This document shows, piece by piece, positions 1 through 50,601 of a DNA stretch of 50,601 nucleotides (the stretch's first letter is position 1; each line of letters opens with the position of its first letter). The notes beneath the pieces were generated by a model. That model saw nothing but the letters and a program-made list of their open reading frames with translations, was not told where the DNA came from and did no database searches. This DNA is from Actinocrinis puniceicyclus (lineage in GTDB: Bacteria > Actinomycetota > Actinomycetes > Streptomycetales > Catenulisporaceae): assembly GCF_018283645.1 (NCBI RefSeq), contig NZ_JAGSXH010000038.1:1-50601 (forward strand). Direction: 5' to 3'. The translations under genes and the position numbers were made by a program.

Positions 1-989
1 GTCTGGATGGGGGCGGTGAAGTCCGGGGCGATGGTGGTGGGGCCGTCGAACAGTCCGGAGAGCGAGCCGTGCACCATGGCGCGCAGTGCGTCGGCGACGG
101 GGCGCACCATGTCGCGAAGCTCCTCGACATCGCCGCCGCGCACCCGCAGTTCCCGGGCCATCTCCCTGGTGGGGTCCCGCAGCACGGCCCAGACCTGCGG
201 CAGTGTCGGTTCCGCGAGCGCGCTTGCGCCGTCGGCCTGTCCGGTGGTCTCGTGGATGGCGAGGGAGATCGCCGCCTCTTCGGTGGGGGTGAGGGGGCGG
301 GCGAGTTTGGTGGACAGCAGGGCGCCGAGCAGGGTCAGGCGCCGCCGGTGGATCTCGGCGAGGCGTTCGTCCAGTGCGGCCGGATCACGAGGCAGGTCCT
401 CGCCCAGCGGGCCTGCGTCCAGGGGGTTGAGGCGTGCGGGTAGGCCGGGTCCGAGTTCGACGGGCTGCACTCCGAGGGCGTGCGCGAGTTCCCGGTATTC
501 GTTCTTCAGATCGCCCAGTACCAGGGTTTTGACACCGAAGGACATCAGGCGTAGGGCCAGGGCTTTGATGTGTGCTGATTTGCCGGTGCCGGGGATGCCG
601 GTGATCAGCAGGTTGGGGTTCGTGATCAGGCCGTGGTGCAGCCAGGCGATCGGGTGGCATGTGAACGCCGTGCCGGTGAGCAGGTTGGTGCCGATGTACG
701 GGCCGGCGGGCGGGAGCGGGCGGGCGTAGAGGAACGGGTAGAGCCCGGCGAGTTGGGCGGTGGCGGCGCGGTAGACCCGAGGCTGCGGGGCGAGCGCGGC
801 GCGTCCGGTGTATGGCCTGTTGAGCCCGCGGCGCGGCACTTCTGTTCCGTGGCGTCCAGTGTTCTTGGTCGGCGTGTCCGCGGTCGTGTGCTGGAGTGGC
901 GCCGGGGGGCGCAGTTCGCCGAGGGTGAGGGTTGGCTGGCGGTTAGCTGTGGCCGTGTTCCGATGGCGGGCCGGCAGGTGGATGCTCAT
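1..989 (-). CDS. VirB4-like conjugation ATPase (partial, cut by window edge)
   Basis: ATP-binding protein of an actinobacterial conjugative element, expected to power DNA transfer at the membrane. Reading the minus strand from the ATG at 989 gives an open frame to the window edge (about 329 residues). A clear Walker A motif, GIPGTGKS, lies near residue 132, followed by LVLGDLKNEY, a pattern seen in VirB4/TraC-type ATPases and in the ATP-binding partner of SCO6880 proteins. The start is supported by an AAAGGTGG ribosome binding site just upstream, and the ATG lies 5 bp after the stop of the SCO6880-like gene, so the two are probably co-transcribed and translationally coupled. The C-terminal part, including any Walker B, is outside the window. 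A VirD4-type coupling protein is a less likely alternative. Confidence 0.75.
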   Translation of the reverse strand, partial: MSIHLPARHRNTATANRQPTLTLGELRPPAPLQHTTADTPTKNTGRHGTEVPRRGLNRPYTGRAALAPQPRVYRAATAQLAGLYPFLYARPLPPAGPYIGTNLLTGTAFTCHPIAWLHHGLITNPNLLITGIPGTGKSAHIKALALRLMSFGVKTLVLGDLKNEYRELAHALGVQPVELGPGLPARLNPLDAGPLGEDLPRDPAALDERLAEIHRRRLTLLGALLSTKLARPLTPTEEAAISLAIHETTGQADGASALAEPTLPQVWAVLRDPTREMARELRVRGGDVEELRDMVRPVADALRAMVHGSLSGLFDGPTTIAPDFTAPIQ

Positions 990-994
990 TGTGG

Positions 995-2524
995 TCACCA
1001 CCTTTTGGCCGGCAGGCCGAGGCCGACCGGCAGGGTCATGGCGAAGCCGGTGTCCTGGGCGCCGTACATGCGGCGTAGTTCGATGCCGATCAGGGCGGCG
1101 CCGGCTTCGGCTTGCGCGCATGCTTCCGGTAGTTGGTCGGGTTCGTCGGCGGTGACGGTAAGGTAGCCGGTGAACCGGGCGAGCCCGGAGCCGTGGGCGT
1201 GTTCGGCGTCCTGCGCGGCGGCTCGTTCCAGTGCGACCTGTTCGGATGCTGATACGGCTTGGCCGGTGCGGGCGCGCAGCCGGATGCCGACTTCGCGTTT
1301 GGTGCGCTCGACCATCACGGCCTTCTGGGCGGCACGTGGGCCCAGCGGCTCGATGATGAACGAGAACGAGCGGCGGTGGGTGGCGTCTGCCAGCAGGGCG
1401 GCCAGCGCGGTGGCGTAGACGGGGGAGAGCGGCCAGGCGTGGATCGCGTAGGTCACGGACAACGCGCCGTCGTGCCGGTAGCTGGTCCATGAGGTGTGGG
1501 CGGCGGCTGGTCCGGCCAGCGCGGGATCGAGGCCCGCGGGTACCGCGGGCTGCTCGCCGCGGTCCAGTTGAGTGGCTGCCTGGGCTCTGCGCTGGTCGAG
1601 CATGGGGGTGGCGTGCGGGTCGAAGCCGGTGCGGATCACTTCCGCCAGTTCTGGCACGTCCAGCCATCGGGTGACGGTGATCCCTGCGCCGGCCAGCAGC
1701 GGGCGCAGGGCCCTGATCTGCTGCTCCAGCACCCGGCACGCACTGGTATCGCCGCTGCCTGCGGCGCGGATGGCGGCGGGCGTACGGCGGGCGTCGAGGG
1801 TGATGGTCAGCCAGGTCTCGCGGCGGCAGGTGGCCGGGGCCGCGGTGGCGAGCATGGTTTCGTTGGCCAGGATGGAGGCGAGCGGCGCGGCGGGGTCGAG
1901 GTGCTCGGTGTGCCAGATGCGCAGCGCCGCGGCACTGTCCGGGACGGTGCGTGCGACGACCTGCAGGCGTGCGACCGGCTGGTCCTCGGTGCACAGGGAG
2001 GCGAGCACCTGTCCCCACGCGGCCACCGTCGCCTCGGCGCGGTCCGGGTCGAGCAGTCCCAGGCCGGTCGAGTCGACGGCGGCGACGGCCGTGAACGTGC
2101 GGGCGTGGGGGTGGTGGATGACGGCGATCTCGCCGCCGGGTGCGTCGGTGGCGGTGAAGATGTGCAGCGGGGCGAGTACGCCGGGCAGGTCAGGGCGCGG
2201 TGGTGCGGTGCCGCGGCCGGGGGTGAATGCGCCGGCGAGGAAAGTCGTCTTCTTACTCAGCTTGAGCAGGGTGTGGGAGGTCACGGTGATCGTCCATTCG
2301 TCGAGGGTGCGCCCGGCCACGCGCAGGAACGCGAAGGCGGTCAGCAGGGCGGCGAGCGGCCACGTCAGGGCCACTCCGGTCAGGTGGTGGGCGGCGATCG
2401 GTTGGAGGGCGAGGAACACGGCGGCGCCGAGCAGGGCGGCGCGGCGTCCTGACAGGCCGAGCAGGAAGTGCACCTTCTCGTGTTGCCAACCGCAGTAGGT
2501 GCGCGCGGGGACGGGAGCGGGCAT
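995..2524 (-). CDS. SCO6880-family conjugation protein
   Basis: A 509-residue protein of the SCO6880 family, found next to VirB4-like ATPases in Streptomyces integrative elements. Two hydrophobic segments lie near residues 25-45 and 55-70 (PrgI-like arrangement), followed by GRTLDEWTITV and a long soluble region resembling the N-terminal part of VirB4 proteins. No Walker A is visible, so ATP hydrolysis is probably supplied by the next gene. Known for the family: association with type IV secretion-like loci. Inferred: membrane anchor or scaffold for the ATPase. It starts at an ATG 6 bp after the TrbL-like gene's stop, inside a five-gene minus-strand operon. Confidence 0.75.
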   Translation of the reverse strand: MPAPVPARTYCGWQHEKVHFLLGLSGRRAALLGAAVFLALQPIAAHHLTGVALTWPLAALLTAFAFLRVAGRTLDEWTITVTSHTLLKLSKKTTFLAGAFTPGRGTAPPRPDLPGVLAPLHIFTATDAPGGEIAVIHHPHARTFTAVAAVDSTGLGLLDPDRAEATVAAWGQVLASLCTEDQPVARLQVVARTVPDSAAALRIWHTEHLDPAAPLASILANETMLATAAPATCRRETWLTITLDARRTPAAIRAAGSGDTSACRVLEQQIRALRPLLAGAGITVTRWLDVPELAEVIRTGFDPHATPMLDQRRAQAATQLDRGEQPAVPAGLDPALAGPAAAHTSWTSYRHDGALSVTYAIHAWPLSPVYATALAALLADATHRRSFSFIIEPLGPRAAQKAVMVERTKREVGIRLRARTGQAVSASEQVALERAAAQDAEHAHGSGLARFTGYLTVTADEPDQLPEACAQAEAGAALIGIELRRMYGAQDTGFAMTLPVGLGLPAKRW

Positions 2525-2530
2525 GGCGGG

Positions 2531-3940
2531 TCACGGCCTTCCGTGCGTTGACGTGCTGTCAGTCGGGTTGTTGGGCGCTGGGGAGGCGGGACTCGTGGGC
2601 GGCCGTGCCGGTGACGTTCGGGGCAGGCGGATCGGGCCGTACGTGGGGTAGCCGCCGGGGTAGGCGGTGGGGTTCGCGCCCTCCAATCCGGCGTGTCCGG
2701 CTTGCTGCTCCATCCGGGATGCGACCGCGTTGACGGTCTTGTGCAGCGCCTGGAGTGTTGCCGCGGCGATCGCCGCGGAGCCGGGAGTCGCGTTCGCTGC
2801 TGCCGCGGTTGCGCCAGAGCCGCCCGCGCCCGTAGCCGCTGCGCCGGTGGTGCCGCCCGCACTGGCACCCATCGCCCCGCGAGCGGCGTTCGCGGCCATC
2901 GCTTGTCGTTCGGAGAAGTGGCCGAACGCGGCCGGGTCGATGCCCGGTCCGCCGCTCGCGCTGCGGTTGGCTACCGCCCCGACCAGCGCCCCGGCGCCCA
3001 TGGCGCCGCCGATCGCGGTGGTGGTGAAGGTGAAGAACCGTGCGATCGCGGGCCAGGCGAACACGGCCATGAACAGCACGGCCATCCCGGAGATCAGGCC
3101 GGTGATGCCGGTGGCGCTGCCGGTCATGTCGAACCCGATCACGAAGACCAGGGCGATGACGGGTTTGAGGATCGCCAGTTGCACCCCTGCTTTGACCAGC
3201 TTGCGCCACCAATCCTGCGTGCCGGCGCCGATCTGCCCGGCGGCCGCGATCGGTGCGGTGGCCACCACCACGCAGAACACGGCGTTGCGCAGCACCAGTT
3301 CGAACCAGAGCACGAGCACGGCGAGGATGCCGATCAGGCCGAACAGGAGAAGCAGGACCGAGGGGATCGTGACTCCGGTGCCGGAGCTGAGCGCCAGCAG
3401 CGCGGTCAGGCGGGTGGAGAACCGGTCCATGCTGGTGCCGTCGGCCGTGACGATCCACGCGGCGAGCTGGTCGCTGGCTTTGAGCAGCTGCTCGGCGACG
3501 GCGAGGGTGAGCAGCGAGGCGAGCGCGGCCTTGGCGAGCCCGGTGAGCGCTTGGGCGAGGGGGGCGCCGGAGCGGGCCCAGAGCACCGCCCCGGCCTGGG
3601 TCACCAGCAGGAACAGTGCGACGATCATCCCGAGGGTCAGGGTGATGGCGTACACGCCGCGGATCGAGCCGAGATCCGGGTCGGGCATCGAGGCGAACAC
3701 ACCGCCGAACCACTGGAGCACCTGGGTGAAGGCGTCGGCGAAGGAGTGGCAGATCGAGTCCCATGCCGAGGAGGCCATGTCCCCGATCGCGCCGTTGACG
3801 GCGGAACCGGCCGCCGAGGTGATCGTGTCCACGGCCTTACCCGGCAGACCGGCCACGTCCGCGAAGCACTGCCCGATGTTTCCCTTCAAGCAGCCGCCGC
3901 CCGAGCCGGTCAGCGCGAAGCTGGCGGCTACGGCGATCAC
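2531..3940 (-). CDS. TrbL/VirB6-like conjugal transfer membrane protein
   Basis: A 469-residue polytopic membrane protein. After an N-terminal segment that looks secreted and contains two cysteines, hydrophobic stretches follow near residues 95-115, 130-150, 190-225, 245-265 and 275-300. The last third (from about residue 320) is rich in Gly, Ala, Pro and Ser and probably disordered. This layout is typical of TrbL/VirB6 proteins, which form the inner-membrane channel of type IV secretion systems. The GTG start overlaps the stop of the upstream gene (GTGA), indicating translational coupling. No enzymatic motif is seen. The exact subfamily is uncertain, but its place in the operon supports a channel role. 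Confidence 0.75.
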   Translation of the reverse strand: MIAVAASFALTGSGGGCLKGNIGQCFADVAGLPGKAVDTITSAAGSAVNGAIGDMASSAWDSICHSFADAFTQVLQWFGGVFASMPDPDLGSIRGVYAITLTLGMIVALFLLVTQAGAVLWARSGAPLAQALTGLAKAALASLLTLAVAEQLLKASDQLAAWIVTADGTSMDRFSTRLTALLALSSGTGVTIPSVLLLLFGLIGILAVLVLWFELVLRNAVFCVVVATAPIAAAGQIGAGTQDWWRKLVKAGVQLAILKPVIALVFVIGFDMTGSATGITGLISGMAVLFMAVFAWPAIARFFTFTTTAIGGAMGAGALVGAVANRSASGGPGIDPAAFGHFSERQAMAANAARGAMGASAGGTTGAAATGAGGSGATAAAANATPGSAAIAAATLQALHKTVNAVASRMEQQAGHAGLEGANPTAYPGGYPTYGPIRLPRTSPARPPTSPASPAPNNPTDSTSTHGRP

Positions 3941-4656
3941 GATGCACCGCCGACGGTCGCGATCAGAGCCTTCCAGCCTCGACCGGCGGCCTCCTGGGTG
4001 TCCGGCGTGGCGGCCAGGACCGAGAAGTCCTGGCCGGTGCCTCCGATATCGGCCAGGCGCCAGTCGCCGCCGGTCCAGTGCATCCTTACCGGGAAGACTC
4101 CGGTGGTCTGCGCGATGCCCCCGCGGGTGTTGATGAACGTGCTGGAGGTCAGCAACAGCACCATGACGCTGTCAGCAGTGGCGTCGCGCAGCTGGTACAT
4201 CTGCGGCGTGGTCTGAAACGAGGTCGGGGGCGGCAATGGTCCGCTGGCGGGCAGTTGCAGGTCCCTCCGCAGTTTGACGGTGCTCTCGGCGAGGCTCGCC
4301 GGGAGCGACGCGTCGTCCGGGTCTCCGGCCACGCGCATCAGCGAGGCGGCGTAATCCGGGTCGAGCGTGGAGGCGACCGCTCCGAGGTACTGCGCGGCGG
4401 CGCTGATCGCGCCGATGGTGGTGTGCGGGTAGCCGGTTTCGATCCCGTCGGCCATGTGCGCGCCGTGGACCAGCGTCACGGCACCGGACGGCAGGGGCAG
4501 CGGCGTCGTGGTGGGGTGCTGCGACGGGGCCGCCTTCGCGCTGTGCTGCGGGTGGTGCGACATCAGCAGCGGGACAGCGACGAGCGTTGCCGCCATCAGC
4601 GCGCCGACGGCGATCAACACCCGTCGTACGCGGTGAGTGTCGATAAGATCACGCAT
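3937..4656 (-). CDS. VirB8-like single-pass conjugation protein
   Basis: A 239-residue protein with a short basic cytoplasmic start (RDLIDTHRVRRV), one TM helix at about residues 12-31, a Pro/Thr/Ser-rich linker and an extracytoplasmic domain. The C-terminal half contains VRMHWTGGDWRLADI, a pattern common in NTF2-fold domains of VirB8/TcpC-like proteins. Inference: a structural component joining the inner-membrane channel to outer parts of the conjugation machine. It lies 44 bp after the small two-TM gene and its stop overlaps the TrbL-like start. Many such proteins are annotated only as hypothetical, so the VirB8 assignment rests on topology, the WxxGDWRLxDI motif and context. Confidence 0.55.
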   Translation of the reverse strand: MRDLIDTHRVRRVLIAVGALMAATLVAVPLLMSHHPQHSAKAAPSQHPTTTPLPLPSGAVTLVHGAHMADGIETGYPHTTIGAISAAAQYLGAVASTLDPDYAASLMRVAGDPDDASLPASLAESTVKLRRDLQLPASGPLPPPTSFQTTPQMYQLRDATADSVMVLLLTSSTFINTRGGIAQTTGVFPVRMHWTGGDWRLADIGGTGQDFSVLAATPDTQEAAGRGWKALIATVGGAS

Positions 4657-4674
4657 GGTTACTCCAGATGCTCG

Positions 4675-4696
4675 GGCAGGTGCCCAGGATTCGAAC
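4675..4696 (-). other. tRNA T-arm-like sequence between conjugation genes
   Basis: On the minus strand this short stretch reads GTTCGAATCCTGG, then GC, then ACCTGCC. The first part matches a tRNA T-loop and 3' T-stem and the last part looks like a 3' acceptor strand. It lies in the 44-bp gap between two conjugation genes. No anticodon arm or D-arm is present, so it is not a tRNA gene. It may be chance or a relic of an attachment site; see the similar copy at 47360-47379. Confidence 0.3.
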
Positions 4697-4700
4697 GGGC

Positions 4701-5015
4701 TCAGCCCAGGCCGTAGGAGGAGGTGATCAGCGTGCCGGCCACCGCGATGACGACGGCGCCGATCACCGAGCAGATCAGGGTGACCTTGCCGCGCTCGGCC
4801 ATCTCGGCGCGGCGCGAGGTGTTACCCAGCGCGATCATGCCGCCGGCCGTCACGGCCGCCCCGGCGCAGCAGATCAGCGCGCCCCACTTGATCCAGGACA
4901 GCAGCGTGACCAGCGCGCCGGAGCCGTCGGGCGCGGCGGGCGCCGGGTCGGGGATCAACCCGCTTGCGGTCATAACCAGCTGATGGACGGCCTGGTGGAT
5001 GCCGATCGCGTTCAT
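4701..5015 (-). CDS. small two-TM protein, first gene of the conjugation operon
   Basis: A 104-residue membrane protein with hydrophobic helices at about residues 36-58 and 78-100, separated by a short charged loop (GNTSRRAEMAERGK). This size and topology resemble VirB2/TrbC-type pilin-like subunits, but no cleavage signal is obvious and the sequence is not a clear match. The start at 5015 was preferred over an in-frame ATG at 5054 because AGGTGA lies 5 nt upstream of it and the extra N-terminal residues look non-coding. It is the promoter-proximal gene of the minus-strand operon. Function inferred only from context. Confidence 0.6.
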   Translation of the reverse strand: MNAIGIHQAVHQLVMTASGLIPDPAPAAPDGSGALVTLLSWIKWGALICCAGAAVTAGGMIALGNTSRRAEMAERGKVTLICSVIGAVVIAVAGTLITSSYGLG

Positions 5016-5252
5016 GTCGCTCACCTGACTTTCGTCTCGTGCGGGGAACAGCACGCCGGTCTCTAGCTGTCGCGTTCTCGCTCGCTAGTGAGCCGAGCCT
5101 GCTGTTCATATATGCAAACTACCTGAAGTCACTTTATGATTACTTTCGGCACGCATGTCAACTCTCGTGAGCGAGGTAGACTCGAATGGCGATGGAGCGT
5201 TCACTAAGGCCCGCGCAGTGCGAGCGGGAGGCCAGACCGAAAGAGGCGAACG
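5016..5252. promoter_or_regulatory. divergent promoter region between conjugation operon and XRE operon
   Basis: A 237-bp gap between divergently transcribed operons. The middle (about 5108-5150) is clearly AT-richer than its surroundings, with TATATG and TTTATGATTAC stretches that could serve as -10 elements in either direction, and TAGACT near 5178 could be a -10 for the plus-strand XRE gene. Interrupted repeats of CTCG/CGAG occur near 5165-5177 and 5080-5097. These are plausible operator sites for the adjacent XRE protein, but no single site is convincing. Confidence 0.4.
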
Positions 5253-5771
5253 ATGAGCGAGCGGACCGCGGAACGAGGCAAGGCGACGGCGCGGCAGCCG
5301 GCATCCACGACACAGACGCCCGTCGCCGCGCAGGCGAGCGCGGAACCCGGGGTGATCGCCACCCGCTTGCAGTACCTGTTCGAGCACAAGCGCAAGCCGA
5401 ATGGAAAGCGCTACTCCTATCGGGAAGTGCTGACTGCGATCGAGAAGCAGGGCGGCCCGACGCTGTCGATCGGGTACCTCTCCCAGCTGTCCACCGGGGC
5501 ACGTACGAACCCGATGATGGACGCTTTGCAGGCGCTCGCCCGGTTCTTCGAGGTGCCGCTGTCGTACTTCGACGCGCACGAGAACACCGCCGAGACCAAC
5601 GAGAAGCTCAAGCTCGTCGCGGCGCTGCAGCACGCGGGCGTACAAGAAGTGGCGATGCGCACAGTCGGCCTGCCACCCGAGAGCATCGATCTGGTGCTGA
5701 GCATGATCGACCGGGTGCGTCAGGTCGAGGGACTGCCTCCGGCGGAGAATATGTCCGGCGCGGACGAGTAA
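5253..5771 (+). CDS. XRE-family helix-turn-helix regulator
   Basis: A 172-residue DNA-binding protein. The N-terminal 30 residues are low-complexity. An XRE-type HTH spans about residues 32-110: FEHKRKPNGKRYSYREVL, then LSIGYLSQLSTGARTNPMMDALQALARFF, with the recognition helix around IGYLSQLSTG. The layout recalls the actinobacterial EspR-like group. A C-terminal helical segment (LKLVAALQHAG to MIDRVRQVEG) may serve for dimerisation. The ATG follows AAAGAGG. It heads a plus-strand cluster with an ImmA/IrrE-like protease, a pairing in which the protease often cleaves or counteracts the XRE regulator. It probably also represses the divergent conjugation operon, but that is inference. Confidence 0.8.
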   Translation: MSERTAERGKATARQPASTTQTPVAAQASAEPGVIATRLQYLFEHKRKPNGKRYSYREVLTAIEKQGGPTLSIGYLSQLSTGARTNPMMDALQALARFFEVPLSYFDAHENTAETNEKLKLVAALQHAGVQEVAMRTVGLPPESIDLVLSMIDRVRQVEGLPPAENMSGADE

Positions 5772-5832
5772 GGAGCCTTAGCCTCGAGTCCCCGCGCTCG
5801 ATCAGGCTACAGATTCGAGCCGGAGAGCTGCG

Positions 5833-6357
5833 GTGAACGGCGACCGGTCGCGCCGCGAGTGCGAGGCACTGGTCGCAGGACTCGATCTGCCCGAGCCGTT
5901 CGACCTGGCTGAACTGTGCCGGAGGCTGGGCGAGCAGCGCGGCCGTTCGATCGTCTTGATGTCGCATGACATGGTGATCGGCGGACTGTGCGGAACCTGG
6001 ATGGGGACCGCGACGGCCGACTACGTGTTCTACGAGCAGGACACCTCCAGGCTGCACCAACAGCACATCGTGTGCCACGAGATCGGTCACATCCTGCGCC
6101 GCCACGAGCCCGGCAAGGTGCTTAGCTCCGATCTCGCGCGCCTGATCGCGCCCACCGTCGAGCGCAGCGACGTGCGCCGCGTGCTGGGCCGCGACTGCTA
6201 CGACGATCACGAGGAGTTCGAGGCCGAATTCATCGCCACCTTGATCCTGCGGCGCGTAGGACGTCTGCCGCTGCGCGAGTCACCCACCGCGACTGACCCG
6301 GCGGCGAGCGACGTGATCGCCCGGATCTCGCAGTCCCTGTCGCGGGGGCAGCGATGA
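5833..6357 (+). CDS. ImmA/IrrE-like zinc metallopeptidase
   Basis: A 174-residue protein with a zinc-peptidase motif HEIGH (H82, E83, H86) followed by ILRRHEPG, and an acidic helix DDHEEFEAEFIATLIL near residues 125-140 supplying the likely third ligand. This is the core of COG2856 (ImmA/IrrE) proteins, which act on XRE-type repressors of mobile elements. GTG start. It lies 61 bp after the XRE gene and its stop overlaps the next start by 4 bp, so the XRE-protease-membrane protein set is one operon. Inference: it inactivates the upstream XRE protein on some signal. Related actinobacterial proteins are often labelled simply as toxin. Confidence 0.75.
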   Translation: MNGDRSRRECEALVAGLDLPEPFDLAELCRRLGEQRGRSIVLMSHDMVIGGLCGTWMGTATADYVFYEQDTSRLHQQHIVCHEIGHILRRHEPGKVLSSDLARLIAPTVERSDVRRVLGRDCYDDHEEFEAEFIATLILRRVGRLPLRESPTATDPAASDVIARISQSLSRGQR

Positions 6358-7601
6358 ACTCGACTCTCTACCCGCTGTGTGCGCTGTTCGCGTGGATCGT
6401 CGCCCTGCGTGATGTCAGGCGGCTGCCTGCACTGCTCAAGCCGCCGTCCCGGCTGGCGACCTGGGCGATGTACGTGTTCTTCGCCCTGATCTTCACCACC
6501 GGTTGGTCGGCGGTGTGGGACCGCATCGACCGGTGGACCGGCCTGGCGGAAGCCAACACGCTGATCACGATGTGCTGGGTGGTGTGCTACAGCGCCAGCG
6601 CGCTGGCGCTGCTGCAACTGTGGACCTATCAGCCGCATGAGGCAGGCCGCCGCGTCCGGTTCACAGTCGTGTCCGGGGTGCTCGTGTTGGCCGCCATGGT
6701 CACCCTGTTTCTGCGCAGCGACACCGTGCACCAGCATCAGCAGTCGTTCACCGACTGGTACGGCGGATCAGCCGAGTACACCGCGTACCTGCTGCTGTAT
6801 CTGGCGGCGTTCACCATCGTCGAACTCGAAGTCATCCGCCTGTGCCGCCGCTACGCGCGTGTGACCAGCCGCAGCTGGCTGCGCACAGGTCTGATCACCG
6901 CCGGCTTCGGCGCGGCGATCGGCCTGCTGTACTCGTTCACCCGGCTGGCCGACCTTGCTGCCGCGCGCCTCGGCGCAGACCTCTCCCAGTGGGAGAACGT
7001 GGCCGAGGTCGGCGCCGGCCTCGGCGCACTACTGGTCATGGTCGGATTGACACTGCACTCCTGGGGACCGCGAATCTCCGCCGCCGCGCTACATGTAAAG
7101 CGTCTGCGGGCCTATGCCGCACTCGCGCCGCTGTGGTCCGCGCTGAACGTCCGCGATCCGAGCATCGTGCTGGAGCCGGGCCGGCGGGAGGGCGGCGATC
7201 GGCCGGCCAGCCGATGGCGTGCGGCCGTACGGGTACTGACAGACCCCGACTATCACGTCACGCGCCGCGTCGTGGAGATCCGCGACGGACTGCTCGCGCT
7301 GCGCCCGTATCTCGACCACTCGGTCACCGAACGCGCACGCACTCACTTCGAGCAGCGCGGGCTGCACGGTGACGCACTCGACGCCGCCGTCACGGCAGCG
7401 CAGATCCACACCCTGCTTGACGCCAGCCCCGCCACAGCGCGCCGAACCGCCGCATCAACTCCGGCGCCGGGCAACACACCGGCGGATATCGACGCGGAAC
7501 TGGCATGGCTGGTGAAACTCGCCCACGCGTACGCCGAGCCCCCGGCCGACCTGTCCGAGACCGGCCGCACCGATCCGCTACCAACCGGAGGCGCCACATG
7601 A
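6354..7601 (+). CDS. MAB_1171c-like polytopic membrane protein
   Basis: A 415-residue protein. The N-terminal 240 residues contain about seven hydrophobic helices (for example LYPLCALFAWIVAL, WAMYVFFALIFTTGW, FTVVSGVLVLAAMVTLF and AGLGALLVMVGLTLHSW). The rest is soluble and helical, with Arg/Asp-rich segments. This matches the actinobacterial family annotated as MAB_1171c putative transporter, which commonly follows an XRE/ImmA-like pair. No transport motif can be identified. The start overlaps the ImmA-like stop (ATGA), and its stop overlaps the P450 start (ATGA), so expression is coupled. Possibly a sensor for the protease/regulator pair, which is inference. Confidence 0.65.
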   Translation: MNSTLYPLCALFAWIVALRDVRRLPALLKPPSRLATWAMYVFFALIFTTGWSAVWDRIDRWTGLAEANTLITMCWVVCYSASALALLQLWTYQPHEAGRRVRFTVVSGVLVLAAMVTLFLRSDTVHQHQQSFTDWYGGSAEYTAYLLLYLAAFTIVELEVIRLCRRYARVTSRSWLRTGLITAGFGAAIGLLYSFTRLADLAAARLGADLSQWENVAEVGAGLGALLVMVGLTLHSWGPRISAAALHVKRLRAYAALAPLWSALNVRDPSIVLEPGRREGGDRPASRWRAAVRVLTDPDYHVTRRVVEIRDGLLALRPYLDHSVTERARTHFEQRGLHGDALDAAVTAAQIHTLLDASPATARRTAASTPAPGNTPADIDAELAWLVKLAHAYAEPPADLSETGRTDPLPTGGAT

Positions 7602-8827
7602 ACACGCCGCTGCCATCTCCCGAGCCGATTCCGATGGTTCCCCACCTGGCCGGCTGCCCCTACGCGGCCTACGCGACGCTGCGCGAGGACGGAGGGGTGC
7701 ACCGGGCGGTCAAACCCAGCGGGGGAGAGGTCTGGGTGATCAGCCGCTACGACGACGTCAGGGCCCTGCTGTCCGACCCGCGCATGTCCATCGAGGCACG
7801 CCACTCCCGCCACGGCTACCAGGGCTTCGGCCTTCCCCCGGCACTCGACGCGCATCTGATGAACGTCGACGACACCGCGCATGCGCGCCTGCGCCGCCTG
7901 GTGTCCGGCGCGTTCACCTCCCGCCGCATCCACGCCGAACAGGACCACATCCAGGCGATCACGGACGCGCTGCTCGACGAGCTGTCGACGCAGGACACTG
8001 CCGACCTGGTCACGCAGTACGCCGCACCGATCCCGATCGCAGTGATCTGCCACCTACTCGGCATCCCCGAGAACGACGGCGCCGCCTTCCAGACCTACAC
8101 CCGCTCGCTGATGAACCCGAACGACCCGCTCCGCCCGCCCACCCGTGACCTGGTACGCGCCATGCACGCCTGCCTGCTGGACCTGATCGCGCGCAAACGC
8201 GCAGACCCGGCAGACGACCTGCTCACCGCCATGATCCAGGCCCGCGACGGCGAGGACCGGCTCAGCGAGAACGAGCTGATCTCACTGGTGTTCCTGATCC
8301 TTTGGGCCGGCTTCGAGACCACCGTCCACCTGATCGCCAACGGTCTCGCCGCGCTACTGGCGGAACCGCAACTCGCCGACCTCGTGCGCGCCGAACCCGA
8401 TCCTCACACCCCGCCCATGGCCGCGCTCGTCGAGGAACTGCTGCGCCGTGACGGCCCCATGCTCACCGCTATCCGACGCTTCCCCCTGCAGGACCTGAAG
8501 ATCGGCGAAAGGGTGGTGCCTGCCGGAGACGCCGTTCTATTCGCTCTCGCCTCCGCTAACCACGACACCGAATACACGCCCCGGCCCGAACGCATCGATC
8601 TGGACCGGCAGAACACCGGCCACCTCGGCTTCGGTCACGGACCGCACTACTGCCTCGGTGCGCCGCTCGCCCGCATGGAGACCCGCATCGCCCTGTGGAC
8701 CGCTATCCACAGGCTGCCCGGCCTTGCGCTCGCAGTCCCCGCGGATCAGCTGCCGTGGAAGATCGACCACCGCCAGCACGCCCTGGCCGCGCTGCCCGTC
8801 TCCTTCACCCCGCAGCCCCACGGATGA
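7598..8827 (+). CDS. cytochrome P450
   Basis: A 409-residue bacterial class I P450. Diagnostic motifs are present: the I-helix AGFETT around residues 238-243, an EELLRR-type ExxR motif near residue 280, and the heme loop FGHGPHYCLGAPLAR with the cysteine ligand at C352. Length and motif spacing are normal for soluble actinobacterial P450s, so the enzyme looks intact. The start at 7598 gives a 4-bp overlap with the preceding gene and the usual N-terminus; a longer in-frame extension from 7505 reads through the upstream gene and was rejected. No ferredoxin or reductase gene is adjacent. Substrate unknown. P450s recur downstream of XRE/ImmA/MAB_1171c sets, so this may be part of that module rather than of a biosynthetic cluster. 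Confidence 0.88.
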   Translation: MNTPLPSPEPIPMVPHLAGCPYAAYATLREDGGVHRAVKPSGGEVWVISRYDDVRALLSDPRMSIEARHSRHGYQGFGLPPALDAHLMNVDDTAHARLRRLVSGAFTSRRIHAEQDHIQAITDALLDELSTQDTADLVTQYAAPIPIAVICHLLGIPENDGAAFQTYTRSLMNPNDPLRPPTRDLVRAMHACLLDLIARKRADPADDLLTAMIQARDGEDRLSENELISLVFLILWAGFETTVHLIANGLAALLAEPQLADLVRAEPDPHTPPMAALVEELLRRDGPMLTAIRRFPLQDLKIGERVVPAGDAVLFALASANHDTEYTPRPERIDLDRQNTGHLGFGHGPHYCLGAPLARMETRIALWTAIHRLPGLALAVPADQLPWKIDHRQHALAALPVSFTPQPHG

Positions 8828-8840
8828 CAAGGAGTAAGCC

Positions 8841-9836
8841 GTGTCCGCGAAGACCACCCTCGTTGCCGCGATATCCGCACCCCTGCTCGTCGTCGCGGCG
8901 CTCGCCACCCTCGCCGCAGCCATCGCAGCCCCCGACGACAGCGCATCCGCCTGCGCGCTCGGCGGCGGCGGCGCACCGCAGCACTTCGCGGACCTGAGCA
9001 CCGCTCAACTCGCCAACGCCCGCATCATTGCGCAGGTCGGCGTGAACATGGGCGTGCCGCCGCCCGGCGAGGCCGTCGCGCTGGCCACCGCACTCCAGGA
9101 ATCCGGCCTGCAGAACCTGACCTACGGGGACCGCGACAGCCTCGGTCTCTTCCAGCAGCGCCCCTCCCAAGGCTGGGGCACTCCCGCGCAGATCCTCGAC
9201 CCCGTACACGCGTCCCGGCAGTTCTACGTCCACTTACTTCAGGTGCCCGGCTGGCGCTCGATGCCGACCGCGCAGGCGGCCCAGGCCGTGCAACGCAGCG
9301 GCGCCCCGGACGCATACGCCAAATGGGACGCCGAGGCCCAGGCGCTCGCCGCCGCGCTCGCCGGCAACCTCGTGTGCAGTGCGGGCGACTCCGGTGACAA
9401 CACCAAAGCCGAGGCCGCTGCCCTCGACGCGGCGCATTACCGCATCCCGCCCGGCACCCCGGCGCCCATCGCCGCGGTCATCACGTTCGCGCTCGCGCAA
9501 CTCGGCAAGCCGTACGCCTACGGTGCGACCGGCCCGAATGCCTACGACTGCTCCGGCCTGATGGTGGCGTCGTACGCCCGCATCGGCGTGCACCTGCCGC
9601 GCGCCACCTACCAGCAGGTCAACGCAGGCATCCCTGTGTACAGCGTCGCACAGCTAAAGCCCGGCGACCTGCTGTTCATCCCCGGCTCCGACGGAACACC
9701 ACAGGCGCCCGGACACGTCGGCATGTACCTCGGCGGCGGCACCCTGATCCAGGCGCCCCAATCCGGTCAGACCGTCCAGCTCAGCCCCCTGCGTCAGTGG
9801 GCGGACTCGCTCGCCGCGATTCGCCGCATCAGCTGA
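8841..9836 (+). CDS. lysozyme-like/NlpC-P60 (C40) peptidoglycan hydrolase
   Basis: A 331-residue exported cell-wall hydrolase. It has an N-terminal hydrophobic signal/anchor (about residues 6-30). A lysozyme-like region follows, with ALQESGLQNL and SLGLFQQRPSQGWG near residues 75-115. The C-terminal NlpC/P60 domain starts near residue 210, with the catalytic cysteine in YDCSGLM (C237) and histidine in GHVGMYLG (H292). This two-domain type is the usual peptidoglycan-remodelling component of conjugative elements in high-GC Gram-positives, fitting the conjugation operon upstream. The GTG start has AAGGAG a few bases before it. A 44-residue stretch homologous to its C-terminus recurs at 24052-24186, on the far side of the CRISPR-Cas locus. 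Confidence 0.82.
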   Translation: MSAKTTLVAAISAPLLVVAALATLAAAIAAPDDSASACALGGGGAPQHFADLSTAQLANARIIAQVGVNMGVPPPGEAVALATALQESGLQNLTYGDRDSLGLFQQRPSQGWGTPAQILDPVHASRQFYVHLLQVPGWRSMPTAQAAQAVQRSGAPDAYAKWDAEAQALAAALAGNLVCSAGDSGDNTKAEAAALDAAHYRIPPGTPAPIAAVITFALAQLGKPYAYGATGPNAYDCSGLMVASYARIGVHLPRATYQQVNAGIPVYSVAQLKPGDLLFIPGSDGTPQAPGHVGMYLGGGTLIQAPQSGQTVQLSPLRQWADSLAAIRRIS

Positions 9837-10101
9837 GTAGCCGAGAGCTCCTCTGAATACGTCCTGACGCCGCGCCGCCATCCCGCACTTGCGGCGCACC
9901 GCTACCGCGTGATGAGAGCAGTCACCGAAGAGCCCACCACAGAGATGAGATCCGCTTGTGGCGCTCGGCCGTTGGGCACTCTCAGGAAGCCGTAGTTAGA
10001 CACGGTATGTACGAGCAGGCTTCGTGTCGGGTCGACCGCCACCGTGATGTGCACCTCGACTAAACTCGCTCCCATGCGGGCGCCGAGTACCGAGGTACAT
10101 C
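9837..10101. other. intergenic region with candidate terminator upstream of CRISPR array 1
   Basis: No gene is supported here. Just after the hydrolase gene, GCGCCGC (9872-9878) and GCGGCGC (9891-9897) form a 7-bp stem with a 12-nt loop, a plausible terminator without a T-run. The remainder leads into the array-1 leader. CTAAACT near 10061 could be a -10 element for transcription of the array, but a matching -35 is not convincing. Confidence 0.4.
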
Positions 10102-10142
10102 ACGAATCTGCAACGGCCTGAGAAGAGCGCAGGTCGCGAAGC
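10102..10142 (+). promoter_or_regulatory. leader-proximal sequence of CRISPR array 1
   Basis: The 41 bases immediately before the first repeat align without gaps to the 41 bases before array 2 (21431-21471), with 29 identities by eye. Shared blocks include ACGAATC, GCAACG, GCGC and GGTC. Conservation at the same distance from the first repeat marks this as the leader segment used for spacer integration by Cas1-Cas2, and fixes the array orientation as plus strand. The full leader, including the promoter, probably extends further left. Confidence 0.65.
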
Positions 10143-12001
10143 CCGTTCTCCGCGCAGGCGGAGGTGATCCGATCGCGAACCCGGTCTACCGGCAACTGCC
10201 GCTCCGTTCTCCGCGCAGGCGGAGGTGATCCGGGCACCGCGCGCAAGCTGTGGCGCCGCACCAACCGTTCTCCGCGCAGGCGGAGGTGATCCGTCGGCCA
10301 GCGCGAGATACCGTGCCGTATTACACCGTTCTCCGCGCAGGCGGAGGTGATCCGGCGTATTGGAGCGGGTCCGGGACGACTTGGCTCCGTTCTCCGCGCA
10401 GGCGGAGGTGATCCGCCCGACCACACCAGTGCCGCGGCGAGCGCGGTCCGTTCTCCGCGCAGGCGGAGGTGATCCGGGGATCGCGGCGTTCGTTCAGCTC
10501 ACGATCAACCGTTCTCCGCGCAGGCGGAGGTGATCCGCCATGGCCGCGTTCGTCGAGGCGCGCCTCGACCCGTTCTCCGCGCAGGCGGAGGTGATCCGAC
10601 CTCGACGCGATCCTCGACGGCGGACTGCGCCCGTTCTCCGCGCAGGCGGAGGTGATCCGACCTCGCCGACCCGCAGTCGCACCGCGCGGGCCCGTTCTCC
10701 GCGCAGGCGGAGGTGATCCGTCGCCAGCGGCAGCGCGAGATCCGGCGCCCACCCGTTCTCCGCGCAGGCGGAGGTGATCCGGCGTTTAGGCGCTGGGTGA
10801 CGCATGAGGTGCTCCGTTCTCCGCGCAGGCGGAGGTGATCCGGACGTGTGGGTCGAGATCGGCCACCCCGTCTACCGTTCTCCGCGCAGGCGGAGGTGAT
10901 CCGCGGTAGGTGTGCCGGCCCGGGACCTGCGCGACCCGTTCTCCGCGCAGGCGGAGGTGATCCGTGGAGGTGAACGCCTCAATGATGCAGACCCCTCCGT
11001 TCTCCGCGCAGGCGGAGGTGATCCGTACTTCCACGGTTCAGTACCGTCCCCCAGGAGCCGTTCTCCGCGCAGGCGGAGGTGATCCGTTGCCAAGCGTCGC
11101 ACAGCCGCTAAGCGCGTGCCGTTCTCCGCGCAGGCGGAGGTGATCCGGCGGGAGTTCCGGGCCGGTCTCTTCGGGGGCCCCGTTCTCCGCGCAGGCGGAG
11201 GTGATCCGCTCTTCGATGGCGATCTGCCCGTCAGCGCGCTCCGTTCTCCGCGCAGGCGGAGGTGATCCGACGACCGGCAAGCCGAAGGTCGCGGCGCAGG
11301 GCCGTTCTCCGCGCAGGCGGAGGTGATCCGTCCGCCATCGCGCGGCGGACCGCGAGAAGTTCCCGTTCTCCGCGCAGGCGGAGGTGATCCGGAGCGCTGC
11401 GACACCCTGGTACGCCAAGCCCACCGTTCTCCGCGCAGGCGGAGGTGATCCGCCGGTGGCGTTGCCTGGTCGGTGCTCGGCACTCCGTTCTCCGCGCAGG
11501 CGGAGGTGATCCGTATCGGGGTGTCGGTGGGATGAGTTTCCTGGTCCGTTCTCCGCGCAGGCGGAGGTGATCCGTTTTGACCAGCGAGTGGAACACGGAC
11601 AGGTCCCCGTTCTCCGCGCAGGCGGAGGTGATCCGGTTGGTCCACGCACCCACATGCGGCCTGCGCACCGTTCTCCGCGCAGGCGGAGGTGATCCGGATG
11701 CAAAAGCCGCGCGTGCGCAGCGTGAAGCCCGTTCTCCGCGCAGGCGGAGGTGATCCGGTTGATCTATGGCCAAGGTGACCGTGTCCGACCCGTTCTCCGC
11801 GCAGGCGGAGGTGATCCGGACCGTCAGCTGCGCCAGGGCGTGCTCGCCCACCGTTCTCCGCGCAGGCGGAGGTGATCCCACGGCATGTTCAGCGAGAAAG
11901 CGACCGCGTTGCCGTTCTCCGCGCAGGCGGAGGTGATCCGCAGGCGTAGCGGCTGATTGCGTCAAACACCGCCCGTTCTCCGCGCAGGCGGAGGTGACCC
12001 G
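10143..12001 (+). CRISPR. CRISPR array 1, type I-E, 31 repeats
   Basis: 31 repeats of 29 bp with 30 spacers of 32 bp; the 61-bp period is exact from the first repeat (10143) to the last (11973). The repeat begins CCGTTCTCCGC, has GCAG in the loop, then GCGGAG and ends GTGATCCG, so CTCCGC/GCGGAG form the stem bound by Cas6e. The layout matches the E. coli type I-E repeat and implies that the crRNA 5' handle comes from the repeat's last 8 bases. Degenerate repeats are at the right end: the repeat at 11851 has a changed last base and the final repeat has GTGACCCG. So the leader is on the left and the oldest spacers are next to cas3. Spacer targets cannot be judged without a search. Confidence 0.98.
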
Positions 12002-12213
12002 GAGTGGGCAATCTGCGCGGGCCCGGCAGCACCGATCGCGAGACGTGAACCACATACAGATGTCTTGTGACGATCGGCTGAGGAGTCGTAATTTCCGTTA
12101 ATTCGCCACGGGCATCGTGAGGGCAGGCTACGCTGGGTCGCTCTATCAGGTGCCGTCGGTTATGACAGGGCATTTATTACTGGCATGATGATTGAGAGGC
12201 GAAAGGAGATTTG
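12002..12213 (+). promoter_or_regulatory. cas operon upstream region
   Basis: A 212-bp gap between array 1 and cas3. It is AT-richer than the genes around it (for example TAATTTCCGTTAATTC near 12090 and GCATTTATTACTGGCATGATG near 12170), consistent with a promoter for the cas operon. AAAGGAG at 12202-12208 is the ribosome binding site for cas3. I cannot name specific -35/-10 boxes with confidence. Confidence 0.45.
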
Positions 12214-15195
12214 GTGGGCGGCGCTCGAGCAGTGGAATCTGCGGACGATGAGGCCGGGAGTCGGGGCGACTTGGAAGTCGACGTTCGACTGTGGGGTAAG
12301 AGTGCTGATCAGGGATTGGCGCGGCCGTATCCGCTGATCTGTCATCTGCTCGATACCGCGGCGGTGGCGGGTGCCCTGCTCGATCTTACCGTCGGGCCTG
12401 AGCGCACGGCGCAGATGGCACGGACCGCGGGACTCGCCGGTGGTGACTTCAGGGCCCTGGTGATGTATTGGTCCGGGCTGCACGATCTGGGGAAGGTGAG
12501 TCCGTCATTCCAGGGGAAGGTTCCGGAGTTATACGCGCCGATCCGCAATGATCCGCGGTACGTTTCCGCGCCCGCTGTCGAGGCCGAGTTCCGGTTCCAT
12601 CACGGCGAGGCATCTCAACGGATCTTGGCGCATTTGTTCGCCGAGGACGGCTATGCCGTGCCGGGCGTCTACAGCGGGTTGTATGCGGATTCGATGGTTC
12701 CGGCGTGCGCTGCGCATCAGGTGGCGCAGATGCTCGGCGGCCATCATGGCAGGTTCCATCGCGCCCTGACAGTGCGGGACATCGAGCAGCCCTGGAGCCG
12801 TGAGCGCTTGGCGGTGCTCGGTTCAGGTGAGTGGACACGCCAGGCGCGTGCCCACGCGCAAGCGCTGCGCGCGTTGATCGGTCCGGCTGCGGGTATCGTT
12901 CCGGCCGGCCGCATTCCGGGCCAGCTGCTCGCGGTGTTGACCGGTCTGGTGGTCACCGCCGACTGGCTGGCAAGTCAGGAATCTTATATTTCGGCGGAGG
13001 GCAGGCTGCCGGAGTCTGACTGGTCGGGGCAGCCGGAGGAACTGTCGACGCACTGGCGTGCCGCAGTCAGGGACGCGATCGGCGTAGTGCGGGCGGCCGG
13101 GCTTGGACGGGCGTCATTCATGCCGGTTCCGGCGGGCGTCGAAGGGTTTCGTCGAAGGTTTCCGCGCATCGTCAACCCGAATCCGTTGCAGGCATCGCTC
13201 GCTGAGAAGCTGGCGGAGGTGGCGCGCGGTGTCGGGCTGTTGCTGATCACGGCTCCGCCTGGTGACGGCAAGACCGAGGCGGCCGAGTTCGCCGCCGCGC
13301 ACCTGGCGGCGGTCAGCGGTGCGGGAGGGCTGGCGTTCGCGTTGCCGACGATGGCGACGACGGACGCGATGTTTCGGCGCGTGCGCTCATTCGCGGCGGA
13401 CAACGTCGTACAGGGGTCGTCGTTGGCTCTCGTGCATGGCATGGCGTGGCTCAACACCGATTTCGAGCAACTGTCTCGTGACGCGGCCGGCGGATCCGCG
13501 GTGCTGGTCGGCAATGAGGCGGGCGGGTTCGAACCGTTCGCGACGGACTGGTTGCGGGGTCGGCGCCGGGGGTTGCACGCCAGTCTGGGCGCAATGACGA
13601 TCGATCAGCAGCTGGCTGGTGTGCTGCCGCTAAAACACAACATGCTGCGATTGTTCGGACTGAGCGGCAAAGTGGTCGTGATCGACGAGGCGCACAGCTA
13701 CGGGCCATACATGCATCAGCTACTTGTCCGGCTTTTGGAGTGGCTGGGTGCGATGCGCGTTCCCGTCGTGGTCATGTCGGCGACGCTGGCTGGTTCGACC
13801 GCCCGCTCAGTTCTGGAGGCATATCGGCGGGGCTGCGGCCATGGCGCGCTCGGGGCGGAGGGCGACTCGGTTCCGTATCCGGGATGGGTGTTTCTCGACG
13901 CGGACAGCGGGCGACTCGCGGACGCAGTAGGTGTCGGAACGGACCGGGCGCGGGCTCTAGACATCGTGACGAAGCAGGTGACCAGGCCGGACGAGCGTGA
14001 CAACACCGTGGCGCCGCAGCGGGCGCCGGGTGATCGGCTCGAGGTGCTGGGCGCGTTGCTTGATCCGATCCGTGTGGACGGCGGATGCGTTCTGGTGTGC
14101 TGCAACACTGTCGCGGAGGCTCAGGAGACGTACGAGTTTCTGCGGGCTCGGTTCCCGGACGAGGTGACTGTCGAGCTGTTGCATGCGCGTTTTCGGAGCA
14201 GGGATCGGGCGCGTATCACAGGGTGGTGCGAGCGTGCCTTCGGCAAGCCGGAGGCGGACGGCGGGGCCGCCGCTCGGCCGCGCAGGGCGATTCTGGTCGC
14301 GACGCAGATCGTGGAACAGTCGATCGACTTGGATTTCGACCTGGTGGTGAGCGATCTGGCGCCGTTGGCGTTGCTCTTCCAGCGTGCAGGGCGCTGTCGC
14401 CGGCACGAACGCGGTGCGCGTGCGGCGTGGACGGCAGGCTCTGCTGACGCGGCGAAGCTGATCGTGTTGGACCCCGTTAGTGCTGACGGCGGCTACGAAC
14501 AGCCAAAGCAGTGGGGAGCGGTGTACTTCGAGGCATTGTTGCGCAAAACCAGCAATCTGCTGCGGGAGTTGGCGGAGCAGCCTGTCGCCATTCCCGGCGA
14601 TGTGCAGCGGCTCATCGACGAGGTATACGCCGAGATCTTCACGGTCAAGCTGCGCGGTGCGTCGACGGCGGAAGCCAAGGCGTTCGCCGAGGCGCAGACG
14701 AAGCAGTTGGCCGTGCAGATCGCCGAGGCCCAGGCCGCGAAGTTCGTCGAGATTCCACCGCCGGCGAAGGTCAGGGACCTTTCCGTGCTCAGCGGCGCCG
14801 ATTCCGCTGGGCTGCTTTCCGACGCACATGAGGCGACTGCGACAACGCGGTTGGGTGCCGACAGCGCTCGCATAGTCCTGGCGTACGTGCACGCGGACGG
14901 ATCTCGCAGCCTGGATGGCGCGGGGCTGCTGTCGCTTCCCGAGACGACGAATTCTCGCAAAACCCTGCCGATCGAGCAGATCCGGAGAATCATGCAGTAT
15001 GTCGTTCCCGCACCGGGATATTGGCTGCGTCCGGGAGAACGGTACGGCGTCGCGCCGATGGGGTGGTCGGATCAGTCGCTGCTACGCGATCTCGTCGTCG
15101 TGGACGGCATGGCAACTGACGGAGAGGGATGGCGGTCCATTTCGACGAGTCCGGCGCTGGAATACAACGACGACATGGGCCTGCTGCGGCGGTGA
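12214..15195 (+). CDS. cas3: CRISPR-associated helicase-nuclease Cas3 (type I-E)
   Basis: A 993-residue Cas3, recruited by Cascade after R-loop formation to unwind and degrade target DNA. The HD nuclease domain is N-terminal: CHLLDTA near residue 45, HDLGK at H90-D91, FHHGE near residue 130 and GGHHGRFH near residue 176. The SF2 helicase follows: Walker A TAPPGDGKTEAAE near residue 346, DEAH in VVIDEAHSYGPY near 489, and motif VI-type QRAGRCRRHERG near 728. All catalytic signatures look intact. GTG at 12214 is preferred over TTG at 12211 because AGGAG lies 5 nt upstream of the GTG. First gene of an operon in the standard I-E order. Confidence 0.95.
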   Translation: MGGARAVESADDEAGSRGDLEVDVRLWGKSADQGLARPYPLICHLLDTAAVAGALLDLTVGPERTAQMARTAGLAGGDFRALVMYWSGLHDLGKVSPSFQGKVPELYAPIRNDPRYVSAPAVEAEFRFHHGEASQRILAHLFAEDGYAVPGVYSGLYADSMVPACAAHQVAQMLGGHHGRFHRALTVRDIEQPWSRERLAVLGSGEWTRQARAHAQALRALIGPAAGIVPAGRIPGQLLAVLTGLVVTADWLASQESYISAEGRLPESDWSGQPEELSTHWRAAVRDAIGVVRAAGLGRASFMPVPAGVEGFRRRFPRIVNPNPLQASLAEKLAEVARGVGLLLITAPPGDGKTEAAEFAAAHLAAVSGAGGLAFALPTMATTDAMFRRVRSFAADNVVQGSSLALVHGMAWLNTDFEQLSRDAAGGSAVLVGNEAGGFEPFATDWLRGRRRGLHASLGAMTIDQQLAGVLPLKHNMLRLFGLSGKVVVIDEAHSYGPYMHQLLVRLLEWLGAMRVPVVVMSATLAGSTARSVLEAYRRGCGHGALGAEGDSVPYPGWVFLDADSGRLADAVGVGTDRARALDIVTKQVTRPDERDNTVAPQRAPGDRLEVLGALLDPIRVDGGCVLVCCNTVAEAQETYEFLRARFPDEVTVELLHARFRSRDRARITGWCERAFGKPEADGGAAARPRRAILVATQIVEQSIDLDFDLVVSDLAPLALLFQRAGRCRRHERGARAAWTAGSADAAKLIVLDPVSADGGYEQPKQWGAVYFEALLRKTSNLLRELAEQPVAIPGDVQRLIDEVYAEIFTVKLRGASTAEAKAFAEAQTKQLAVQIAEAQAAKFVEIPPPAKVRDLSVLSGADSAGLLSDAHEATATTRLGADSARIVLAYVHADGSRSLDGAGLLSLPETTNSRKTLPIEQIRRIMQYVVPAPGYWLRPGERYGVAPMGWSDQSLLRDLVVVDGMATDGEGWRSISTSPALEYNDDMGLLRR

Positions 15196-15204
15196 CCGCT
15201 GCCT

Positions 15205-17391
15205 GTGCCATATCAACGCCGATACTGCGAGGGGGAGGTTGTGGACGCTGACGCTGGGGCCTCGGTGTTGACCGGCGACTGGGTGCCCGTCACCCTGCTC
15301 GACAGCGCGCCGGAGGCGATATCGGGCCGCTCTGCATTCGGGCTGCGTGAACTGCTGGAGTACGGGCCCTACATCGCTTCGCTCGCCGTCACGTCGCCCC
15401 CGGCGCTCTCAGCGCTTTACCGGGTCCTGTATGCGTTGGCGGCGCGCGTCACCCGGCTGGATCGGGAGCCTGAGGACGGCGAGGACTGGGAGCAAGCTCG
15501 CCTGGACATCCTGGTCGCAGGGCACTTCGACCCTTCAGCGCTGGATGAGTACTTCAATCGATACGCGGCGCGGTTTGGTTTGTTTGACCCGGCCCGGCCG
15601 TTCCTACAGGACCCGCGGCTGGCGGAGCAGTGCCAGAAGCGGGCTGGAGTGAACAAGCTCGCGGTGGGGCGCCCGGCGGGGAACAATCACAGCTGGTTCG
15701 GGCATCATCGCGACGAAGCCGCGTTGCCGGTGCCGAGGCGGCAGGCACTGCTGGATCTCCTGGTGTGGTTGTACTACGGGGCGTCGGGCAAGTGCTCGGC
15801 GCGTACCGTGCAGGGCCGGGCGGATTCGAACACGAAGGCCGGGCCGCTGCGCTCGGCCCTCTCGTACCATCCGGTCGGTGAGTCGCTGTTCGAGACGTTG
15901 ATCGCCGGGATACCGAACCCTGACGTTCGATATGAGGATCCGGATGACCCGTGCCCTTGGGAGCGCGAGGATCTGCCCGATCCACGGGGTCTGACGCAAG
16001 TGCGCGGGGTGTGTTCGTCGTTGACCGGTCGTGCTCAGCATGCCGTGCTGCTGGTGCCCGACGCGTCCGGGCACGACGTGGCCGATGCATACATCACCTG
16101 GGCGTACCGTGACGACGTCGCGGGCGACGTTCATGATCCGTACTTGATCTGGCAGCTGAGCAAGGCCGGAAACCTCTACGCGCGGCGTGCCGACGCGGGG
16201 CGGGCGCTGTGGCGCGATCTTGACGCGCTGGCGTTTCAGGAGACGGCGGATTCGAGTCAGATCCGCCAGCCCCCGGTGTTCGCGCATCTGCCGCGGTCCG
16301 GGTTCCGGGTGCAGGCGCTCGGATTCGATCAGGACGGCCAGGCAAAGGACACACAGTTCGTCGCGGGGCTCACTCCGCCGCAGTTCGACGCGGCGCGGCT
16401 GCGCGAGCAGGGGCAGAACCGGTTGCGGATCGCGTCGCTGCGCGAGGCCGGCGAGACGATGGGGTTTCGTTTGGAGCGATCGGCGAAGAAGGCGTGGGCC
16501 GAGTACGCGGGGGAGAAGATCGCCGACTGCGCCTGGTCACAGCAGGCCGCGGCGCGCTACTGGCCGGCCGCGGAGGAACTGTTCTGGCGGCGCATGGCCG
16601 CAGGAGCGTTCGACGGCGCGCGCCAGGCCTTCCGGTTGATCGCGGAGCCGATCTACGACGAGGTCACCCGCGCCGCCGCGGCTTCGCTGCGCGGTGCCAG
16701 AGCCGTGGAGATGGCCAGGTTCGAGCTCTACGGCGGCCTGCCGAAACAGTCCGCGCCGCCGAGACGAAGGGAGCCAACGGTGACACGGCCTGCAGTACCG
16801 GTGAGTGCGTCGCAACAACGGCGCCGCGATTTCATCGAGACAGTGATCAGGCGCTGCACTGATCCCCGCCATCCTGAAGCCCGCGCCGCACTGCGTGGCG
16901 CGTTGGGTAAGCGGTGGGATGCGATTCCTCACGGTGCGTATAAGTTCCTTGAGGACGCCGGGCTGCCTGAGTTCGGTAACGTGTGCGAACTGCACGCCCA
17001 TTACGCCGTCGCTGCGATGATCGCCGCTGTGCCGCGAAAGGTGGACCTGCGCTCCGCGCCGGACGCGTCATGGCGCTACGGCAGCGACATGGGCGTCTGT
17101 CTCGCCTCGGCCGTTGCAAGACAGGATCTGACCCTTGAGGCGGCTGAGGGCAAGCTGGATCTCCTGGTCAAGCAGAGCACTGCGGGCCTGCATCGCCATC
17201 TGCCCCCGGTCGCATTGCGCCTGGCCGCCCGTCCTGGAGCGGTCGACTGGGCCGCACTGCTGGCCGACCTCGCCGCGTGGGAGCGGGAGAGGAACACGAT
17301 CTCCCGCCGCTGGCTGCGCAGCTTCTACCGCACCCGGCTCTACGCGCAGCGCGAGGCGGCGCGAGCTGCCGACGGCGACCCGGCAGCGTGA
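15205..17391 (+). CDS. casA-casB: fused Cascade large and small subunits, Cas8e-Cas11 (Cse1-Cse2)
   Basis: One uninterrupted 728-residue frame encodes both Cse1/CasA (about residues 1-520) and Cse2/CasB (about 530-728), normally separate genes. The Cse1 part starts with GDWVPVTLL and continues with FGLRELLEY, HSWFGHH and PYLIWQL. It recognises the PAM and recruits Cas3. The Cse2 part carries LDLLVKQSTAGLHRHLPPV and ISRRWLRSFYRTRLY, typical of the small subunit. The join (residues 515-530) is Pro/Arg-rich. An internal AAGGGAG at 16767-16773 precedes an in-frame GTG at 16780, so free Cse2 may also be made. For the N-terminus, GTG at 15241, preceded by a G-rich tract, is an alternative start. 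It lies 9 bp after cas3. Confidence 0.9.
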   Translation: MPYQRRYCEGEVVDADAGASVLTGDWVPVTLLDSAPEAISGRSAFGLRELLEYGPYIASLAVTSPPALSALYRVLYALAARVTRLDREPEDGEDWEQARLDILVAGHFDPSALDEYFNRYAARFGLFDPARPFLQDPRLAEQCQKRAGVNKLAVGRPAGNNHSWFGHHRDEAALPVPRRQALLDLLVWLYYGASGKCSARTVQGRADSNTKAGPLRSALSYHPVGESLFETLIAGIPNPDVRYEDPDDPCPWEREDLPDPRGLTQVRGVCSSLTGRAQHAVLLVPDASGHDVADAYITWAYRDDVAGDVHDPYLIWQLSKAGNLYARRADAGRALWRDLDALAFQETADSSQIRQPPVFAHLPRSGFRVQALGFDQDGQAKDTQFVAGLTPPQFDAARLREQGQNRLRIASLREAGETMGFRLERSAKKAWAEYAGEKIADCAWSQQAAARYWPAAEELFWRRMAAGAFDGARQAFRLIAEPIYDEVTRAAAASLRGARAVEMARFELYGGLPKQSAPPRRREPTVTRPAVPVSASQQRRRDFIETVIRRCTDPRHPEARAALRGALGKRWDAIPHGAYKFLEDAGLPEFGNVCELHAHYAVAAMIAAVPRKVDLRSAPDASWRYGSDMGVCLASAVARQDLTLEAAEGKLDLLVKQSTAGLHRHLPPVALRLAARPGAVDWAALLADLAAWERERNTISRRWLRSFYRTRLYAQREAARAADGDPAA
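16780..17391 (+). CDS. casB: possible internally initiated Cas11 (Cse2/CasB)
   Basis: Nested in the 3' end of the fused gene and in the same frame (codon 526). GTG at 16780 is preceded by AAGGGAG at 16767-16773 with 6 nt spacing, as good a ribosome binding site as those of the independent genes here. The product would be 203 residues, a normal Cse2 length, starting MTRPAVPVSASQQRRRDF and running straight into the conserved Cse2 helices. In E. coli Cascade there are two Cse2 per Cse1, so free Cse2 would restore a stoichiometry that a pure fusion could not provide. Initiation here is inferred from sequence, not shown. Confidence 0.5.
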   Translation: MTRPAVPVSASQQRRRDFIETVIRRCTDPRHPEARAALRGALGKRWDAIPHGAYKFLEDAGLPEFGNVCELHAHYAVAAMIAAVPRKVDLRSAPDASWRYGSDMGVCLASAVARQDLTLEAAEGKLDLLVKQSTAGLHRHLPPVALRLAARPGAVDWAALLADLAAWERERNTISRRWLRSFYRTRLYAQREAARAADGDPAA

Positions 17392-17437
17392 GACATCCCG
17401 CGCACACTGCATTCCCCGATAAGTATTTGGAGCCGCA

Positions 17438-18622
17438 ATGACCCGGTCGACAGCAGGCCGTTTCATCGACCTGCACGTGGTGCAGGCTGTCCCGTTCGCC
17501 AATCTCAACCGTGACGACACCAACTCCGTCAAGACCGTGCAGTTCGGCGCAGTCAATCGGACGCGGGTGAGCAGCCAGTGCTGGAAGCGAGCGATCCGCC
17601 TGGAGATCCAGCGCACCCTGGGTGAGAGAGCGTTGCGTACGCGTCGGGTTGCGGAACGGCTCGCCGAGCACTTGCGCGAGCAGCGTGGCTGGCCGGAGAA
17701 GCTTGCGTGGCGTGCGGGGGTGTACACGGTCGTGGCCAGCAGTATCGGGGCTGAGCCGCCGAAGAAGCCCGAGGACGCAGACCGCGATGACGTGCCCTGG
17801 GGCACCAAGGCGATGGTGTACATTCCGGACAGTGCGATCGCGAGCCTCGGCGAGATCGCCGAGCGGCACCGCGCGGCGCTGGAGGCAGCCGCGGATAAGC
17901 CCGACCCGAAAGCCAAGCAACCCCTGTTGCCGACCGACGAGATCGACGAAATCCTTCGCTCGACCAACGGAATCATCAACCTGCTCGGACGGATGCTCGC
18001 GGAACTCGACCGCGCGAAGGTTGATGGTGCGGTCCAGGTGGCACACGTGATGACCACACACGAGACCGACGGGGAGATCGACTACTTCTCAGCGGTCGAC
18101 GACGTGACCGCCGAGTGGCGCGACTCCTCCGGCAGCGCCCACATGGGTCATGCCGAATACAGCGCCGGGACCTTCTACCGGTACGCGACCCTCGACCTGG
18201 CCGATCTGCTGCGCAATCTGAAAGACGATCAGGATGCGGCCCGTAAGCTGGCCGATGCGTTCCTGACCGCGGCGATCCTCTCGCTGCCGCAGGCGAAGAA
18301 GAACTCCACCGCTCCGCACACCTTCCCGGACCTGATCGCCGTGAGTGTGCGCTCTGATCGGCCGTACTCCTACGCCGCCGCGTTCGAGCAGCCGGTCGCC
18401 GCCGGGCCGGACGGCGGGTTCACCGGGCCGTCCATCGACGCACTCGACGAGTACGCCGGGGCGCTGGCCGCGCTGCTTGGCCGGCGCACTGCCGTCTACA
18501 ACGGCCACGCCGGGATCGGCGCCAAAGACCTCGAACATCTCGGTGAGCGCGCCGAATCGATCGACGAGCTGATCGCGGCGGCGCTGGACGCCGCGCTCGC
18601 CCCCGTACCGGAGACGGCGTGA
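17438..18622 (+). CDS. casC: Cascade backbone protein Cas7e (Cse4/CasC)
   Basis: A 394-residue Cas7 of type I-E, which polymerises along the crRNA to form the Cascade backbone. The N-terminus FIDLHVVQAVPFANLNRDDTNSVKTVQFGAVNRTRVSSQ is highly characteristic of the family; the Asn/Arg segment lies near the RNA-binding surface. Further typical parts are AHVMTTHETDGEIDYFSAVDD near residue 205 and HMGHAEYSAGTFYRYATLDL near 235. Length is normal. It starts at an ATG 46 bp after the fused gene and overlaps cas5e by 4 bp (GTGA). Confidence 0.95.
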   Translation: MTRSTAGRFIDLHVVQAVPFANLNRDDTNSVKTVQFGAVNRTRVSSQCWKRAIRLEIQRTLGERALRTRRVAERLAEHLREQRGWPEKLAWRAGVYTVVASSIGAEPPKKPEDADRDDVPWGTKAMVYIPDSAIASLGEIAERHRAALEAAADKPDPKAKQPLLPTDEIDEILRSTNGIINLLGRMLAELDRAKVDGAVQVAHVMTTHETDGEIDYFSAVDDVTAEWRDSSGSAHMGHAEYSAGTFYRYATLDLADLLRNLKDDQDAARKLADAFLTAAILSLPQAKKNSTAPHTFPDLIAVSVRSDRPYSYAAAFEQPVAAGPDGGFTGPSIDALDEYAGALAALLGRRTAVYNGHAGIGAKDLEHLGERAESIDELIAAALDAALAPVPETA

Positions 18623-19485
18623 ACCCGGAGGACCGGTACCCCGGCCTGCTGCTGCACTTGTCAGGGCCCTTGCAGTCTTATGGTGAGCGCTCCCGGTTCA
18701 CCGAACGCGACACCGCTCGCTTCCCCACCCGGTCCGCTGTGATCGGTTTGATCGCGGCTGCGCTGGGCCGGGAACGCACCGAGCCGCTTGACGATCTGCG
18801 CCCGCTGAGGATCGCCGTGCGCGTCGACCGGCCAGGTACGCTGCTGCGCGACTTCCACACCGTCGGCGGTGGCCAGACGAACAAGTTGACCGTCGTGACG
18901 GCAGAGGGCAAGCGGCGCCCCGGAGACACCGGCACGCTCGTCTCGCACCGCTACTACGTGCAGGACGCGGCTTTTACCGTGGCCGTCACCTGCGAGGCAG
19001 CGGAGATAGATACGGACACCGACGTCCAGCGTTTACTCGACCGATGCCATCGGGCACTGCTGGAGCCGCGCTGGCCGCCCTACCTCGGCCGTCGCTCGTG
19101 CCCGCCCGCCGGACCAACGTTGCTCGCCGCCAGTCCGAACGCTTGGCACGACCTGGTCGAACTGCCCGTACATGACGACGCCGCCCGACTCAAGCGCGAC
19201 CGCGACCAGGCCGGAGACCGGATCAGGGTCGTCTTCTATGCCGACCAGACGCTTGACGCGCTGCCCGTCCCGGCGGACTGCGCGATCGACGGACTCGAGT
19301 CCACCAGTACGGTCAACGACGAACCGGTCTCCTTCGCAACGCTCGACCGACGCTACCTGGGACGAGCCCTGCACTCCCGGGCGATCTCGATGCCCGTCAG
19401 CAGGCTCGGCGGCCTGGGTACCCGATATGTCAACACAATTAGAAATTACTGTGCCGTCCTCGCCGGCGAGGAGAACCGTCGATGA
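18619..19485 (+). CDS. casD: Cascade subunit Cas5e (CasD)
   Basis: A 288-residue RAMP-fold subunit that binds the crRNA 5' handle and contacts Cas8e. The family N-terminus is evident: LLLHLSGPLQSYGERSRF then RDTARFPTRSAVIGLIAAAL, and DFHTVGGGQTNK near residue 80. The C-terminal segment SRAISMPVSRLGGLGTRYVN is also typical. GTG start within the cas7e stop (4-bp overlap), and its stop overlaps the cas6e ATG by 4 bp, so translation is coupled. No sign of damage. Confidence 0.93.
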   Translation: MNPEDRYPGLLLHLSGPLQSYGERSRFTERDTARFPTRSAVIGLIAAALGRERTEPLDDLRPLRIAVRVDRPGTLLRDFHTVGGGQTNKLTVVTAEGKRRPGDTGTLVSHRYYVQDAAFTVAVTCEAAEIDTDTDVQRLLDRCHRALLEPRWPPYLGRRSCPPAGPTLLAASPNAWHDLVELPVHDDAARLKRDRDQAGDRIRVVFYADQTLDALPVPADCAIDGLESTSTVNDEPVSFATLDRRYLGRALHSRAISMPVSRLGGLGTRYVNTIRNYCAVLAGEENRR

Positions 19486-20135
19486 CCACCTGGCTGTCCG
19501 TGCTCACTCCCGACCGGCGGCGACCGCAGGCCGCAGCGGACCTCGCGGAGGCGGACCGGCTGCACCGCCGGATCATGCAACTGTTCCCCGCCGGCCTGGG
19601 CGAGCGGCCGCGCCATGGAAGTGGCGTGCTCTTCCGGGTCGACGAGGAGCCATCCAATGTCAATGTGCTGTTGCAGAGCGGCATCGAGCCCGAGCCGGGC
19701 CGCCTGCCGGACGGGTACGCGCATGTCAGGGTTCGCACGCTTGACCCGCTGCTTGACGCGCTGCGGCCTGGTTTGCCTGTGCGCTACCGGCTGGTCGCCA
19801 ACGCGACCCGCAAGCTGGGCCGCAACACCAAGCAGGGCGAGCCGCTGACCGTCGTGCCGCTGCACGGAGCGGACGCCGAGGCGTGGTGGGCGCGTAAGGC
19901 GCAGGAGGCCGGCCTGGAAGTTCGGACGCTGAGCATGACCCCACTCGCGCCGGCGCTCGGCAAGAGAGCCCCGGGACGGGCCGGCGGTCAGGGTCCGGTA
20001 CCCCACGCGCGCACGTGCTTCGATGGCACGGCGCAGATCCTCGACGCGGACCGGCTGCGTGCCGCGCTGCTCGGCGGTATCGGCCGCGCCAAGTCGTACG
20101 GCTGCGGCCTGTTGACCATCGCACCGGGCCGATGA
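19482..20135 (+). CDS. casE: crRNA-processing endoribonuclease Cas6e (CasE)
   Basis: A 217-residue Cas6e that cuts the repeat stem-loop to make crRNA and stays bound to the 3' hairpin. The N-terminal LHRRIMQLFP places a histidine at residue 28, the expected position of the catalytic His in this family. The C-terminal glycine-rich loop GGIGRAKSYGCGLLTI near residues 198-213 is the RAMP signature for RNA binding. Its substrate here would be the shared repeat of both arrays. It overlaps cas5e and cas1 by 4 bp on each side. Confidence 0.93.
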   Translation: MTTWLSVLTPDRRRPQAAADLAEADRLHRRIMQLFPAGLGERPRHGSGVLFRVDEEPSNVNVLLQSGIEPEPGRLPDGYAHVRVRTLDPLLDALRPGLPVRYRLVANATRKLGRNTKQGEPLTVVPLHGADAEAWWARKAQEAGLEVRTLSMTPLAPALGKRAPGRAGGQGPVPHARTCFDGTAQILDADRLRAALLGGIGRAKSYGCGLLTIAPGR

Positions 20136-21148
20136 GCGAGCAGCCCAAGGCGCTCAGCCAGCAAGATGCGCGCCGCCGCATCGCGGTGCCGACCGCCGCG
20201 ATGCTCCCGCGCATCGGAGAGAGCCTTTCCTTCCTCTTCCTGGACATGATGCGGATCATCCAGGACGACACGGGTCTGATCGCGTTCCCTGCGCAGCCCG
20301 CGCCCAACCGGCGACTACGCATACCCACCGCTGCGCTCAGCTGCCTGTTGCTCGGCCCGGGAACCTCGATCACCGCCCCGGCGCTGTCCACGCTGGCCCG
20401 CAACGGCACCACCGTGGTGTGCACCGGCGCGGGCACAGTGCGCTGTTACGCGGGCATCACCGCCCCCGGCCAGAGCAGCAAATGGCTCGAGGCGCAGGCC
20501 GGCGCGTGGGCCGATCCGGAGCGGCGGCTGGCCGTGGCCACCCGCATGTACGAACAGCGCTTCGGTCAGGGAGTGCCGTCTGGCACCAGCATCGCGCAAC
20601 TGCGCGGACTGGAGGGCCAGCGGATGAAGGCGCACTACCGCCTGCTGGCCCAACGCCACCGTGTGCAACCGTTCAAGCGCTCCTACGACCCGGAGGACTG
20701 GGACGGCCAGGACCCGGTCAACCTCGCGCTGTCTGCGGCGAACACCTGTCTGTACGGCATCACCCATGCCGCGATCATCGTGCTGGGCTGCTCACCCGGC
20801 CTCGGCTTCGTACACACCGGCACCACGCACTCGTTCGTGTACGACGTCGCGGACCTGTACAAGGCGGAGTTGACCCTGCCGCTCGCTTTCGCCCTGCACG
20901 CCAGCGAACAGCCGGAAGCCGAGGCCCGCCGTGCCTTTCGCCACCGGCTCAAGTTGTTTCGACTCATGCCCCGTATCGTGCGCGACATCCAAACACTCCT
21001 CGACCCGACCCAGGCCGATCCGCAACAGGCGGAAGATGGGCCGGAACTCGACGATGTGCAAGTTGTACACCTGTGGGACCCCGCCGCGGGAACCGTGCCG
21101 GGTGGCGTCAACTACGCCGCGGGTGAGGACACGCCGTGGCTAGCCTGA
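20132..21148 (+). CDS. cas1: spacer integrase Cas1 (type I-E)
   Basis: A 338-residue Cas1 integrase. The metal-binding residues are all identifiable: E161 in LRGLEGQRMKAHY, H228 in GFVHTGTTHSFVYD, and D238 and D241 ten and thirteen residues later, the same spacing as in E. coli Cas1. Start at the ATG at 20132, overlapping the cas6e stop; a longer frame from 20015 runs through cas6e and is not used. The 3' end overlaps cas2 by 13 bp. With both Cas1 and Cas2 intact, the system looks capable of acquiring spacers. Confidence 0.95.
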   Translation: MSEQPKALSQQDARRRIAVPTAAMLPRIGESLSFLFLDMMRIIQDDTGLIAFPAQPAPNRRLRIPTAALSCLLLGPGTSITAPALSTLARNGTTVVCTGAGTVRCYAGITAPGQSSKWLEAQAGAWADPERRLAVATRMYEQRFGQGVPSGTSIAQLRGLEGQRMKAHYRLLAQRHRVQPFKRSYDPEDWDGQDPVNLALSAANTCLYGITHAAIIVLGCSPGLGFVHTGTTHSFVYDVADLYKAELTLPLAFALHASEQPEAEARRAFRHRLKLFRLMPRIVRDIQTLLDPTQADPQQAEDGPELDDVQVVHLWDPAAGTVPGGVNYAAGEDTPWLA

Positions 21149-21453
21149 CCGTGATCAGCACCACGGCGGTCCCTCCGCACGTACGCGGAGCGTTGAGCAG
21201 ATGGATGATCGAACCGACTCCGGGCCTTTATGTCGGAACTCTGTCGAAGAAGGTCCGCGACGAACTGTGGGCAGTTGTGGCGGCCTCCGTGCAGGACGGG
21301 GCAGCCGTGCTGATTCAGCCGGCCGACAACGAACAGCGTTTCGCCATCGCCACTGCCGGAGAACGCCGCCGAACCCCGATCGATCTCGACGGCCTGACGC
21401 TGATCGCGCTCAACCCCGCCGAACCGGATAACGAATCGGCAACGTCCGTATAA
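21136..21453 (+). CDS. cas2: CRISPR-associated Cas2e
   Basis: A 105-residue Cas2 of the type I-E (CasCD) family, forming the integrase complex with Cas1. The N-terminus SLTVISTTAVPPHVRGALSRWMIEPTPG and GLYVGTLSKKVRDELWAVV are typical. GTG start inside the cas1 3' end. The last seven codons and the TAA stop are also part of the 41-bp segment similar to the leader of array 1. So the coding end appears to double as the leader of array 2, whose first repeat starts only 18 bp after the stop. Confidence 0.93.
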   Translation: MASLTVISTTAVPPHVRGALSRWMIEPTPGLYVGTLSKKVRDELWAVVAASVQDGAAVLIQPADNEQRFAIATAGERRRTPIDLDGLTLIALNPAEPDNESATSV

Positions 21454-21471
21454 TCGCGCTGGTCAGCAAGA
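21431..21471 (+). promoter_or_regulatory. leader of CRISPR array 2 overlapping the cas2 3' end
   Basis: These 41 bases directly precede the first repeat and match the bases before array 1 at 29 of 41 positions without gaps. The first 23 are the last seven cas2 codons plus TAA; only 18 are non-coding. A TATAAT sequence at 21448-21453 overlaps the stop codon and could be a -10 element for array transcription, although read-through from the cas operon would also suffice. Confidence 0.6.
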
Positions 21472-23999
21472 CCGTTCTCCGCGCAGGCGGAGGTGATCCG
21501 CCCAACACCCCGGTCGTGTTCACCAACCCCGCCCGTTCTCCGCGCAGGCGGAGGTGATCCGTACGGCACCGCGTCCCGGGCCATGGCCGTCGTCCGTTCT
21601 CCGCGCAGGCGGAGGTGATCCGCTTTACGGCCCGGACGTCTACTAGACGCTGAGCCGTTCTCCGCGCAGGCGGAGGTGATCCGCTGGCCTTCTCGACCAG
21701 CTTCTTGGCCTGAGACCGTTCTCCGCGCAGGCGGAGGTGATCCGACCGCGTACGAGGTCGCGTCCGACCTCGCGCACCGTTCTCCGCGCAGGCGGAGGTG
21801 ATCCGTGCTGCCACCAGCTCGCCGGGGCCTCGAACCGCCGTTCTCCGCGCAGGCGGAGGTGATCCGCGCTACGACTCGCCCACGCGGCCGGGGACCGGCC
21901 GTTCTCCGCGCAGGCGGAGGTGATCCGGTGGAGCGCGCCAACCGCAACAGCGGCGGCCACCGTTCTCCGCGCAGGCGGAGGTGATCCGCCGACAACGGGC
22001 CGACATCCACACCCGTCGGCCCGTTCTCCGCGCAGGCGGAGGTGATCCGACCGCTGACATCCGATCGCACACCTTTCCGAACCGTTCTCCGCGCAGGCGG
22101 AGGTGATCCGGTCAGCGCGGTCATCTGCCCGCGGGATCAGGTCCGTTCTCCGCGCAGGCGGAGGTGATCCGCGGGCAGTGATGGGCACCCACTACCCGCC
22201 CGGCCGTTCTCCGCGCAGGCGGAGGTGATCCGGTTCCAACACCTTGAATTCCTGCTCTATCTCGCCGTTCTCCGCGCAGGCGGAGGTGATCCGCACGGTT
22301 CCGGCGCCGGAACCGACGGTTTCACCCGTTCTCCACGCAGGCGGAGGTGATCCGCTCTCCCAATCGTTTAAACGGCTTGTGAGCGCCCGTTCTCCGCGCA
22401 GGCGGAGGTGATCCGACAGATGGGTCCGCCGGTCCGGTTAAGGCAAACCGTTCTCCGCGCAGGCGGAGGTGATCCGACACGGTTTGAGGCTCTGATCTCC
22501 GCTATTCACCGTTCTCCGCGCAGGCGGAGGTGATCCGCGAGCGCCACGCTCGACAGCACCGGATCGGCCCCGTTCTCCGCGCAGGCGGAGGTGATCCGCC
22601 GAAGGTAGAGCGTACCGGCCGTGCGAATTGCCGTTCTCCGCGCAGGCGGAGGTGATCCGCGGCACGAACACGGACCCCACGGTCCTGTTCCCCGTTCTCC
22701 GCGCAGGCGGAGGTGATCCGTGGGCGGCCGACCCGCGCTGCCGGGTGAGTTACCGTTCTCCGCGCAGGCGGAGGTGATCCGGTCTGATCGTCGCGCCGGA
22801 CGTAGGTCGCTGCCCGTTCTCCGCGCAGGCGGAGGTGATCCGTTGCGGGTCTCGCCGACCACCGTGAACCCGTTCCGTTCTCCGCGCAGGCGGAGGTGAT
22901 CCGTACGAGATTCCGGCGGTGACCAGGGCGATTGCCCGTTCTCCGCGCAGGCGGAGGTGATCCGGGTGTCGGTGTTTTCTTCATCTCGCAGAGTGCCCGT
23001 TCTCCGCGCAGGCGGAGGTGATCCGGGCCGTGAAGAAACTCGACTGGTCGGCGGTGACCGTTCTCCGCGCAGGCGGAGGTGATCCGGCTCCGAGCGCTCC
23101 CCCGCCGGCCGCGCCTGCCCGTTCTCCGCGCAGGCGGAGGTGATCCGTGATGTTCGCGAGCCCGCCCGTGGTCGCCGGCCCGTTCTCCGCGCAGGCGGAG
23201 GTGATCCGGCCGGGTGCAAGCCCGGCGGCGTGGTCCTAGACCGTTCTCCGCGCAGGCGGAGGTGATCCGCGCGCAAGCTGATGCGGCTTGTCTATTCGAT
23301 CCCGTTCTCCGCGCAGGCGGAGGTGATCCGTCGAGCGGCTCGCGCAACTCGCCGCAGGGGTGCCGTTCTCCGCGCAGGCGGAGGTGATCCGGAATCGATG
23401 GCGGCGCGCCACCGGACGTGGGGCCGTTCTCCGCGCAGGCGGAGGTGATCCGGCTTCGGCCGCGACGTACGCAACTGGATCGCCCCGTTCTCCGCGCAGG
23501 CGGAGGTGATCCGCCGTGCGCTACGAGATCGGCGCGTCCGGCCGCCCGTTCTCCGCGCAGGCGGAGGTGATCCGACGGCGCTCGGGCAGGTCAGGGACGC
23601 GGGTATCCGTTCTCCGCGCAGGCGGAGGTGATCCGACGGCGCTCGGGCAGGTCAGGGACGCGGGTATCCGTTCTCCGCGCAGGCGGAGGTGATCCGGGTC
23701 TGACGTTCTCGCCGCCCGCCAACCAGGACCGTTCTCCGCAGGCGGAGGTGATCCGCTGCGGTTGTGGTCCGCCCTCGGTACGACCCTCCGTTCTCCGCGC
23801 AGGCGGAGGTGATCCGCCGCGCAGCTCGAGCCGCGCCAGGATGTCGGCCCGTTCTCCGCACAGGCGGAGGTGATCCGACCGAAGAGCACCCCTCACCGGG
23901 GCAGGCCACCCGTTCTCCGCGCAGGCGGAGGTGAGCCGGGCGCCGCGGCCACCGTCACCGGCAGCGACGGCCGTTCTCCGCGCAGGCGGAGGTGATCCG
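21472..23999 (+). CRISPR. CRISPR array 2, type I-E, 42 repeats
   Basis: 42 repeats of the same 29-bp sequence as array 1 and 41 spacers, all 32 bp where checked. The period is 61 bp except for one 27-bp repeat at 23729-23755 that lost two bases. Other variants are CCACGC at 22326, GCACAGG at 23849 and GTGAGCCG at 23910. Most variants cluster at the right end, consistent with the leader at the left, beside cas2. The spacers at 23575-23606 and 23636-23667 are identical, so one repeat-spacer unit has been duplicated. Array 2 is longer than array 1. Both arrays should be processed by the single Cas6e. Confidence 0.98.
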
Positions 24000-24048
24000 C
24001 TGCGCTCCTATCTCTGTCGACGACTAGTGAAAACTGACCCCCAGGCAA

Positions 24049-24186
24049 ACCCAGGCGCCCGGCCACTTCGGCCTGTACCTCGGCAACGGCACCCTGATCC
24101 ACGCATCCCAAACCGGCCGGGCCGTCCGCCTCAGCCCCCTGAGCCGTTGGGTGGGTTCGCTCGCCGCCATCCGCCGGATCATCTGA
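24049..24186 (+). pseudogene. 3' fragment of a second NlpC/P60 hydrolase
   Basis: The frame ending at TGA 24184-24186 reads QAPGHFGLYLGNGTLIHASQ and continues to SLAAIRRII. About 30 of 44 residues match the C-terminus of the intact hydrolase at 8841-9836, including the catalytic GH and the final LSPL...SLAAIRRI. Everything 5' of the QAPGH segment is missing and replaced by array-2 flanking sequence, so it is a truncated copy. It starts about 50 bp after the last repeat. It is a diverged paralog, not a recent duplicate, and marks the right boundary of the CRISPR-Cas block. Confidence 0.75.
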
Positions 24187-24634
24187 GAAGCCTGAGCGCT
24201 TTGGTGATCGCTGTCTTGTACGGCGCGGGCATCGTCAACCCGGAGACCTCCTGTGGGGCAAACAGACCCAGCTCCTTGTGTTCTCGGGAGTAGCGTGGCT
24301 TCTCGTCGCCGGTGTACCGGGTGGCGTAGGCGACCACGAAGACGTGCCGGTCGGGCGTGATCTCGTAGACCCAAGCATGTGCGATGTGCAGATCCTGTAG
24401 GCCGAGTCCGAGTTCTTCGCGGGCCTCGCGCCGGGCGGTGTCTTCCGGGCTTTCGCCGAGGTCGAGTTTGCCGCCGGGCAGTTCCCATTCGTCGCGTTCG
24501 TTGCGTAGCAGGGGGATGCGACCGTGGTAGTCGATCACTGTCTTCGCGGAGATCGGCAGCACATATTCCAGGTGTCCGTGCACGGGGTGCGGCACAAGGA
24601 AGGGCGGCAGCGGGTCGGGCAGCGTCGTGGTCAC
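24179..24634 (-). CDS. Nudix hydrolase
   Basis: A 151-residue Nudix hydrolase with a perfect Nudix box: G55, E61, R69-E70 and E73-E74-L75-G76 in the GGKLDLGESPEDTARREAREELGL region. Such enzymes cleave a nucleoside diphosphate linked to another moiety; the substrate cannot be told from sequence. The short N-terminal part reads LEYVLPISAKTVIDYHGRIPLLR. GTG start 6 bp after the stop of the PP2C-like gene, making it the last gene of a four-gene minus-strand operon. Its stop overlaps the end of the NlpC/P60 fragment on the other strand. Confidence 0.85.
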   Translation of the reverse strand: MTTTLPDPLPPFLVPHPVHGHLEYVLPISAKTVIDYHGRIPLLRNERDEWELPGGKLDLGESPEDTARREAREELGLGLQDLHIAHAWVYEITPDRHVFVVAYATRYTGDEKPRYSREHKELGLFAPQEVSGLTMPAPYKTAITKALRLLR

Positions 24635-24640
24635 GTTGGT

Positions 24641-25462
24641 TCAGCTCCGGGCGCACAGCACGGCGGCCAGGTCGTCGCTGCGTTTGAAGTGCGCTGCGGC
24701 GTGTTGGGCGTCGGGGCGGTGTTCTGCGTCGCGGATCGCTTTGGCGATAGCGGCGAGCGATTCGCTCAACGCTTCGTTGATCAGCGTCGGCCAGTCGGGG
24801 AAGAGCCCGTGGTCGGTGATGGCGCGGGCGAATCCATCGGTGCACAGCAGCACGTGGTTCGCGTCGCGCCAGGGCAGAAACGCGGTGTGAGTGCGCAGGC
24901 GCGCGTCCGGGTGTCCGGAGAACACCCCTTCCGGGTGGACGCCGGTGATGTATTCGTGGCGGCGGCGCAGCAACGCGGCGCGCGCCTCGGGTGCGGACAG
25001 GCCGCTCGGCCCGGCGGCGGCGACAGCGGCCGCTTCCCGCTGGTTGTAGAACGTGGTGGACAGTTCGGTCGTGTCGGCGCCGACTGCGATCAGGGTGGTG
25101 TCGCCGATCCGTGCCAGCTCCACGGTGTCGCCGCGGTCGAGCAGCAGGCCCAGTGAGCAGGTCGGGTGGGTGCGCTCGGCCGGGAAGCCGTGCCCGGCGA
25201 GGTCGTCTCCGATCTCGGCAGCGAGCCGATTGAGCAGCGCGTCGGCCGGGGTATCCGCGCCCTGTCGTGTGCGGTCAAACAGCAGTTCGCCGAGGTGGTC
25301 GACGAGGTAATGCACGTCGTTGTGGGCGGGCAGGAACGGTTCGGTGTAGACGTCGGTCGCCCCGTCGAGGACCCAGGCCGCGTGTGGGCTTGAACCGGTC
25401 CGGTCTTCGTTGGCTCTGGTGCCGCCGGGTTCGCTGATGCTGTCCAGGACGCTGAAGGGCAT
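24641..25462 (-). CDS. PP2C-like protein phosphatase
   Basis: A 273-residue protein with the metal-site pattern of PP2C phosphatases: ANEDRTG (residues 17-23), WVLDGATD (30-37), RIGDTTLIAVG near 118, LLCTDGFARA near 205 and KRSDDLAAVLC near the C-terminus. The Asp residues for the binuclear Mn/Mg site are present, so activity is plausible. Actinobacterial PP2C enzymes remove phosphate from Ser/Thr of proteins, but no kinase gene is nearby. It sits between a TPR membrane protein and a Nudix hydrolase with gaps of 7 and 6 bp. Confidence 0.8.
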   Translation of the reverse strand: MPFSVLDSISEPGGTRANEDRTGSSPHAAWVLDGATDVYTEPFLPAHNDVHYLVDHLGELLFDRTRQGADTPADALLNRLAAEIGDDLAGHGFPAERTHPTCSLGLLLDRGDTVELARIGDTTLIAVGADTTELSTTFYNQREAAAVAAAGPSGLSAPEARAALLRRRHEYITGVHPEGVFSGHPDARLRTHTAFLPWRDANHVLLCTDGFARAITDHGLFPDWPTLINEALSESLAAIAKAIRDAEHRPDAQHAAAHFKRSDDLAAVLCARS

Positions 25463-25469
25463 GGGGCCA

Positions 25470-26489
25470 TCATCTCCCGAGCAGGGTCGCGATAAGCAGT
25501 AGTGCCGCGCCGAGCAGCGCAGGGGGCGCCAGCCGGGTCCAGGGGGCGCGGGTGTTGGTGTAGGCGAAGGAGGTGAACACCAGGATGACCGCGCCGGCCA
25601 TCGCGGTCATCAGTCGCGCGCCGTCGGCGGCCTTGGCGGATTGGGCGGCGATGGACGCGGCGGAGGCGACGAACGCTACGACGGCGGCCAGTAGGCCGAG
25701 CAGTTCGAGTTGCTGGGTGCGGAAGCGGTCCAGTTCGCCGCGGAACTCCTCCTGGCGGGCGGCGAGCCGGTCGCGTTCTTCCAGCAGGTCGATGCGCACG
25801 CGGGTGGCCTGGTATCGGGCGATGCGCCGGGCCAGGTCGGGGGTGTCTGCGGGTTCGACTTCGATGGCGTCGGCGATCGCGGCGCGCGCCGCGCCGTAAT
25901 TGCCGCGCAGCACGTACAGGCGCGCGCGGGTTTCCAGGTAGTGCGAGCGGTACCCGTCGGGCTGGGCGAGAACCGCGTCGATGGCGCGTTCCGCCTCATC
26001 CAACAGAACCGGGGACGAGTCCGTCCCGACCAGTTCCAGGTAGTCGGTCAGGAAGGTGGCGATCTGGTGCTGCACGCCGATGACGCCGGGCAGGTGCGCG
26101 GCGGCGCGGCGGGCGTAGTCCGCGGCTGCGCGCAGCGATTCGGGACGCAGCCCGCCGACGCCGCGGCCGCGCGCCACCAGGGCGCGGAAGGTGTTGAAGT
26201 ACGGCTCGCCGCCGAACTCGGGCTCGTGGGCGCGCACCAGGTCCGCGTAGTCCCGAGACCGCTCTTCCCGGTTGAGACGCACCAGCAGGGTGTAGAGCGC
26301 GCCGAACCGCACCTCGCGGGGCTGGGAGACGTCGTCGAGTACGGCGCGCAGCACTTCCTCGGCGTCGAGCAGCGCGGCAAGGATTTGCCGTGCGCCCGTC
26401 GCGAAGCCGGGGTCGTGCTGTTCGGGCAGCCGGGCGAGCAGGCTTGCCGCCGTGGCGATCTGACTTGTGGTCGGCGCTGTGGTGTTCAA
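25470..26489 (-). CDS. TPR-like, coiled-coil, multi-TM protein of unknown function
   Basis: A 339-residue protein. Residues 1-210 are helical and TPR-like (for example EEVLRAVLDDVSQPREVRFGALYTLLVRL, and YLETRARLYVLRGNYGAARAAIADAIEVEP near 185). Next comes a coiled-coil stretch (LLEERDRLAARQEEFRGELDRF, about 225-246), then three hydrophobic helices: LLGLLAAVVAFVASAASIA, MTAMAGAVILVFTSFAY and LAPPALLGAALLLIATLL. A cytoplasmic sensor-like domain ending in TM helices resembles TM effectors of bacterial defence or signalling, but the family is not recognised. The start overlaps the TauD-like stop by 4 bp. Confidence 0.6.
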   Translation of the reverse strand: MNTTAPTTSQIATAASLLARLPEQHDPGFATGARQILAALLDAEEVLRAVLDDVSQPREVRFGALYTLLVRLNREERSRDYADLVRAHEPEFGGEPYFNTFRALVARGRGVGGLRPESLRAAADYARRAAAHLPGVIGVQHQIATFLTDYLELVGTDSSPVLLDEAERAIDAVLAQPDGYRSHYLETRARLYVLRGNYGAARAAIADAIEVEPADTPDLARRIARYQATRVRIDLLEERDRLAARQEEFRGELDRFRTQQLELLGLLAAVVAFVASAASIAAQSAKAADGARLMTAMAGAVILVFTSFAYTNTRAPWTRLAPPALLGAALLLIATLLGR

Positions 26490-27238
26490 CCGCGTCGGCC
26501 TTCGAGGACGAAGCCGTCATTGAGCCATGTGAACGGGTGCTCCGGCCGTACATCGGCGAGAAGGCGGACCACTCGGCGGTATCCCGGGAACGCGGATCGG
26601 CCGTGCAACACCCGATGGTTGTGCACCATGTACCCTTCTCCCTCGCCGAGCCGCAGCACCAGGGGCTTGGCCGACAGCGTCCGAAGGCGGGCGAGAAGGA
26701 CACGGCCGGGCACGCCTGTGTGCCGCGGCCGCGCCAGGTCGTCATCGCGAAAACGCGCCCGCATCAGGCCGCCAGTCGCCTCGATGACCGGCCATCGGCT
26801 GCCGTCCGCCGCATGCAGCCACAGGGAGCGCTGCGTCGGGCGATGGCGCGCGAGCAGGCGGAACCAGCGGTCCGCCTTCAGATCGACCAGTAGGCTCAGC
26901 CCGCCTGACGTTGCGGGCCTCTCAACGAGCACCGCGGCCAGCGCAGGAGGCTGCCGAATGAGCGCGCGATCGGTGTGCGGAGCGACCGCTCCACGTGAGA
27001 AGCCGTTGCTCCCCGGCTCCGATGCCGACGGGTGCGGCTCTATCACCGTGACCGCGCCGCCGTCGGCGTGCGGATGCGTTCGCGCTACGGTCCACGGTTC
27101 AAGAAGATCGGCAAGCCGCGTTCGGTGAGCGCGAGTGAACACGACGATCCCGTCAGCAGACAGACACGCCGCCACCTCATCGAGGCCGACTGCGGTCCCC
27201 CCGATGCTCCGGAACGCAATGCCCTCGGCCCGTGCCAC
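26486..27238 (-). CDS. TauD/TfdA-like Fe(II)/2-oxoglutarate dioxygenase
   Basis: A 250-residue dioxygenase-like protein. The iron-binding HxD is at H88-D90 in APHTDRAL. The distal histidine is in MVHNHRVLHGRSAF near residue 205, followed by the Arg-rich YRRVVRLL that would bind 2-oxoglutarate. All ligands appear present. These enzymes hydroxylate small molecules; the substrate is unknown. It is the first gene of the four-gene minus-strand operon. The GTG at 27238 lies directly next to a perfect 12-bp palindrome (27240-27251), which would overlap its ribosome-binding region. Confidence 0.75.
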   Translation of the reverse strand: MARAEGIAFRSIGGTAVGLDEVAACLSADGIVVFTRAHRTRLADLLEPWTVARTHPHADGGAVTVIEPHPSASEPGSNGFSRGAVAPHTDRALIRQPPALAAVLVERPATSGGLSLLVDLKADRWFRLLARHRPTQRSLWLHAADGSRWPVIEATGGLMRARFRDDDLARPRHTGVPGRVLLARLRTLSAKPLVLRLGEGEGYMVHNHRVLHGRSAFPGYRRVVRLLADVRPEHPFTWLNDGFVLEGRRG

Positions 27239-27545
27239 AGGAGAATTCTCCCACTGTCAGGGCTCTGGTTTCCAGCCCGTTTCAGCTTGCTCGCCGCCTG
27301 GATGGCGCGTTCGTGTGGGCCGCTGTCTCCCGCTGCTCGCGGATCCCTCGTCGTGCATACACCCGCCCTGCGCGGCCTTGGCGGTTGCCAGTGGCGAGTG
27401 GCAGCGGATTGATTGCCTTGCGGGCGACCCGAGCGCGAAGCGCGCTTTGAAGGAAGCCGACGGATTGTGCTTAGATTTGCTGGAAAATGCTCACGGAAGT
27501 GTTATAATCTACTGTAGACGCTATCCGCTTCGAATGGAGCATGCA
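27239..27545. promoter_or_regulatory. divergent intergenic region with palindrome and TATAAT box
   Basis: A 307-bp gap between the TauD operon and the RHH-RAMA gene. GGAGAATTCTCC at 27240-27251 is a perfect palindrome abutting the TauD-like start. On the plus strand TATAAT at 27503-27508 is a consensus -10, with TTGCTG 20 bp upstream as a weak -35, and the segment 27470-27525 is AT-rich. No gene is supported inside; a longer open frame running through from 27135 overlaps the TauD-like gene and is not believed. Confidence 0.5.
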
Positions 27546-27935
27546 GTGAAGATGTCTGTCGATGTCGCCGATGACGTGTACAGCAAGGTAAGACTGCTGG
27601 GGCAGGCATGGGGGGTAGACGACAACGAGGTGATCAGGCGGCTTCTAGAAAGCTTCCAGAAGCCGGCGACCGTTGAAGGATCGACGGATCGGCCTGAGAC
27701 GGAGGTGCCCGTGCACGTCATCTTCGAGAAGGTTCGCACCGAGGCGGTCTACGACCAGGTGGCCAGGTCGATCACCATCTCGAGTGGACCGCTGGCAGGG
27801 CAGGCGTTCTCTACGCCGAGCGGTGCTGCTGCCGCCGTGATCAAGCAGTATCGACCTGACGTCAGCCCCAGCCGGAACGGCTGGTCGTTCTGGACGATCA
27901 CGGCCGACGGCAACCTTCTACAGAGCATCCGTTGA
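27546..27935 (+). CDS. small RHH plus RAMA-like domain protein
   Basis: A 129-residue protein. The N-terminus KMSVDVADDVYSKVRLLGQ then DDNEVIRRLLESF looks like a ribbon-helix-helix DNA-binding unit. The C-terminal part (about 65-129) contains FSTPSGAAAAVI and NGWSFWTI, the hallmarks of RAMA-type domains found with restriction-modification enzymes, where they are thought to read DNA modification. GTG at 27546 is chosen because GGAG lies 6 nt upstream; ATG codons at 27534 and 27541 lack a site. It precedes a type I restriction-modification island, so a role as modification-sensing regulator is plausible but inferred. Confidence 0.6.
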   Translation: MKMSVDVADDVYSKVRLLGQAWGVDDNEVIRRLLESFQKPATVEGSTDRPETEVPVHVIFEKVRTEAVYDQVARSITISSGPLAGQAFSTPSGAAAAVIKQYRPDVSPSRNGWSFWTITADGNLLQSIR

Positions 27936-28063
27936 GATTTCGCGGAACCCCCTATGACGTTAGTACGTGGTACTGTACAGTTGAACTCGACGGGAGTACC
28001 GTTCCACTCGAACGGGTGAAGTGACGACGATCAAGCCAGCTGTGCTCCACGGCACATGGCTGG

Positions 28064-28111
28064 GCCCCGGGGCGCATGCATGCAGAGGCTCACCCGGGGC
28101 TCTTGTCTTTT
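28064..28111 (+). terminator. candidate intrinsic terminator
   Basis: GCCCCGGG at 28064-28071 pairs with CCCGGGGC at 28093-28100, an 8-bp stem with a 21-nt loop, followed by TCTTGTCTTTT. The T-rich tail makes it a reasonable intrinsic terminator for the upstream RHH-RAMA transcript. It stands 46 bp before the Abi-like start. Confidence 0.5.
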
Positions 28112-28157
28112 ACACTACCTGCCCGCGCACAACCTGTCTAAAGCTTGGGGGAAAGAC

Positions 28158-28865
28158 GTGGCTTGCGCGGACGAGGAGATGATCGCGCTCATCGAAGCGA
28201 TGGGTGCTCGGCGGTACGCACCGCTGGGCCAATTATGTTCCGGAAGCTGTCAACGGGCGATGGTCTGGTACGCGTGGGACGCCGCGGTGGCGGCGGGGTT
28301 CTTCGAGTTGCTGAGGCACTTCGAGAACGCGCTCGGCCGTGCCATGTCGGCTCGGCTCGCGGCAGGGTTCGCTCGGGCGGACTGGTGGAACGCACAGACT
28401 CTCGACCTGACATATACCGGGAACGCGATGATCGAGAAGGCTGCCGAACGTATCGGGCGCACGCGCGGCACAGCGCCGGTGGGCAGCTTTGCGAATGAGT
28501 TGATGCTGGGGTTCTGGGTTTCCCTGCTCAGTCGCGGATCGGACTACGACAACCGGCTGTGGCGTCCTATGTTGCGGCATGCGTTCCCCGAATATCGCGG
28601 GAGCCGGGCCGCGCTGCACCAGGATCTCGCGTACCTCGTGACGCTCCGAAACAAGATCGCGCATCACGCGCCGATCGGCTCCCGGCATCTGCCTGCAGAC
28701 CACGAATCCATTCACCGGATCGTCGGGTACTTGGGCCAGTTGCAGGTCAAGTGGCTGGAGCGGCACGACAGAGTTCCCGCGCTGCTGGCGCTTAGACCGG
28801 GGCGATGCCCGAACGGCCACCTCTGCGTCGCGGATGTTGAGGGCAGGCTGCACTATGACGTCTGA
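28158..28865 (+). CDS. Abi-like HEPN-domain protein
   Basis: A 235-residue all-helical protein of the Abi-like (Abi_2/AbiD) type. The early segment AGFFELLRHFENALGRAMSARL near residue 45 and FWVSLLSR near residue 118 fit the family. The C-terminal LVTLRNKIAHHAPIGS near residue 165 contains R-N-K-I-A-H, a match to the HEPN RNase motif RX4-6H. Proteins of this class can abort phage infection by RNA cleavage. GTG at 28158 follows a purine-rich GGGGGAAAG; an upstream in-frame ATG at 28056 would translate the terminator hairpin. It overlaps the half-HsdS gene by 11 bp, implying co-expression with the restriction-modification genes. Confidence 0.7.
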   Translation: MACADEEMIALIEAMGARRYAPLGQLCSGSCQRAMVWYAWDAAVAAGFFELLRHFENALGRAMSARLAAGFARADWWNAQTLDLTYTGNAMIEKAAERIGRTRGTAPVGSFANELMLGFWVSLLSRGSDYDNRLWRPMLRHAFPEYRGSRAALHQDLAYLVTLRNKIAHHAPIGSRHLPADHESIHRIVGYLGQLQVKWLERHDRVPALLALRPGRCPNGHLCVADVEGRLHYDV

Positions 28866-29541
28866 TACGTGGACATGGATCCGGCTGGACGACCTGTGTG
28901 AGATCGCGCCCGGCCCATCCGGAACGGTTCAGGGCGAACTTTCCGAAGGCGTCGACGGCGTACCGGTCCTGACGCCGCCTGAAATCACCGCGGACCACAC
29001 GATCGACGCCAGGGCTATCCGAATGATCCCTCAGCGCAGAGCTGTGGACCTCGCGAAGTTCCGTCTGCTGCCCGGCGATCTGGTATGCGTTCGGCAGGGT
29101 TCGCTGGGCCGCACGGTGCTCATCGGGGCGGAGCAAGAAAGCTGGCTGTACGGCTCGGCGTGCATGCGGCTGAGGGTTCGGCCGGAGGCCGGCGTGCTCT
29201 CGGCGTATCTACACCGCTATATGGCGCATCCTCCTGTCCGTGATGCTTTGATAGCGCGGGCCAACCCGGGGACGGTGCCGACGCTCAACAAGGCGACGTT
29301 CGCGGAGCTGCTGATTGCGCTGCCCGGCCTTGCTGAGCAGCGGGCTGTCGCGGGCGCGCTGGACGCGATCGATACGCAAGCAGAGTCATATCGACAGATG
29401 GCGCGCAGGTATGAGGCGATGCGTCCGGCCTTGTTGAGCGAGTTCCTGGGCGACCGACTGCCGGAGGTAACCGCGAGCGGTCCGATGGTGCGGGGGCCTC
29501 GCCGCAACTCGCCTTCACGCAGAGGCAACCGGCTGTCGTAG
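28855..29541 (+). CDS. half-size HsdS-like specificity protein
   Basis: A 228-residue protein resembling half of a type I specificity subunit. It has one target recognition domain, from WIRLDDLCEIAPG through GDLVCVRQGSLGR and NPGTVPTLNKATFAELLIALP. One helical conserved region follows (LAEQRAVAGALDAIDTQAESYRQMARRYEAMRPALLSEFL). Full HsdS has two of each. Either two copies dimerise, as known for some half-S subunits, or it is a remnant. Its tail (about residue 205 on) is Arg/Ser-rich and unlike the family. It precedes hsdM by 62 bp, and a full-length hsdS follows hsdM, so one HsdM may be shared between two specificities. Confidence 0.7.
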   Translation: MTSDTWTWIRLDDLCEIAPGPSGTVQGELSEGVDGVPVLTPPEITADHTIDARAIRMIPQRRAVDLAKFRLLPGDLVCVRQGSLGRTVLIGAEQESWLYGSACMRLRVRPEAGVLSAYLHRYMAHPPVRDALIARANPGTVPTLNKATFAELLIALPGLAEQRAVAGALDAIDTQAESYRQMARRYEAMRPALLSEFLGDRLPEVTASGPMVRGPRRNSPSRRGNRLS

Positions 29542-29603
29542 CCGGTGTCTAGGCTTGGCGCAAGTCGGGCAACCGACTCGGATGATAGAGAAGAGGTTCT
29601 TTC

Positions 29604-32087
29604 GTGGCACGGCTGACCCTGCCTCAGTTGGAGCGGCACCTTTTCGCTGCGGCGGACATCCTGCGCGGCAAGATGGACGCGGCGCAGTACCAGGAGTACA
29701 TCTTCGGGTTGCTGTTCCTCAAGCGCGCGTCCGACCAGTTCGACGTGCTGCGGGCTCAGGCCGTCGCGAAGCTCAAGGCCTCCGGTAAGACCGAGGCACA
29801 GGCAGAGGAGATCGCTAACGACTCAAGCTATTACGAGAGCGACCAGTTCTTCGTACCGCCGCGTGCCCGCTGGGAGTACATCGCGGCCAATTCGCGTGCT
29901 ACGGGGGACGACGAGGACGGCCAGAAGCGCACGCCCGGTAATTTGCTCAACAAGGCGCTCGCGGCGTTGGAGGAGGCGAACTCTCCCGCGCTTACCGGTG
30001 TGCTGGAGTACATCGACTTCAGCCGGAAGGTCGGCAACTCGCCGCTGAGCCCGCTCACCATTCAGACTCTGATCGACCACTTCGGCCGCTATCGGCTGAG
30101 CAATGACGACTTCGAGTTCCCTGATCTGCTTGGTCACGCTTACGAGTACCTGATCGGCGAGTTCGCCGACGAGGGCGGTAAGAAGGGCGGCCAGTTCTAC
30201 ACCCCGCGCTCTGTGATCAGGATGATGGTGCGCCTGGTCAAGCCGCAGGAGGGCCAGTCGGTCTATGACCCCTGCTCGGGTTCGGGCGGCATGCTGATTT
30301 TGGCGAAGGAATACGTGGAGGAGCACGGCCAGTCGGCGAAGGACCTGACCGCGTACGGGCAGGAGGACAACGGCAGCGCCTGGGCGATGGCCCGGATGAA
30401 CATGCTGTTGCACGGGATCGCCGACGGTGAGTTGGTGCATGGCGACACGCTGGCCGCGCCTGGGCACGAGACTGACGATGGTCATCTGCTGCGCTTCGAC
30501 CGGATCCTGACCAATCCGCCCTTCGCGCAGAACTACACGCGCAAGGGGATGCCGCATCAGGAGCGGATGGAGTACGGCTGGTGCCCGGAGTCGGGCAAGA
30601 AGGCCGATCTGATGTTCGTCCAGCACGTGCTCGCCGTCTTGGAGCACGACGGTATCGCCGCCTCGGTCATGCCACACGGAGTGCTCTTCCGCGGTGGCGA
30701 GGAGAAGAAGATCCGTGAGGCGATCATCAGGGATCACCGGCTCGAAGCGGTCATCGGTGTAGGGCCGAATGTCTTTTACGGCACGGGCATCCCGGCATGC
30801 ATCCTGGTCCTGCGTGGCTCGGACGGCGTGCCGGAAGCGCGGCGCGGCGGAGTGCTTTTCATCAACGCGGACCGCGAGGTGACGGCGGGACGGGCTCAGA
30901 ACATCCTGGAAGCCCAGCACGCTGAGAAGATCGTGTCCGCATTTGAGGACTGGGAGGACATCCCCGGCTTCGCGCGGGTCGTGCCTGTCAAGGAACTGGC
31001 GGACAACGAGTTCAATCTCAATATCCGGCGATACGTGGACAACACGCCCCCGCCAGAGCCGCAGGACGTGCGCGCGCACTTGCACGGTGGCGTGCCGAAG
31101 AGCGAGGTCGCCGGGAGGGCGGCGCAGTTCGGCGCGTTCGGGATCGAGCCGGCGGAGCTGTTCCAGGAGCGCGACGCGGAGTATTTCGACTTCCTGGACG
31201 AGGGCTACGAGGCGACCGCCGCGCGGATTCCCCAGTTGGCAGCGGCGAAGGAACGCGAGCTAGCAGTGCAGTACGGCCGGTGGTGGGCGAAGCATGAGCA
31301 GCGTCTCGTCAAGCTGCCAAGCTCGAAGCAGTTGATGACGACGCGGGCCGAGTTGCTGGACTCCTTCGCTCAGGAGCTGGTGCCGGTCGGTGTGCTCGAC
31401 AGGTTTCAGCTGGCCGGCTCGGTGGCCGCCTGGTGGTTCGACTCGCAGTACGACCTCAAGAGCCTTGCGCAGGTTGGCTTTCAGGGCGTCATCGAGCGCT
31501 GGGTCGCGAACATCGAGTCGGCATTCGATGATCCGCCGGAGGACGCTGACGCCAAGGCAATGGCGAGGATCCGGGCTGACCAACGCAAGGCCAGGGAGCA
31601 CCGGTTGGTGCCAGCCCTCATCCCGAGCTACGTCGCAGAGCTGGACAAGGCCGAGGCGCTAGCGGCTGACTTGGACGCACAGGTGAAAGCCGCCACGGCG
31701 AAGAAGCCCGCTGGGGACGAGGACGCGGAGGACGAAGCCGACGAGCCCGAAGAGAAGCTGACTCCGACTCAGCTGAAGAAGCTCAAGGCGGAATTGGCCA
31801 AGGCCAAGGCCTCGGTCAAGGCGCTGAGGGCGGCCTTCATCATGGAGTTGAAGACCGCTGCCGCAGTGCTGACGGACGACGAGGCGCAAGCGCTGGTGCT
31901 GCGCTTCCTCAACGAGGACCTGAAGTCGAGGCTCGATAGGTTCGTCTCTGCGGATCGCAGGCTGTTAGTAGACGCGTATCGGCTGTGGGGCGAGAAATAC
32001 GCTGTGACGCTCGCGGATCTGGAGGCGCAGCGCGACGCTGCTGCAAGTCGCCTGGGCTTCTACCTGAAGGAGCTGGGATATGCCTGA
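29604..32087 (+). CDS. hsdM: type I restriction-modification methylase HsdM
   Basis: An 827-residue adenine-N6 methyltransferase. The N-terminal helical domain ([41 protein letters not shown]) is classical HsdM. The catalytic core shows GQFYTPRSV near residue 195, the SAM-binding motif [11 protein letters not shown] near 222 and motif IV NPPF near 303. It is longer than the common 500-530 residues: after about residue 520 there is a Lys/Glu-rich extension with coiled-coil character ([18 protein letters not shown]). Such long HsdM proteins occur in actinobacteria. GTG start; it overlaps hsdS by 8 bp. Confidence 0.92.
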
Positions 32088-33216
32088 GGGCTGGGAAGTA
32101 GTCACACTGGCCGATGAGTTTGAGCTCGCAAGCGGAAAACCAGCTCGCGGAGATCGAGTCGGGTATATCCCTGTGTATGGCGGAAACGGTGTGAACGGGC
32201 GAACTTCAGAAGCCCTTACGCACTGCTCCACACTCGTAATCGGACGCGTCGGCGAATACTGTGGGTCAATTTACCTGACTGACGGCCCAGCGTGGATCAC
32301 TGATAATGCACTCTGGGCCAGGCGCATAAGCGATGGCTGGGATCTGAGATTTGCCACTTCATATCTGAGGTGGAGAGGTTTCTCTCAAGTTAAGAGCCAG
32401 ACGGGCCAACCGCTAGTTACACAAGGCCAAATTGGCAAGATGAGGATGCCTAAGCCGCCTCTGGGCGAGCAACGCCGGATCGCCGAGATTCTGGATGCCA
32501 TCGACGAACAGATCGCTATTGTAGTGGAACTTCGGCGCAAAACTGAGGCTAAGGCCGACGGGGTATTCACAAGACTTTTCAGCACAGGCGGGGAATTTGA
32601 TTCGGCCGTCGTGCCGCTAAGAGATGCCGCCAAGTGGCTCTCTGGAGGGACACCAAATACAGGTACGCCAGAGTTCTGGGATGGCGATATTCCATGGATC
32701 AGCGCAGCAAGCCTGAAGGACTTCTATATCTCCTCATCAAGCAGGAGTGTCACCGCTTTAGGGGTCTCGAGCGGAAGCCGGGTAGTTCCACCTGGCACAA
32801 CGATCTGTATCGTACGTGGGATGAGTTTAAAGAATGAGTTCCGGGTCGGCGTCACGACTAAGCATGTAGCATTCGGTCAAGATTGTAAAGCGCTGATTCC
32901 CGTAGACGGGATCGACCCATGGTATCTCGGTTACTCGGTGCGTGCACTTGAACCTAAGGTTCTAACGCTGGTGGATGAGGCAGGTCATGGCACCGGACGT
33001 CTCGAAACACCGTTGTTGGAGAAGCTCGATATCCACGTGCCTGATATCACAGCGCAAGCGAGGAAAGTGCGAATTGCCCAGGCTGTGGAAAATGAAATCA
33101 ACATTCATAAGGTTGAGCTCGCCAAACTAGCCAAACTCAAATCGGCGCTGATGGACGACTTGCTCACGGGGCGGGTCAGGGTGCCGGTCGAAACCAAGAC
33201 ACTCGCCGAGGTATAG
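32080..33216 (+). CDS. hsdS: type I specificity subunit HsdS
   Basis: A 378-residue full-length HsdS with two target recognition domains. TRD1 is about residues 1-125 ([19 protein letters not shown] to [21 protein letters not shown]). The first helical spacer is [24 protein letters not shown]2 is about 190-345 ([18 protein letters not shown] to [20 protein letters not shown]), with a C-terminal helix ending [16 protein letters not shown]. It sets the DNA sequence recognised by the complex. The TRD-coding DNA is visibly poorer in G+C and uses A/T-ending codons more than hsdM and hsdR on either side, suggesting separate acquisition of the specificity gene. Confidence 0.92.
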
Positions 33217-33228
33217 GGGGTAGGCGCT

Positions 33229-36200
33229 ATGGCCGAGTCAGGGCCGGAGTACATCTTCGTCGAGTCGCCGCTGATCGCGCAGTTGGAAGCGATGGGGTGG
33301 AAGCACGTGCGCGGCAGCGTCGGGAAAGAGCGGGAACCTGCCGCCCCCCGTCTGTCGCGCCGGGAGTCGTTCACCGACTCCATCCTCGAAACCACGCTGC
33401 GCCGGCAACTCCGCGCCCTGAATCTGGACTCTGACGGCCAAGAATGGCTAGACGAGCAGCGAATCAGCACCATGGCAGCTGAGCTGACCCGGCTCGGCGG
33501 CGCGGACTCGCTGCTCGAGGCGAACACCAAGGCCACCTCGCTCCTGTTGGCAGGCACAACCGTCCCCGGGCGCGCGGACTGGGACCAGGGCCGCCTGCAG
33601 CCCGTCCAGTACATCGACTGGTCGAACCCCGAGCGCAACGAGTTCCTCGCCGTCTCCCAGTTCCGGATGGACGAGCCCGGCACGCAGGGCGCGAAGTGCG
33701 TCGTGCCGGACCTAGTCCTCTTCGTCAACGGCATTCCGCTCGTCGTGATCGAGTGTAAGAAACCGACCTTCCAGCAGGGCGCGCTCAGCGACGCGATCAC
33801 ACAGCTGCGCCGCTACGCGAACCAGCGCGGAGCCAGCACCCCGGAAGGCAGCGAGCGGCTGTTCCGCACCGTCCAGCTCACCGTTGCCACGACCGGCGAC
33901 ACGGCGAAGCTCGGCACGTTCACGTCTCGGCCACAGGACTATGCGGTGTGGCGCGATCCGTATCCGCTGAGCAAGGACGAGGTCAGGCGACTCGTTGGCA
34001 GGGCACCGGACTCCGTCAGTGCGATCGAGGCGCAGGAGATCCTTGTCGCCGCAGTCCTCGACCCCGCCCGGCTTCTCGACCTGGTGAAGAACTTCGTGGT
34101 CTTCATGGAGGTCGAGGGAGGTAGCGGCAAGAAGCGCGTCAAAATCGCGCCGCGTTATCAGCAGTACCGTGCGGTCAGCAAGACGGTGGAGCGGCTGCGA
34201 ACCGGTAAGACCAAGGCAGAGGACGGCGACACCGACAAGCGCGGCGGCATCATCTGGCATACGCAGGGCTCCGGCAAGTCGCTCACCATGGTCTTCCTGG
34301 TGCGCAAACTGCGCTCCACCCCGGATCTGGCCCAATTCAAGGTCGTCCTGGTGACCGACCGCAAGCAGTTGCAGAAGCAGCTTGCTGAAACGGCCGTGAT
34401 CACCGGGGAGAAATCCGACGTTGCGAACCGCGCCCGCCAGGTGCCGCAACTGCTTGGGCGCCCCGGCGCCGGCCTCGTCTTCGTCATGATCCAGAAGCAG
34501 ATCGACACAGAGAAACAGAAGCAGGAGCGCGAAGCCAGCGAGCTCTCGCTGAAGTCCGCACCCGGCTGGGGCCTGATCAACGCGGATGAGTCGGTGCTGA
34601 TCCTGGTGGACGAGGCGCACCGTTCGCACGGCTCGGCGCTGCACCAGAACCTGATGGAATCGCTGCCCAACGCAGCCCGGATCGGCTTCACCGGAACGCC
34701 GATCATCATGAACGCCAAGAAGGCCACCACCCGGACCTTCGGCGAGTTCATCGACAAGTACCGGCTCGCGGAAGCCGAGGCGGACGAGGCCATCGTCCCG
34801 ATCATCTACGAGGGCCGCATCACCAAGGCCGTCGTGAAGGACGGCGACACACTCGACGACGCCCTCGCGGAGTACTTCCCCGAACTGACCGACGAGGAGT
34901 ACGACCAGCTCCAGGAGCGCTACGCGCGGGCCGTAGACGTCCTCAACGCCGACGACATGCTGCGCAAGAAGGCGCGCGACATGCTCAACCACTACGTCGT
35001 CAACGCCCTGTCCGACGGATTCAAGGCGCAGGTGGTCGCGCACTCGCGAGGCGTCGCCGTGGCATACCGGCAGGCATTCCTCGACGCTCGGCGCGATCTG
35101 GTCGCCGAAGCCGAAAGGGCCCTGGACGCGCTGCTGGACAAGCCCGCCGAGGAACTCACCGGACGCCAGGCCATCCAGGCCGCGGCGAAGCGGAACCTGG
35201 CGCTGCTCAAGGCGATGGACTTCGTCCCGGTCATCTCGGCGAGTAACAACGAGGAAGCCGCCTGGGACAAGTGGACCGCGGACAAGGCCCAAGAGCGCGC
35301 GGTCTCGGATTTCCTGAAGCCCTTCCCGGATCCCGAGAGCCTGCCCGAGCCGTCGGACGACGACGGTACGAGACCCGTCGCCGTCCTCATCGTGCGCACC
35401 ATGCTGCTCACCGGCTTCGACGCGCCCATCGAACAGGTAATGTACTTGGACCGCCGGATGAAAGAGGCTGAGCTGCTCCAGGCCATCGCCCGCGTCAACC
35501 GGACCGCCCAAGGCAAGACCGCCGGTTACGTAGTCGACTACGCGGGAATCTCGAAGCCCCTTCAAGAAGCTCTGGCCGCGTACGCCGCCGAGGATGTCGA
35601 AGTCCCTGTCGTCGACATCGACATGGAGATCAAGAAGCTCAAGCCGTGCCGCGACCGGCTGCGCCTGCTGTTCGCCGATCATCCGGACCCGGCCAAGCGG
35701 GTCACTCCCGCGGACGACGCGGAGACCGTGGAGCGCTGTGTCGACGCCCTCGAAGACGCTGAACTGCGGGCCGATTTCACCAAGAAGCTGCGAGAGTTCC
35801 TTAACGTCGTAAAGCTCGTGATGCCCCGACAGGAAGCCGGCGAGTACATGGCCGATGCGCGCCTCTACGCCTACATCGGCAAATGGGCGCGCACTCGCTA
35901 CCAGGATTCGAGTGACTTCGACCCCACGGCGTACAGCGACAAGATGAAGGAGCTGATCGACGATCACGTCATGGCTGTCTCCGTGCGCCAGGCCATACCG
36001 CCGAGCCAGCTGACTGCCGCGGACTTCACCGCGAAAGTGGAGGCGCTGCCCGGCGCGAAGGCTCAGGCCTCGACGATGGCGCACGCCATCCGTCACCACA
36101 TCGACCTCTACTACGCTGAGGACCCGGCCGCCTACCAGAGCCTCCTCGATCGCTTGAACAAGATTCTGCAGGACCACCTCAAGACCTGGGAGGAGCAGGT

Positions 36201-36582
36201 CGAGCTCTTCTCCCAACTGGTCGAAGAGGCCCAGTCCATCAAGGTCGGCGGCGGCGTCGGCGTGGACGAGTGGCTGGTCCGGTTGAGTCCGTTGGAGCGG
36301 GCCGCGTACGGGCTGCTGACCCAGCCGCTCACCGACGGCGTGATCTCCCCCGATGATCGCGACCATATGGTCAGCGTTTCGGCGGAAGTCCACCAAACCG
36401 CGCTGAAGCACGCGGCCAAGAAGAACTTCTGGTCCAACGCCACCGCGAAGCGCGACCTGCGCACGGCCTTCTTCCGGCTGCTCCTCGACCGCGGCTACGA
36501 ACGAGCCGACGCGAACGCGCTCGCCGACGGTCTCTTCGACATGGTGGGGCACCACAAACATGAACTCGCCCGAAGCCGCTGA
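33229..36582 (+). CDS. hsdR: type I restriction endonuclease subunit HsdR
   Basis: A 1117-residue motor-nuclease subunit. The PD-(D/E)xK nuclease core is PDLVLFVNGIPLVVIECKKP near residues 161-180. The SF2 translocase has Walker A HTQGSGKSLTM near 344, DEAH in LVDEAHRSHG near 459 and SAT-like GFTGTPI near 486. The C-terminal helical domain presumably docks to HsdM. Length and motif order are normal. The ATG lies 12 bp after the hsdS stop, and the 3' end overlaps the metallopeptidase gene by 23 bp, so hsdM-hsdS-hsdR-peptidase form one operon. Confidence 0.93.
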   Translation: MAESGPEYIFVESPLIAQLEAMGWKHVRGSVGKEREPAAPRLSRRESFTDSILETTLRRQLRALNLDSDGQEWLDEQRISTMAAELTRLGGADSLLEANTKATSLLLAGTTVPGRADWDQGRLQPVQYIDWSNPERNEFLAVSQFRMDEPGTQGAKCVVPDLVLFVNGIPLVVIECKKPTFQQGALSDAITQLRRYANQRGASTPEGSERLFRTVQLTVATTGDTAKLGTFTSRPQDYAVWRDPYPLSKDEVRRLVGRAPDSVSAIEAQEILVAAVLDPARLLDLVKNFVVFMEVEGGSGKKRVKIAPRYQQYRAVSKTVERLRTGKTKAEDGDTDKRGGIIWHTQGSGKSLTMVFLVRKLRSTPDLAQFKVVLVTDRKQLQKQLAETAVITGEKSDVANRARQVPQLLGRPGAGLVFVMIQKQIDTEKQKQEREASELSLKSAPGWGLINADESVLILVDEAHRSHGSALHQNLMESLPNAARIGFTGTPIIMNAKKATTRTFGEFIDKYRLAEAEADEAIVPIIYEGRITKAVVKDGDTLDDALAEYFPELTDEEYDQLQERYARAVDVLNADDMLRKKARDMLNHYVVNALSDGFKAQVVAHSRGVAVAYRQAFLDARRDLVAEAERALDALLDKPAEELTGRQAIQAAAKRNLALLKAMDFVPVISASNNEEAAWDKWTADKAQERAVSDFLKPFPDPESLPEPSDDDGTRPVAVLIVRTMLLTGFDAPIEQVMYLDRRMKEAELLQAIARVNRTAQGKTAGYVVDYAGISKPLQEALAAYAAEDVEVPVVDIDMEIKKLKPCRDRLRLLFADHPDPAKRVTPADDAETVERCVDALEDAELRADFTKKLREFLNVVKLVMPRQEAGEYMADARLYAYIGKWARTRYQDSSDFDPTAYSDKMKELIDDHVMAVSVRQAIPPSQLTAADFTAKVEALPGAKAQASTMAHAIRHHIDLYYAEDPAAYQSLLDRLNKILQDHLKTWEEQVELFSQLVEEAQSIKVGGGVGVDEWLVRLSPLERAAYGLLTQPLTDGVISPDDRDHMVSVSAEVHQTALKHAAKKNFWSNATAKRDLRTAFFRLLLDRGYERADANALADGLFDMVGHHKHELARSR

Positions 36583-37276
36583 CTCGCTGCGGATCGGCGA
36601 CCTCGAGATCGAGGTCGCCGTCTCGACGCGCCGCCGCACCGTCCGGCTCACGGTCGAACGCGACGCGCGGATCGTGGCGGCGGTGCCACCCGGACTGTCC
36701 CGAGAAAAGCTTGAAGCGCTGCTCAAGGCGCGTACCGGCTGGATCTACAGCAAACTCGGGGAGCGCGAAGCGGCCGTGGCCGTACGGCCGGTCAAGGAGT
36801 TCGTCAGCGGAGAGGGCTTCCACTACCTCGGCCGCAGCTACCGGCTCAAGGTGGTGGACACGGCGCCGGCGCCGGTCGGCCTGGTCCAGGGCCGGCTGTT
36901 GCTGCGGCGCGACCGGATCGACGTTGCCGAGGATGACCTGATCGCCTGGTACCGGGCACGTGGGCAGGAATGGCTCCCGCAGCGCGTTATGCCTTGGGCC
37001 GAACGTATGCGGGCGCCTCTGAGCGAGATCACCGTCCGACGCCTCGGCTATCGATGGGGGTCCTGCTCGTCGACTGGCGGGGTGAACATTCATTGGGCAA
37101 CGATGCAGCTGCCCGTGGCGCTCGTCGACTACGTGCTGGTCCACGAGCTCGCTCACCTGCACCAAAGCGGCCATCCACCCGCGTTCTGGCGGATCGTGGG
37201 TCGCGCGATGCCTGACTTCGGCACCCGGCGGGCGGCGTTGGACGGCTTCGGGGCGCAACTATGGCTCCCCGAGTGA
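36560..37276 (+). CDS. M48/YgjP-like zinc metallopeptidase
   Basis: A 238-residue protein of the DUF45/YgjP-type group. The zinc motif is HELAH (H195, E196, H199) in YVLVHELAHLHQSGHPPAFW, with preceding LGYRWGSCSSTGGVNIHWATMQLP as in SprT/WLM-like relatives. Genes of this type commonly follow hsdR, where their role is unknown; suggestions include protein turnover linked to DNA damage or control of the restriction enzyme. It starts inside hsdR, 23 bp before the hsdR stop, which implies coupled expression. Confidence 0.8.
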   Translation: MNSPEAADSLRIGDLEIEVAVSTRRRTVRLTVERDARIVAAVPPGLSREKLEALLKARTGWIYSKLGEREAAVAVRPVKEFVSGEGFHYLGRSYRLKVVDTAPAPVGLVQGRLLLRRDRIDVAEDDLIAWYRARGQEWLPQRVMPWAERMRAPLSEITVRRLGYRWGSCSSTGGVNIHWATMQLPVALVDYVLVHELAHLHQSGHPPAFWRIVGRAMPDFGTRRAALDGFGAQLWLPE

Positions 37277-37330
37277 CACTCTCTGTGATTTCTTCTCAAC
37301 CGTCAGCCAACTGACTATCATTCAGGTATC

Positions 37331-37351
37331 CACCTGACGGCAAGTCAGGTG
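37331..37351. promoter_or_regulatory. inverted repeat upstream of the ABC-3C operon
   Basis: CACCTGAC (37331-37338) and GTCAGGTG (37344-37351) form a perfect 8-bp inverted repeat with a 5-bp spacer, 34 bp before the first ABC-3C gene. Another CAGGTA half-like site is at 37323. The spacing suits a dimeric repressor operator, but no regulator gene is obvious nearby. A short RNA hairpin is an alternative. Confidence 0.45.
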
Positions 37352-37385
37352 CGACGGCGGGACTAAGTGCAACGGGGAGGGCGGC

Positions 37386-38333
37386 GTGCTTCCGCACCAA
37401 CGGCAGTGGGCCCGAATCGAGTTTCGCGAACTCTTTGCGGGCAATCACGGCTGTGCGTTCGAGGACCTCTTCGACCGGCTGATGGAACTGTGCCATCCCG
37501 GCTATGTCGCCGTGCGCACTCACGGCAACATCGGCGACTTGGGTTGCGATGGACTTGGCCTGCACGACCGTACCCTTTACGCGTGCTACGCCCCCGAAAC
37601 GGTCGACGTGCGAGAGATTCGGCGCAAGTTCCGCAGCGACCTGCTCAGCGCGGTCACTCAGCGTCCTGAGCACTTCGAGAACTTCACGTTCGTGCACAAC
37701 GATCCTCGCGGAGGCGTGCATCCGGTTGTCTCCGGTCTGCTCGTCGAGGCTCAGAGGGACTATCCGAACCTTAAGTTCCACGAACTGAACCCGCGAAAGC
37801 TCTGGAACAGGGCAGTGCGCCTGGACGAGGTCGGCATGGCGCTCCTGCTCGGTGTCCCCGAGATCCCGGTTCAGGAGGTGGTCTACGGCGTCGGGCTGCG
37901 AGAGATCCAGCCACTGCTCGATCATCTGCGGGAGGAACGCAAGCGGTTGTCCGGGGCCCTGTCGGTCGCGCCGCCGCCGGCCACCAAACTCGCCTACAAC
38001 GCGCTCAACGACGACTATGTGGACGCGATCACGGCAGGGCTCAAACTCAGCCACGTGATTGACGACTACTATGCCAGGGTGGCCGACCTGACCGAGCACG
38101 ATGAGGTCGCGGCCGGGTTCAACGCCCACTACCAGCAGGTGCGCGCCGAACATCCCGGTGACCCGGACGCCGTGATGTGGGAGATGGAGGTCTACGTGCT
38201 CGGCAACCGCCGCCCTTTGCGAGAACTGCAGGTGGCTGCCGACGCCGTGCTGGCGCACTTTTTCGAGCGTTGCGACATCTTCGACCGGCCACCTGCCGAA
38301 TGGCAGCCTGGTCAACCACACGGGTGGGTCTGA
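37386..38333 (+). CDS. ABC-3C system C-terminal-domain (CTD) component
   Basis: A 315-residue protein. The N-terminal half (FRELFAGNHGCAFEDLFDRLMELCHPGY, then VRTHGNIGDLGCDGL) and the C-terminal helical half (PLLDHLREERKRLSGAL, AYNALNDDYVDAITAGLKLS) fit the protein that carries effector and CTD domains in ABC three-component (ABC-3C) conflict systems. The N-terminal pattern of an acidic residue in a GNIGDLGCDG context could be a divergent nuclease-like fold, which is a guess. The GTG is preceded by GGGGAGGGC. The next gene starts in its stop codon (TGATG), and the ATPase follows. Confidence 0.65.
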   Translation: MLPHQRQWARIEFRELFAGNHGCAFEDLFDRLMELCHPGYVAVRTHGNIGDLGCDGLGLHDRTLYACYAPETVDVREIRRKFRSDLLSAVTQRPEHFENFTFVHNDPRGGVHPVVSGLLVEAQRDYPNLKFHELNPRKLWNRAVRLDEVGMALLLGVPEIPVQEVVYGVGLREIQPLLDHLREERKRLSGALSVAPPPATKLAYNALNDDYVDAITAGLKLSHVIDDYYARVADLTEHDEVAAGFNAHYQQVRAEHPGDPDAVMWEMEVYVLGNRRPLRELQVAADAVLAHFFERCDIFDRPPAEWQPGQPHGWV

Positions 38334-38620
38334 TGCTCACGCCGACCAAAGGCATTGCCCCCGATCGTGCGCTGCTCGCCGTGGGTGCTCAGATCGCTCT
38401 TCAACTCGACCAGCCGCTCACGGTCAGCCAAGCCTGGGAACGGGTGCGCGCGTGGCGCAAAGAGAACGGGCATCCCGCGCCGATCTCCTTCGGCTGGTTC
38501 GTGCTCGCCCTCGACACGCTCTTCGCGCTGGAGAGAGTGCAGCTGCGCGACGACCTGCTCACACTGACACGACCAGATCGAGTGGACCGGAGGAAGGATG
38601 CTGCACCGCCTCGCCGCTGA
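38333..38620 (+). CDS. ABC-3C system middle component
   Basis: A 95-residue protein. LTPTKGIAPDRALLAVGAQIALQLDQPLTVSQAWERVRAW, then ISFGWFVLALDTLFALERVQL, matches the small middle component (probably MC6 group) of ABC-3C systems, which links the ATPase to the CTD protein. The ATG overlaps the previous stop (TGATG) and its 3' end overlaps the ATPase start by 23 bp, so all three genes are translationally coupled. A longer frame from 38177 lies inside the upstream gene and is not used. Confidence 0.65.
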   Translation: MLTPTKGIAPDRALLAVGAQIALQLDQPLTVSQAWERVRAWRKENGHPAPISFGWFVLALDTLFALERVQLRDDLLTLTRPDRVDRRKDAAPPRR

Positions 38621-40328
38621 CGATCCCCGGTTCCGTACGGTCGAATTCCAGCCCGGTCTCAACATCCTTGTCGCGCAGAGTACCGAGCACTCGGCTGTCA
38701 CCGACAGCCGCAACGGTCTCGGCAAGTCCTCAGTGATCGAACTGCTGCATTTTCTGCTGGGCGGCCAGCCGAAGACCTCCGATCTCGTGCGCTGCGACGC
38801 GCTGCGGAACTGGACCTTCTCGCTGAGGTTGAATGGGCGCCCCGGCACCGGTGAACAGCTCTCGGTGCAGCGGACCGGGGCGGATCCGTCGACTGTCCGC
38901 CTACAGGCGATTCCTTCCGTAGTGAACGGACACCGGCTCCGGCTGGCAGACTGGCAGCGCCGGATCGAGGCGGATCTGTTCGGGCTGGTCGAACCGCGCC
39001 CCGGCCTCTCTGGTCGTATGTTGCTCTCCTTCCTGATCCGCAGGGCTTCGGGTGGCTTCAACAGCCCCGTCCAATCGTTCCCGAAGCAGCGGGATGTGGA
39101 CGCGACGCCCAACCTCGCCTATCTCCTCGGACTCGACGTCGGGCTGGCGGAGAAGTACAAGCGGCTGGCGGACAGGCGGGTGGCCCGCCAGGATCTCAAG
39201 AAGGCAAGTTCCGACCCGGACCTTCTGGGCATGGTCGTCGGAACGACCGGAGATCTCAAAGGTGAGATCGGTGTGCTCAAGAACGACATCGAGCAGTACC
39301 GGGAGCAGGCCGAGGCGTTTCAGGTCGTTCCGCAGTATGAGGATCTGCAGGATCGAGCTGACGATATCAACCAAACCATTCGTGGTCTGCTCGATCAGGA
39401 CTTCGCGGATCGTAGGAACTTGGAAGTGTTGGAGCAGGCTATCGCCGACTCCGTCGACCCTGAGGTGAAGTACCTGGAGCAGGTGTACGAGGATCTGGGC
39501 ATCGCCCTCCCCGACGAGGTGAGCAGGCGCTTCGACGAAGTACGCGAGTTCCACGCCGCCGTGGTGCGAAATCGGCGGGCCTACCTCCAGCAGGACCTGC
39601 TTGACACGCGAGCGCGCCTCACTGATCGTTCCGCGCAACGTGAGCGGCTCGGCCAAGAACTGGCCGAGGTCATGAAGCAGCTTCAAAATGGCGGTGCTCT
39701 CGAAGGCCTGCAGGTCCTGCAAACCGAACTGGCCAAACGCCAGGCGGAACTGGCCCAGCTGGAGAAACGGCTGGCGGTGGCGGAGTCGTTGCAGGCCAGT
39801 ACCGCCGAGATCAAGGCTGCGGAGGCTGAGCTGCGACGTCAGGCCGTTGCCGATTTGGCGGAGCGAAGCCAGCAGATCGACGAGGCGAACAAGCTCTTCC
39901 TCGAACTGGCCAGGCGCATGTACGGCAATGCGCACAAGGGGTACCTCTCGATTGAGCCGACCGCCACGAGCTTGAAGATCACGCCCAAGATCGACGCTGA
40001 TGACAGCACGGGGATCAACCATGTATCCATCTTCTGCTTCGATATGACGCTCGCCATCCTGGCTAAGCGCGGCCGGCGTGGCCCGGACTTCCTCGTCCAC
40101 GACAGCCACCTGTTCGACGGAGTGGACGAACGCCAGCTCAAGCATGCGCTTGAAGCTGCGGCCGAACTGACCGAGCGCGAGAATTTTCAATACGTTCTGA
40201 CGATCAACGAAGACGATCTGGACAAGGCTGTAGCGCTGGGATTCGACGCGGAGCCCTACATCATCGAACCGCGGTTGACCGACGCCGACCCTCGTGGGGG
40301 ATTGTTTGGATTCCGGTTCGACAGATAG
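38598..40328 (+). CDS. DUF2326-type ABC ATPase of the ABC-3C system
   Basis: A 576-residue SMC/Rad50-like ABC ATPase. The N-terminal ATPase half contains Walker A SRNGLGKSSVIE (about residues 36-47), followed by LLHFLLGG. The middle (about 200-430) is a long coiled coil (LQTELAKRQAELAQLEKRLAVAESLQ). The C-terminal half has PDFLVHDSHLFDGVDERQL near residue 497, the DUF2326 equivalent of Walker B, where the usual acidic residues are partly replaced by H-D-S. In ABC-3C the ATPase is thought to sense invading DNA or its processing and license the effector. All three genes appear intact. Confidence 0.75.
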   Translation: MLHRLAADDPRFRTVEFQPGLNILVAQSTEHSAVTDSRNGLGKSSVIELLHFLLGGQPKTSDLVRCDALRNWTFSLRLNGRPGTGEQLSVQRTGADPSTVRLQAIPSVVNGHRLRLADWQRRIEADLFGLVEPRPGLSGRMLLSFLIRRASGGFNSPVQSFPKQRDVDATPNLAYLLGLDVGLAEKYKRLADRRVARQDLKKASSDPDLLGMVVGTTGDLKGEIGVLKNDIEQYREQAEAFQVVPQYEDLQDRADDINQTIRGLLDQDFADRRNLEVLEQAIADSVDPEVKYLEQVYEDLGIALPDEVSRRFDEVREFHAAVVRNRRAYLQQDLLDTRARLTDRSAQRERLGQELAEVMKQLQNGGALEGLQVLQTELAKRQAELAQLEKRLAVAESLQASTAEIKAAEAELRRQAVADLAERSQQIDEANKLFLELARRMYGNAHKGYLSIEPTATSLKITPKIDADDSTGINHVSIFCFDMTLAILAKRGRRGPDFLVHDSHLFDGVDERQLKHALEAAAELTERENFQYVLTINEDDLDKAVALGFDAEPYIIEPRLTDADPRGGLFGFRFDR

Positions 40329-40553
40329 TGGCAGAGTGTCGACGGCCGCGTAATTCCTCACCCTGCGTTCGTCCTCCCCGCTGAGAGCAAGACGGTGGCC
40401 GTCGGCGATTCCCGGCCTCGGCATGACGGACGGCAACTGAAAGGCAGCAGCAAGGAGGCGAAATGTGGCCCACCAAGCCCGTTGCCGACTCACGGGTGTT
40501 TGATTCCTCGCGCCGCGAGCTCCTGCTGTCACGTGGCTGGCTGGGGTTTGAAG
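40329..40553. other. non-coding stretch between ABC-3C and methylase remnant
   Basis: About 225 bp in which I see no convincing gene, hairpin or repeat. An open frame continues left from the methylase fragment to 40395, but its translation there shows no family similarity and looks like non-coding sequence. Confidence 0.4.
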
Positions 40554-40799
40554 ACGACCTCTAACAAGGTCCGCGACGCCTCTGTCGCCGACCCCAAGGC
40601 GCAGGCGCTGCGCGAGGTCCACCGCGAGATCGACCACGCGGTCGTCGCCGCCTACGGCTGGTCGGACGTCGATCCGCGGGTTGGTTTCCACGACTCGAAG
40701 ATCGGTGTGCGCTGGACGGTCTCGAAGGTGGCTCGCTTCGAGATTCTCGACCGGCTGCGCACCCTCAAACAGCAGCGCTATGACGCCCGGTCAAAGTAA
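40554..40799 (+). pseudogene. 3' remnant of an Eco57I-type DNA methylase (DrmMI-like)
   Basis: Only the C-terminal 80 or so residues survive: DPKAQALREVHREIDHAVVAAYGWSDVD, then VGFHDSKIGVRWTVSKVARFEILDRL. This pattern of EID-AV-AAYGW followed by GFH...RWTVS..AR.EILDRL is the typical C-terminus of large Eco57I-type adenine methylases in actinobacteria, including those annotated in DISARM loci. The catalytic domain is absent upstream, where the ABC-3C operon lies. The stop at 40797-40799 overlaps the end of the convergent WD40-like gene. The DISARM link depends on the DrmA-like fragment at 45371. Confidence 0.55.
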
Positions 40800-43700
40800 G
40801 CCTGCGCACACCGGGTGGTAGGTGGGGTTCGGACCGACGAACGTCGCCCACTCGCGGGCGGTCAGGTCGCGCCCCACTGCCTGGCACACGCGTCTGCGCA
40901 GGTCCGGCTTGGTGAGTGACCAGATATCGAGCTCCGCGCCGAAGAAGTTGTACGTGGCGAGAAGCCGGCCGTCGCCTGATGCATCGGCGGAGATGAAGGG
41001 CCCTCCGATCGTCCAGACACCGGCTTGCGGAAGGCGGGTGACACGGTCCAACACGATGGACTTCGCCCTGCCGGAGACGATGACCTGGTTGAAGCCGGGC
41101 ACCTCCGCGATGCCGAGGACGTAGGCCAACGTGCTGTCGGCGTACGTGCCGCGGACGAACAACTGCGGGTCGAGGAAGATCACCTGTCCGTCGCCATAGC
41201 CGATGACGACCTGACCGTCCTGGAGGACGACGAGCCGAGCGAGTCCGGTGGCGCCGGTGAGGCGAGTCGTGGCCACCACGGCGAGATCGGACCTGCGGAC
41301 CTTGACCGCGGTCGGTGGCGAGTCGGAGTTGTCGGCCACCACGGCGTACAGACTGTCGGCGCCGTCACGGCAGCCGATCGCCTGGGCGTGACCGGACAGG
41401 CGCAGCGAACCCGCCTGGGCCCAGTGACCATCGCGCAGCCCGTATCTGCGCAGGTCACCGTCGCGGTAGGAGACGAAAAGCTCCGCGTCGCAGAAGGCGA
41501 CGTGCATGGGCACGTCGTTCGCTCCGGTGGCCGTCGGGAGCTGCCGGCCGCTGGGCACGTCCCACACGAGGACGGACTTCCTGGTTCCCGTCTTGTCGCT
41601 CAGGATGGCGCCGGCCCACGGACCGCCCGGGCTTGTGGCGAGTTCGAGGACGGACTCACCGGGCGGCGAGGCGAGCATCCGGGCACTCGCCGAGTTCAAC
41701 CCGGAGGCGCCGCCGGGAGCGACGTACACATTGCTGAAACGGCGGATCACCAGATCAGGGCCCGCCCACGCCACCGACTGGCCGCCGATGAACCGAACCG
41801 CCTTGACCGTCGCCGGGGTGTGGCCGCGATCCAGTATCTCGGCTATCCCGTCATGGACCCAGACGGTGTCCCCTTCGGATGCGGCGGCGACACCGGGCGC
41901 CCTGAGGCCGAACTCCTGGGCGTGCCTGGTCACCTGCCAGCCAACGGTCACCGCGGAAGTGCTCGCGCTGACGTGGACGTCGTCGCTGGAGAGCGTGGCA
42001 TGGACCTGAGAGTAGGGGCCGCGGTCACCGAGCACCACTTCGGCCTCGCCGGGTTGGAGCGCGAGCAGTTGCGAGCCGCGGGTGGCGAATCCGACCGGCA
42101 CGCCGTTCGCCTGGATCACAGCGCACTGCCATGTCGCCTCAGCGGGGGCCGTCATGACCGTGGACATCGAACAGTCGCCCGGATTCACCTTCGTAATCTC
42201 GTGGGGCCGCACGAGTAGGGCGCCGTCGCCGGCGACGGCAAGACCGACGACGTCGCTGGGTTCAGTGCAGTGCACGGGGGGCGCCGCCGGATGGCCGAGG
42301 TCGAAACGGAACAGCCCGGACCGGTCGCCGTAGGCGACGATCGACGTTCCGTCCGGGGAGAATCCGAGCAGCTTCGCGGCGTTGAGCTCGAAATTCAGTG
42401 GCCCGCGTTTGCTCGGGACGGGCAGAGTCAGCGTGGTTCCCGGCGTCCACGCCGCGCCTGCGGGTGCAAGCACCGTGATCTTCAAGTCCGATGAAGCGAA
42501 TGCGGCCGCCTGGCCCTTCGGCGAGAAAGCCAGCCCGTCGACATAGACCTGCCGTGCGGACAGTTCCAGCCCGGGCGGGTAGTCGTGCTGCCAGAGTACC
42601 CGCCCGGCCTTCGTCGACACGAGCTGCACCGACCCTGCGGTCGTATCGAGCAGCGCCAAGGTCCCGTCACCGGAAACCGCGGGCTCCTCATACCGGCCGT
42701 GCTGTGGACGCAGGATGTGCACGAGCGTGGAGTAGTTGCGCGCCAAAGAGTCGAACGTGTCAGTGCTCTGTCCTGTGCTCGCCGCGATGTCGTCACTGGC
42801 CATCGCCAGTAGCAGCGACAGGCCGCCGCTGTCGCCGACGGACAACTGGTCGGCCGTGGCCGCGACTCTCGCCGCGGTGTCCCGGGTCGCCTGGACCCTG
42901 TCGCGTGCCTGAGTACTCAGATGCTGGCTGTACAGCAGGGAACCGCCCACAGCCGCGGTCACCGCCACGGTCGTGACGGCGGCCCAGAACCCCTTGGTGA
43001 ACCGTTTGCGGGTAAGCTGGACGGCTTGACGCACATCGGCGGCATAACCGACCGTAACGTGCAGCCGCTTCGCCGCCGGGGCAGCGTCCGGACTGCAGAC
43101 TTCGGGGAACACGACGCGAAGCTCAGCTTGACGTGCCGCCTCCAGCTTTCGGTCGCAGCCGGTCACCGTCCCCAAGTTCCCGTCCGCGCCGACCACGCCG
43201 CTGACCGCCCAACGGTGGTCCAGCTGCTTCAGCCGGACCACCGGGATCCGACCGAGCCAGCGGCGAAGACGCCGCGTCAACTCATCGAGCGCCACCGCGA
43301 ACGCGGCGCCGAGTGACCCGTAGATGACATCGTTGCAGGGCACTTCGTGATCGACGATCGCCCACGTGACACACCATCCCTCAGGCCGCTGCGGAGCTGC
43401 AGACCACGCCCTGAGCAACGACTCACCGAACGCCGCGTCGCTGACCAGGAACGGCATCAGAACCGGATCAGGATAAAGCCCGGAAGGACCGACCGGCAGT
43501 GCCCTGAGCCGCAGCACCGCCGAGCCGCCCGACCCGCCCCGGTCGAAAAGCACCGGGAGCTCGACCTGGGCGGCCGGGCTCGGCAGGCCAGCCCGCAGCG
43601 CCAGAGCGACCAGCGCGACGTAGGCTGCAGCAGGGCCGTCTGCGGACTCTTCCACCTGATGCAGCACCGAACGCAACTGTCTGTCCGAGGTCGCGAAAAG

Positions 43701-44132
43701 CGCATCGGGAAAAGCGTGGGGCAATCCGCCCGGTACGACCTCGGCGCGCTGCCAGTGCGCAGACGACTGCCGAACCAGTTCCGCCGCGGAATCCGGGGCG
43801 GCGAGAGCGAGCGCCACCGACAGGACCGCGCGGGCAGCCGACAACGCGGGACGCTCGCGTGACTCAGCCGCCGGACCGTCCGCCTGACGCGGCCACGGCT
43901 TCGACCTCTCCAGCAGTGCCTTGACGTTCTCGCCCTGCGCGTCCAGCAAGGCCGACAAGCCGGCAGGGTCCGTGCGCAACGTATCCGAGCACAGTTGAAA
44001 CCAGCGGCCCGCGCGATCCTGCGTCAACTCCCGGAACCGCAGTCTCGACGCACCCAGACTGAGGGGCATGCTGCGGTCCGGCGCACTCGGCGCCGAATTC
44101 TCCCTGACCGTTTGCTCGCCCCCGCCCGTCAT
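40791..44132 (-). CDS. large protein with Lon-like region, TM helix and beta-propeller-like half
   Basis: A 1113-residue protein. Residues 1-250 are helical. About 262-345 resembles the Lon protease domain: YGSLGAAFAVAL would hold the catalytic Ser and VSGVVGADGNLGTVTGCDRKLEAA the lysine loop, but the usual catalytic Lys position seems to be Asp, so activity is doubtful. A TM helix follows (FWAAVTTVAVTAAVGGSLLYS, about 380-400), then a helical linker. The rest is made of beta repeats typical of a WD40/quinoprotein propeller (LAFSPKGQAAAFASSD, LLGFSPDGTSIVAYGD). The start at 44132 gives an ATGA overlap with the upstream gene; an ATG at 44198 lies deeper in it. Last gene of a three-gene operon; function unknown. 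Confidence 0.6.
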   Translation of the reverse strand: MTGGGEQTVRENSAPSAPDRSMPLSLGASRLRFRELTQDRAGRWFQLCSDTLRTDPAGLSALLDAQGENVKALLERSKPWPRQADGPAAESRERPALSAARAVLSVALALAAPDSAAELVRQSSAHWQRAEVVPGGLPHAFPDALFATSDRQLRSVLHQVEESADGPAAAYVALVALALRAGLPSPAAQVELPVLFDRGGSGGSAVLRLRALPVGPSGLYPDPVLMPFLVSDAAFGESLLRAWSAAPQRPEGWCVTWAIVDHEVPCNDVIYGSLGAAFAVALDELTRRLRRWLGRIPVVRLKQLDHRWAVSGVVGADGNLGTVTGCDRKLEAARQAELRVVFPEVCSPDAAPAAKRLHVTVGYAADVRQAVQLTRKRFTKGFWAAVTTVAVTAAVGGSLLYSQHLSTQARDRVQATRDTAARVAATADQLSVGDSGGLSLLLAMASDDIAASTGQSTDTFDSLARNYSTLVHILRPQHGRYEEPAVSGDGTLALLDTTAGSVQLVSTKAGRVLWQHDYPPGLELSARQVYVDGLAFSPKGQAAAFASSDLKITVLAPAGAAWTPGTTLTLPVPSKRGPLNFELNAAKLLGFSPDGTSIVAYGDRSGLFRFDLGHPAAPPVHCTEPSDVVGLAVAGDGALLVRPHEITKVNPGDCSMSTVMTAPAEATWQCAVIQANGVPVGFATRGSQLLALQPGEAEVVLGDRGPYSQVHATLSSDDVHVSASTSAVTVGWQVTRHAQEFGLRAPGVAAASEGDTVWVHDGIAEILDRGHTPATVKAVRFIGGQSVAWAGPDLVIRRFSNVYVAPGGASGLNSASARMLASPPGESVLELATSPGGPWAGAILSDKTGTRKSVLVWDVPSGRQLPTATGANDVPMHVAFCDAELFVSYRDGDLRRYGLRDGHWAQAGSLRLSGHAQAIGCRDGADSLYAVVADNSDSPPTAVKVRRSDLAVVATTRLTGATGLARLVVLQDGQVVIGYGDGQVIFLDPQLFVRGTYADSTLAYVLGIAEVPGFNQVIVSGRAKSIVLDRVTRLPQAGVWTIGGPFISADASGDGRLLATYNFFGAELDIWSLTKPDLRRRVCQAVGRDLTAREWATFVGPNPTYHPVCAGLL

Positions 44133-44836
44133 AGTTCCGCGGAGATCCCTTCTCGCACTGGGTCGCCCTCGGGAAGCCTTCCGCGGATCGCGTCCCACGC
44201 AGCGTGACCGGCCCCGCCCGTACTCCGTACCGAACGGCCGATGACCGGCAGGTCCCCGGCCCCCAGCGACGTCGCAGGGCGAAGACGCAGAACCGCCACC
44301 TCCACCGAACTGCCGGCATCAGGGATCGACAACGCCGCGGCGGACCAGCCAGCGTCGCCGGTCGTCGCTGGCACCAGGAAATCGAGATTGCCCCGCACCG
44401 TGGCCACCCGGACCTCAAAAAGCTGCTGCCCGGGCGGGAGCTGGTACGCCTCGATGATCAGCTCCACCTCGTCCGGGCCGGCCTCACGCAACACGCACCG
44501 CATGTCCCGTTCGTCGCTGGACCACTCGGTCTCCAGCGGCGCGGCCTCCTCCTGGGTGTTCGCTGCCCTCGCGCGGACCCGGTCCAACCGGGGCAGCACA
44601 CCGATGAAGTCGCCCAACCCGGGTAGCACCAGCGACGGCTCGGCACGACGGCCGCGAACCGCCACGGACCCTGCCAGCCGCGGCAGCGGAGAGAAGGCCG
44701 GAGTGGTTCGAGCAAGACCCGCACGCAAACGCGCGAACACTCCGCGCTCCGGAGCGGCGGACGGCACCGGTGCGAAAGCCGGGGTGACCTTGCCTAGTCC
44801 AAGGAGGAAACGGTGCACCGGCGAATCAGTTCGCAT
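44129..44836 (-). CDS. protein of unknown function, middle gene of the Lon-like/propeller operon
   Basis: A 235-residue protein I do not recognise. The N-terminal 85 residues are Pro/Arg/Leu-rich with short repeated phrases (KVTPAFAPVPSAAPERGVFARLRAGL, then RTTPAFSPLPRLAG). The C-terminal 140 residues look like a small beta-rich domain (DMRCVLREAGPDEVELIIEAYQLPPGQQLFEVRVATVRG). No signal peptide or enzyme motif is seen. It overlaps its neighbours by 11 bp upstream and 4 bp downstream, so it is almost surely translated with them and probably works with the large protein. Confidence 0.6.
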   Translation of the reverse strand: MRTDSPVHRFLLGLGKVTPAFAPVPSAAPERGVFARLRAGLARTTPAFSPLPRLAGSVAVRGRRAEPSLVLPGLGDFIGVLPRLDRVRARAANTQEEAAPLETEWSSDERDMRCVLREAGPDEVELIIEAYQLPPGQQLFEVRVATVRGNLDFLVPATTGDAGWSAAALSIPDAGSSVEVAVLRLRPATSLGAGDLPVIGRSVRSTGGAGHAAWDAIRGRLPEGDPVREGISAEL

Positions 44837-45164
44837 CGTCGCCCCCGCTTAAGGGGGCGACGGCCTGTGCCGCCGGCAACGGCACCGACCGTTGAAGAGC
44901 CCTCTCCAACGTCGCCACGGCGCCGACCCCGGCGAGGAGGGCGCCCCAGCCGTTCCCGACAGACCCCTGGGAACCCAGCCCAGCCGCTACCCCGGCCCCG
45001 ATGCCCAGCCTCAGGCCCGTGTACATTGCGAACGACAGGAATGAGAACTCTCCCGGCTGATTCCACGGGAACCCGTTGACCCGTTTCATCGCCTTGGTCA
45101 GATCCAAGGCTTCCACGAGGAGCGCGCCGCCCAGACCCCAGATGCTCGCATCGAGTACAAGCAC
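44826..45164 (-). CDS. small membrane protein, first gene of the Lon-like/propeller operon
   Basis: A 112-residue protein with hydrophobic segments near residues 3-20 and 45-62 and a glycine-rich stretch (GIGAGVAAGLGSQGSVGNGWGALLAGVGAVATL, about 54-87) that could form one or two more helices. The segment MKRVNGFPWNQPGEFSF lies between them. Family not recognised. It starts at 45164, with 206 bp of upstream sequence before the oppositely oriented DrmA-like remnant, and overlaps the next gene by 11 bp. Confidence 0.55.
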   Translation of the reverse strand: MLVLDASIWGLGGALLVEALDLTKAMKRVNGFPWNQPGEFSFLSFAMYTGLRLGIGAGVAAGLGSQGSVGNGWGALLAGVGAVATLERALQRSVPLPAAQAVAPLSGGDDAN

Positions 45165-45370
45165 GGGGCCACTCCTCGCTCAACGGACGAACAGCTGTCA
45201 TGCCGATCCGGAGTCGGAGACCGGGCAACCACACGGCAGGGTGCTGGCTCAGTTTAGCGCCCGGCGGTTCGGCGGGAGCTGCAATCCCCGAAGAGACGAC
45301 GACACCGCCGACGGCGGATTCGGTCCGGATCGACCGGTGACTGTCCGGGCCGTCCCGTAATCCCGGCAGG

Positions 45371-45796
45371 GTGAGCACATCAGCCAGTGCGCAGATTTCT
45401 GGGGACACCGCGGGGCAGGCGACATCGTATGAGGTCCGGGCCGAACTGGAGCGGTTCCTCGAGCGGGATCTGCTCGGCCCGTGGGACGGCCCGGGTGGGG
45501 AGCTGCCGGCGGGGATCACCACGTCGGACCGGTACCCGCCCGGCCGGCTCGTGCCGCGGGTCGCACCGCTCGAGGTGCTGCCGCGTCCGGGCCTGCCGAC
45601 AACTGAACAGCTCCGGCCTGATCCGATGCCGGAGCAGTTCACTGTGCCGTTGGCGAACCCACTCGACGCATCGCCGAATCTGCGGCGCCTGAGGCGGATC
45701 CGATCAGCTGCCTACGGTTGCACTTTGCAGCACGACCTGCAGCACTGGGGCCGCAAGTCAGATTATCGTCGTCGTAGCAGTAATTCGGTGGTGTGA
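45371..45796 (+). pseudogene. 5' remnant of a DrmA-like (DISARM) helicase
   Basis: The frame opens with a GTG and reads SYEVRAELERFLERDLLGPWDG, then DRYPPGRLVPR, which resembles the N-terminus of DISARM helicase DrmA. After about residue 105 the reading becomes non-typical and ends at 45796, whereas DrmA is over 1000 residues, so the helicase domains are lost. The methylase 3' remnant at 40554-40799 lies upstream on the same strand, the order expected for drmMI followed by drmA. Recognition is from memory of family sequences and needs a profile search. Confidence 0.45.
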
Positions 45797-45830
45797 TGCA
45801 ACGGCCGCGACAACCTGGTGGCGGTCCGGC

Positions 45831-45840
45831 CGTCTCCGGC
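45831..45840. repeat. left target-site duplication of the IS
   Basis: CGTCTCCGGC directly abuts the left inverted repeat and recurs exactly at 47228-47237 after the right inverted repeat. The 10-bp length is usual for ISAs1-family insertions. Confidence 0.9.
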
Positions 45841-47227
45841 CAGGGCCAATGTCAAAGTAGGCTTTCGTCCGTTTTATGAGTGATCGTCAGATCAGGTGGA
45901 GTAGTTCTGTCAGGAGTTCGGGCCTGCGCGCGTGTTTGCGCAGGGCTTTGGCGATGTTGGTTTCGCCGGCCAGGCGCAGCATGCTGATGACGAGGTTGCG
46001 CAGGGTCGCCATGATCCGTGGCAGTGTTCCGGTGCTGATCGCGGACTTGTCCTCACCGAAGGCGACGTCGCGCACGTAGTGGCATTGATTCTCGATCCGC
46101 CAGTGTCCGCGCACGAGGGCCGCCAGTTCGCCCGGCCCGGCCAGTTCGGGCGGCAGGCTGGTGATCACGTAGACGACCTCCTTGGTCAGCCGGCCCGTGG
46201 TGCCCGCCCGCCGGGTGTAGCGGATGATCCTGGCGATCTGTTTCGCGCCGGGGAAGTCGATCCCCGCGGCGTCCGCGGTGGTCAGGTGGCGTTCGCGGAT
46301 CATCCCGCGGGTGCGTTCGCTCTCGTGGTGCTCCCCGTTCGTGCGTCCTTGTACGGTGATGCGCCGGTGGCAGGCTTCGAGCAGTGCGGGCTGGTTCGCC
46401 TTGACCGTGAAAACGTAGTGCGCGTCGTGTTCATGCAGGTGGCGTGCGGTTTCCCGCTGGGTGTGCAGGGCGTCCATCGTGATGACGGACCCTGCGATGT
46501 CCATGCCGCCGAGCAGGATGCGCGCCTCGGGGATCTCGTTGGTCTTGGAGTCGATCTGCCGCTGGGCCAGGATCGTGCCGGCGACGTGGTCGAGCGCAGC
46601 GAGCAGGGTGACCGCCGCGAACCCCGTGGCGCCCGAGCCGCGCAGCACCTTGCCGTCCACCGCGATCGCCCGCAGCGCCGGGCGCGATGCCACGGGTCTC
46701 CCGGCGTCGGGGTCCGGGGTGTGCGCTGCGGTGAACCCGCAGGCCACGGCATCGAGCACACCGGCGTCCACGCGTTGCAGGACCCGGCGCACCGTACGGC
46801 CCTCCGGGCCGACATACCTGCCACGCAGCGCCTCCCACCGCGCCCCGACCTGCGCGAGCAGTTCCTGCGGGGCGTCGGCGCACCACTCGGCCATCGCGTC
46901 CTGGCTGCCGTGTCCGGCCGCCATCGCGCACACGGCCAGGGCGAGGATCACCGGCAGCGCGTGACGCCGCCCGCGCGGGTCACGCGGATCCGGGACCTGC
47001 GCGAAGAACGCCGGCAGGCAAGCCGGGCTCAAACCGCGCTGGCCAGAGGCGCAGGGGATGGGGCAGGATTCAACGGCGGGCACGACGGCTCCCGGATCAG
47101 ACAGCGTAGACACCTGAATGCTCCTCAGACGTCGTGCCCGCTTGCAAGCCGGCCCCCGGCAGCCCCGCACAGACCACGGGTAAAACCCCGCAAACCCACC
47201 CACAAGATCACTTTGTCATTGGCCCTG
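45841..47227 (-). mobile_element. ISAs1-family insertion sequence, intact (1387 bp)
   Basis: The ends are 18-bp inverted repeats: CAGGGCCAATGTCAAAGT at 45841-45858 and, on the other strand, CAGGGCCAATGACAAAGT at 47210-47227, differing at one base. A perfect 10-bp direct repeat flanks the element. One transposase gene on the minus strand fills it. Intact ends, an intact gene and an exact target duplication point to a recent insertion. Excising it rejoins a reading frame that continues into 47238-47350, so the target was part of older, already degraded coding DNA. Confidence 0.93.
45887..47113 (-). CDS. ISAs1-family transposase
   Basis: A 408-residue DDE transposase. Family signatures: VPDPRDPRGRRHALPVILALAVCAM at the start of the conserved region, IAVDGKVLRGSG (first Asp), SVITMDALHTQRETARHL (second Asp) and GHWRIENQCHYVRDVAFGEDKS (Glu). 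All catalytic residues are present. GTG at 47113 is chosen because AGGAG stands 7 nt upstream; a longer frame to 47203 begins with non-conserved residues close to the inverted repeat. Confidence 0.92.
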   Translation of the reverse strand: MSTLSDPGAVVPAVESCPIPCASGQRGLSPACLPAFFAQVPDPRDPRGRRHALPVILALAVCAMAAGHGSQDAMAEWCADAPQELLAQVGARWEALRGRYVGPEGRTVRRVLQRVDAGVLDAVACGFTAAHTPDPDAGRPVASRPALRAIAVDGKVLRGSGATGFAAVTLLAALDHVAGTILAQRQIDSKTNEIPEARILLGGMDIAGSVITMDALHTQRETARHLHEHDAHYVFTVKANQPALLEACHRRITVQGRTNGEHHESERTRGMIRERHLTTADAAGIDFPGAKQIARIIRYTRRAGTTGRLTKEVVYVITSLPPELAGPGELAALVRGHWRIENQCHYVRDVAFGEDKSAISTGTLPRIMATLRNLVISMLRLAGETNIAKALRKHARRPELLTELLHLI

Positions 47228-47237
47228 CGTCTCCGGC
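47228..47237. repeat. right target-site duplication of the IS
   Basis: Exact copy of the 10-bp CGTCTCCGGC at 45831-45840, adjoining the right inverted repeat. Confidence 0.9.
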
Positions 47238-47487
47238 GAGGCGCGGCTGTCGACGGGTGTTCTTGCCGAATGTGTGCCCAAGTTCCGCGGTCTGGAGGCG
47301 AAGGAGCTGGTCAGAGGCTTGTGTGAGCAGGTCTCAAAAACGTCGCGAAAGCTACCCAGGTTCGAATCCTGGACCTGCCACGCGGTGGGTGCGGGTACGG
47401 GTGTTTCACCGCTGGTGCGGTCAGCCGTCGCGGTCGGCAAGTGGTGACGGTTCGGTATGCGCTGTCAAAACTGCTTGTATGCCGGTC
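47238..47487. other. degraded sequence with tRNA 3'-end fragment
   Basis: No intact gene. In one frame the first 110 bp reads like protein (LSTGVLAECVPKFRGLEAKE then LVRGLCEQVSKTS), in frame with sequence left of the IS, so it may be a fragment of an older gene; I cannot name it. It runs into the tRNA-like fragment at 47356-47380. Confidence 0.35.
47356..47380 (+). other. tRNA 3'-end fragment (possible attachment-site relic)
   Basis: CCAGG-TTCGAAT-CCTGG forms a perfect T-arm, followed by ACCTGCC and A, which looks like the 3' acceptor strand and discriminator base. A complete tRNA would need GGCAGGT about 70-85 nt upstream and a D-arm and anticodon arm between; none can be folded. It is therefore a partial copy, as left by integration of a mobile element into the 3' end of a tRNA gene. 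Confidence 0.5.
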
Positions 47488-47538
47488 GTGACTGCGCGGC
47501 CGCGCCGATGGTTGCTGTCGGCGCGGCCGCGCAGTCAC
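47488..47538 (-). terminator. perfect 21-bp hairpin downstream of the LamG/SGNH gene
   Basis: Positions 47488-47508 and 47518-47538 are perfectly complementary (21 bp, almost all G/C, containing GCGCGGCCGCGC), with a 9-nt loop. It begins 13 bp after the stop of the minus-strand secreted protein gene. There is no T-run, as is common for actinomycete terminators. It would also stop transcription coming from the left. Confidence 0.8.
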
Positions 47539-47551
47539 GCACTTGTGGTGC

Positions 47552-50500
47552 CTACCGGATCTGGTGGTAGAGGGCGGTGATCTGGGGTGCGCTCAGCGCA
47601 TAGTCCCAGTCTTGTGCGTTGCTGATTTCTCCGGGGAAGTAGTCGGCGGGGTTGCCGTTGTAGAGGTCTCTGCCGAGGGTGAAGGCGCCGGCGGCGTTCC
47701 AGGTGGTGATTCCGGTTGCCGTGGCGGCGAGGGCGCCGTTGACGTAGAGTTGGGCGGTTTTGGTGGCGGCGTTGTAGACGCCGACCAGGTGGGTCCAGTT
47801 GGTGGTGGCGCCGGTGGCGGCTGCTTGCGGCTGCCAGGCGGGGTTGGTGGTGTCGGAGGCCATGAAGTACAGGTTCCACTCGCCGCCGCTAGCAGTGCCG
47901 TACCCGAGGTAGAAGCCGCTTTCGGTGGTGCCGTCCTGTGCGGCGACCACGGCGTTGTGGGTGGTGGAGGAGAGTTTGACCCAGGCGGAGACGCCGAAGC
48001 TCTGCGAGGTGTTGAGCACCGGTCCGCTGCTGGCTCCGTAGCCGGCGGTGCCGTCGAGGCTCAGGACGGTGCCGTCGGGGTCGAGGGTGTTGGCGCGGGT
48101 GGTGTCGGTGGTCCAGGTGTAGTTGGTTGCGTTGGTGCCGTTGAGGTTGATCGGGTTCTGGCCGGGGTTGTTCATGGTGCCCAGGTACGGGTCGTGTGCG
48201 GCCGCGTTCTGGGCGGCGGTGTCCACGGCGGTGGACAGGAAGGTGGCGCCGTCGGCGCCGTCTGCGAGGGGCCAGGTGTCCTGGGGGATGAGGTAGGCGT
48301 TGGCGAGGGCGGCGTAGCCGGGTATGGAGAGGTTGACGTGGTCGGCGGTTTGGGCGTTGGGGTCGAGTTGGGTTTCGCCGTTGCTGGTGTCGGTGATGCC
48401 GAGGTTGCCGGGGGCGTCGATGTAGTAGGCGTAGTTGGTCAGGTCCTTGTTGACGTCTTGGCGGGTCTGATCGACGGTGGTGGTGCACGGGTCGTTGCCG
48501 TATGTGCCTGGTGACGCGGCGGCGCCGTCGCCGGCGTAGCCGTCGCAGGGGGTGAGTAGGACGTATACGGGTGTGATGTTGAATGCGGCCAGTTCGTTGT
48601 TCAGGGCTTTGTAGCCATCATTGATCAGGGTGTTGCTGTCGGCGCCGTTGAGGACGTCGTCGAGTCCTTCGTAGACCAGGACGGTGGTGATCTCGGGGTG
48701 GTCGAGGATGTCGCGGTCGATGCGGGAGAGCGCCGAGGGGCCGCCGACCGCGCCGCCGGAGTAGGTCTCGGGGTTGTCGGTCATGATCTGGTTGGATTCG
48801 ATGCCTTCGGCGATGGTGCCGTAGGGAACTGGGGTGCTGGGTTCGGCGGCGGCCAGGTCGTCGGATAGGCGGATGCTGGTGGAGCCGATCGGGCTGGTGT
48901 TGGGCTGCCAGGCGTCGATCAGGCCGTCGCCCAGGACCGCCTGGGTGGCGTCGCCGGTGGTGGCGACGTCCAGGTCGGTTAGGACGTCGGTGAACCAGCC
49001 CTGATACGTGCCTGTGCCGGTGAAGGGTGTGCCGCTGGTGTCGGTGGTCTTGTCGCCGGTGCCGGTGGCGGAGAGGTATTCGTAGGCTGTGTTGGCCCAG
49101 GAGTGCTGGACGAGGTAGGGCACGGTGTTGGTGAGGCTGAAGGAGACCAGGAGCCACTGGTTGGCGGTCACCGGGAAGGAGGCGGGCGGGTCGGCGTAGG
49201 CCATGGCGCCGGCGGGGATGCTGGTGCCGGGCTGGCTGCCGAAGGTGAGTGGAGTGAAGGATCCCGAGGGTAGTGCGGTGGGCAGTCCGCCGCTGGTGGC
49301 GTCCAGGGCGATGGTGGCTTTGCCGATCGAGAGGGGGTTGGCGCCCAGGGCGTTGTCGAGTTTGATGCGCACGGCGCTGCCGGAGATCGAGGGTTTCAGG
49401 GCGATGCGGAAGGTCTGGTTGTTGAAGTTGGAGCCCTGGAAGTTGTACTGGCCTTCGGAGGGGTTGGCCCAGGCGCCGGTCCAGTTGGTGCCGGTCGGCA
49501 GGGTGGATGCGGTGATCGTGTTGGGGGTGACGGTCGTGTTGACTTGGGTGGTGGAGGTGTTGATGTTGCGCAGCGCGATGCCGAAGACGTGCAGCGCGGG
49601 GCCGCCGGCGACAAGCTGACCGGTCAGGTCGGGCAGGGTGATCGACGTGATGGTCTCGTTCGCGTTGAGCGGGACGGTGAACATGTAGATCTTCGCGGGG
49701 GTGGTTTGCTGCCCGCCGGGGGAGTTGCGGTGCGGCAGTGTGACGGCCGCGATCGATGCGGGTCCGGTGACCCAGTCCGGGACGGTCAGGTCGTAGGTGG
49801 AGCTGTCGCTGGTGTAGTTGATGGTGCCGAAGGTGGCCGGGCAGGGGGCCTGGGTGTTGGTGCCGAGATCGCACCAGTTGTCGGCGATGGCGGTGCCGGG
49901 TGGAGCGTAGGGTGCGGCGTTGTAGTTGGGGTCGGTGGCGGTGATGGCCGCGTTGGCGCTGGTGGCGGTGACCAGCAGGCTTAGGGCGTTGCCGGTTCCG
50001 GTGACCGGGATCGTTTGGTTGGCGGCCAGGATGTTGTCGTGCGCGCCGGTGCCGAAGGCTGGGAGGGTGAAGGTGGCGCCGTCGATGGTGACGCTTTGCT
50101 GGGCTTTCCAGCCGGCGTTGGTCAGGTCGGTGGCTGAGAAGCTGAAGTAACCGTCGGCGGCGCCCTCTGAAGGGTTGTTGTCGGGGCTGACGGCGGTGTT
50201 GTTCAGGCATGCGATGAAGCTCGCGCAGACGGTGTTGGCATGGCCTGCAGCGAGGAAGGGATAGGACGTCCAGCCGATGTTGCTGTCGCCGGCGGCGTCG
50301 CGGGCGTAGACCCACAGCGTGTGGGGACCGTTGGACTGGGGAGCGATGATGACGTTGGCGGCGGAGTACATGGCGTTGACTTCGGTGGCTGTCAGGGCGC
50401 GCGTATAGGTTTGCACGTCGCTGACTTCGCCGGGGACCTGGTTGGACAGGGTGCCGCCGGTGGTTTTCACGGCATTGATGACCAGGGGGCCGGGGGCGTT

Positions 50501-50601
50501 GAAGGTGGCGGCGACGGCGGTGGTGCCGATCAGGGCGCCGTTGACGTAGAAGGCTGCGGTCTTGGCGGTGGCGTCGTAGACGCCGACCAGGTGGGTCCAG
50601 G
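47552..50601 (-). CDS. secreted LamG-SGNH-LamG protein (partial, runs off the right edge)
   Basis: The frame is open from the window edge to 47552 (over 1010 residues; start outside). Part of an N-terminal LamG/concanavalin-like domain is visible (WTHLVGVYDATAKTAAFYVN, then GEVSDVQTYTRALT), and a second LamG domain ends the protein (FGVSAWVKLSS, WTHLVGVYNAATKTAQLYVN, DWDYALSAPQITALYHQ). Between them is a region laid out as in actinobacterial secreted SGNH hydrolases (RIALKPSISGSAVRIKLDNALG, SIGKATIAL, EGIESNQI, SRIDRDIL). The catalytic blocks are altered: GDSL is GDGLIDA, GxND is GLDD, and the final D-x-x-H is DHVN. So it is probably a non-catalytic binding protein or a changed enzyme. LamG domains bind glycans or proteins. 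Confidence 0.75.
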   Translation of the reverse strand, partial: WTHLVGVYDATAKTAAFYVNGALIGTTAVAATFNAPGPLVINAVKTTGGTLSNQVPGEVSDVQTYTRALTATEVNAMYSAANVIIAPQSNGPHTLWVYARDAAGDSNIGWTSYPFLAAGHANTVCASFIACLNNTAVSPDNNPSEGAADGYFSFSATDLTNAGWKAQQSVTIDGATFTLPAFGTGAHDNILAANQTIPVTGTGNALSLLVTATSANAAITATDPNYNAAPYAPPGTAIADNWCDLGTNTQAPCPATFGTINYTSDSSTYDLTVPDWVTGPASIAAVTLPHRNSPGGQQTTPAKIYMFTVPLNANETITSITLPDLTGQLVAGGPALHVFGIALRNINTSTTQVNTTVTPNTITASTLPTGTNWTGAWANPSEGQYNFQGSNFNNQTFRIALKPSISGSAVRIKLDNALGANPLSIGKATIALDATSGGLPTALPSGSFTPLTFGSQPGTSIPAGAMAYADPPASFPVTANQWLLVSFSLTNTVPYLVQHSWANTAYEYLSATGTGDKTTDTSGTPFTGTGTYQGWFTDVLTDLDVATTGDATQAVLGDGLIDAWQPNTSPIGSTSIRLSDDLAAAEPSTPVPYGTIAEGIESNQIMTDNPETYSGGAVGGPSALSRIDRDILDHPEITTVLVYEGLDDVLNGADSNTLINDGYKALNNELAAFNITPVYVLLTPCDGYAGDGAAASPGTYGNDPCTTTVDQTRQDVNKDLTNYAYYIDAPGNLGITDTSNGETQLDPNAQTADHVNLSIPGYAALANAYLIPQDTWPLADGADGATFLSTAVDTAAQNAAAHDPYLGTMNNPGQNPINLNGTNATNYTWTTDTTRANTLDPDGTVLSLDGTAGYGASSGPVLNTSQSFGVSAWVKLSSTTHNAVVAAQDGTTESGFYLGYGTASGGEWNLYFMASDTTNPAWQPQAAATGATTNWTHLVGVYNAATKTAQLYVNGALAATATGITTWNAAGAFTLGRDLYNGNPADYFPGEISNAQDWDYALSAPQITALYHQIR

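What the first reader, a model, noticed from the sequence alone, without database searches (positions are those of the whole stretch)
15205..17391. Cas8e-Cas11 fusion with an internal ribosome binding site and GTG that could release free Cas11
Cse1 and Cse2 are one continuous frame. Exactly at the domain junction there is AAGGGAG (16767-16773), 6 nt, then an in-frame GTG (16780) opening a normal-length Cse2. This looks like a stop codon lost between adjacent genes while the old start was kept. It would give a Cascade with one tethered Cas11 plus free copies, similar in logic to the internal Cas11 start described for some other type I subtypes (I-B, I-C, I-D).
Basis: partly seen in the sequence, partly recalled or inferred. 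Interest (0 to 1): 0.75.

Follow-up and report, generated by a model that had tools for sequence, protein, structure and literature searches.

The report
CRISPR gene hiding a second protein
In this soil actinomycete, two neighbouring CRISPR defence genes have merged into one, but the start signal of the second gene seems to be kept inside it, so one gene probably makes both a joined protein and a separate small one; the same merger has happened repeatedly in related bacteria and an inner start signal is found every time.

Summary
Window 15205-17391 is one open frame of 728 codons with a complete Cse1 (Cas8e) and a complete Cse2 (Cas11). The low-confidence joint between the domains in the model (515-529) holds AAGGGAG (16767-16773), 6 nt, then in-frame GTG 16780, which would open a 203-aa Cse2. 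The locus is an otherwise complete type I-E system between arrays of 31 and 42 repeats.

Taken alone the site is modest: fifth of 40 in-frame starts by a simple initiation score. The comparative test carries the case. I found 13 further Cse1-Cse2 fusions in Actinomycetota, two of them Cas3-Cse1-Cse2 in one frame; a tree needs about nine changes between split and fused. All 14 have an in-frame start near the Cse2 N-terminus. It is the best-scoring start of the whole frame in 10 of 14 and better than synonymous recodings (median P 0.04, controls 0.60). In five genomes the fused gene is the only cse2 found.

Most likely the gene makes a Cse1-Cse2 fusion plus free Cse2, as types I-B, I-C and I-D do with Cas11, but reached separately from a two-gene ancestor. 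Production of free Cse2 is inferred, not shown. A new variant of a known kind.

The parts
15205..17391 (+). fused cse1-cse2 (cas8e-cas11) open frame, 728 aa
   Evidence: likely real start GTG 15241
15241..15243 (+). probable start codon of the fusion (GTG, SD GAGGGGGAGG upstream)
   Evidence: (SD energy -10.7, best in the frame)
15241..16731 (+). Cse1 (Cas8e) domain, to the end of its last helix (residue 509)
   Evidence: T. fusca Cse1 5u07_C, Z 39
16747..16791 (+). interdomain joint, residues 515-529, pLDDT under 50
16767..16773 (+). AAGGGAG, Shine-Dalgarno-like
16780..17391 (+). nested cse2 (cas11): GTG start, 203 aa plus stop
   Evidence: solved Cse2 chains, Z 13-16
12391..15195 (+). cas3
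17438..18622 (+). cas7e
18619..19485 (+). cas5e
19482..20135 (+). cas6e
20132..21148 (+). cas1e
21136..21453 (+). cas2e
10145..12005 (.). CRISPR array, 31 repeats, period 61
21474..24005 (.). CRISPR array, 42 repeats, period 61

Best explanation
A type I-E Cascade gene pair has become a nested gene. Ribosomes that start at the upstream GTG make a Cse1-Cse2 fusion of about 80 kDa; other ribosomes start at the internal SD-GTG (16780) and make free Cse2 of about 22 kDa. Cascade is then built with one Cse1 carrying a tethered Cse2 plus free Cse2 for the remaining small-subunit place (E. coli Cascade has one Cse1 and two Cse2). Shown: one frame, two complete domains, a joint predicted to be flexible, the start signal at the joint, its recurrence in 13 other fusions, and nucleotide-level bias of the site. 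Inferred: that the internal start is used and that both products enter Cascade.
For: Frame, domains and joint. 14 fusions in about nine lineages, all with an in-frame start near the Cse2 N-terminus, 11 of them 28-36 codons before the AALR motif, within the range of split cse2 genes. The initiation score (SD + unfolding + start codon) puts the junction start first of all in-frame starts in 10 of 14 frames and second in 2. With the same selection rule applied to Cse1-body stretches, no stretch does as well in 10 of 14 genes. Synonymous recoding of the flanking codons gives a worse score: median P 0.043 at junctions against 0.60 at 221 control starts in the same genes, Mann-Whitney 5e-7. 12 of 14 scores are no worse than the upper quartile of real cse2 starts of split genes (median 6.25, quartiles 3.7-8.9). 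In fused clades the start is kept while linkers vary: GTG/ATG/ATG in G670/G454/G881, ATG in G1353/G1368 and in G1412/G1426/G1304. In G009, G006, G670, G770 and G881 the fused gene is the only cse2 found. In types I-B, I-C and I-D Cas11 is shown to come from such an internal start (PMC11899642, PMC7684278, PMC10212523).
Against: No protein, ribosome-profiling or mutant data. The window's own site is weak: score 14.9, outside the quartiles of real cse2 starts; rank 5 of 40; P 0.155. The host has a second type I-E locus with a separate cse2 (G000:C424), which might supply free Cse2. Without a stop codon the termination-reinitiation that can serve split overlapping pairs is not available. Cas11 of E. 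coli I-E is reported redundant for silencing and plasmid interference (PMC12235044), so a free copy may not be needed. The score is simplified and the anti-SD sequence was taken from general knowledge.
Confidence: 0.75

Rival explanations
1. Only the fusion is made; the internal SD-GTG is a leftover of the old cse2 start, not used. Cascade works with a single tethered Cse2.
For: The window site is modest by itself; E. coli Cas11 is reported redundant for silencing and plasmid interference (PMC12235044).
Against: Nucleotide-level bias at the junction over 14 fusions, and the start kept in three fused groups, two of them with long branches; a leftover should decay.
Confidence: 0.15
2. The fusion is trivial: free Cse1 and free Cse2 do the work because the flexible joint is cut by a protease, and the internal start adds little.
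For: The joint is predicted disordered.
Against: Does not explain the SD, accessibility and synonymous signals at the start codon; joint sequences are unlike each other.
Confidence: 0.07
3. Sequencing or assembly error in this draft genome hides a stop or frameshift; the window is really a normal split pair.
For: 430-contig draft; the split relative G007 differs at the junction by a one-base frame change (AAGGAGTCCAC-GTGA against AAGGGAGCCAACG-GTGA).
Against: The change is not in a long homopolymer; 13 other fusions exist, including single-contig genomes and an annotated 814-aa casA on a complete plasmid, NZ_CP085040.1.
Confidence: 0.03

Closest known systems
Canonical type I-E Cascade (E. coli, Thermobifida fusca 5u07)
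   Same: Same gene set, order and domain folds; T. fusca Cse1 and Cse2 are the closest solved relatives by sequence.
   Different: There Cse1 and Cse2 are separate genes; here one frame.
Internally translated Cas11 of types I-B, I-C and I-D (Cas8b/Cas8c/Cas10d)
   Same: In-frame start inside the large-subunit gene, whose C-terminal part is the small subunit (PMC7684278, PMC10212523, PMC11899642).
   Different: The domains here are I-E Cse1 and Cse2, and the nested state arose in I-E from separate genes, repeatedly; not the same by descent.
Natural Cas3-Cse1 fusions of type I-E
   Same: Fusion of neighbouring I-E genes (PMC3890593).
   Different: Different pair; G006 and G1247 combine both as Cas3-Cse1-Cse2.
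Type I-E variants of the 2025 classification (I-E2 Cas5-HNH, I-E3 nuclease-Cas11)
   Same: I-E with a fused subunit (PMC12669027).
   Different: Those add a nuclease; the passages read there name no Cse1-Cse2 fusion.

Membership tests
Type I-E CRISPR-Cas | Signature large subunit Cas8e (Cse1) | tested here: met
   TIGR02547 8e-66; fold Z 39 to 5u07_C
Type I-E CRISPR-Cas | cas3, cas7e, cas5e, cas6e, cas1e, cas2e in one cluster | tested here: met
Type I-E CRISPR-Cas | Cse2 (Cas11e) encoded as a separate gene | tested here: not met
   one frame with Cse1; a usual but not a signature feature, so this is a variant inside I-E
Type I-E CRISPR-Cas | Adjacent arrays with 61-nt period | tested here: met
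   31 and 42 repeats
Type I-E CRISPR-Cas | Cascade with one Cse1 and two Cse2 | not testable with these tools
   needs purified complex
[quoted passage not shown]
Cas11 made by internal initiation (as in I-B, I-C, I-D) | In-frame start with ribosome-binding site at the domain border, recurring in relatives | tested here: met
Cas11 made by internal initiation (as in I-B, I-C, I-D) | Free small protein detected and lost on start mutation | not testable with these tools
   no wet-lab data
Cas11 made by internal initiation (as in I-B, I-C, I-D) | Large subunit of the Cas8b, Cas8c or Cas10d family | tested here: not met
   it is Cse1; works like them, not a member

The most novel reading that the evidence does not exclude
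Type I-E Cas11 has repeatedly changed from a separate gene into a gene nested in cas8e, with selection keeping a ribosome start inside the fused frame; in two lineages Cas3, Cse1 and Cse2 sit in one frame, in G006 with start signals at both joints. This would be a directly traceable case of the route between the two ways in which type I systems encode Cas11.
Probability: 0.6. Interest if true: 0.68.

Novelty: new variant of a known kind. Interest (0 to 1): 0.6.

Why it matters
How Cas11 came to be a separate gene in some type I systems and an internal start in others is stated to be unknown (PMC10212523). These I-E fusions can be compared with split relatives, so the step and the selection that keeps the inner start can be tested directly. 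For users of Cascade, moving only the annotated fusion protein into another host, for instance with eukaryotic translation, could lose the free Cas11.

Tried and rejected
SD match alone as evidence for the window: rejected as too weak (rank 4 of 41; P 0.15). NTGA at the fused start as a sign of an old overlap: not specific, since 84% of split cse2 starts also read NTGA. Long open frames around Cse2 as proof of fusion: rejected after checking, most long frames in these GC-rich genomes were overlapping frames, not fusions. First split-junction script had a frame error, corrected. Tree labelled G009 (L003) and G006 (L007) as split by mistake; corrected. First version of the recoding script stopped on an empty list, rerun. 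The survey is a lower bound: only Cse2 hits in frames of about 530 aa or more were checked in full, and one search's table was cut.

Full report
What is there. The frame 15205-17391 is open for 728 codons. Residues 22-517 match Cse1 and residues 559-708 match the whole Cse2 profile. cas3 ends just upstream and cas7e, cas5e, cas6e, cas1e and cas2e follow, between arrays of 31 and 42 repeats with a 61-nt period and distinct spacers, so the locus looks like a working type I-E system with no other cse2 beside it. AlphaFold2 gives two confident domains and a joint at 515-529 below pLDDT 50; they match solved Cse1 (Z 39 to Thermobifida fusca 5u07_C) and solved Cse2 (Z 13-16) over nearly their whole lengths. 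The best upstream start is probably GTG 15241, behind GAGGGGGAGG.

Is the internal site more than chance in this gene? Only moderately. By SD energy it ranks 4 of 41 in-frame starts. By a score that adds local unfolding and start codon it ranks 5 of 40, with the second junction GTG (codon 533) and the upstream start region among the better ones. It is the least paired of 40, its flank uses the rare Arg codons AGA and AGG (3% and 6% of Arg codons in the cas genes), and it scores better than about 97% of synonymous recodings.

Relatives. Surveys with the Cse2 profile and with the fusion covered about 1,800 actinomycete genomes, some drawn more than once, plus plasmids. Long frames were fetched and checked with local Cse1 and Cse2 profiles. 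Thirteen further fusions were found: G009, G006, G670, G454, G770, G881, G1247, G1353, G1368, G1412, G1426, G1304, and casA of Streptomyces sp. WA1-19 plasmid pcz, annotated as an 814-aa Cse1 with cas7e directly downstream. G006 and G1247 also hold Cas3 in the same frame. On a Cse1 tree the fused genes are scattered among split ones, with nine changes by parsimony; G454, G670 and G881, then G1412, G1426 and G1304, then G1353 and G1368 are fused groups (for the slower tree, in which G009 and G006 carried wrong labels). Most other fusions have split nearest neighbours.

The junction in fused genes. Every fusion has an in-frame ATG, GTG or TTG near the Cse2 N-terminus, 28-36 codons before the AALR motif in 11 of 14, within the range of split genes. 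Examples: AAGGAGGAGGTCAAG-GTG (G009), CAGGAGGCACAG-ATG (G454), CTGGAGGCCACC-GTG (G670), GAGGGAGACCGCCCGA-ATG (G881), GGAGAGACGAG-ATG (G1353), GGGAGACCGAGC-ATG (G1368). The score puts this start first of all in-frame starts in 10 of 14 frames and second in 2. Controls: out-of-frame starts in the same joints do not score so well (Mann-Whitney 2e-6); the same selection rule applied to stretches of the Cse1 part finds no equal in 10 of 14 genes (these stretches overlap, so the combined P printed there is too small, and the count of 10 of 14 is the safer statement); recoding the flanks with synonymous codons makes the score worse (junction median P 0.043; 221 control starts in the same genes, median 0.60). 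The window and G1247 are the weakest members.

How it may have arisen. Of 84 split junctions half overlap by 4 nt and 54 lie within 8 nt. The near split relative G007 reads AAGGAGTCCAC-GTGA, with the TGA ending cse1; the window reads AAGGGAGCCAACG-GTGA with GTG in the cse1 frame. A one-base frame change at such an overlap would fuse the genes and leave SD and start in place. This is inference from two sequences.

How it most likely works. Two products from one frame: the fusion and free Cse2. E. coli-type Cascade holds one Cse1 and two Cse2 (PMC11899642), so one tethered and one free copy would fit; which place the tether can reach was not tested. In G009, G006, G670, G770 and G881 no other cse2 was found in the genome, so free Cse2 there could only come from the fused gene. 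The window's host has a second I-E locus with its own cse2.

Comparison. Internal initiation of Cas11 is known in I-B, I-C and I-D. In the papers I could search, I-E is described with a separate Cas11 gene, the passages read in the 2025 classification name I-E2 and I-E3 but no Cse1-Cse2 fusion, and phrase searches for such fusions found none. Most subscription papers were not searchable, so absence is not proof. Verdict: a new variant of a known kind, with strong comparative support and no experimental proof.

Noticed in passing
L069 (G006:C6, minus strand, frame of 1856 codons); L132 (G1247:C48, 1754 codons): Cas3, Cse1 and Cse2 in one open frame in two actinomycetes of different families; in G006 a strong SD-GTG (AGAGGGGGGAGGACT-GTG, codon 1071) also lies at the Cas3/Cse1 joint.
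   Followed up: partly
L119 (G635:C20); also G602, G629, G457, G026, G787, G957, G882, G878, G964, G752, G877, G807, G719, G791: Two Cse2 domains in tandem in one open frame in many Streptomyces I-E loci, perhaps another way to give Cascade its two copies.
   Followed up: no
G000:C424 about 13053-15167 (L073, L002): The host has a second, distant type I-E locus with split cse1 and cse2 and a strong SD before cse2.
   Followed up: partly
window 21474-24005: One repeat interval is 59 instead of 61 in the downstream array.
   Followed up: no
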